Shown: positions 1 through 30,906 of the stretch, piece by piece
How positions within the stretch are numbered: position 1 is the first letter of the stretch
Layout of the letters: each line of letters starts with the position of its first letter
Virus record (IMG/VR): IMGVR_UViG_3300009433_000029
Coordinates: 1-30,906 of that record
DNA length: 30,906 nt
Reading direction: 5' to 3' (one strand)
From: a virus
Notes under the pieces: generated by a model
The model's database searches: none
What the model saw: the letters and a program-made list of their open reading frames with translations, nothing else
What the model was told of the DNA's origin: nothing
Program-made: the position numbers and the translations under genes

Positions 1-2176
1 AGGTATTCTTAAAAAAAAGAATAGAAATAGGTCATGGAAATATGGCTATGATGAAAAGTATGATGTTGTTGTAATTTCTAAAACAGGTGAGGTAGGTGAG
101 ATATATGAAATTAACGGACTTAGAATTGGATTACCTAAAGCTCCAGAGTCTCTTCAAAGAGACAACAATAAGTGGGAAAGAAAAGAGCCTCCAAAGGCAA
201 TCTTAAAAATACAATCTATATTTCAATGGAATGAGCACCCTAATACTTTTAAAGCTCAATGGGTAGACTACATTGAAAATGAATTTGATAAAAGAGAGCA
301 AGGCTATTGGTTTGTAAACAATAACAAAAGTACATATATAACTGGGTCACATTACATGTATCTTCAATGGACAAAGATTGATGTTGGTTATCCAGATTTT
401 AGGGAAGCTAATAGAATTTTTTATATTTTTTGGGAAGCAAGCAGAGCAGACAAAAGAAGTTTTGGAATGGTCTATTTAAAGATAAGACGTTCTGGATTTT
501 CTTTTATGGGCTCTTCAGAGTGCGTAAACACCGGAACACTTGCAAAAGACTCAAGAGTAGGTATTCTTTCTAAAACAGGTTCAGATTCTAAAAAAATGTT
601 TACAGATAAAGTAGTGCCTATTTCTAATAGACTTCCGTTTTTTTTTAAACCTATTCAGGATGGTATGGATAAACCAAAAACTGAGCTTGCGTTTAGAATA
701 CCCGCCTCTAAGATTACTAAAAAAAATATGTATGAAGTAGTGGATAATGAATTAACTGGATTAGACACCACTATTGATTGGAAAAACACAGATGACAACT
801 CTTACGATGGTGAAAAGCTTTTACTTCTTGTTCATGATGAGAGCGGTAAATGGATAAAACCAAATAACATCCTTAACAACTGGAGGGTTACTAAAACTTG
901 TTTAAGATTAGGTAGTAAAATTATTGGCAAGTGCTTAATGGGTTCTACCTCTAATGCATTAGACAAGGGTGGTAATAATTTTAAAAAACTGTATGAGGAT
1001 TCAGATGTAAACAAAAGAAACGCCAACGGACAAACAAAAAGTGGTATGTACTCTTTGTTTATTCCTATGGAAATGAACATGGAGGGATTTATAGATGTAT
1101 ATGGACAGCCTGTCCTTAGAGTTCCTAAAGAAAAACGTAAAGGTGTTGATGGTGAGTGGATTACAAACGGAGCTGTAAATTACTGGGAGGCTGAAGTAGA
1201 TTCCTTGAAGCACGATGCTGATGCTCTTAATGAATTTTATCGGCAGTTTCCTAGAACAGAGTCGCACGCATTTAGAGATGAAAGTAAATCATCACTATTT
1301 AACCTCACTAAAATATATCAACAGATAGATTATAATGACTCTCTTATTATGCAGCACCATTTAACACGAGGTAAGTTTTATTGGGAGAATGGTATAAAAG
1401 ATACTAAGGTAATTTTTAGTCCTGATAAAAAAGGACGTTTTTTAATAGGATGGGTTCCTTCAAAAAACTTACAAAATAGAGTAATAAAAAGAAACGGATT
1501 GCATTATCCAGGGAATGAGCATATAGGGGCGTTTGGTTGTGACTCCTATGATATATCAGGAACTGTAGGCGGAGGGGGCTCTAATGGAGCGCTGCACGGC
1601 ATGACGACTTTTAGCATGGAAGAAGCTCCAGCAAATGAGTTTTTTTTACAGTATGTAGCTAGACCACAAACAGCTGAGATATTTTTTGAAGAGGTGCTTA
1701 TGGCTTGCGTGTTTTATGGAATGCCTATCCTTGTAGAAAATAATAAACCTAGATTGTTATACCATTTTAAAAATAGAGGCTATAGACCTTTTTCTATAAA
1801 CAGACCAGATAAACATAAGTCAAAACTTTCTAAAAGTGAAAAAGAGCTGGGTGGTATTCCAAACAGTTCTGAAGATGTAAAACAATCACACGCTGCCGCA
1901 ATAGAATCATACATAGAAAAAAATGTAGGATTAGATTTAGAGGGCACATTTAGAGAACAAAACGAGATGGGCAATATGCTCTTTACCAGAACCTTAGAGG
2001 ACTGGGCTAAGTTTGATATAAACAACAGAACTAAGTTTGATGCCAGTATTAGTTCTGGACTAGCAATAATGGCAACACAAAAGCATATGTACCAGGTAGA
2101 GAAAAAACAATCAAAAATAAACCTTAACTTTGCCAGGTATACAAATAAGGGAACTTTAAGTGAATTAATTAGATAG
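1..2176 (+). CDS. terL: Terminase large subunit (5' partial)
   Basis: This is the ATPase and nuclease motor that packages DNA into the prohead. The frame is open from the left edge (first full codon at base 2), so the true start is outside the window; the ATG at 356 is internal because clearly coding sequence precedes it. Visible motifs: a Walker A-like segment KIRRSGFSF around 479-505; a hydrophobic strand ending in Asp-Glu (LLLLVHDE, acidic pair at 836-841) as Walker B; a coupling-type GSTSN at 941-955. The C-terminal RNase H-like nuclease shows GCDSYD (first Asp at 1541), ILVENN (Glu at 1736) and a later SEDVKQSH. The ATPase segment strongly resembles terminases of crAss-like phages from memory. 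The stop codon touches the portal ATG, so the two genes are probably translationally coupled. Confidence 0.93.
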   Translation, partial: GILKKKNRNRSWKYGYDEKYDVVVISKTGEVGEIYEINGLRIGLPKAPESLQRDNNKWERKEPPKAILKIQSIFQWNEHPNTFKAQWVDYIENEFDKREQGYWFVNNNKSTYITGSHYMYLQWTKIDVGYPDFREANRIFYIFWEASRADKRSFGMVYLKIRRSGFSFMGSSECVNTGTLAKDSRVGILSKTGSDSKKMFTDKVVPISNRLPFFFKPIQDGMDKPKTELAFRIPASKITKKNMYEVVDNELTGLDTTIDWKNTDDNSYDGEKLLLLVHDESGKWIKPNNILNNWRVTKTCLRLGSKIIGKCLMGSTSNALDKGGNNFKKLYEDSDVNKRNANGQTKSGMYSLFIPMEMNMEGFIDVYGQPVLRVPKEKRKGVDGEWITNGAVNYWEAEVDSLKHDADALNEFYRQFPRTESHAFRDESKSSLFNLTKIYQQIDYNDSLIMQHHLTRGKFYWENGIKDTKVIFSPDKKGRFLIGWVPSKNLQNRVIKRNGLHYPGNEHIGAFGCDSYDISGTVGGGGSNGALHGMTTFSMEEAPANEFFLQYVARPQTAEIFFEEVLMACVFYGMPILVENNKPRLLYHFKNRGYRPFSINRPDKHKSKLSKSEKELGGIPNSSEDVKQSHAAAIESYIEKNVGLDLEGTFREQNEMGNMLFTRTLEDWAKFDINNRTKFDASISSGLAIMATQKHMYQVEKKQSKINLNFARYTNKGTLSELIR

Positions 2177-4612
2177 ATGAAGGATGTTACAATAGACATT
2201 GCATCTACAGGCTTTCCAAGTCAATTTGTCTCAGACGCTGAAAAAGCTACAGACGAATTTGGTTTACAGATAGGACAGGCTATTCAGTACGAATGGTTTA
2301 AAAAAGATGGAAACCAGTGTAGATATTATAATCAATGGCGGGACTTTCACAGACTGCGATTATATGCTAGGGGCGAGCAGTCCATAGCTAAATACAAAAA
2401 CGAATTAGCAATTGATGGAGACTTGTCTTATCTAAATTTAGATTGGACACCTGTGCCTATACTTCCAAAGTTTGTTGACATTGTAGTCAATGGAATGCAA
2501 GACAGAGAGTTTAAGGTTAAGGCTTATGCTCAAGATGCATTATCACAAGCTAAGAGAAGCAAGTATCAAGATATGATAGAGGGTCAGATGGCCGCTAAAG
2601 ATATTCTTACTACTATACAGGAGCAGACAGGAGTAGACCCGTTTATAATGGACCCTGATGATTTGCCCTCTTCTGATGAGGAGCTTTCACTTTATATGAA
2701 CCTCAACTATAAACCTGCAATTGAGATTGCAGAAGAAGAAGCAGTAGATACTATGTTTTCAGAAAATCATTATGATGATATTCGTAAACAAATAGACTAT
2801 GACTCTACAGTTATAGGAATGTCTGTAGCTAAACACGAATTTTTACCCGGTGCTGGAGTTCAAATATCTTATGTAGACCCAGCTAATGTTGTATACAGTT
2901 ATACTGAAGACCCGCATTTTAAAGATTGTTTTTACTGGGGTGAAATCAAAACATTACCAATAGGCGAATTATTAAAGATAGACCCTAGTCTTACTCGTGA
3001 AGATTTAGAAGAAATATCTAAATATAGCCAGAGCTGGTATGACTATTATAATGTAGCTCAGTTTTATGAGAATGATATTTTTTATAGAGACACTTGTACT
3101 CTAATGTATTTTAATTATAAGACCACTAAAAAGATGGTTTATAAAAAAAGAATACTTGAAGGTGGTGGTTCTAAGATGATAGAAAAAGATGACACTTTCA
3201 ATCCTCCACAAGAAATGATGGAAGACGGAAAGTTTGAAAAAATAGAAAAAACTATTGACGTATGGTATGATGGTGTAATGGTAATGGGTACTAATATTAT
3301 TCTCAAGTGGGAACTTGCTAAAAATATGGTTAGACCTAAGTCATCATCACAGCACGCTTTACCAAATTATGTTGCCGTAGCACCAAGAATGTACAAAGGA
3401 GTCATTGAGTCTTTAGTAAGGCGAATGATTCCTTTTGCTGATTTAATACAGATGACTCATTTAAAATTACAACAGGTTATAGCTAGAGTTGTGCCTGATG
3501 GAGTTTATATAGACGCAGATGGTATTAATGAAGTAGACTTGGGAACAGGTGCAGCATACGACCCTTCAGATGCTTTAAGACTATACTTTCAAACAGGTAG
3601 TGTAGTCGGTAGAAGCTATACTCAAGAAGGAGAGTATAATCAAGGTAAAATACCTATACAGCAGCTCACAAGCAATTCAGGCGCTTCTAAGACACAAATG
3701 CTTATAGCTAACTACAACCACTACCTAGACATGATTCGTGGTGTAACAGGCTTAAATGAAGCCAGAGACGGTTCTACACCTTCTCCTGAAGCTTTAGTTG
3801 GTGTTCAAAAACTAGCAGCATTAAACTCAAACACTGCAACTAGACATATATTAGACGGAAGTCTTTATATATATCGTTCATTAGCAGAGGCTTTAACTTA
3901 TAGAGTAGCTGATATTTTAGAGTACTCAGATTTTAAAGAAGACTTTATAAATAAAATTGGCAAGTATAATGTAAGTATACTAGGTGAAATATCTGACTTG
4001 TATATATATGACTTTGGAGTATTTATAGAACTTTCTCCAGACGAAGAGCAAAAAGCTATGCTTGAGCAGAACATACAAATGGCTTTATCTAAACAAGATA
4101 TTAATCTTGAAGATGCTATTGATATTCGTGAGATAAAAAACCTGAAGCTAGCTAATCAATTATTAAAAGTTAAGAGACTTGCTAAACAAGAGCGTGATGA
4201 AAAAATGGCTATGCAAAAACAAGCTATGACCGCTCAACAGCAACTCAAGTCTCAAGAAATGGCTTCTCAAGTAGCTATGCAAAAGATAGAGTTAGAGACT
4301 CAATCTAAAATGAAAGTTAAGCAAGCTGAAATAGCTTTTGAAATAGAAAAACAAAAAGCAGAGGCACAGCTTAAATCTCAATTGATGCAGCAGGAGTTTG
4401 ATTACAATATTCAACTTCGCAACACAAGCGAACAAGCCCTAGCTTTTAGAGAGGGTGAAAGAGAACAAGCTAAGAGCGATAGAATTAGTCAGCAAAATAG
4501 CGAGCAGTCTAAATTAATTACACAACGTAAAAATAATTTACCTCCTCAAAACTTTGAGTCTAATGAAGACAGCCTTGATGGCTTTGATTTATCGGAGTTT
4601 TCACCTCGATAA
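2177..4612 (+). CDS. Portal protein
   Basis: 811 residues, starting immediately after the terminase stop. The portal forms the dodecameric ring at the capsid vertex through which DNA passes and on which the tail assembles. Supporting features: position between terminase and scaffold/capsid genes; an N-terminal segment (about residues 82-107) with DLSYLNLDWTPVPILPKFVD, which I recognise from crAss-like portals; a mixed alpha/beta body; a long Gln/Lys/Glu-rich helical region at about 660-760, likely a coiled coil forming the barrel or crown inside the capsid; and an acidic C-terminus (ESNEDSLDGFDLSEFS). The length is at the large end for portals, as in crAss-like viruses. The gene ends TAA; 45 bases with a promoter element follow. 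Confidence 0.88.
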   Translation: MKDVTIDIASTGFPSQFVSDAEKATDEFGLQIGQAIQYEWFKKDGNQCRYYNQWRDFHRLRLYARGEQSIAKYKNELAIDGDLSYLNLDWTPVPILPKFVDIVVNGMQDREFKVKAYAQDALSQAKRSKYQDMIEGQMAAKDILTTIQEQTGVDPFIMDPDDLPSSDEELSLYMNLNYKPAIEIAEEEAVDTMFSENHYDDIRKQIDYDSTVIGMSVAKHEFLPGAGVQISYVDPANVVYSYTEDPHFKDCFYWGEIKTLPIGELLKIDPSLTREDLEEISKYSQSWYDYYNVAQFYENDIFYRDTCTLMYFNYKTTKKMVYKKRILEGGGSKMIEKDDTFNPPQEMMEDGKFEKIEKTIDVWYDGVMVMGTNIILKWELAKNMVRPKSSSQHALPNYVAVAPRMYKGVIESLVRRMIPFADLIQMTHLKLQQVIARVVPDGVYIDADGINEVDLGTGAAYDPSDALRLYFQTGSVVGRSYTQEGEYNQGKIPIQQLTSNSGASKTQMLIANYNHYLDMIRGVTGLNEARDGSTPSPEALVGVQKLAALNSNTATRHILDGSLYIYRSLAEALTYRVADILEYSDFKEDFINKIGKYNVSILGEISDLYIYDFGVFIELSPDEEQKAMLEQNIQMALSKQDINLEDAIDIREIKNLKLANQLLKVKRLAKQERDEKMAMQKQAMTAQQQLKSQEMASQVAMQKIELETQSKMKVKQAEIAFEIEKQKAEAQLKSQLMQQEFDYNIQLRNTSEQALAFREGEREQAKSDRISQQNSEQSKLITQRKNNLPPQNFESNEDSLDGFDLSEFSPR

Positions 4613-4631
4613 TGAGCGTTATTATTTTAAC

Positions 4632-4639
4632 TAACTTTG
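4632..4639 (+). promoter_or_regulatory. Bacteroidetes-type -7 element before scaffold gene
   Basis: TAACTTTG matches the Bacteroidetes consensus TAnnTTTG exactly and lies 18 bases before the scaffold ATG, in the 45-base gap after the portal gene. No good TTTG or TTG -33 box is found at 17-21 bases upstream. The expected transcript start would leave a leader of roughly a dozen bases. Confidence 0.6.
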
Positions 4640-4657
4640 TAACTTAAATTAAATTAA

Positions 4658-5815
4658 ATGGAATTAAAAGTAAAAGCAGTAGAAGCTGTAGAAGAAAAAT
4701 CAATGCAAGAAGTCGAAAAAGAACTTCTTGACAAACATGAAGAAAAATTAATTGAGGAAGATAAAGCAGCAGAAGAAACTCCTCAAGTAAAAATGGACTT
4801 TGCGGAAGATGGCAGTGATAAAACTGTTAATGAAGCAAAAGAAACTTCTGAAGAAAAACCAGAGCCAGTTCAAGAACCGGCTGAATTATCTGAAGAGGAC
4901 GTTCTTTCATATATTGGAAAAAGATATGGTAGGGAAATTAATTCATTAGATGAATTAAATGCAGCCAGAGAAGAAGCTGAAGAGCTTCCTGAAGATGTTG
5001 CATCCTACTTTAAGTATAAAAAAGAAACAGGAAGAGGTATTGAAGACTATGTAAGATTACAAAAAGACTTTAGTGCTATGAATCCTGATACTTTGCTAAG
5101 AGAGTATTTGACAATTACAGAAGGCGAAGGTTTAGACCCTGAAGATATAGATTCTCTAATGGAGGATTTTTCTTATGATGAAGAACTAGATGACGAATCT
5201 GTAGTTAAAAAAACTAAACTAGCAAAAAAGAAAACTATTGCCAAAGCAAAGAAGTTTTTTAATGAGCAAAAAGAATTATACAAGCAGCCCCTTGAGTCGA
5301 GACCGGCTGCTGATTCTCAGAGCAACAATGAAGAACTTCAAGAGTATAGGCAATATTTAGAATCTGCTAAAACTCAACAACAGGAAAGTGAGACAAAACG
5401 AAATTGGTTTTTAAAAGAATCCGATAAAGTTTTTACTGATGATTTCAAAGGTTTTGATTTCGTGCTTGACGACAAAACAGTAACTTTCTCTCCCGGTGAT
5501 GCGCAGACCATTAAGAAAAATCAAGAGACTCCGATGAACTTTATTAATAAGTACTTGGATGACAAGGGTTTAATTAGTGACGCTGCCGGATACCATAGAG
5601 CTTTATCAATAGCAATGAATCCTGACAAATTTGCCAACTTCTTTTATGAACAAGGCAAGTCTGAAGCTACGGAAGATGTGATACGCAAAACTAAGAATAT
5701 AAATATGACTGAGCGTAAAACACCTGAAATAACTAATAAGGGAGGATTTCAAGTTAAGTCAGTTAACCCTGATTCGGGACGAGGCTTAAAAATAAGAAGT
5801 ATTAAACGAAAATAA
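4658..5815 (+). CDS. Putative head scaffolding protein
   Basis: 385 residues between the portal and major capsid genes, the usual place for a scaffold. The first 90 residues are extremely rich in Glu and Lys with little hydrophobic content, the middle is predicted helical and acidic, and the last 20 residues are basic (SGRGLKIRSIKRK), as expected of a scaffold whose C-terminus binds the capsid inner surface. A short segment near residues 265-320 (FDFVLDDKTVTFSPGD, then MNFINKYLDDKG) looks like a small folded domain. No protease signature is visible, so I do not call it a prohead protease. The ATG at 4658 follows an A/T-only leader (AAATTAAATTAA) and the promoter element at 4632. Function is inferred from position and composition, not from a recognised domain. 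Confidence 0.6.
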   Translation: MELKVKAVEAVEEKSMQEVEKELLDKHEEKLIEEDKAAEETPQVKMDFAEDGSDKTVNEAKETSEEKPEPVQEPAELSEEDVLSYIGKRYGREINSLDELNAAREEAEELPEDVASYFKYKKETGRGIEDYVRLQKDFSAMNPDTLLREYLTITEGEGLDPEDIDSLMEDFSYDEELDDESVVKKTKLAKKKTIAKAKKFFNEQKELYKQPLESRPAADSQSNNEELQEYRQYLESAKTQQQESETKRNWFLKESDKVFTDDFKGFDFVLDDKTVTFSPGDAQTIKKNQETPMNFINKYLDDKGLISDAAGYHRALSIAMNPDKFANFFYEQGKSEATEDVIRKTKNINMTERKTPEITNKGGFQVKSVNPDSGRGLKIRSIKRK

Positions 5816-5834
5816 ATTTTAAAAATTAATTATT

Positions 5835-7259
5835 ATGGCTGGAGCAGTTCAAGCAACCCCAGGGTTTGCTTTACAACCGAGTGCAGAACAAGTAGCACTC
5901 TCAACCAATTACATAACTAACTTCGACTTTTTAAATCAGTATCTACCTGATACTTATGAGAAAGAGTTCGAAAGATATGGTAATCGTACCATTGCATCGT
6001 TTCTACGTTTAGTAGGAGCTGAAATGCCTTCTAATTCTGACCTTATCAAATGGGCAGAGCAAGGAAGACTACACACTAAATATACTAACTGTGCTTCTAA
6101 TGCAGCAGCAGCGTCTGATACAGCAACTATTACTGTAAATGATACGCTAGTTCCTAACACTGGAAGTATTGCTATTAGAGCTGGACAAACTATTGTTCTT
6201 TCTGATAACGCAGGTGGTGGATTAAACAAAGCTATCGTTACTTCTGTTGATACAGCAAACGGTACTTTTAATGTAGCTTATTATGAAGCTGGTGGACAAA
6301 TAGGTGGAGCAGGTGGCTTTACTTATACTGTATTTATTTATGGTTCTGAATTTAAAAAAGGAACTAACGGAATGGTAGGCTCACTAGAAGCTGATGATGT
6401 ATTCTTTGACAACTCACCAATTATCATTAAAGACAAGTACGCTGTAAGCGGGTCTGATATGGCACAAATTGGATGGGTAGAAGTGACTACTGAAAACGGA
6501 GCTTCTGGATACCTATGGTATTTAAAGTCGGAGCACGAAACTAGATTACGTTTTGATGACTATCTTGAAACTTCTATGATTGAAGCAGTACCAGCTGAAG
6601 CAGCTTCTGGAGCTATTGCAGCAGGTGGAGATGTAGGAAACAAAGGTTCTGAAGGTATCTTCTACGTTGTTAACGCTAGAGGAAATGTTTGGGGCGGTGG
6701 AAACCCTTCTACATTAGCTGACTTTGATGCAGTTATTTCAAGACTTGATAAGCAAGGTTCAATTGAAGAGAATGTAATCTTCGTTGACAGACAGTTTGGT
6801 TTTGACATAGATGATATGTTAGCAACTCAAAACTCTTATGGAGCAGGAGGAACATCTTATGGATTATTTGACAACGACAAAGATATGGCGTTGAACTTAG
6901 GATTCACAGGATTCCGTAGAGGTTATGACTTTTATAAGTCTGACTGGAAATACTTAAATGACCCAACTATGCGTGGTGGTTTACCTACTGGAGCTAACTC
7001 AGGCCGTATTAACGGACTATTAGTACCAGCTGGTTCAACTACAGTATACGACCAGATTTTAGGTAAGAATGCGAAGAGACCATTTCTTCATGTTCGATAC
7101 AGAGCTTCTGAAACTGAAGACAGACGTTACAAAACTTGGATTACAGGTTCTGCTGGCGGTGCTGCAACTTCAAGCTTAGATGCTATGGAAGTTCACTTTT
7201 TGTCTGAGAGAGCTGTATGTACTTTAGGTGCAAACAACTTCTTCTTATTCCAAGAGTAA
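5835..7259 (+). CDS. Major capsid protein
   Basis: 474 residues; builds the icosahedral shell. Evidence: placement after the scaffold, a strong terminator directly behind the gene, and an N-terminal region (about 28-85) with NFDFLNQYLPD, GNRTIASFLRLVGAEMPS and DLIKWAEQGRLH, which I recognise from capsid proteins of crAss-like and related Bacteroidetes phages (HK97-type fold expected). Residues about 95-170 look like an inserted small beta-barrel (IAIRAGQTIVLS, IVTSVDTANGTFNV), resembling segments in the ring protein at 8478 and the tail protein at 19976. The protein is unusually rich in Gly/Ala/Asn and has the most regular codon use in the window, consistent with very high expression. The start follows an A/T-only leader with no Shine-Dalgarno. 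Confidence 0.88.
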   Translation: MAGAVQATPGFALQPSAEQVALSTNYITNFDFLNQYLPDTYEKEFERYGNRTIASFLRLVGAEMPSNSDLIKWAEQGRLHTKYTNCASNAAAASDTATITVNDTLVPNTGSIAIRAGQTIVLSDNAGGGLNKAIVTSVDTANGTFNVAYYEAGGQIGGAGGFTYTVFIYGSEFKKGTNGMVGSLEADDVFFDNSPIIIKDKYAVSGSDMAQIGWVEVTTENGASGYLWYLKSEHETRLRFDDYLETSMIEAVPAEAASGAIAAGGDVGNKGSEGIFYVVNARGNVWGGGNPSTLADFDAVISRLDKQGSIEENVIFVDRQFGFDIDDMLATQNSYGAGGTSYGLFDNDKDMALNLGFTGFRRGYDFYKSDWKYLNDPTMRGGLPTGANSGRINGLLVPAGSTTVYDQILGKNAKRPFLHVRYRASETEDRRYKTWITGSAGGAATSSLDAMEVHFLSERAVCTLGANNFFLFQE

Positions 7260-7269
7260 TATTTTTACC

Positions 7270-7300
7270 AAGGGAGGTTTAACCGCCTCCCTTTTTTTTT
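7270..7300 (+). terminator. Intrinsic terminator after major capsid gene
   Basis: An 8-bp stem (AAGGGAGG at 7270-7277 with CCTCCCTT at 7286-7293) around an 8-base loop, followed by T's to 7300. It begins 11 bases after the capsid stop. Such an element would limit read-through into the next gene and keep capsid mRNA in excess. Confidence 0.9.
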
Positions 7301-7322
7301 AAATCAAATTAAATTATATATA

Positions 7323-8066
7323 ATGAAAAAAGAATTAAAAGACAGAGTCTATAAACTGACTCGTAACGATGCCCCACTATCACTTATTATACCAGGGGGC
7401 GGTTCAGCAAGACAACCACTACTGTGGTTTGATGATGACAAAGGAATTAATAGAGTTTTAAGATATTCAGCAAATCAAAAATCTTGTTTTGAAGACGAGC
7501 AAGATGGACAGATTCGTAGAGAGCATATTGATTTTATTGATGGGTTTTTATCAGTTCCAAAAAACAACCCAGTTTTACAAGAGTTTTTGCATTTACATCC
7601 TTTAAACGGTAAAAAGTTTGTTGAAGTAAATCAAGAAAAAGACGCTCAACAAGAATTAGAGTTTCTTAGTATGGAGGCTAAGGCTTATACTGAAGCTGAT
7701 AAACTTTCTATAGGTCAAATGGAAAATGTGGCTAGAGTTTTACTTGGAGCAGACGTATCTAAGATGAGCACCGCTGAATTAAAAAGAGATATTTTTGTAG
7801 CAGTAAAACGAGACCCTCAAGGTTTTTTAAGACAGGTAAACGACCCTATGTTAAAACTACAATCTAATGTTCATTTATTTTTTGACAAAGGATTATTATC
7901 ATTTAGAAACAAACAAAAAGAAGTATGGTATAATACATCAACCAATAAAAAAAAGATGTTAACCGTACCTTTTGGTGAAGACCCTATGTTTATTGTGTCT
8001 TCATATTTGCAAAGCGATGATGGCATAGAGACTTTAAAAATGCTTGAAAAACTGCTTGAAGATTAG
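7323..8066 (+). CDS. Conserved-looking phage protein of unknown function
   Basis: 247 residues, unrecognised. It is soluble-looking, mixed charge, with no signal peptide, membrane segment or catalytic motif that I can identify. Notable segments are LSLIIPGGGSARQPLLWFDD near the N-terminus, an HPLNGKKFVEVN stretch at about residue 90-101 and a helical, charged centre (EKDAQQELEFLSMEAKAYTE). Position right behind the capsid gene suggests a virion or assembly role, such as a head-completion or connector factor; that is inference from order only. It lies downstream of the capsid terminator and I see no TAnnTTTG element in the 22-base leader (A/T-rich, ending ATATATA), so it may depend on read-through. 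The last codons overlap the region where the next gene's promoter sits. Confidence 0.75.
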   Translation: MKKELKDRVYKLTRNDAPLSLIIPGGGSARQPLLWFDDDKGINRVLRYSANQKSCFEDEQDGQIRREHIDFIDGFLSVPKNNPVLQEFLHLHPLNGKKFVEVNQEKDAQQELEFLSMEAKAYTEADKLSIGQMENVARVLLGADVSKMSTAELKRDIFVAVKRDPQGFLRQVNDPMLKLQSNVHLFFDKGLLSFRNKQKEVWYNTSTNKKKMLTVPFGEDPMFIVSSYLQSDDGIETLKMLEKLLED

Positions 8067-8069
8067 TTG

Positions 8070-8077
8070 TATCTTTG
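8070..8077 (+). promoter_or_regulatory. Bacteroidetes-type -7 element before small virion gene
   Basis: TATCTTTG, an exact TAnnTTTG match, starts 4 bases after the previous stop codon and lies 29 bases before the ATG at 8107. A possible TTG -33 box at 8044-8046 is 23 bases upstream, slightly long for the consensus spacing. Confidence 0.65.
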
Positions 8078-8106
8078 TTTTTTGTTTAACCCATAAATTT
8101 TTTAAC

Positions 8107-8394
8107 ATGGCAAAATATATTACATTCGATACAGCTAGCGATGGAAATGTTCACCTTGCAGTGGATGGTATTCTTTACGCAGAAACTACAAGTTCAACTG
8201 CTGGAACAATCTTTTTGAAAGGCGGAAGCCACAAATTTACTGTTACTGGAACAGGTTTAACTTCAGGTTTTGGAGCAAATGTTAACGCAGCTTTAGTTCA
8301 AGCAGCAGAAACATCTTGGACAAACGCAGCAATTCCAGTAAGTACATCTGGAGGGCTTTTAGTATTTACTAGCGTAGCTGTAGCTACTATTTAA
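8107..8394 (+). CDS. Small beta-rich protein, candidate capsid decoration protein
   Basis: 95 residues starting MAKYITFDTAS. The frame opens further upstream at a TTG (8044), but that lies inside the preceding gene and upstream of the promoter element at 8070, so the ATG at 8107 is the sensible start. The sequence alternates short beta strands and Gly/Thr/Ser turns (HLAVDGILYAETT, HKFTVTGTGLTSG, GGLLVFTSVAVATI), with no charge-rich helix, no Cys and no membrane segment. It is a single gene bounded by its own promoter (8070-8077) and a strong terminator (8421-8452), an arrangement expected for an abundant structural protein. A head decoration or fibre-type role is inferred from size, fold type and transcription unit; no family was recognised. 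Confidence 0.75.
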   Translation: MAKYITFDTASDGNVHLAVDGILYAETTSSTAGTIFLKGGSHKFTVTGTGLTSGFGANVNAALVQAAETSWTNAAIPVSTSGGLLVFTSVAVATI

Positions 8395-8420
8395 CATTAC
8401 CTTTTTATTAGGTACTAGAG

Positions 8421-8452
8421 AGAGGTCAAAAATAATTGACCTCTTTTTTTTT
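8421..8452 (+). terminator. Intrinsic terminator overlapping the next promoter
   Basis: A 9-bp perfect stem, AGAGGTCAA (8421-8429) with TTGACCTCT (8436-8444), six-base loop AAATAA, then T's to 8452. A weaker 5-bp hairpin (TACCT 8398-8402 with AGGTA 8410-8414) precedes it. The 3' arm of the main stem starts with TTGAC, which also has the right spacing to be the -33 box of the promoter at 8456. Confidence 0.9.
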
Positions 8453-8463
8453 GCTTATCTTTG
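8436..8463 (+). promoter_or_regulatory. Promoter of the tail/connector operon
   Basis: TATCTTTG (8456-8463) is an exact -7 element; TTG at 8436-8438 lies 17 bases upstream and can serve as -33. The -33 box is part of the terminator stem of the previous gene. The next ATG (8478) is 15 bases beyond the element, so the mRNA leader would be very short. This is the best promoter in the window by element plus spacing and probably drives the tail genes that follow. Confidence 0.7.
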
Positions 8464-8477
8464 TAAAAAAGAAAGCG

Positions 8478-9437
8478 ATGATAAACGCTGTTAGAAATAC
8501 AGTTCTTGCTATCCTTAACAAGAATAATTACGGGTACATCTCTCCATCGGATTTTAATCTATTTGCTAAACAAGCACAGCTAGATATTTTTGATGAATAT
8601 TTTATAGCTTATAATAATCAGATTAATAAAGAAAACGGTAGAGTATCAGGTACAGGATATGCTGATATTAATAAGGGATATGAAGAAGTTATAGATACTT
8701 TTTCTGTTACAGCAAGTTTATCTCATAGTGTGTTAAGTGAATATAGTGTTCCTACACCAGCTACAACTGGCTCAGATTATTATTTATTAAACAAGGTTTT
8801 GATATATAGTTTAGTAACCTCATCCGGAGTTACAACGTCTACCGGAGGAGGAAACACACAGTTAATAGATTCTACTGCTACGTTTCAGACTGACGGAGTA
8901 GCAGCGGGAGATGTTGTGTCTGTTATACTAGCTAATTCAGTAGTGACAAATTTAAAAGTTGTTTCTGTAACTAATCAAACCACACTTGTAGTCAATGTGG
9001 CATCATTAACTACAGCAAATATAACATATGCAATTTATAAAAAAGTAAATTTAAAAAATGAAGCAGAGCAGGTAAACCATAGTAAAATTACTATGCTTAA
9101 TAAATCTATGCTTACTGCTCCAAATATTACTTTTCCTGCATACACACAAGAAGGCTCAATTTTAACACTGCACCCTGACACTGTGTCTACTATAGGAAGA
9201 GTAGTTTGTCAATATATAAGATACCCTAAAGACCCTAAATGGACATATGTTTCATTGACAGGAGGAGAGCCTATCTTTGACCAGTCTCAATCAGATTACC
9301 AGGACTTTGAGCTTCCTCCAGATGACGTAAATAATTTGGTTGCTAGAATACTGCAATATGCTGGAATGTCTATACGAGAAATAGCTACAGTACAATTTGG
9401 GCAATCAATAGAACAACAAGAAAACCAAGAACAATAG
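8478..9437 (+). CDS. Tail connector / ring protein (crAss-like family)
   Basis: 319 residues from the ATG at 8478; the frame extends to a TTG at 8436, but that codon is inside the terminator stem. The N-terminus (MINAVRNTVLAILNKNNYGY, then SPSDFNLFAKQAQLDIFDEY) is a helical signature I associate with ring or connector proteins of crAss-like and marine Bacteroidetes podoviruses. A motif around residues 67-78 (GYEEVIDTFSVT) is also typical. Residues about 114-190 look like an inserted beta-barrel (GVAAGDVVSVI, VVSVTNQTTLVVNV). The C-terminal part contains an IRYPKDPKWTYV segment and ends in a Gln/Glu-rich tail. One base separates its stop from the next start, indicating co-expression. Role as a ring stacked under the portal is inferred from family resemblance and gene order. 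Confidence 0.72.
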   Translation: MINAVRNTVLAILNKNNYGYISPSDFNLFAKQAQLDIFDEYFIAYNNQINKENGRVSGTGYADINKGYEEVIDTFSVTASLSHSVLSEYSVPTPATTGSDYYLLNKVLIYSLVTSSGVTTSTGGGNTQLIDSTATFQTDGVAAGDVVSVILANSVVTNLKVVSVTNQTTLVVNVASLTTANITYAIYKKVNLKNEAEQVNHSKITMLNKSMLTAPNITFPAYTQEGSILTLHPDTVSTIGRVVCQYIRYPKDPKWTYVSLTGGEPIFDQSQSDYQDFELPPDDVNNLVARILQYAGMSIREIATVQFGQSIEQQENQEQ

Positions 9438-9438
9438 G

Positions 9439-10356
9439 ATGGCATACTTATCACAATATCAATATTACGAAAATGCAGGCACTGCACCTACTAATAAGAA
9501 TTGGGGGTCGTATCAATATGTAAGCTTGGAAGATATAGTAAATAATTTTCAGTTAATGTATTCTGGAAATCATTCTTTAGTTAATAACGAAGAAAGATTT
9601 AAAATATTGTTTCATGCAAAGCGTGGTATACAAGAATTAAATTACGATGCATTTATGGAGGTAAAAGCATTAGAGTTGACAGTTTTTGACAACTTAACTT
9701 TTGTGCTGCCTAGTGACTATGTAAACTGGATTCGTATTTCATTATACAAAGATGGATGGCTTAGACCTTTAAATGAGAACATTCAAGTTAACTCTGCTCA
9801 GTCTTATTTACAAGGAGCTGGAGGCACGCTAACATTTAATGCTGACGGCACGGTAATAACTGATGAATCTACTTTAGATACAGAAAGAAAAAATGGTCAA
9901 CAAAACAGTATTTATCTTAATCAAGAAAATGCAGCCGACCAAGTAGCATTAGATTCTGAATCTAACTGGTATGCAGATTATACTATTGGAGCTCGTTATG
10001 GTTTAAATACAGAAACCGCAAACTTTAACCCTACATTTAGAATAGATAAAAAAGCAGGGGTTATTAATTTTGATTCCACTATGCTTAATGAAAACTGTGT
10101 ATTAGAATACATCTCTGACGGAATGGAAGGTGGAGATGATTCTCAAGTATCGGTTAACAAACTTTTTGAAGATTATGTTTATGCTTACATTGAGTATGCA
10201 ATTTTAAATAGCAAGTTCAATGTTCAAGAATATATTATTAATAGAGCTAGAAAAAGAAAAACAGCTTTACTTAGAAACGCAAAAATTAGATTAAGCAATA
10301 TTCATCCAGGTAGATTATTAATGAATCTAAGAGGAGAGAATAAGTGGATTAAATAA
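9439..10356 (+). CDS. Tail stabilisation / ring protein
   Basis: 305 residues. The segment at about 55-111 (KILFHAKRGIQELNYDA, then LPSDYVNWIRIS and DGWLRPL) is the recognisable core of a family found next to the tail hub in crAss-like phages, sometimes compared with P22 gp4-type tail accessory factors. The middle (about 125-200) is a polar, Asn-rich insertion; the C-terminus is helical and basic (NRARKRKTALLRNAKIRLSN), suited to contacts with another ring or with DNA. It starts one base after the previous gene and ends one base before the hub gene, so the three are likely translated as a unit. The exact structural role is inferred; the family assignment is from memory. Confidence 0.7.
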   Translation: MAYLSQYQYYENAGTAPTNKNWGSYQYVSLEDIVNNFQLMYSGNHSLVNNEERFKILFHAKRGIQELNYDAFMEVKALELTVFDNLTFVLPSDYVNWIRISLYKDGWLRPLNENIQVNSAQSYLQGAGGTLTFNADGTVITDESTLDTERKNGQQNSIYLNQENAADQVALDSESNWYADYTIGARYGLNTETANFNPTFRIDKKAGVINFDSTMLNENCVLEYISDGMEGGDDSQVSVNKLFEDYVYAYIEYAILNSKFNVQEYIINRARKRKTALLRNAKIRLSNIHPGRLLMNLRGENKWIK

Positions 10357-10357
10357 G

Positions 10358-13300
10358 ATGGCAAACATTCAAAGAAATTTTATCGCTGGCCGTATGAACA
10401 AAAGCCTTGACGAAAGGCTTGTTCCGAATGGTGAGTATATTGATGCTTTAAACGTAAGGCTAGGCTCTACAGAAGGTTCTGAAGTTGGTTCAGTTGAAAA
10501 TTCAAAAGGAAATACATCTTTAAGCACTTTAATGTTTAACGATGTTGAATTAAGTAATAACGCCAGGTGTGTAGGCGCTTACGAAGACGGAGCAAATGAA
10601 ACTATATATTGGTTTGTGCATGACCCATCTTTTCCATCAGGCTCTACAAGTAAGTTAGATTTAATTGTATCTTATAATACAAATGATAATTCAATAACAT
10701 ATCATGTTATTAGTATTAATGACGGAACTAATTTAAATACTACTTTAAATTTTAGCACTTATCATTTAATAACCGGTGTTAATTTAATAGATAATAAACT
10801 TTTATATTTTACGGACAATTTAAATCCTCCACGATACATAAATGTAAACAGAAGGTATAGTGTTCCGGTAAATAATTTAGATAGTTTTAGTGCAGAATCT
10901 ATTTTAGTAATAAAAAGACCTCCCATTGAGTCTCCTACAATTCAAACAATTAATGTTTCAGGTCAAGAAGATGATTTTTTAGAAGAAAGATTTATATCAT
11001 TTGCTTATAGATATAAATATGCTGACAATCAATATTCTGCAACTTCACAGTTTAGCGAGGAAGCGTTTACTCCGAGCTCATTTAATTTTAGCTACAATAG
11101 TTATTTAAATGAAGGAATGCAAAATACTAAGAATGCTGCAATTATTACTTTTAATTCAGGAAGTTCATTGGTTGAGGGTATACAATTATTGTTTAAAGAA
11201 TCTACAACTAATAATATAAAAGTTATAGAGTATTTAGATAAAAGTAATCTAGGATATTCAAACAATACTAACTACACTTATACGTTTGATAACAGTCAAA
11301 TATTTACATTATTGCCTGATTCAGAATTACTGAGGCTTTATGATAATGTTCCTTTAATAGCTAAATCCCAAACTTTAATGGGTAACAGGCTTATGTACGG
11401 AAATTATAAAGATGGATATAATTTAACTGATAAGTTTGAAGAAGATATAAGGTTAGAATTTTCAGCAGGTATTAATTCAACAGTAATAGATATTTCTGAT
11501 TTGTTAGATTCTACAGGAGCAGGGAATTATACATACGGACCAACTCCCGTAACTGTAAATGATTGTGTAGTCTATTTTGATTTATCTAATCAAAATGGAA
11601 CTACATTAGAATTAAATGCTGGCTCAAGTATTACATTAGATTTTAATATCCAGCATAGTCAATTTACTGGAACTACGCCTACTTCACAAACAGTAAGCAC
11701 TAGCATAGTGTTTGATTACACTCTTCCCACAAATTTCAATAATGTATATGGTTTAGCAACAAGTACCGATTTTATTGAAAAAATAGGAACTGTAGCTAAT
11801 ATTCAAACCGTCACTAATGCTTGCAACGGTTCTACTTTAACTGACCAGGTTAATTGCGCATTGCCTTCTACTCTTGGAACATATACTAAAACAGCAAGTG
11901 GTATAACTGCTTCAGGACAACCTATAAATATAATAGCCTCTCCAGCAAGCAATACAATTGGACTGCAAATTATAGCTATGAATTATGTAGACGGTGCTAA
12001 CAATTCGTATGAGTTTTATTCTGTTAATAGTGCTGTCGCTTCTTTTTCTACTGCAAATTCTCCAAAAAGTTTACATAGCAATAGAGGGTATGAAATAGGT
12101 ATAGTGTATATGGATAATTTTAATAGAGCTTCTACAGCTTTAGTGAGTCCTAATAATTCTGTACATATTCCTTGTTCTAGCTCAATAAATAAAAACGATA
12201 TAAGAGCGACAATACCAAGTCAGCAATTAGCTCCTAGCTGGGCAACTCGCTATAAGTTTGTAATAAAGCCCTCAGAATCTACTTATGATACTATATATAC
12301 AAGTATTTATTTTGAAGACCCTCTAACTAATTCAACATATTTTTTATTAGAGGGTGAGAACGCTAATAAAGTAGAAGAAGGAGATAGATACTTTGTAAAG
12401 TCTGATAGCAATGGTCCTATACTAAGATGCGTAGAAGCTACTGTTTTAGAGAAAGAAGTAAAATCAGCAGATTTTTTAAAAGATGCTTCCGGAGCTGCCA
12501 TTACTTCTCCATCTGGAACATACATGAAAATTAACCCAAATAATTTTTCTACTGTTCGTGGTGATAATGATATTATAACTCCGGGTTCAGACACGGCGAT
12601 TCAAAATAGTGCAAATAATTTTCCTATACTTTCATACCCCATGAATCTAGCTGACCCAGCAAATCCTGGTCAGTTTTTAGATTATGATGTTCCTGCGGGC
12701 AGTAGAATTGTTATATCTATAAGACAAGAGAGATTAGGTGTTGGTAAAGGTAATGCAAAGTGTGAAAGAAGAATAAGCACATTAAATGTAGAGTTTGTGT
12801 CATCTACTACTTATTCAAATATGCAGGATTGGTGGAATGGAGACAACGCTCAAGTAGCATTAGACGATGCAATTACAGAAGTCGGAGGAAACACGGGAAG
12901 CATATTAAATGTATATGAATCAGCTCCAGCCACTTCTAAAACTGATATATCAACTGCTGAAAGCACAAATTATTATAAATTTTATAGAGAACAAAATCCT
13001 GCTGGAGGAGATGGAGAGTTATCATTACTTATTACAGGTACTGTAAGATGTGGAGGCACATTGTCAAGAGCAAAAAGACGCTCTACAGTTACAGCGGATA
13101 TACAAATATATAGAGCCGATTCTATTTTAGTATTTGAAACACAACCTACTGATGCGCTTCCTAATGTATGGTATGAAAACCACTTATCTTTTCCTATAAG
13201 TGCAGACGGAATGCATACAGGCAATGTTCAGACTCAAACATCTAGTCAATCAGCTATTATAGACACAGAGTTTTCTAACTGTTATGTGTTTGGAAATGGA

Positions 13301-15580
13301 GTAGAAAGTTATAAAATATTAGACTCTATAACTGGTAAAACTAAAAACTTAGGAGAGCGTGTTACTTCAACATCCAATATGAATTATAAGGAAGAACACC
13401 GTTTTGCCGACATAACTTATAGTGGAGTATATAATGATGAAACCAACGTAAATAAACTTAATGAGTTTAATTTAGGGCTTCTTAATTTTAAACCACTAGA
13501 AGAGTCTTATGGACCTATTCAATTATTAGATGGTAGAAAAACAGATATACTTACTTTACAAGAAGATAGAATATCTTATGTATTAACAGGTAAAAATTTA
13601 TTAAGCGATTCTACGGGTGGAGGAGCAGTAACATCTGTTCCGGAAGTTTTAGGAACTCAAATAGCTAGAATAGAAGAGTATGGTGTTAGTGAAAATCCTG
13701 AAAGTTATTCATCATGGGGGCCTAATAAATATTTTACTGATGCAAAAAGAGGTGCTGTAATAAATCTAGTTGGCAGCTCAATGAGAGACGAACAGCTTCG
13801 GGTTATTTCAGAAGCTGGAATGAGAGGATGGTTTAGGGATTTATTTATACAAACTTTTAATACTCAAAAAATAGGTGGATTTGACCCTTATATGAATGAG
13901 TATGTATTGCATTCAAATGTTCAGCTACCTATAGTGTCAGAAGATTGTTTTCAATGCAACACTACAAGAGATTTAACAATTTTACCAGGGCAAACTGTAA
14001 GTTATTGCGTGGAGTTAGGTGATTTATTAGGTCTAGTTAATATAGATTTTGTAATACCTTTTCAAGGTTTTGATAATATTGTTACTGAATCTAGTCAAAA
14101 TACAGTAACTGAAACAAACAGTAACGATATAGTTTCTGAAACTACAATAAGCGGAGTAGGATACACTATTACAGCGGTTTACAATAGCGTATCTCACACT
14201 ACCGGCGTGGTGTTTCAAGACGGTACATTGACTTTTAATAAAAATGTTGTTACTACAGATACTGTTCAAATAAATATATCACACGATAGCTTATCAGCTC
14301 AAACAATAGATGTTACTGCTGGCTGTCCTCAGGCTGCAACCATGACTGTATTTAATGTTTCAATAACCAGTAATGCTGATGCGTCTCAAAGAATTACAAA
14401 TATATATAGGTGGAGTGACGGCGGGTTTAATTCACCACCTAAAAACACATCTGTTACTTTTGGAAATAGTACTACTAATCCTATAGTGTCACAATATTTA
14501 CAAGAAGCAGGGCAGCAAGGAGGAGGGTTTATTCCGGGAGATGGAGCAATAGTTTCTATTATAAGTAAAAAAGAATCTACTGATGATTTTGTATTTGACC
14601 CATCTAAAAATAAATTTAGATATCTTAGAACTGGAACTTTTTACGATAATAATGGTACTGACATAAACGCTTTGTTGGCGGCATCAACTAATGTTACTCC
14701 TATATCAAGTCAAACTAACCCAGACCAATATTCAGCAAGTTTTACTTTGCCTGCTGGCGGTAATTTTTTATATTTAATTTGGGACTATAGACAGTCTAAT
14801 TCACAAAAACTTTGTTATTCAACAACAAGCACTACAGATGCTTGTACAGGGTGTACTTTTCCACCTACACCTGTTCCGACAGCTCCAGTACCGGTAACAC
14901 CAGTATATCGATGGTTAATTGAACCAGGAACGGGTAGCTCTACAAGCCCTACATCGTGTCCCTCAGCCTCTGTAGCTCTTTATAGTTTTTCTAGTTCGTT
15001 TGCTACTACATATGCTAATAGCACATTCTTCTATACAGATGCAGCATTAACAACAATATTTCAAGGAGGAAATAATTATTTTGGAGTAAGAGAGCCTAAT
15101 CAAGGTTATGGACAGTCACAGGGAATTTTTAGAATGACAGATTTAGGAACAGCTTCTAATATAGATACAGCTGGGGTTTGTAATCCAAATCCAACGCCTG
15201 TGCCTGTGCCTGTGCCTGTGCCAGCGCCAGTAGCGCCTAGCCCTGTGCCTGTACCTACAACTCCTGTACCAGCGCCAACAACAAGCACCACGGCATTTAC
15301 TATGACAAGTATTAATGTATATTGGAGCAGTTATTTAGATGCTTGCGTTAATGGGCCTAGCTCTTCGACACAAACCTATTATCATAGTGGTAGCGGTGCG
15401 TGTCCAGTGGGCGCAGATTACATTTATACAGATGCGGCAGGAACAACCTTATTAAGCAGTGTTACTAATACATTTGGTAAAGTGTGGTTTATTCCGCCTA
15501 GTGTTTGTTTACCAAATGGGAAAGCTGTAGAAATAAGTCCAGGCTCAGGTTATATTTATGGAGAAGGTATTTGTAATTAA
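10358..15580 (+). CDS. Giant tail hub / muzzle-like protein with Pro-linked C-terminal modules
   Basis: 1740 residues. The N-terminus (FIAGRMNKSLDERLVPNGEY, followed by IDALNVRLGSTEGSEVGSVE) is the hallmark of the P22 gp10-like DNA-stabilisation/hub family (PF11134-like) used as the tail muzzle in crAss-like phages. The body is long and beta-rich, fitting a propeller fold, with GGFDPYMNEYVLH near residue 1170. After about residue 1190 it changes to Ig-like beta segments. From residue 1502 the style changes again: Pro linker (about 1502-1517), small Cys-ending module (to C1608), second Pro linker (about 1609-1648, alternating V-P and A-P), and a last module ending GEGIC-N. The same module type recurs in the proteins at 15590 and 19976. 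The C-terminal extension is probably exposed and may take part in receptor binding; this is inference. Confidence 0.8.
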   Translation: MANIQRNFIAGRMNKSLDERLVPNGEYIDALNVRLGSTEGSEVGSVENSKGNTSLSTLMFNDVELSNNARCVGAYEDGANETIYWFVHDPSFPSGSTSKLDLIVSYNTNDNSITYHVISINDGTNLNTTLNFSTYHLITGVNLIDNKLLYFTDNLNPPRYINVNRRYSVPVNNLDSFSAESILVIKRPPIESPTIQTINVSGQEDDFLEERFISFAYRYKYADNQYSATSQFSEEAFTPSSFNFSYNSYLNEGMQNTKNAAIITFNSGSSLVEGIQLLFKESTTNNIKVIEYLDKSNLGYSNNTNYTYTFDNSQIFTLLPDSELLRLYDNVPLIAKSQTLMGNRLMYGNYKDGYNLTDKFEEDIRLEFSAGINSTVIDISDLLDSTGAGNYTYGPTPVTVNDCVVYFDLSNQNGTTLELNAGSSITLDFNIQHSQFTGTTPTSQTVSTSIVFDYTLPTNFNNVYGLATSTDFIEKIGTVANIQTVTNACNGSTLTDQVNCALPSTLGTYTKTASGITASGQPINIIASPASNTIGLQIIAMNYVDGANNSYEFYSVNSAVASFSTANSPKSLHSNRGYEIGIVYMDNFNRASTALVSPNNSVHIPCSSSINKNDIRATIPSQQLAPSWATRYKFVIKPSESTYDTIYTSIYFEDPLTNSTYFLLEGENANKVEEGDRYFVKSDSNGPILRCVEATVLEKEVKSADFLKDASGAAITSPSGTYMKINPNNFSTVRGDNDIITPGSDTAIQNSANNFPILSYPMNLADPANPGQFLDYDVPAGSRIVISIRQERLGVGKGNAKCERRISTLNVEFVSSTTYSNMQDWWNGDNAQVALDDAITEVGGNTGSILNVYESAPATSKTDISTAESTNYYKFYREQNPAGGDGELSLLITGTVRCGGTLSRAKRRSTVTADIQIYRADSILVFETQPTDALPNVWYENHLSFPISADGMHTGNVQTQTSSQSAIIDTEFSNCYVFGNGVESYKILDSITGKTKNLGERVTSTSNMNYKEEHRFADITYSGVYNDETNVNKLNEFNLGLLNFKPLEESYGPIQLLDGRKTDILTLQEDRISYVLTGKNLLSDSTGGGAVTSVPEVLGTQIARIEEYGVSENPESYSSWGPNKYFTDAKRGAVINLVGSSMRDEQLRVISEAGMRGWFRDLFIQTFNTQKIGGFDPYMNEYVLHSNVQLPIVSEDCFQCNTTRDLTILPGQTVSYCVELGDLLGLVNIDFVIPFQGFDNIVTESSQNTVTETNSNDIVSETTISGVGYTITAVYNSVSHTTGVVFQDGTLTFNKNVVTTDTVQINISHDSLSAQTIDVTAGCPQAATMTVFNVSITSNADASQRITNIYRWSDGGFNSPPKNTSVTFGNSTTNPIVSQYLQEAGQQGGGFIPGDGAIVSIISKKESTDDFVFDPSKNKFRYLRTGTFYDNNGTDINALLAASTNVTPISSQTNPDQYSASFTLPAGGNFLYLIWDYRQSNSQKLCYSTTSTTDACTGCTFPPTPVPTAPVPVTPVYRWLIEPGTGSSTSPTSCPSASVALYSFSSSFATTYANSTFFYTDAALTTIFQGGNNYFGVREPNQGYGQSQGIFRMTDLGTASNIDTAGVCNPNPTPVPVPVPVPAPVAPSPVPVPTTPVPAPTTSTTAFTMTSINVYWSSYLDACVNGPSSSTQTYYHSGSGACPVGADYIYTDAAGTTLLSSVTNTFGKVWFIPPSVCLPNGKAVEISPGSGYIYGEGICN
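15197..15220 (+). repeat. Six-base tandem repeat in a Pro-linker
   Basis: Four perfect copies of CCTGTG, encoding alternating Pro-Val in the second linker of the hub protein. Six-base units keep the frame, so slippage would change linker length without breaking the gene. Confidence 0.9.
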
Positions 15581-15589
15581 TTTTAAAAA

Positions 15590-16267
15590 ATGGCAACACT
15601 AGCAACATATTATTTTGATACAGCAAGTTTTACAAACGCAACAACGATTTATGATGATGCGAATTTATCAACTATATCACAAAACGGATGGTATTCCGAT
15701 GACAGTATTGTAAGGCAACAAATAAGCGGAGTTTTAATGGCGGGGCAATCGTGTAGTGTTCCTACTCCTGTGCCAACGCCTACAGCACCAATACCTGTGC
15801 CTGTACCTGCTCCAGCTCCAGCTCCTGTTGCTCCTAGTCCTGTGCCTAGTCCTGTAGCGCCTGTAGCGCCTAGCCCTAGTCCCACCCCTACTCCTAGTCC
15901 TGTAGCGCCTGTAGCGCCTAGCCCTAGTCCTGTACCTAGTCCAGTACCTACAGCTCCGGTGCCTGCTCCTATTGTACCTCCTAGTCCAACGCCAGTTCCA
16001 GTAGCCCCTAGTCCTGCTCCAGTAGCGCCTAGTCCTGTTCCAGCCCCAGTGGTTCAATGCTATAATTTATATGTGCAAAAAAGCAGTTCTACTGTGTGTT
16101 CAGGTAGTTATGGAAATTATTTCTTTAACGCCTCCAGTTTAAGCTCTGCTACTACTGCATATGCTAATAGTAGTTGTAATTCAAATGCTAGTGCTGGATA
16201 TTATACGCAAGGTCTTACATATAAATATTGGAATGGTTCAAGTTTTACATTGACAGGAAGTTGTTAA
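15590..16267 (+). CDS. Pro-rich tail protein: two small modules joined by a 97-residue linker
   Basis: 225 residues, starting 9 bases after the hub gene. Residues 1-55 and 157-225 look like two divergent copies of one small beta module: YYFDTASFTNATTIYDD versus YFFNASSLSSATTAYAN, each ending in Gly/Gln-Ser-Cys. Between them, residues 57-153 contain 44 prolines and otherwise only Val, Ala, Ser, Thr and Ile, in near-strict X-Pro alternation with SPSP, TPTP and APVAP motifs. This composition resembles arabinogalactan- and extensin-like Hyp-glycomodules of plants and algae and would be an extended rod. No signal peptide is seen, as expected for a virion protein. It is followed at once by a prolyl-4-hydroxylase-like gene. 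I take it to be an exposed tail fibre or hub accessory; it could also be a secreted or surface protein. Confidence 0.8.
   Translation: MATLATYYFDTASFTNATTIYDDANLSTISQNGWYSDDSIVRQQISGVLMAGQSCSVPTPVPTPTAPIPVPVPAPAPAPVAPSPVPSPVAPVAPSPSPTPTPSPVAPVAPSPSPVPSPVPTAPVPAPIVPPSPTPVPVAPSPAPVAPSPVPAPVVQCYNLYVQKSSSTVCSGSYGNYFFNASSLSSATTAYANSSCNSNASAGYYTQGLTYKYWNGSSFTLTGSC
15845..15930 (+). repeat. 38-base direct repeat within the Pro-rich linker
   Basis: A 38-base sequence at 15845-15882 recurs without mismatch at 15893-15930, offset by 48 bases (16 codons). It encodes PSPVAPVAPSPSP-type sequence. The in-frame period means that duplication or loss changes linker length only. It also creates substrate for recombination with the similar linker in the gene at 19976. 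Confidence 0.92.
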
Positions 16268-16285
16268 ATTTAATTAAATATAATT

Positions 16286-16885
16286 ATGATGCTAATAAAA
16301 GAAGAGAGGAAGTATGTTCCGTATGACCCTAGTCCACTACAGCCAATTACTAGAGCAACCAAAAAAGGTTTTCAAGTATTAGATGTGCCTCCAGCGGTAT
16401 ATAGTATACTTGTTGATTTTTATGACAGAGCTCAGTTTCAAGAAGAAAATTATCCAGGGAAGGAGGCTTATTCAAAACAAGTAAGTTTTTTACAAGACAT
16501 AAATCAACACCAAGATAAAGTAAATTTTATAAAATCAACCATGCTTGATTTACATCAAGAGTGGTGTCAAAGAGATTTAAACCCAGCTGTAGTTTATGGC
16601 GTAAGAAGTTATAGTAATAACACCATTTTTAATGCGCATTTTGACAGACAAGATACCCATCATGTTGCTTCTAGTATTACTCTTGGAAAAGATGCTCCTT
16701 GGAATTTAAATATTCAAGACCATGATAATCAGTGGTGGGGAGTAGATGTTGAACCCGGTCAAATGATTATGTTTGAATCTGGATGCTGTATGCACGGAAG
16801 ATTGGATAATTATCAAGGGACTTACTTTGACAATATATACACACACTTTACTTACGCAGAACCGTTTACTCCTTATGAAGGATAG
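16286..16885 (+). CDS. Prolyl-4-hydroxylase-like 2OG/Fe(II) dioxygenase
   Basis: 199 residues. The double-stranded beta-helix signature is clear in the C-terminal half: FNAHFDRQDTHH gives the iron-binding His118-x-Asp120, and CCMHGRLDNYQG gives the distal His170, after a typical DVEPGQMIMFES strand. The distal motif, an H-G-R followed by a Tyr-x-Asn-Ile-x-x-His-Phe strand, resembles proteins annotated as prolyl 4-hydroxylase-like in algae and marine microbes. The usual Lys ten residues after the distal His is not there (Tyr180), so 2OG anchoring must differ. Enzymes of this class hydroxylate protein side chains with O2, Fe(II) and 2-oxoglutarate. Being directly after a protein with a 44-proline linker makes peptidyl-proline a natural candidate substrate, but that is inference. 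Its end overlaps the next gene by 11 bases. Confidence 0.8.
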   Translation: MMLIKEERKYVPYDPSPLQPITRATKKGFQVLDVPPAVYSILVDFYDRAQFQEENYPGKEAYSKQVSFLQDINQHQDKVNFIKSTMLDLHQEWCQRDLNPAVVYGVRSYSNNTIFNAHFDRQDTHHVASSITLGKDAPWNLNIQDHDNQWWGVDVEPGQMIMFESGCCMHGRLDNYQGTYFDNIYTHFTYAEPFTPYEG

Positions 16886-17939
16886 ATATATATCTTTTGA
16901 TTGGTGGTGGGGTGGTTTTAATAATATTCGGATGTGCTATGAGATGGTTGGAGCTATGTCATATGTTTCAGGAAGAAAAATTATATTACCTCCTCTAGGG
17001 TATTGTTTATTTTTAGCAGAGCATCACGACAAAAAAACTTTTTGGGATATTTGGGAAATACTAGATAAAAAAGCGTTTACAGATAATTTTGATTGTATCG
17101 ATTATAAAGATACTGACCTTGTAAAATATTCTTCAGAGATACAAAACTATGATGGTATATGTAAAGACATTAAATGTGTAATGTTTAACGATACAGACAT
17201 AAACTGGGGTCCTCAAAAGTTTATAGGTAAAGGTCTTATATACCATAGTATAGAAGATATAAATCACTTTAACGAATTTAATTGTGACAACAGAGAATTT
17301 TTATATGATATTATGTGTGAAGATAAAATCATACATTTTCCTAGAAATTTATTGGGACATTTTGGATACCATGTATATCCTCCTAACGACAACGCAAGAA
17401 GGATAATACAGCAAAAAGTAAAAGATGGTATAAAGTTTAGAGAAGAGTTTTTTGTACAGTCAAAAAAACTTATGCCTGGCGACTATGACGCTGTGCATAT
17501 AAGAAGAGGAGATTTTAAATATACACAAACACAATGGACAGAAGACCTTTACAAGAATCTTGAAGCATTATTAGATGGAAGTGTCAGAAAATCAGTACCT
17601 TTATACATAGCAACTGATGAACCTGACTTATCAATGTTTGATTTTTTAAAAGAAAAATATAATACTATTTTTTTAAAAGACTTAACACAGTCTAGCAAAA
17701 GCCATGAGTTAGTTTTAGACACTATTATATGCGCCAATGCTAAAAACTTTTATGGCTCTAGGATGTCTACATATAGTGATTACATAAATATAGTTAGAGG
17801 CTACAATGGTGAAATAGACCATCACAGAAAGTCTTTAAACTTTGACAGAAAACAAATTCAATACAATAAATACCCTTGGGAATCAGAGCCCTACAACTGG
17901 CAAGACCTTTGGGGTGAATTATATTATGGCAAAATTTAA
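16875..17939 (+). CDS. Protein O-fucosyltransferase-like glycosyltransferase
   Basis: 354 residues from the ATG at 16875. An in-frame upstream extension (to 16773) only reads through the preceding gene out of frame and is rejected. The N-terminus has WWWGGFNNIRM and then SGRKIILPP, like the GGxNNxR entry of O-FucT enzymes. The donor-binding motif VHIRRGDF (His208, Arg210, Arg211, Asp213) matches the HxRRGD peptide common to alpha-1,2-, alpha-1,6- and protein O-fucosyltransferases. YIATDEPD (244-251) and GSRMSTYSDYINIVRG (294-309) complete the GT-B C-terminal half. The expected donor is GDP-fucose or a related nucleotide sugar; the acceptor may be protein (Ser, Thr or hydroxyproline) or glycan. 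No membrane segment is seen, so it acts in the host cytoplasm. It overlaps the genes on both sides by 11 and 14 bases. Confidence 0.8.
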   Translation: MKDRYISFDWWWGGFNNIRMCYEMVGAMSYVSGRKIILPPLGYCLFLAEHHDKKTFWDIWEILDKKAFTDNFDCIDYKDTDLVKYSSEIQNYDGICKDIKCVMFNDTDINWGPQKFIGKGLIYHSIEDINHFNEFNCDNREFLYDIMCEDKIIHFPRNLLGHFGYHVYPPNDNARRIIQQKVKDGIKFREEFFVQSKKLMPGDYDAVHIRRGDFKYTQTQWTEDLYKNLEALLDGSVRKSVPLYIATDEPDLSMFDFLKEKYNTIFLKDLTQSSKSHELVLDTIICANAKNFYGSRMSTYSDYINIVRGYNGEIDHHRKSLNFDRKQIQYNKYPWESEPYNWQDLWGELYYGKI

Positions 17940-19386
17940 TTTAGGAATACACGGGTCTCATAATGCAGCAATAGCTCTATCTTATGGAGGAGACATTCTT
18001 GAGGTAATAGAATTAGAAAGATGGGTGCAAATAAAAAATGCAGCATTTTTTTATTACCATCCCATACTTAACCCTATTGAAGTTTTAAATGAAATATTAG
18101 ATTACTTTGAATTAAAACACGGGGCAAAAGAATATGATTATGCTATGACAAACTCTTGGCCTCAAGAACACAATAAAGATTTAAGAGCTGCTAATGTATT
18201 GTATGTTCCACATCATGAAGCACACGCTTGTAATGTAATGTATCATTCAGAGGCTAAGGAATCTTTAATTGTTTCTTTTGATGGAGGTTCTGATAATGGT
18301 CATTTTAATATATATTTAGGTGAGAAAGGACAACATCCTCAACTTATACATCAATCAGAAAAAGATTTATGTGTTCCTTACGCTGCTTTAGGGCATTATA
18401 TGGGGGACATAACAAGAGAAAGGGATTGGTGGTTTGGTAATTTAACTTATGCCGGTAAAGCTATGGGGCTATCATCATATGGAAAAAGAGATGATGAAAT
18501 GTTTGGTTATGTAACTCGTTTATATGATATGAGTAACAGCAACGAGATAGATAAAGCTCATAAAAATTGGTCAGAAATGTTTTGTGGTTGTCATCAAAAA
18601 GATGAAAAATCTAAAGACCTTGCCTATGCTAATCAGTATATGTTTGAAAAAAAGTTTGCAGATATTGCATTGCCTTTTATATTTAAATATCCAGATAGAG
18701 AAATACAGTTTGCTGGCGGCGGCGCTATGAATATATTAAACAATACCACATATAAAGCTTTTGTTTCTCCTAACTCAGATGATAGAGGTATAGCATTAGG
18801 GTGTTTATTAAGTTTAATTAAACCTTCTGAGCCTGTAGACAGCACTTACTTAGGCTCTGAACCATACGATGATATACCTGAAGGTAAAGATATAAGTGTA
18901 GGCGAAGTGTCTCAAATGTTATTACAGGGTAAAATAATAGGATTAATACAAGGACGAGCAGAACACGGTGCTAGAGCTTTAGGAAATCGCTCTATACTTT
19001 GCACACCCAAACAAGGAGTAAAAGAAAGATTAAACTCAGAGGTAAAAAATAGAGAGTGGTTTAGACCTTATGCCGGAGTGTGTAGAGAAGAAGATGCCCG
19101 TCAATATTTTAAGTCTTATGGCAGGCACAGGTGGATGACTCACAATGTAAAAGTAAAAGATAGTCGGTTTCCTGGAATAACTCATGTAGATAAAACTTGT
19201 AGGCTTCAAACAGTTACTGAAAAACAAAATAAATTTATATATGATTTGCTAGAGTATCACCCTGTATTATTAAATACCTCTTTTAATATTCAAGGCAAAC
19301 CAATATTAAACACTTATAAAGAAGCTATGTGGATGAAAGAAAACACAGGAGTAGATGAAGTAATAACCGATAAATATATATTATAA
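17926..19386 (+). CDS. NodU/TobZ-family O-carbamoyltransferase
   Basis: 486 residues from the ATG at 17926; the longer in-frame opening (17842) lies in the previous gene. These enzymes transfer a carbamoyl group from carbamoyl phosphate, via carbamoyl-adenylate, to a sugar hydroxyl. The Kae1-like N-domain shows LGIHGSHNAAIAL (6-18), the metal-binding HHEAH (96-100), SFDGGSDNGH (117-126), GKAMGLSSYG (177-186), AGGGAMN (263-269) and PNSDDRGIALG (282-292). The YrdC-like C-domain shows GRAEHGARALGNRSI (343-357), WFRPYAG (378-384) and LNTSFN (449-454). All key family motifs look intact and the length is only slightly under the usual 520-600. In this operon the natural acceptor is the sugar added by the preceding glycosyltransferase; alternatives are lipopolysaccharide or capsule sugar, or hydroxymethylated DNA. 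Confidence 0.9.
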   Translation: MAKFNLGIHGSHNAAIALSYGGDILEVIELERWVQIKNAAFFYYHPILNPIEVLNEILDYFELKHGAKEYDYAMTNSWPQEHNKDLRAANVLYVPHHEAHACNVMYHSEAKESLIVSFDGGSDNGHFNIYLGEKGQHPQLIHQSEKDLCVPYAALGHYMGDITRERDWWFGNLTYAGKAMGLSSYGKRDDEMFGYVTRLYDMSNSNEIDKAHKNWSEMFCGCHQKDEKSKDLAYANQYMFEKKFADIALPFIFKYPDREIQFAGGGAMNILNNTTYKAFVSPNSDDRGIALGCLLSLIKPSEPVDSTYLGSEPYDDIPEGKDISVGEVSQMLLQGKIIGLIQGRAEHGARALGNRSILCTPKQGVKERLNSEVKNREWFRPYAGVCREEDARQYFKSYGRHRWMTHNVKVKDSRFPGITHVDKTCRLQTVTEKQNKFIYDLLEYHPVLLNTSFNIQGKPILNTYKEAMWMKENTGVDEVITDKYIL

Positions 19387-19928
19387 TGTTAAAAAAAATA
19401 AAATTAGATTATGATTGGAGTTATTTTTTACCTCCAATGCAAGATTATTCAGTTCATAAAGGAACTTGTTTGGCGCATCAGCTTGATGAGCTAACAGACA
19501 TACACGAAGAGTATGGGCTAGGAGAAACGTATACTAAAGATAATACTGTAATTCAGCAGCTATGGTACACAGACAAACAGGTAGATTTTAAAGACTTAGG
19601 AAAACAAACTGGAATGGAAGTAATTACTATCTCTAGTATATTACAGCCTCCAGGAAATACAATTGCTTTACATAGAGATACTTTTTTTCAAATAAACAAA
19701 AGGTTTCCTGATGACAAGAGAACAAAGGTAAGGGCTAATATATATCTTGAGCCTTGGAAAGTTGGACATATGTTACAGTACAAATCTGAAGAAGATAATA
19801 TTTGGAAAACATCCGATAATTGGAACGCTGGAGATGGCTATATATGGGATTCTAAACCGCTTCATTTATCAGCAAATGCAGGTATGAAAGACAAGTATAC
19901 TCTTCAGATATCAGGCTTCTTGCTCTAA
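19386..19928 (+). CDS. Second 2OG/Fe(II) dioxygenase-like protein
   Basis: 180 residues; its ATG shares a base with the previous stop (TAATG), so translation is coupled. Core motif: LQPPGNTIALHRDTF gives His96-x-Asp98, a beta-strand pair follows (VRANIYLEPWKVGHML), and WDSKPLHLSANAG gives the distal His160, with Lys170 exactly ten residues later as the probable 2-oxoglutarate carboxylate ligand. It is quite different in sequence from the dioxygenase at 16286 and is closer in layout to aspartyl/asparaginyl-hydroxylase-like and small phage 2OG enzymes. The substrate is unknown: a protein side chain or the sugar made by the neighbours are both possible. It is the last gene of the cassette; a promoter for the following tail gene lies 15 bases beyond its stop. 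Confidence 0.72.
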   Translation: MLKKIKLDYDWSYFLPPMQDYSVHKGTCLAHQLDELTDIHEEYGLGETYTKDNTVIQQLWYTDKQVDFKDLGKQTGMEVITISSILQPPGNTIALHRDTFFQINKRFPDDKRTKVRANIYLEPWKVGHMLQYKSEEDNIWKTSDNWNAGDGYIWDSKPLHLSANAGMKDKYTLQISGFLL

Positions 19929-19942
19929 AAGATGCAAGCAAT

Positions 19943-19958
19943 TAAATTTGTAAATTTG
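19943..19958 (+). promoter_or_regulatory. Tandemly duplicated -7 element before tail gene
   Basis: Two adjacent copies of TAAATTTG (19943-19950 and 19951-19958), both exact TAnnTTTG matches, in the 47-base gap before the ATG at 19976. A TTG at 19920-19922 lies 20 bases before the first copy and could be its -33 box. It would uncouple this tail gene from the enzyme cassette. Confidence 0.6.
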
Positions 19959-19975
19959 TAGTTAAATAAATCCGT

Positions 19976-21808
19976 ATGGCTTTTTATTATGAATTTACTC
20001 GCTGTGATGATTCTAGCATAAAAAATGATTGGACGTTTCCAGGGAATCCTCAGCTAAACATTTTTGATGTATATTCTATATATGGATATTGTTGGCAAGT
20101 AACAGCTTTAAGAAATAGCGGACAACAAGTAGTGTCCAGTGCCTACTATGGGTTAAATGGTTGTTCTCAATGTACAGCCCCTACACCCGCACCATCGGCT
20201 ACGCCTCCTACTTCTTATTTATGGCAATTTAATCAAGTTCAAGGAAATGGTAGTTTTGTAAAACCTACCTCTTGTACTAATTGTCCAGTAACTGTATATT
20301 CTGATGTAAATAGTTATAGCAATGTGGTATGCGGTACACAGCACTTTTGGTTAGATGCAAGTCTTACTACTCCATTTATAGGAAGCAATCAGTTTTATAT
20401 AGCTACTCCTGGCAGTACTCCTGCTACAGGAACAGGAATGCTTTTAATTGAAAATAACGGCACAGTAACAAACAAATACGACTGCAATGGAGCTAATATA
20501 TGTTTTGGTCCAGCGCCTAGTCCAGTGCCTACAGCTCCATCCCCTAGTCCAGTGCCTACAGCTCCAGTACCTTCTCCTGTACCAGCACCTGTAGGTCCAA
20601 GCCAACCTGAATATTGTTTACAATCTACAAATGCGGTAACTATAGAAAATATTGGAGGAGTAAATAAATATGTATTTGGAGGTAATTATGGCTTATATGG
20701 TAGTGGAACAGGAATTTTTGTTTTTACAAGCGTTCCGTCTTCACATCCTATAGCTTTTCAAAATTATGGTAAAACATCTACAATAGATTATGAAGGTCAA
20801 TTTAGTGTAGGAACTAAAACTGGACAAGACGGAAACACCTATGAATATTTTTATGGAGATGTAACGCTTACGGTTACCGGAGCTTACGGTGTTATTGGTT
20901 ATGAGTGTTATTATCATGGATACATGGGTGGACAAAACAATTTAATGTATGATAATGTTATTTGCCCAAACTTACAGCCGCCAATTATACCACCTCAAGG
21001 AGACCCTTCACTTCAATACACTTTAACTTATAGTGACACAGCAAAAGGCTGGCCTTCGTTTTATTCTTACTTCCCAGATTGGATGATAGGAATGAATAAT
21101 TACTTTTATTCTTTTAAAGGAGGTAACTTATTTAGACACAATACCAATGAATTAAGAAACAATTATTATAATGTTCAGTATAATTCAACATTAACAAGTG
21201 TGTTTAATGATATGCCATTAGAAAATAAATTATTTAAAACTATAAATTTAGAATCAGATAAGGCTTGGTCTGTAACCTTAGATAGTGACATACAAACTGA
21301 TGCAAGCATAGATTATACATGGTTTGAAAAGAAAGAAGGGGCGTGGTTTGCTTTTGTAAGAAACAATGGAACACTTCCAGCTCAGACAAAAGAATACCCT
21401 ATGCGCTCAGTAAATGGTATAGGCAGAAGCACTTCGGTAAGTGTAGTAGGAACGAGCACTATAATTAATTTTGCAACAGACCCTTTAATAGCTATTGGCA
21501 GCGACCTTAGTGTTGGCGACATTATATACTTTGCGCCTCCTCCATATAGCGCAGTAGAAATGGCTGGTCAAGTAACGGCAATAAACATAGACTTACAAAA
21601 CAATACCAACAACATTGTTATTGATAATTCTATAACTGGAGCAGTAGCTATATCCCTACAGGATGGGTTTATAATGTACATTAAGAATCAGCAAGCTGAA
21701 TCAAATGGAGTATTAGGACATTACTGCTTGTTTACAATAACAAATACAGATAGCACAGCTACTGAGTTATTCGCAGTAGAGTCCGAAGTAATGAAAAGCT
21801 ATCCCTAA
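19976..21808 (+). CDS. Tail protein with Pro-linked modules and a cupredoxin-like domain
   Basis: 610 residues. Order: small module 1-66 ending CSQC; short Pro linker 67-79; module about 80-177 (FWLDASLTTPFIGSNQFY, cf. FYTDAALTTIFQGGNNYF in the hub protein); Pro linker about 178-210; cupredoxin-like beta domain about 211-331; conserved-looking virion domain from about 345 (GWPSFYSYFPDWMIGMNNYF, then FKGGNLFRHN) and a beta region to the end. The cupredoxin call rests on His257 in SSHPIAFQNYG and on Cys311, His314 and Met317 in YECYYHGYMGG, the type-1 copper ligand spacing of amicyanin (Cys-x2-His-x2-Met). The C-terminal domain probably anchors the protein to the tail and the N-terminal chain is exposed. 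A receptor-binding or tail-fibre role is inferred. It has its own promoter element. Confidence 0.8.
   Translation: MAFYYEFTRCDDSSIKNDWTFPGNPQLNIFDVYSIYGYCWQVTALRNSGQQVVSSAYYGLNGCSQCTAPTPAPSATPPTSYLWQFNQVQGNGSFVKPTSCTNCPVTVYSDVNSYSNVVCGTQHFWLDASLTTPFIGSNQFYIATPGSTPATGTGMLLIENNGTVTNKYDCNGANICFGPAPSPVPTAPSPSPVPTAPVPSPVPAPVGPSQPEYCLQSTNAVTIENIGGVNKYVFGGNYGLYGSGTGIFVFTSVPSSHPIAFQNYGKTSTIDYEGQFSVGTKTGQDGNTYEYFYGDVTLTVTGAYGVIGYECYYHGYMGGQNNLMYDNVICPNLQPPIIPPQGDPSLQYTLTYSDTAKGWPSFYSYFPDWMIGMNNYFYSFKGGNLFRHNTNELRNNYYNVQYNSTLTSVFNDMPLENKLFKTINLESDKAWSVTLDSDIQTDASIDYTWFEKKEGAWFAFVRNNGTLPAQTKEYPMRSVNGIGRSTSVSVVGTSTIINFATDPLIAIGSDLSVGDIIYFAPPPYSAVEMAGQVTAINIDLQNNTNNIVIDNSITGAVAISLQDGFIMYIKNQQAESNGVLGHYCLFTITNTDSTATELFAVESEVMKSYP
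20516..20566 (+). repeat. 24-base direct repeat in Pro-linker
   Basis: A 24-base sequence at 20516-20539 recurs exactly at 20543-20566, offset by 27 bases (9 codons), coding PSPVPTAP. The first 23 bases match 15935-15957 in the other Pro-rich gene with a single difference, so the two genes share linker DNA. Confidence 0.9.
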
Positions 21809-21814
21809 AATTAG

Positions 21815-21822
21815 TATCTTTG
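21815..21822 (+). promoter_or_regulatory. Bacteroidetes-type -7 element before GNAT-like gene
   Basis: TATCTTTG, exact TAnnTTTG match. The start codon (21830) is only 7 bases after the element, so transcription would begin at or next to the ATG: a leaderless or near-leaderless mRNA. No clear -33 TTTG is seen. Confidence 0.6.
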
Positions 21823-21829
21823 TAGGTGA

Positions 21830-22240
21830 ATGAAATTAAATATTAGACCACTTGAAGAGTCTGACTATGAGCAGATTTTAGTAGGTTGGTGGAAAGATTG
21901 GAAATGGGAAGCGCCTGTTAAAGATTTTTTACCAGATGAAGGTAAAGGTGGTTTAATAGTTTATGATGAAAAAATACCTGTTTGTGCAGGATTTATATAT
22001 ATGACAAATTCAAAAGTAGCTTGGGTAGATTGGATTATTTCTAACAAAAATTATACTGATAGGGCTAACAGGAAGGCTGCTTTAGCTTTGTTAATTGACG
22101 CTCTTACTAGAGTAGCGCAAAGCGCAGGAAATAAATTTACATACGCCCTTATAAAACACGATGGTCTTATTAAAACATATGAAGAGCTGGGTTATATTCA
22201 AGGAGATAGTTACAATAAAGAAATGATAAAAGTATTATAG
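21830..22240 (+). CDS. GNAT-like acetyltransferase-fold protein
   Basis: 136 residues. The layout fits a small GNAT fold: N-terminal beta strand and helix (NIRPLEESDYEQILVGWWK), a central strand pair (GGLIVYDEKIPVCAGFIYM, then SKVAWVDWIISN), a loop and helix where the acetyl-CoA pyrophosphate is normally held (DRANRKAALALLIDALTRV, about 77-95) and a last helix-strand with YEELGYI, the common GNAT ending. The canonical Q/R-x-x-G-x-G/A loop is degenerate, so catalysis is uncertain. Similar small proteins recur in virion modules of marine Bacteroidetes phages. The substrate is unknown; given the location it may act on a virion or host protein, or have a structural role. One base separates it from the next gene. 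Confidence 0.65.
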   Translation: MKLNIRPLEESDYEQILVGWWKDWKWEAPVKDFLPDEGKGGLIVYDEKIPVCAGFIYMTNSKVAWVDWIISNKNYTDRANRKAALALLIDALTRVAQSAGNKFTYALIKHDGLIKTYEELGYIQGDSYNKEMIKVL

Positions 22241-22241
22241 T

Positions 22242-22991
22242 ATGGCAGCATTTACTACAATTGCCACTGCGGCAGCTTTAACAGCAACAGTAGCTAAAAC
22301 TGGAGCTTCATTTGCACAAGCAAGTAAGCAAAAAAAGATGCAACAAAAAGCTGAAAGAGAGGCTGACAAAGCTTTAGCTGAAGCAAGAAAAGAATTAGAT
22401 AAAAATTTTTATGAAGGCCTGTCTATTCAAAAAGAACCTTATGAATTAGCAAGAGAAGCTATGTTATCTTCAGGACAACAGGCTTTACAAGCAGGTGTTG
22501 AAGGAGAAACAAGAGGAGCTGCCGCTACAGCTGGTAGAGTTCAAATGGCTCAACAAGCAAGTCAGCGTAATTTAGCTGGAGCTATGGGACAACAAATGAT
22601 GAATTTAGAAAAACTAGCAGCAGAAGAAAACTCAAAATTAGCAGGAGAAAAATTTGACTTAAATATGTTGGAACAAAAAGGCGCACAGCTTGCCGCTAGA
22701 GATGCCGAACAAAGGAGGCAACTGGCCACTAAACAAGCGATGGAAGGGGTCGGTAGTATAATACAGCAAGGAGCTTCTTTAGCTCCTTTATTTGGAAGTG
22801 CTCCTGATACATTTGACCCTACTAAAGCTTCGTTTGAAGAAACTCAAATGACATTTAATCCTACTTTAGATTCAATGCAAACTACGTTAGATTCAGCTGG
22901 AAGAATAAGTCCAGGAGTAAGAATGCCAACTGTTAATTATGGACTAGAGTCTGTAGGAATGCAACCTTTTCAAGTAAACCCATTCAATTAA
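22242..22991 (+). CDS. Probable internal virion (ejection/cargo) protein, Ala/Gln-rich
   Basis: 249 residues. An Ala/Thr-rich, weakly hydrophobic N-terminus (MAAFTTIATAAALTATVAK) is followed by a charged helical section (about 28-60: KQKKMQQKAEREADKALAEA) and an Ala/Gln/Met-rich helical centre (MAQQASQRNLAGAMGQQMMN), then a polar C-terminus with little secondary structure. This pattern, and position before larger internal proteins, recalls T7 gp14-like and crAss-like cargo proteins that are packed in the capsid or tail and ejected to form a channel across the cell envelope. No catalytic motif is seen. The assignment is by composition and position only. The next gene starts one base after its stop. 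Confidence 0.6.
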   Translation: MAAFTTIATAAALTATVAKTGASFAQASKQKKMQQKAEREADKALAEARKELDKNFYEGLSIQKEPYELAREAMLSSGQQALQAGVEGETRGAAATAGRVQMAQQASQRNLAGAMGQQMMNLEKLAAEENSKLAGEKFDLNMLEQKGAQLAARDAEQRRQLATKQAMEGVGSIIQQGASLAPLFGSAPDTFDPTKASFEETQMTFNPTLDSMQTTLDSAGRISPGVRMPTVNYGLESVGMQPFQVNPFN

Positions 22992-22992
22992 T

Positions 22993-24894
22993 ATGGCAAC
23001 TTATGTAAATTATGCTGAACGTAATGCGGCTGACCAGGTAGACTGGTCTGCAATTGGTTCATCAATTAGCAAGACCCTTTTGGATGAAAGGGATAGAAGA
23101 GAAAAGGCTAAAAAAGATATAGCTGACGCTTCAAATGCTGATGCAGAAACATTAGCTAATGCTCCAATGGGGCAGTCAAAAGGTATAAACGATTTTACTT
23201 TAGAATTTGCTAATAATGCGGAGCAATTTAGACTGATGCAAAACCGAATGCTTGAAAGCGGCCGCATGAAGCTTAAAGATTATAACATAGGTAGGGCTAA
23301 TTTAATGTCTGGTACTCAACAGCTTTTTAATTTATCTAAAGAGTATAATGCTGTCTACGATGAAAAAATGAAGCGGATGCAAGATAAAGAATCTCAAGCT
23401 TTTGAAACCTGGGCAATGGGGAATATAGAGGGGTATTCTAACTTTAACAATTCAGGTGGATTTATAGACCCTACTAACGGGAAAGTAGCAGTAGCTAAAA
23501 AAATTAAAAAAACTTTATCTGACGGTACAATAGTTTATGAAATAAGCAAAAGCCCTAACGACTTTAAGTCTGTTAATGAACTTCGTAATATTATAAATGT
23601 AAAATATAATAGGTTTAAAGTAGCGGAAAATTTACAATCAGAGGTTGATAAAATGGGGGAGTATGTAAAAGTACTTATGGAAGATGGAGTTAAAACTTTA
23701 GAAGATGCTAAAGAAAATCCAGAGTATAAAAAAATAAGAAACGAATATATAAACTCTATTATTGAAACAAATCCTGACGATGTCATGTCGATACTTACTA
23801 ACCACCTAGGAGTAGTTGTTGATGAGGAAGGAAAACCTGGTGACGCTTTTGAGTTTACCTATGACGCTGACGAAGCAGCCACTTCAGAGAAGTGGATATT
23901 GATGAAAAAAAATGAACAAACTGATAGATTTGAGGCAGACTTTAGCACGGCAAATGGAAAGAAGCAAAAAGAAATGGCTCGTAAAGCTTTACAGTCTAAG
24001 TTTGATTCAATGGTAGATGTAAAAGAAACGGCTAGACAAGAATTTGCCCCTCAAAGACCTACATCTACTGATAAAACATATGCTAGAACATTGAGAAAAA
24101 ATGCAGATTTGGCAAGAGATATTACAGACGTACTTACTAATCCAAATACTCAAGATGTACAAGCGGGACTTGGTATTTTAAGGGAATACGGATTAAATAT
24201 AAGAGGTTCAGCTAAAACACCAACAGGTTTAAATTTTGAAGTATATAATAAAAATACTAAAAAATATGAAGACGTTCCTGTTATAATAGACAAACAAGAT
24301 GTTCGAGGAAGTGTTGAAAGAGTTCTTCAAAAATTATTAGGTAGAGATGTAGATGTAAATGAAGTAATGAATCAATTACCAGACAACTTTTTTGAAGGTA
24401 AGAATATAACAGACATAGAAGCCCTGTTTGCTCCAGAAGAAGTTGTGGAAATTAAAGAAATTGATTCTAGGAAAAACGTAATGATGGACCCTCTTAACGA
24501 AAACTTGTCAGAGCCTAAACCAGTTACTGTAGATTCTCAAATTAAAAAATTAGAAGATGGAACAATTGATGAACAAGAAGAAGTTACGACCGTATTGTCT
24601 GAAGTTTTAAAACAACAAGGGATTGATGATGTAGATGTTCAATTTACAACCTCAAAAACTGGACAGGGCAGAAGAGGAAGACAGGTTACAACCGTAGATA
24701 TAAATTCTAAATATTTTGAGCAACCTTATAAAGTTCTTTTAAGTGATTTTGAAAATGAAATAAGAACAATCATACAAGATATAACTAACAAAAGAAAATC
24801 ACAGATGACTTTCGGAGGTGAGCCCACGGTTCAAGGAAATGAATCAGCTCCTCAAACAGGAAATGTAGATGCATTTGGAAACCCCATTCAATAA
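22993..24894 (+). CDS. Large probable virion protein of unknown function
   Basis: 633 residues, soluble, charged and mostly helical. The N-terminal half (NYAERNAADQVDWSAIGSSI; then FANNAEQFRLMQNRMLESG) resembles proteins that follow the small Ala/Gln-rich gene in other Bacteroidetes podovirus genomes, as I recall, but I know no function. The middle has an FTYDADEAATSEKW segment and long Lys/Glu helices; the last 120 residues are acidic and then Gly/Asn/Gln-rich. No membrane span, nuclease or lysozyme motif is seen. Between an ejection-type protein and a giant polyvalent protein, it is most likely another capsid-internal or cargo protein. Six bases separate its stop from the next start. Confidence 0.65.
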   Translation: MATYVNYAERNAADQVDWSAIGSSISKTLLDERDRREKAKKDIADASNADAETLANAPMGQSKGINDFTLEFANNAEQFRLMQNRMLESGRMKLKDYNIGRANLMSGTQQLFNLSKEYNAVYDEKMKRMQDKESQAFETWAMGNIEGYSNFNNSGGFIDPTNGKVAVAKKIKKTLSDGTIVYEISKSPNDFKSVNELRNIINVKYNRFKVAENLQSEVDKMGEYVKVLMEDGVKTLEDAKENPEYKKIRNEYINSIIETNPDDVMSILTNHLGVVVDEEGKPGDAFEFTYDADEAATSEKWILMKKNEQTDRFEADFSTANGKKQKEMARKALQSKFDSMVDVKETARQEFAPQRPTSTDKTYARTLRKNADLARDITDVLTNPNTQDVQAGLGILREYGLNIRGSAKTPTGLNFEVYNKNTKKYEDVPVIIDKQDVRGSVERVLQKLLGRDVDVNEVMNQLPDNFFEGKNITDIEALFAPEEVVEIKEIDSRKNVMMDPLNENLSEPKPVTVDSQIKKLEDGTIDEQEEVTTVLSEVLKQQGIDDVDVQFTTSKTGQGRRGRQVTTVDINSKYFEQPYKVLLSDFENEIRTIIQDITNKRKSQMTFGGEPTVQGNESAPQTGNVDAFGNPIQ

Positions 24895-24900
24895 AAAACA

Positions 24901-27900
24901 ATGGATAAAATACAAGCTCTTTATCAATCTTATTTAGATGCAGGAATTATAAGTCCTTCAACTACATTAGAACAGTTTGCAACTGCTAATGAAGAACAAT
25001 TATCCACGCTTTATAATCAAGGAATAGAATCTAATATTATAAGTTCAGAAACAAATATTGATTTATTTACATCAGCTTGGGGCTTAAAAAAAAAAGACGC
25101 ATCGGTTACGGTTTCAGAATCGGAAAGTGGTTTATCGGGGCAACAAAAATATCCTCCAGGCTATCCATATGAAAATTATTACAGCGAAGAGAAAGATACT
25201 TTTATAGAAAGAACTTTTGGAAAAAATCCATTAACAGATTTTTTTGGAGATATTTATCGCTCAGGGGTACAAGGTCTAGCTCAAGGAGCAACTGTTGATG
25301 ATGCCTTAAACCTTTTTACATCAGGAAAAGATATTAATCAAGAAGACCTTCAAGAATATATTGAAGCTGTAGAAAAAATGGAAAGCTTTACTCCATCAGA
25401 CGAGATGCAGGAGTTTGATGAAATATACCAATCAGAAGGCGGAGGTATAATGGGATTTTTAAAAGGAGTCTCTAAAAACCCTACAGTTATTCCACAAATA
25501 TTTACTTCATCTATGTTTGCTATGATGAATAAAGGTTCTTTGGCTGCGGGTGCTACAGGTGGTTTAGCAGCAGGAGCAATTTCTGGTGGCGCATTTGCTT
25601 TACCGGGAGTTATAGCTGGTTTATCTGGGGCACTAGAAACCGGTGTTTCTTTTACAGAGTTTTTAAAAGAAGAGTTGGGCGACAAAGAATTTAATGAAGA
25701 AAACATTAGAGAAGTCTTAAAAGACCCTGCTAAGCTTGGAAAAATAAAAGCAAGAGCCACTGCAAGAGGTATATCAATAGCAGCAATTGATGCCTTAGCT
25801 GGTGGAGTAGCAACAAAGCTAGGTGTAAAAGCAGGTAGAGCTTATGGTAAACTTGCAGCTACAGCTGCTGGAGGTGGAATAGAAGCGTTGGGCGGGGGTA
25901 CTGGAGAAGTAGCAGCCAGAGCATTAGCTGGTCAAGAAATGGATGTAGCAGAAGTTGGATTTGAAGCCTTGGCAGGCACAGCCACTGCTCCTTTAACTAT
26001 AGGTGCAGCGCTTTATAAAATGCCTAAATATGAATTGGGAGGAGAAAAAATAAGTAGAAGACAGTTGCTAAAAACTATAGAAACATCTACGCCTGAAGAA
26101 ATAATTGAGATTGCCAACAGTAAAACAGGGGTCACAATAACTAATGATGAAGAGCTTAGTAATTTGTTTGATAAAGCTTATGTAGAAGCTAATATTAAAA
26201 AAGCAACACTAGAAGTAGTTCCTAATATAAGTGAAAAAGATTTAAATGAAATAGTAAAGCTTGCTATTAGAAAAAATTTTTTAGAAAATAATGAAAGCCC
26301 TTCTGCAAAAGTAGAACTTACTAAAATTAATAACCGTATAAAAGAAATAACAGATGCCGTTCAAGAGTCAAGCCCAGAGAAGGTGGATGTACAAGAACAA
26401 GCCAAAGTTGGCGAAGAGGTGGGAGTCGGAGACACCACCGGGGGAATTGCCACAGAGATTACATCCGAAGAAATTAAAACTGCCGAAGTTCCAAAAGAAG
26501 AGGTTATCGAGCTTACTGAAGAGCAGAAGGATGAGGTAAGTGATTTAGAATATATTATTGGTACACCAAAAGGACAGAAACCTAAATTCAGATTGTCGGA
26601 AGAGGAAAGTGTCGTTGAAGACACTGAAGCTATTGAAGAGACAATGAATCAGTTTGAGGAGCAAGAATTAAATTTTACTCCTACTGAAACAACTGAACAA
26701 AAAGCTCCTGTTAATCCAGTAGCAGAAAGCAAATCTACTACTAAAATAGAAGAATCCGCAGCAAATAAATTACTTAAAAAAATACAAGAATTTAATGGTA
26801 TACCTATGCTAACAGGTATTACAGATATGTTAGCCGCTGGTGTAATAGAGGATTCTCAAGGTAACCCCATGGAAGTGGAAGGTGGTGTATTATATAATGT
26901 ATTAGGTAAAAATAAAAACTTAGCTTGGGCAAATGTTACAAAAGAAACAGCGCAAAAACAATATAATAATGCTGTAGAGCTTTACAATAATAACAAAGAG
27001 TTATTTGATAAGCTTTGGGCTGATAAAACTTTACCAAACGGTCATGTTCCTATGGCCATTATGAGGATGGGAGACAGTGCATTGCACTCTAATGAAGCCG
27101 TTTTTAGATATGTACTCCCGGCATTAAACGCAGTGCCTAAAGCTAACAATCAAAAAGCATTAGACACCTTTATCGATACATTAAGAAACAGCAAAAAAAA
27201 CAGAAAGAAAGTCGATGCTGTTCTTAAAGCAATTAATGATAATAATATAAAAGGTCTAAATGAATTATTTAATTTTATAGTTAAAGATGCAAATTCCAGA
27301 GCACAAGGAGATGTAAATAATACTTTAGCTTTAGATGCAAGAAGTCTTATATATGATGTTATATTTTCAAAACCAGGTAGAAAAACCAATAATTCTCAAG
27401 TAGTAAAAGATTTATTTAAAGGAATAGAAAACAGAAGTGAATTGTTTTTATCAGACACTATTTACGAAGCAATTGGAGAGCCATCTGTTAAAAACGCAAG
27501 ACAGGGAGAGGTTATGTCGATTGTTGGTGTAGATGTGTTGACGGGAGGCGTAGAAAAAACACAGCACCCTAACTACGGATACGGTCCAAAAGGACAAGCT
27601 ATAGCTCTTATTAGTAATCCAACACACGGAATTGAGGTTTTTCCTGAATGGAAAGCAAAATCTAACAGAGTATTTAAAAAAACTAAACCAAAAACAGAAA
27701 CGTCCAAGAAAAAAGGAGCTAAGTTTCCAAGTGAAACACAGGTAGAGCAGCAGACCATGGGAGCTTTTGCTACCGACAAAGCTTTTACAGGGGCTAAAGT
27801 TAAGGCTGGTGAAATGTCTGATGTTGATAATCTGATAGGTATGTTGAGGCTGGCTTTCCCTGGTGTTAATGTAGCAACAACACAAGAAGAGTTTGATGCT

Positions 27901-30900
27901 ATACTAGAAAGTCCAGGAGTTAGAACCAGAGAGACTAAAGGAAAGACTATACTTGGTATAACGGTAGACGGTAAAATATATTTAAACCCTGACTCAACAT
28001 CATTAGCAACCCCAATACACGAGTTTGGACATATATGGCTTGATTATTTACGTTCAGATTCTTCTGGTAAAAAAAGTACAGCCATTCTAAATCAAGGTCT
28101 AAAACTTATTGAGGGAACAGAAGCCCTTAAAAAAGCTATAGATAAATATGGTAATAGTGAATTAGCTAGAGAAGAAGCTTTAGTTGAACTCATGGGAACA
28201 AAAGGAGATACCATAGCTAATGCAGCTAAACGCTCTAGGTTTAAAGAATGGCTTAACGGATTGTTTAAATATGTTAAGGAGATGTTTACTCGCTCCAAAG
28301 ACATTAAAAAAGAAGATGTAAAAAATTTAACTTTAGAAGACTTTATAAATATAGGTCTAGCTGATTTGTTTGCTGGTAAATTAATTAACGGCAAGTTTGA
28401 TGCTAAAACTGCTGAGAGTTCTGCTAAGGCTAGGTTTGAATTATTAGAATCTATAGGAGGACCTGAGCTTTCAATGCAGGAGATAATAGAAACTGGAAGA
28501 GCTGAAGGTTTTTCTGACGCTGCTATTAAAGCAGTGTTGCAGGGCAGAGGTTTTAAAGCTGCTGACATAAACCCCGCTATGGAGTTAGCTCTTAAAAAGG
28601 GAGAAACATTGCCCGCAGCTTTTCAACAAATAGAAGGAGGAGCAGAGAGAGGATTAAAATTATTTAGAGATGTTCAGACTAAACTAAAAAGATACAAGAA
28701 TACAAAGAATCTTAAAACAAAAGAAAAGCCAACTTCTGCTCAAGTAAGAGAGAAGGCATTAAGCCTTTTAAAAAATACTGAAGTATATAAAAGCTTACCA
28801 GAAATAACACAGGATGCATTAGTGTTGGCGCTTGATAAATCTGTAGACACTAGAGCTAACGCATCTGTGCAAAAAGAAATAACTAGAATCAAGAACGCTG
28901 TTAAGGGTTATAAAAAAGGAGTAAGAGATTTAAGGAAAGCTCAGATACAAATAAAAAACTTTATAAGAAATGTATTACCTGTATCGCAGGGCTACTCTCA
29001 GTCTGTAGTAAATAATCTTATATCAAATGTTACAGCTATAACTGCCGCAAAAGATTTACCTGTAACTGTAGAGAAGGTACTTAAAAAGGTAGATGCAGAA
29101 AGAGCTAGACAAAAGAAGAGATTAATAAAGGATATAATAACTTTTGTAAACAAAAAATCAAAAGGAAGAAAAACCAGGAGTAATAAATCAAGAGCTGGTA
29201 GTTTAGATGCTCAGGGTAAAGATTTCTTTACTGCTATAAAGAACGTATTTAAATCTACACCAGAAGAGCTAGAAGTTAAAAGGGCAGAACTCGCAGATAA
29301 GTCTACTAAAATAGATGAGCTTACATTAAAAGAAACAAGAGGTGAAAAGCTTACGATACAAGAAAATAAATTACTTGATGAATCATTAGCTTTTGATTTG
29401 TTTGCGAATTTAGAAAATCAATCTATTGAAGATATACAAAGTTTATTTGAAGATTTAAAAGCTGGAGCAAAGGAGTCTATAAAAAGATTGAATCAAAGAA
29501 AAGCCGCAGAAGCAGAAAGAGCTGCAAGAATTTCAAATGATTTTGAGTCTCAAATAAAGGGTGATTTTGAAGCTCTTGTAAATGAAGATGGTTCTATTAA
29601 AGATGCCAATCAAAGAAGACAAGACAAAGAGCGTATCTTACAATATTTTAGAGAGCGTAAAATATGGGAAGGCACAAAAGCTTATGTAAAATATTTTGGC
29701 GCACAATTAACCACAAGTCCATTTCAATTTGTTCGCAATTGGTTTGGTCATCTTGGTTCGATAACCGAAATATTAGATAGATATAAACCCGGAGTGTTTA
29801 AAAAATATTTATATGATGATGTAAATGTAATGGAAGAAAACTCTCTTCGAGGAAAGTTTCAACAAAGAGATATTATTGATAATATAGCAAATACTATTGA
29901 TGGTATTGAGGGTGGATTTAAAGAGATACTGTCTAAATTTAAAGCTTTAAAAGTAGAAATTAATGTAAATGGTGAAAAAGAATTTTATTCTGACGATGAG
30001 CTTCTTCGTATTTATGCTTTGAGTTTAAACGATGTTCAAAAACAAAAGTTGAATAACCAAGGTTTTACTGATAAAGTATTATCAGATGTTGAATCTAAAT
30101 TAGACAAAGACCTTATAGAGTTTGCTAATAAAATTGTAGAGTATTTTAGCAGTACCTATTATGAGAGCGTTAATGATGTTTACTCTTCCGTAAATAATAT
30201 AAATCTTGGGTATGTAGAAAACTACTTTCCTACTAGAACTATCTCAAAAGAAGTAAATAAAACATGGTTGCAAGAACAATCTTTTGCAAAAATATTTGAT
30301 GCTGAAACTTCTCCTGCATTTAGAGAGCGAACTGATAAAACAAATAAAATAGATTTAAATCCCTTCTTAACTTTTACAAATGTTATGAATGAGCACATTG
30401 AATCTATGGAAAAATACAAAGCTTTTGCTCAGGGTGTAAAAGATTTAAACACCATAATGAATAATGAAAGCGTAAATGCTGTTTTTGAGGAAATGGGTAG
30501 TTTTAAAGTTGTAAGTGAAAGTTTAAATCACATACTTAATCCAGATTATGGATTAAAAGAGACGCAGGGTATATATGGCCCTTTATTTAACGCTTTTACT
30601 GGATATGCGCTCGGATTTAAATTGATACAAATTCCCAAGCAAGCTACTTCTTTTGTAAATGCCTTTGAAGAATACCAATACATAAAGGGAAAAAACACTC
30701 CAGGTTTAGACCATGTGGCTTTTATGGTTGAGTCTCTAATAACTTTAGGGTCTTTATTCACCAAAGATTCTGCTTACAAAAAAGCTTTTGAAAAGTCAGC
30801 TACATTTAGAGAAAGAGTATTGAGAGGACTTGAAGGTGATATATATGGATTAGAAACTGGAGGTAGATTAGGTTTAAAATCCGAGAAAAAAAGAAAAGAA

Positions 30901-30906
30901 TATATA
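24901..30906 (+). CDS. Giant polyvalent virion protein with zinc-protease motif (3' partial)
   Basis: At least 2002 residues, open to the right edge with no in-frame stop. Residues 1-60 are two copies of a 30-residue helical repeat (LYQSYLDAGIIS..., LYNQGIESNIIS...) ending GLKKKD. About 200-245 is a Gly/Ala-rich hydrophobic segment (glycine zipper type) and 290-345 is also Ala/Gly-rich; both may enter membranes. An acidic linker spans about 480-620. A zincin motif HEFGH is at 1040-1044 with Glu residues at 1091-1096 (EEALVEL) as possible third ligand. Long Lys/Glu helices fill about 1200-1560. Near 1771-1780 is YVENYFPTRT, then LGFKLIQIPKQATSF, both typical of large polyvalent phage proteins. 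I expect it to be packaged and ejected with the DNA, with protease and envelope-penetration functions. No RNA polymerase DxDGD motif is present in this part. Confidence 0.8.
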   Translation, partial: MDKIQALYQSYLDAGIISPSTTLEQFATANEEQLSTLYNQGIESNIISSETNIDLFTSAWGLKKKDASVTVSESESGLSGQQKYPPGYPYENYYSEEKDTFIERTFGKNPLTDFFGDIYRSGVQGLAQGATVDDALNLFTSGKDINQEDLQEYIEAVEKMESFTPSDEMQEFDEIYQSEGGGIMGFLKGVSKNPTVIPQIFTSSMFAMMNKGSLAAGATGGLAAGAISGGAFALPGVIAGLSGALETGVSFTEFLKEELGDKEFNEENIREVLKDPAKLGKIKARATARGISIAAIDALAGGVATKLGVKAGRAYGKLAATAAGGGIEALGGGTGEVAARALAGQEMDVAEVGFEALAGTATAPLTIGAALYKMPKYELGGEKISRRQLLKTIETSTPEEIIEIANSKTGVTITNDEELSNLFDKAYVEANIKKATLEVVPNISEKDLNEIVKLAIRKNFLENNESPSAKVELTKINNRIKEITDAVQESSPEKVDVQEQAKVGEEVGVGDTTGGIATEITSEEIKTAEVPKEEVIELTEEQKDEVSDLEYIIGTPKGQKPKFRLSEEESVVEDTEAIEETMNQFEEQELNFTPTETTEQKAPVNPVAESKSTTKIEESAANKLLKKIQEFNGIPMLTGITDMLAAGVIEDSQGNPMEVEGGVLYNVLGKNKNLAWANVTKETAQKQYNNAVELYNNNKELFDKLWADKTLPNGHVPMAIMRMGDSALHSNEAVFRYVLPALNAVPKANNQKALDTFIDTLRNSKKNRKKVDAVLKAINDNNIKGLNELFNFIVKDANSRAQGDVNNTLALDARSLIYDVIFSKPGRKTNNSQVVKDLFKGIENRSELFLSDTIYEAIGEPSVKNARQGEVMSIVGVDVLTGGVEKTQHPNYGYGPKGQAIALISNPTHGIEVFPEWKAKSNRVFKKTKPKTETSKKKGAKFPSETQVEQQTMGAFATDKAFTGAKVKAGEMSDVDNLIGMLRLAFPGVNVATTQEEFDAILESPGVRTRETKGKTILGITVDGKIYLNPDSTSLATPIHEFGHIWLDYLRSDSSGKKSTAILNQGLKLIEGTEALKKAIDKYGNSELAREEALVELMGTKGDTIANAAKRSRFKEWLNGLFKYVKEMFTRSKDIKKEDVKNLTLEDFINIGLADLFAGKLINGKFDAKTAESSAKARFELLESIGGPELSMQEIIETGRAEGFSDAAIKAVLQGRGFKAADINPAMELALKKGETLPAAFQQIEGGAERGLKLFRDVQTKLKRYKNTKNLKTKEKPTSAQVREKALSLLKNTEVYKSLPEITQDALVLALDKSVDTRANASVQKEITRIKNAVKGYKKGVRDLRKAQIQIKNFIRNVLPVSQGYSQSVVNNLISNVTAITAAKDLPVTVEKVLKKVDAERARQKKRLIKDIITFVNKKSKGRKTRSNKSRAGSLDAQGKDFFTAIKNVFKSTPEELEVKRAELADKSTKIDELTLKETRGEKLTIQENKLLDESLAFDLFANLENQSIEDIQSLFEDLKAGAKESIKRLNQRKAAEAERAARISNDFESQIKGDFEALVNEDGSIKDANQRRQDKERILQYFRERKIWEGTKAYVKYFGAQLTTSPFQFVRNWFGHLGSITEILDRYKPGVFKKYLYDDVNVMEENSLRGKFQQRDIIDNIANTIDGIEGGFKEILSKFKALKVEINVNGEKEFYSDDELLRIYALSLNDVQKQKLNNQGFTDKVLSDVESKLDKDLIEFANKIVEYFSSTYYESVNDVYSSVNNINLGYVENYFPTRTISKEVNKTWLQEQSFAKIFDAETSPAFRERTDKTNKIDLNPFLTFTNVMNEHIESMEKYKAFAQGVKDLNTIMNNESVNAVFEEMGSFKVVSESLNHILNPDYGLKETQGIYGPLFNAFTGYALGFKLIQIPKQATSFVNAFEEYQYIKGKNTPGLDHVAFMVESLITLGSLFTKDSAYKKAFEKSATFRERVLRGLEGDIYGLETGGRLGLKSEKKRKEYI
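26354..26539 (+). CDS. Overprinted small basic phage protein (MPFKS family)
   Basis: 61 residues in a different plus-strand frame, wholly inside the giant gene. The start, MPFKSQAQRRWMYKNKPKLA then KRWESETPPGELPQ, is what I recognise as a widespread small phage protein of unknown function (typical form MPFKSKAQRRxMYxxxPxxAxRWExxTPxGxLP). A spurious ORF should not match such a signature. The block is abruptly GC-rich: 55 of the first 100 bases are G or C, against 12 of 60 at 26221-26280. It uses AAG for 10 of 12 lysines, whereas neighbouring genes prefer AAA. In the giant frame the same DNA reads as an acidic, low-complexity linker (residues about 485-547). No promoter element is seen ahead of the ATG. 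It may be a live nested gene or a captured gene now read only in the giant frame. Confidence 0.5.
   Translation: MPFKSQAQRRWMYKNKPKLAKRWESETPPGELPQRLHPKKLKLPKFQKKRLSSLLKSRRMR

Follow-up and report, generated by a model that had tools for sequence, protein, structure and literature searches.

Why would a phage carry oxygenase, glycosyltransferase and carbamoyltransferase genes among its tail genes, next to proteins with long proline-rich linkers? We address this question for a stretch of 30,906 nt, below called the window (IMG/VR record IMGVR_UViG_3300009433_000029, positions 1 to 30,906). A preliminary description of the locus suggested that the phage hydroxylates and glycosylates its own linkers. 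Plant and algal cell walls are the most familiar setting for the combined chemistry of hydroxyproline and sugars. On the viral side, a Baltic Sea survey remarks that the use of prolyl 4-hydroxylase (P4H) by viruses “remains cryptic” (PMC9301287), and a structure-based annotation survey names EGLN3, a human prolyl hydroxylase, as the human protein matched most often by phage proteins (PMC12774648).

Organization of the locus and its proline tracts

The window contains four intact enzyme genes, bordered on both sides by tail-type genes, three in all, that encode proline tracts; all seven lie on the plus strand. The first tail-type gene (10358–15580) encodes a 1740-aa virion structural protein (phrog_14478, E 8e-226), with tracts of seven prolines in 15 aa (14861–14905) and 15 prolines in 33 aa (15185–15283) towards its C-terminus. 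The second (15590–16267) encodes a 225-aa protein, in which short modules surround a 98-aa tract with 44 prolines (15 AP, 11 VP, 11 SP, 5 TP); it is the proposed main substrate. The third (19976–21808) encodes a muzzle-type tail protein (PF25729 crAss_MUZ_C, 58.6 bits; phrog_38031), with tracts of five prolines in 11 aa (20177–20209) and 14 prolines in 32 aa (20513–20608) in its N-terminal part. Thus, the tracts and coordinates of the preliminary description hold, but its three genes are not all adjacent, as they flank the enzymes, and the third is of the muzzle type. The four enzyme genes do overlap as described, by 1 to 14 bases between neighbors.

The 1740-aa protein is homologous to proteins of Cellulophaga phage phi19:3 and the Flavobacterium elemo phages, and its homologs in Cellulophaga and Flavobacterium phages are labeled “structural protein.” Judged by sequence, namely by this homology and the muzzle domain PF25729, the source of the window is a crAss-like marine phage.

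A chance origin of the tracts is ruled out by 200 first-order Markov simulations of the window, the observed peak density being 14 prolines per 30 aa vs. a simulated mean of 6.6 and maximum of 9. When the window was aligned with the related locus L004, 39 tract prolines were kept (20 of the 39 with a different codon) and one was replaced, compared to 13 replacements among the 47 other aligned tract residues. Proline in the tracts is thus conserved at the level of the protein, despite codon changes.

Enzymes of the cassette

The first enzyme gene (16286–16885) encodes a 2OG-Fe(II) oxygenase domain, P4HC. In most relatives the enzyme has two domains, the N-domain being a textbook prolyl 4-hydroxylase, and the window retains the C-domain (P4HC) alone. 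The Fe ligands of P4HC, H99, D101, and H151 (HxD...H), are invariant in all 20 aligned sequences, and the motif pattern matched 64 of 69 clusters, with truncated ORFs among the five misses. The label “ferrochelatase” of phrog_2954, matched by this gene, was rejected, as the Fe-ligand pattern and the predicted fold are those of a 2OG enzyme. In sequence comparisons, the gene had no match to Pfam 2OG families at E up to 1, a PF13640 profile search of the window record found no match, and none of 14 matches among PDB sequences at E up to 10 was a P4H. Profile-to-profile comparison of P4HC, the N-domain, and the second oxygenase of the window (OG2), based on shallow alignments, detected no relation. 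For the structural model of P4HC (pLDDT 88.6), the top five Foldseek chains are all prolyl hydroxylases (the best being 4iw3, 4j25, and 6t8m; E 1e-7, TMq 0.54–0.64); by VIA Z, 4j25 (15.1) is tied with other 2OG enzymes, 6n1f (15.3) and BesD (14.8). Due to the failed sequence tests (Pfam, PDB, N-domain profile), we do not count P4HC as a P4H family member, only as P4H-like in working, and propose that it is a putative prolyl hydroxylase. The preliminary description of a P4H-like enzyme is accordingly narrowed: the HxD...H motif is intact, but the domain is the companion C-domain, rather than the canonical one, and lacks a Pfam 2OG match.

In the N-domain of the relatives, absent from the window, H92, D94, H161, and K171 are invariant in 15 out of 15 sequences. 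Nine PDB sequences matched this domain, eight of them at E 1.3e-24 or better, and the PDB profile matches are prolyl 4-hydroxylases (E 7e-39), the algal P4H (3gze/2jig) among them. The motif HxD...H...K together with the sequence match identifies the N-domain, at the sequence level, as a canonical prolyl 4-hydroxylase. The two-domain enzyme yielded 82 matches among 50,697 phage records, none covering 80% of the enzyme. P4HC alone, with neither P4HN nor OG2 in the locus, adjoins proline tracts and a glycosyltransferase in five loci (L177, L180, L184, L195, and L024).

The second enzyme gene (16875–17939) encodes a glycosyltransferase of the O-fucosyltransferase (O-FucT) superfamily with the motif HIRRGDF; the PF10250 model is covered almost end to end (45.8 bits vs. 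the cut-off 31.5, E 8e-12), as the preliminary description would lead one to expect. The same is true for the NodU/TobZ-type carbamoyltransferase with intact motifs (17926–19386), where both domains score above the cut-off (PF16861, 159.4 bits; PF02543, 41.5 bits), with further matches to phrog_1601 (E 4e-99) and, in PDB, to 7xb6 (1.3e-30) and TobZ (1.7e-23). The last gene (19386–19928) encodes OG2, considered accessory, with HxD...H invariant in 23 out of 23 aligned sequences and a model with pLDDT 91.8. Searches of PDB sequences with O-FucT and OG2 gave no meaningful match. The oxygenase motif of OG2 is thus retained from the preliminary description, but not its part in a proline-linker system: among the matches listed, OG2 occurs in many phages without proline tracts or P4H, in varied gene contexts, and its tie to the linkers was dropped.

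A recognized glycosyltransferase lies downstream of P4H in 58 of the 62 clusters with at least 2.5 kb of downstream sequence (seven of 69 clusters had less and were excluded). Exchangeable families occupy this slot: O-FucT, PF11397 (Skp1-type), HPAT (hydroxyproline arabinosyltransferase), and PF04488. A PF11397 protein beside a phage P4H matches its family, which is defined by GNT1, at E 7e-78, and three cassette proteins exceed the cut-off of PF23452 HPAT. Among 81 loci without P4H, we found no HPAT, no PF04488-type enzyme, three FucT, and one GT60, the latter in L102, whose contig begins within a cassette. A 910-aa enzyme of L111, with an N-terminal domain resembling HPAT by eye, was not accepted, having no Pfam match. 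The window itself combines the tract with the hydroxylase-like gene and has no HPAT, the hydroxyproline-family glycosyltransferases being found in relatives only.

Membership in the O-FucT superfamily or GT60 is no proof of a hydroxyproline acceptor. PF10250 members use Ser and Thr as acceptors, and many Ser and Thr residues are present within the tracts. Hence it is possible, if rather doubtful, that hydroxylation of proline and an O-fucose-type glycosylation of Ser/Thr, within the linkers or close by, take place independently of each other; in other phages, however, relatives of HPAT and PF11397 take the same slot.

The enzyme set also recalls the TET-type oxygenases that, with glycosyl- and carbamoyltransferases, are known to modify phage DNA, so that a base could be oxidized, then glycosylated and carbamoylated. 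We regard such DNA hypermodification as very improbable, given that the N-domain groups with P4H and not with TET, the glycosyltransferases come from protein-modifying families, and the cassette sits among the tail genes. None of six related records matched in a Tet_JBP search, the control likewise giving no match.

Co-occurrence of hydroxylases and proline tracts

Three sets of loci were collected from the best matches listed: the best 80 of at least 600 tail-protein matches, 78 P4HC loci, and 80 N-domain loci. Thirty-six of the 80 tail-protein loci span the region from the tail to the muzzle gene and are considered complete. In this sample, selected by the tail protein only, ten of the 36 complete loci have both P4H and a proline tract, with the hydroxylase located between the tail and muzzle genes, and 26 have neither. 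The genome survey suggested beforehand in the preliminary description thus yields the anticipated result, co-occurrence with Pro-rich tail proteins in ten out of ten hydroxylase-bearing loci. For dereplicated complete crAss-like loci from all scans, among the matches listed, the tally is 38 with both, 21 with neither, and none discordant (n = 59). On the tail-protein tree P4H changes state twice, and therefore the crAss association represents two events only. Eight named records (L154–L161) were excluded from cluster counts; L159 and L160 were kept in this tree.

Considering clusters with at least 1.5 kb upstream (ten of 69 had less and were excluded), a Pro-rich ORF lies directly upstream of P4H in 46 of 59, and at most three genes away on the same strand in 51 of 59; for crAss-like clusters, it is found upstream within three genes on the same strand in 44 out of 44. 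L228 was scored as a miss, as its tract is QP-rich. L176 and L194 have P4HC, but no proline run or recognized glycosyltransferase, and in L229 P4H and FucT are located away from the tail genes. The tallies of 10/36, 46/59, and 59/59 rule out a host-derived AMG placed beside tail genes by accident.

The pairing of P4H with proline tracts recurs in four backbones, which share no non-cassette protein (28 loci compared). The fourth was found afresh by a scan with the DNA of the proline tracts only; its five loci carry genes of a GDP-mannose-dehydratase-type epimerase, GT60, radical SAM, or FucT-like enzymes. The Pro-first sample comprised 120 loci, of which 33 without a Pro-rich ORF and 32 with less than 2 kb downstream were excluded. 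In the remaining loci, with at least 2 kb downstream, P4H is present in five out of 55 (five out of 23 below 42% GC) and absent in 50. Proline tracts are thus frequent without the cassette.

This last observation would agree with tracts that are plain stiff linkers and enzymes that act, as is assumed of cyanophage cell-wall genes, in the synthesis or modification of a glycan on the host surface or one that excludes superinfection. The occurrence of OG2 without tracts points the same way, as does cyanophage S-SCSM1, whose O-FucT, 2OG, carbamoyltransferase, and GDP-fucose synthesis genes are classed by its authors as host metabolism and cell-wall genes (PMC9602691). Still, we consider this explanation unlikely: the gain or absence of P4H and tract coincides in the 59 crAss-like loci listed, the cassette genes sit within the tail module, and they are constantly accompanied by a canonical peptidyl-prolyl hydroxylase domain. 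The suggestion that the phage modifies its own linkers gains support from the survey and from neighboring glycosyltransferases, which include relatives of two families with known members active on hydroxyproline, and is weakened by the many tracts without a cassette. The protease-resistant or variable tail surface put forward in the preliminary description is a conjecture.

Proposed pathway and comparison with known systems

The sequences show directly which genes are present and in which order, that the Fe ligands are intact, to which families the proteins belong, and what occurs together; the reactions, their substrates, and the role of the cassette in the virion are deduced from this. Taken together, the locus is probably a modular phage cassette for prolyl hydroxylation and glycosylation of its own tail linkers. 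The linkers of the three tail proteins would be (A/V/S/T)-P stretches of the polyproline-II type, and their prolines may be hydroxylated in the host cytoplasm by the P4HC oxygenase, mostly fused to a canonical P4H domain in relatives. A glycosyltransferase would then place a sugar, in the window likely a deoxyhexose added by the O-FucT-type enzyme, on hydroxyproline or adjacent Ser/Thr; the NodU-type enzyme may carbamoylate a sugar hydroxyl, and OG2 may oxidize the glycan or another residue. From phage to phage, the hydroxylase and the tract keep together and the glycosyltransferase and tailoring enzymes are exchanged, as in a surface glycan under diversifying selection. With somewhat more reserve, we favor the view that Pro-rich tail proteins have been combined with a prolyl hydroxylase and an interchangeable glycosyltransferase module independently, in several marine phage lineages not related to one another (“HRGP” systems), giving hydroxyproline-linked, variably tailored tail-tip glycans.

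Marine viral metagenomes are rich in prolyl hydroxylases, and the loci studied here point to a candidate substrate, the phage's own tail linkers. If the “HRGP” reading is true, many marine viral “P4HA” genes would be explained, and eukaryote-like hydroxyproline glycosylation would exist in phages, and probably in bacterial hosts as well. The modular sugar set could then be interpreted as variation in a tail-tip antigen or receptor, and the cassettes would be a source of prolyl hydroxylases and Hyp-glycosyltransferases working in the bacterial cytoplasm.

Among known systems, cyanophage S-SCSM1 has, like the window, a homologous O-FucT (33%) and a P4HC-like enzyme, but the sole short PxP run found is some 70 kb away from its enzyme set, which has no adjoining Pro-rich gene. 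Glycosylated mycobacteriophages share phage-encoded glycosyltransferases, which are thought to decorate the virion; we know of no prolyl hydroxylase or proline tracts described for them. Chlorella virus PBCV-1 has a viral P4H, as the phage cassette does, but infects algae, and to our knowledge this P4H has no linked glycosyltransferase cassette. Pro-rich viral peptides were proposed as its substrates (Eriksson, 1999), and a separate communication reportedly found no hydroxyproline in PBCV-1 virions.

Skp1 of Toxoplasma and Dictyostelium is modified by a cytoplasmic prolyl hydroxylase (PHYa/PhyA), after which GNT1 adds a sugar to hydroxyproline (PMC11570480). Similarly, PF11397 enzymes adjoin phage P4H; the Skp1 system modifies one proline of one regulatory protein, whereas the phages have long repeats and, in the window, O-FucT. 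In plant and algal proteins, P4H hydroxylates (S/A/V/T)P runs and so creates sites of O-glycosylation (PMC4132260). Compared to the hydroxyproline-rich glycoproteins (HRGPs) of plants and green algae, where P4H, HPAT, and further arabinosyltransferases act on extensins, the phage systems, known here from genes, involve virion proteins, no secretory pathway, and different, exchangeable glycosyltransferases; yet the phage N-domain matches algal P4H, and one phage family matches PF23452 HPAT.

Proline tracts, enzyme genes and probable host of the phage

The window is a 30.9-kb virus record in IMG/VR, and its genes for the terminase, portal, capsid region and tail have phage PHROG matches. Cellulophaga phi19:3-type phages and Flavobacterium elemo phages encode relatives of its 1740-aa tail protein that are annotated as structural, and the gene at 19976–21808 contains the crAss muzzle C-terminal domain; thus, the host is probably a member of Flavobacteriia. 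A GNAT-like protein at 21830–22240 belongs to phrog_17252, with a weak match to acetyltransferase phrog_1249; most relatives have such a gene after the muzzle gene, whether or not they carry the cassette.

The three tail-type proteins of the window hold five tracts of (A/V/S/T)-P prolines. In the central tract, 44 of 98 residues are prolines, 42 of these within AP, VP, SP or TP, and tract proline density is well above that of all 200 simulated windows. Comparison with locus L004 demonstrates that tract prolines are conserved through synonymous change while the intervening residues drift: 39 prolines are kept (20 with a new codon) and one is replaced, versus 13 of the 47 residues between them. 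By eye, all three proteins (15590–16267, the C-terminal part of 10358–15580, and the N-terminal part of 19976–21808) also contain short modules that repeat and show motifs such as YFD...L.T; the tracts join these modules. The second and third tail genes enclose four overlapping enzyme genes, encoding the 2OG domain P4HC (16286–16885), an O-fucosyltransferase (O-FucT), a carbamoyltransferase, and a second 2OG protein, OG2 (19386–19928). The OG2 family is common in marine phages beyond the cassette (e.g., L117, L126, L137, L142, L148), where radical-SAM-like genes often adjoin it.

Association of the hydroxylase with proline tracts

In one sample, loci were selected by the tail protein only (the best 80 of at least 600 matches). 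Among the 36 loci spanning tail to muzzle, ten have both the hydroxylase and the tract, and 26 have neither (Fisher p = 4e-9, relatedness ignored). Pooling all scans raised the number of such loci to 104: the hydroxylase and the tract are both present in 76 and both missing from 28; after dereplication, 38 of 59 have both, 21 neither, and none is discordant. Since the pooled set contains loci selected for the hydroxylase gene (P4H), the share with both is uninformative, while the concordance is informative. The tail-protein tree requires only two changes of P4H, and hence the pairing reflects clade-wide retention with a single additional event rather than repeated independent gain. Clustering of 28 loci by non-cassette proteins separated four groups in which the pairing occurs and which have no such protein in common: the crAss-like group, L104–L111 with L178, L109/L177/L228/L269 and their kin, and the group of L349–L422.

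Of 59 dereplicated P4H genes with at least 1.5 kb upstream, 46 have a Pro-rich ORF directly upstream, 51 have one within three genes, and 52 have one somewhere in the locus; the 51 comprise all 44 crAss-like loci and seven of 15 others. In L109 the tract is on the strand opposite to P4H. Among the seven misses, L228 does carry a tract immediately upstream, but a QP-rich one; the contigs of L104, L105, and L110 stop 3.5–5.2 kb upstream, the L104 edge bearing a Pro-rich fragment; P4H of L229 is outside any tail module; and L176 and L194, on reading the locus beside P4H, truly lack a tract.

A DNA scan for Pro tracts retrieved 120 stretches; a Pro-rich ORF was present in 87, and 55 of those 87 have at least 2 kb downstream. 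P4H was two or three ORFs away in just five of these 55, all below 42% GC (five of 23), and thus the hydroxylase predicts the tract, whereas the tract does not predict the hydroxylase. One such locus, L355, has the order Pro-rich ORF, P4H, radical SAM, PF11397 (Skp1-type glycosyltransferase), same as crAss-like L015.

Kind of 2OG enzyme

The scan matches listed form 69 enzyme clusters at 90% identity. P4HC makes up the C-terminal half of two-domain proteins in 55 of them and is free-standing in 13; the N-domain alone was seen in one contig. The N-domain qualifies as a canonical prolyl 4-hydroxylase on two grounds: its invariant residues, and a PDB profile search that retrieved the Chlamydomonas enzyme at 4e-27 (2jig, and 3gze, which holds a (Ser-Pro)5 peptide). 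It had no match in five window-like records (29–65 kb), in a search whose control gave no match either.

P4HC was not identified as a P4H by Pfam, PDB sequence search, or profile comparison with the N-domain. Its H-x-D and H are kept in 20 of 20 aligned sequences, and the top Foldseek chains for its model (pLDDT 88.6) are Pseudomonas P4H and Dictyostelium PHD; in VIA-align, other 2OG enzymes tie with the prolyl hydroxylases. In L177, L180, L184, L195, and L024, P4HC is the sole one of the three 2OG families seen near the tract, and it lies with a Pro tract and a glycosyltransferase; therefore, we think that it would hydroxylate proline on its own. PHROGs 2954 and 3531 are labeled "ferrochelatase," probably wrongly; the window member (16286–16885) has a 2OG-oxygenase pattern and fold.

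Exchangeable glycosyltransferases and related systems

A recognized glycosyltransferase is present in 58 of 62 P4H clusters with at least 2.5 kb downstream: hydroxyproline arabinosyltransferase (HPAT)-like alone (16), PF04488-type alone (13), O-FucT alone (11), O-FucT with PF11397 (eight), PF11397 alone (six), PF11397 with PF04488-type (three), and PF11397 with HPAT-like (one); in L176, L194, L205, and L197 none was recognized. The PF11397 assignments are well supported (1e-32 to 7e-78). Eight of the 46 HPAT-like ORFs were scanned: L037 (30.7 bits), L180 (28.5), and L269 (25.2) pass the PF23452 cut-off of 23.9, L178 and L177 are marginally under it, and L023 and L045 have no match; L179, whose sequence as listed is identical to that of L177, entered only the alignment scan (four of six members match). 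Among the tailoring genes are those for radical SAM enzymes, DegT aminotransferase and GDP-mannose-dehydratase-type epimerases, and one with weak similarity to sulfotransferases. In 81 control loci of at least 8 kb without P4H, HPAT-like and PF04488-type genes were not found; one locus has PF11397 and three have O-FucT, each on a contig cut within a cassette, and seven have a carbamoyltransferase.

We suggest that the linkers, once synthesized, would be prolyl-hydroxylated in the cytoplasm with O2, Fe(II), and 2-oxoglutarate; a sugar would then be transferred to Hyp (or Ser/Thr) and tailored, which in the window means carbamoylation; all of this would precede or accompany tail assembly. The phage would probably gain linkers that are stiff and shielded from proteases, together with a muzzle glycan that can vary, in keeping with a hydroxylase and tract that stay while the glycosyltransferases are exchanged. 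Searches of open-access literature, with subscription papers and preprints outside their scope, turned up no account of a phage hydroxyproline-glycoprotein system.

An N-domain scan of genome contigs gave 11 loci; in L306 (marine Bacteroidetes single-cell genome) and L309 (Saprospiraceae bin), a two-domain P4H is followed by a fused O-FucT/PF11397 protein of roughly 1500 aa, and the cassette may derive from, or be common to, hosts like these cells. Cyanophage S-SCSM1 (86795–119760) groups 2OG, O-FucT, carbamoyltransferase, and GDP-fucose synthesis genes; the only short PxP run found lies ~70 kb from them.

Follow-up and report, generated by a model that had tools for sequence, protein, structure and literature searches.

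The window analyzed here, that is the whole stretch of 30,906 nucleotides, is a 30.9-kb IMG/VR virus record in which terminase, portal, capsid and virion genes are located 5' of a giant gene whose complete relatives encode proteins of 1600-4160 aa (Table 1). Wholly within the giant ORF, and in its +1 frame, lies a 61-codon ORF running from ATG to TAA, which is the longest among the off-frame ATG ORFs of the giant gene, the runner-up having 38 aa. An earlier note on this DNA had described the nested ORF and its position in an acidic linker of the giant protein, and both are confirmed, as is the unusual composition reported there: lysine is encoded by 10 AAG and 2 AAA codons in the nested ORF versus 36 AAG and 162 AAA in the whole giant, and the GC content is 0.478 versus 0.343, with the increase beginning near the nested ATG. 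A Pfam search with the window giant returned no domain above the cut-off; a HEFGH zinc-peptidase-like motif can be read from its sequence. Elsewhere in the window, a ferrochelatase-like gene (phrog_2954, 16286-16885) and a Nol-like carbamoyltransferase gene (phrog_1601, 17842-19386) are found amid the virion genes.

Table 1. Features of the window considered in this study.
Feature	Position	Strand	Basis
Nested gene, 61-aa basic protein MPFKSQAQRRWMYKNKPKLAKRWESETPPGELPQRLHPKKLKLPKFQKKRLSSLLKSRRMR	26354..26539	+	ORF and translation; family in hundreds of phages; purifying selection on the nested frame
Giant residues 485-547, linker sharing its DNA with the nested gene (DAVQESSPEKVDVQEQAKVGEEVGVGD...)	26353..26541	+	Giant wobble positions constrained here
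Host giant gene, phrog_32588, virion/polyvalent-like protein, incomplete at contig end, 2002 codons seen	24901..30906	+	ORF; PHROG match
In-frame TAA shortly 5' of the nested ATG; no Shine-Dalgarno site	26348..26350	+	Sequence
TTC-AAG, nested Phe3-Lys4; TTC for Phe avoids TAA in the giant frame	26360..26365	+	Codon comparison, nested versus standalone copies
Marker gene, 136 aa, acetyltransferase-like, phrog_17252	21830..22240	+	Sampling independent of the nested gene; tree
Scaffold-like gene between portal and capsid genes, 385 aa, block absent in the window	4658..5815	+	Alignment with L237 and L228

The product of the nested ORF belongs to a family of small proteins of 40-65 residues, whose core has the form MPFK[SN]xxQ...P...W followed by a Lys/Arg-rich tail; in the window copy, the N-terminal MPFKSxxQ motif precedes the conserved Pro and Trp and the basic tail (alignments A1, A3 and A6). 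The family signature which the note had recognized as occurring in many phages is borne out by searching the 61-residue protein against phage proteins: at least 481 related stretches are present in IMG/VR, some of which carry the small gene on its own with no giant frame over it. The profile phrog_1375 is matched weakly by the window copy (E 0.0044) and more strongly by standalone members (9.7e-5 for L221 and 2.5e-4 for L211). An NCBIfam search with the 61-aa product gave no match, and no report of the family was found in the open-access literature, the motif string included. The gene is generally present in single copy, with one match in 49 of 50 records of one set (two matches occur in the 105-kb record G014) and in 29 of the 30 positive records of a second set. 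In cultured phages, the nested ORF is present but not annotated in NC_055852 (small protein MPFKSKAQMKACYSQDNPKWDCKKWSKETPNKKSLPNKVKKK), where it lies at 54224 inside the giant KNV10_gp21 of vB_FspP_elemoA_7-9A, a phage infecting Flavobacterium sp. BAL314, and in MW202828. The small domain can also form the N-terminus of longer standalone proteins (L078 4001-4606, 201 aa; L215 6001-6717, 238 aa), and in a two-cysteine subfamily, MPFKxKAQMKACYxxxxPxWDCKKW, found in L147, L161, L173, L238, L266 and others, the usual helix turn is replaced by a stretch whose two cysteines are possibly a metal or disulfide site.

The location of the small gene relative to larger genes was followed in several samples; their counts refer to sequences and not to independent events, since IMG/VR contains near-duplicates and each search covers the best 80 loci. 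Among the best 80 of the at least 481 stretches retrieved with the nested protein, the gene is nested in a longer ORF, in constant relative frame, in 70 (71 of 81 close relatives with the window), stands directly behind the stop codon of the giant in eight, and is standalone in other phages in two (L074 and L078). A broader sample of 80 loci (A7) comprises about 62 standalone and 18 nested copies, the latter in the same frame each time, with L341 doubtful. Because sampling by the nested protein favors its conservation, a second sample of 80 loci was drawn with the 136-aa marker gene, located upstream. Of these 80 loci, at least 36 carry the small gene inside the giant, with the relative frame unchanged, and 13 have it directly behind the giant once longer sequences are considered, the remaining loci either running off the locus end or being undecided. 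A copy was not detectable in two near-complete relatives (G052 and G053), nor was one detected in the Cellulophaga phages phi18:3 and phi46:3 or in the Maribacter phage Panino, so that the small gene is not universally required. On the marker-gene tree the two states, nested and behind the giant, need at least five changes, a number which is only indicative as support is low and giants recombine. The marker protein itself is very well conserved, being matched in 80 cultured phage records, and is annotated as an N-terminal acetyltransferase subunit in MW202828. In one contig (L113 7480-15571), the giant is split into 1410 and 1252 codons by a frameshift or an assembly error, while it forms a single frame in close relatives.

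The comparison of giant homologues advocated in the note gave a mixed outcome, in that the nested state is found in most close and many distant relatives, whereas in one giant (L110) the block is absent and the flanks align: residues 50-486 and 569-1177 of the window giant align with residues 49-499 and 695-1302 of L110 at 34% and 51% identity, respectively, and between these flanks L110 has other sequence and no nested gene, the small gene being located behind its stop codon. As the flanks align without the nested gene, the small gene is added or lost as a block. The sequence standing in its place in L110 (residues ~499-695) is domain-like, and the site gives the impression of an insertion hotspot for modules. 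Other candidate empty sites were discarded, because the N-terminal part of the giant is not alignable in L125/L200, whose marker protein is 90% identical to that of the window, and neither is the region around the site in L205/L206 versus L207. An origin by gene fusion, with the N-terminal part of the giant, the small gene and the C-terminal part joined by read-through, was also rejected, as giants followed by the small gene are colinear on both sides with the nested giants.

A second home of the small gene was recognized in two MAG contigs (L228 and L237), which share about 50-58% identity with the window in the portal and capsid proteins and carry the gene within the orthologue of the 385-aa window gene; in the alignment, the nested block corresponds to a gap in the window gene, with the flanks aligned. 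This host is called scaffold-like by its position and predicted shape only: in the AlphaFold model of the L237 protein the nested region has pLDDT <50, hence is predicted to be disordered, and is followed by long helices, and a PDB fold search gave no significant match to a solved structure. When IMG/VR was sampled with the scaffold-like host protein, the small gene was nested there, in constant frame, in 72 of 80 loci, making this gene the common home in the phage group and the giant the home in the lineage of the window; a later search placed matches inside the scaffold-like gene also in L309 and L312, by position only. Further hosts are a second giant family (L329, L335, L349, L364, L388 and others), a 701-aa gene (L350) and a 1743-aa LPD38 protein (L217), an LPD23 domain being present in the L329 host. 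Within a single phage group, the small gene therefore occupies at least three different positions, and elsewhere it is found in several host genes unrelated to each other. The group carrying the embedded copies is large and consists of mostly marine, Bacteroidota-type phages.

In the overlapping pair, the nested frame is under purifying selection and the host frame is free of stops. Across 30 sister pairs, 54, 35 and 143 substitutions fall at nested codon positions 1, 2 and 3, respectively. Nested position 2 coincides with the wobble position of the giant, and in 44 pairs, compared with no formal phylogenetic model and with some noise from the alignment of diverged linkers, changes per giant codon at positions 1, 2 and 3 are 0.266, 0.172 and 0.143 over the nested gene, versus 0.265, 0.195 and 0.362 upstream and 0.275, 0.214 and 0.388 downstream of it. 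Likewise, in the scaffold-like host, sampled by host protein, wobble changes drop from 0.341 and 0.339 in the flanks to 0.202 over the nested gene. A pattern in which giant residues 485-547 are conserved and the nested frame is broken was not seen.

Codon choice is consistent with this double constraint. The giant frame is stop-free in all 103 distinct nested copies, versus none of 24 AT-rich standalone copies (mean 5.9 stops). In AT-rich genomes, Phe3 is encoded by TTC in 84 of the 84 nested copies having Phe, versus 4 of 24 standalone copies, the other 20 using TTT (p 4e-18), because TTT followed by AAR would produce TAA in the giant frame; the TTT-bearing nested copies of the scaffold-like set (L290 and L291) have CGN and CAR as the next codon, so that no stop is formed. 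Lysine AAG:AAA counts in AT-rich genomes are 431:175 for nested and 56:91 for standalone copies. Not one of 20,000 random synonymous recodings of the nested peptide, made with the codon usage of the giant, left the giant frame open, hence the double opening is not due to chance. The two products have opposite charge, +0.30 per residue for the nested protein versus -0.23 for the overlying host peptide. At the level of sequence, the case that both frames would be translated, as the note had considered possible, is strong, with indirect support from the start-site signal described below. Dual coding also accounts for the GC and lysine-codon oddity, which the note took as a mark of foreign origin and which is instead needed to keep the giant frame open.

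As far as initiation is concerned, Shine-Dalgarno (SD)-like sites are found at none of the 14 main genes of the window and at 1 of 103 nested starts in its lineage, indicating that this lineage initiates without SD; in the scaffold-like gene, they occur at 2 of 72 nested starts. Outside that group, an SD site is present at the nested start in 12 of 13 cases, versus 18% of control ATGs (p 1e-8), and the same Met is the start of the standalone genes. Nesting, family membership, dual constraint, relocation and the start-site signal of SD-type phages can all be read in the sequences; from these we infer that the nested product is translated, and when. On balance, positions 26354-26539 of the window probably harbor a genuine protein-coding gene in an internal frame, expressed late from a start of its own, whose small basic product would aid head assembly or DNA packaging.

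Several other explanations of the locus were weighed. The note had proposed a recent insertion of a foreign gene into this one giant, overprinted by chance read-through, and part of this history stands, as both the giant of L110 and the scaffold-like gene of the window testify to gain or loss of a block; moreover, a GC-rich source would be feasible, since standalone copies from GC-rich genomes are often open in the right frame (20 of 28), and GC and lysine codons do differ from the surrounding giant. However, a recent arrival should be missing in close relatives, yet L120, L121, L123 and L126-L131 all have the nested gene, as do many distant relatives and several host genes, and the compositional signals follow from dual coding. 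With a nested state that is old and spread over diverse relatives and unrelated hosts, in single copy and with at least five steps on the tree, a one-off insertion in the phage of the window is therefore quite unlikely. The same mobility could denote a selfish element, similar to the out-of-frame homing endonucleases hidden in phage genes, for which a precedent exists (PMC11855218), rather than a morphogenesis gene; the different positions and hosts of the small gene and the open host frame would fit. This reading is unlikely, though, for a protein of only 40-65 residues with no endonuclease family match, present once per genome and accompanied, in its standalone form, by packaging genes.

Two further explanations deny that a separate small protein is made. 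In the first, the conserved element is the giant-frame linker (DAVQEQSxxEVxVRD...) and the MPFKS frame its untranslated by-product; in its favor, the host-frame peptides over the nested gene are recognizably alike between unrelated hosts (e.g., L393 versus L090), but standalone copies encode the same protein without any giant frame, changes concentrate at nested third positions while giant wobble sites are constrained, and SD sites precede the nested ATG, all of which renders this extremely improbable. Programmed frameshifting out of the giant, yielding a fusion to its N-terminus, is geometrically compatible with the +1 overlap. Nevertheless, it is very unlikely, since the copies retain the ATG-Pro start, which corresponds to the N-terminus of the standalone proteins, an in-frame stop a few codons 5' of the ATG in nearly all copies leaves little room for a shift, and SD-type phages have SD sites at the ATG; these sites and the Met shared with standalone genes favor independent initiation.

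According to the favored reading, an independently initiated nested gene, the small-gene coding sequence would come to lie within acidic, disordered linkers encoded by late virion genes, commonly by the scaffold-like gene and, in the lineage of the window, by the giant, the host frame always being the +2 frame of the nested one. Avoiding T at nested third positions would remove host-frame stops, mostly without changing nested residues, and Lys AAG read across the codon boundary as Glu GAA would turn a basic protein into an acidic linker. Standalone copies open in the needed frame are 20 of 28 in GC-rich genomes versus 0 of 16 in AT-rich ones, which suggests that embedding may be easy from a GC-rich state and then be held by the stop-avoidance rule. 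Ribosomes would translate the giant straight through and, on that same late mRNA, begin the small protein at an ATG of its own, with initiation presumably SD-driven where the phage uses SD and SD-independent in the window. As a short protein of two helices and a Lys/Arg tail, the product might bind nucleic acid or an acidic partner in head assembly or DNA packaging.

The last is the weakest step: that the protein assists head assembly or packaging as a late accessory, probably through binding to nucleic acid or to an acidic partner, is put forward tentatively on the basis of gene neighbors, charge and the AlphaFold model. The latter shows two confidently predicted helices and a tail (mean pLDDT 76), and gave nothing significant in a PDB fold search. 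Overall, the small protein is an old tailed-phage family whose standalone members are often found among terminase, portal and capsid genes: they lie near the large terminase in L324, L327, L363, L212, L236 and L216, near a portal or connector gene in L341, L372, L396, L212, L074 and L219, and near the major head protein in L219; other neighbors are a DNA polymerase gene (L211) and a holin, adjoining the copy of the Streptomyces phage FlowerPower. In Cellulophaga phage phi18:3, which lacks the small gene and has a giant that is distantly related at best, the giant in the syntenic position (gp123) is a virion protein by MS/MS. A bolder and rather doubtful extension is that the gene is relocatable and has inserted time and again, out of frame, into disordered acidic linker regions of virion genes unrelated to one another, its frame being fixed by the AAG-to-GAA property of the code; each insertion would make a linker opposite in charge to the small protein, which may bind it, so that the dose and location of the small protein would be tied to the host virion protein.

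Known proteins and gene arrangements resemble this locus in part. The N-terminal motif and size range of the window product are shared by PHROG 1375 and unnamed MPFKS(x)AQ proteins (e.g., in FlowerPower, gp48, and in phage 023Pt_psg01), whose genes, however, are ordinary standalone ones instead of lying in another frame of a virion gene. In the lambda Rz/Rz1 two-component spanins, for which embedded, overlapped and separated architectures are described (PMC6139136), Rz1, like the MPFKS gene, is a small gene that lies entirely within a larger one, classically in the +1 frame of the latter, and both nested and separate versions exist in nature. Rz1, however, is an outer-membrane lipoprotein and the lysis partner of its host gene, whereas the translation of the 61-aa basic product has neither a signal peptide nor a lipobox cysteine; furthermore, no single family mixes embedded with separated architecture in the spanin survey (PMC6139136), while the MPFKS family does so and switches host gene. 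In ShiLan, a phage methylase gene has been reported to contain an HNH endonuclease in another frame (PMC11855218), and there, as for the MPFKS gene, an out-of-frame gene was added as a block with the host frame open through it; the former is a homing endonuclease with a GTG start and no recognizable RBS, the latter a basic protein with an ATG start and a very wide phage range, and the 61-aa product has no Pfam or NCBIfam endonuclease match. Finally, the phage polyvalent proteins (Iyer et al., 2017; PMC5512222) are likewise giant late proteins, composed of many domains and encoded in the vicinity of virion genes; LPD domains occur in two of the other nested hosts (L329 and L217), while the window giant has no Pfam domain above threshold. 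In the passages searched, that paper makes no mention of genes nested out of frame.

The usual view of nested genes in tailed phages is one of fixed pairs, Rz/Rz1 being an example. The MPFKS family instead offers standalone, directly adjacent and fully nested forms, in several unrelated hosts and in many environmental phages, while it is unannotated in the cultured genomes checked. Its copies, often open beforehand when GC-rich and never when AT-rich, provide natural replicates for how one gene gets embedded in another, and the cultured Flavobacterium phage allows this missing small protein to be tested for. A second off-frame basic ORF (MENKKDNKMSRSERLRLQAFKNFQEKKKQNQSQ...) occurs in the giants of phi18:3 and phi46:3 (L240 13508-13621, and L241 for phi46:3), the two phages being nearly identical there.
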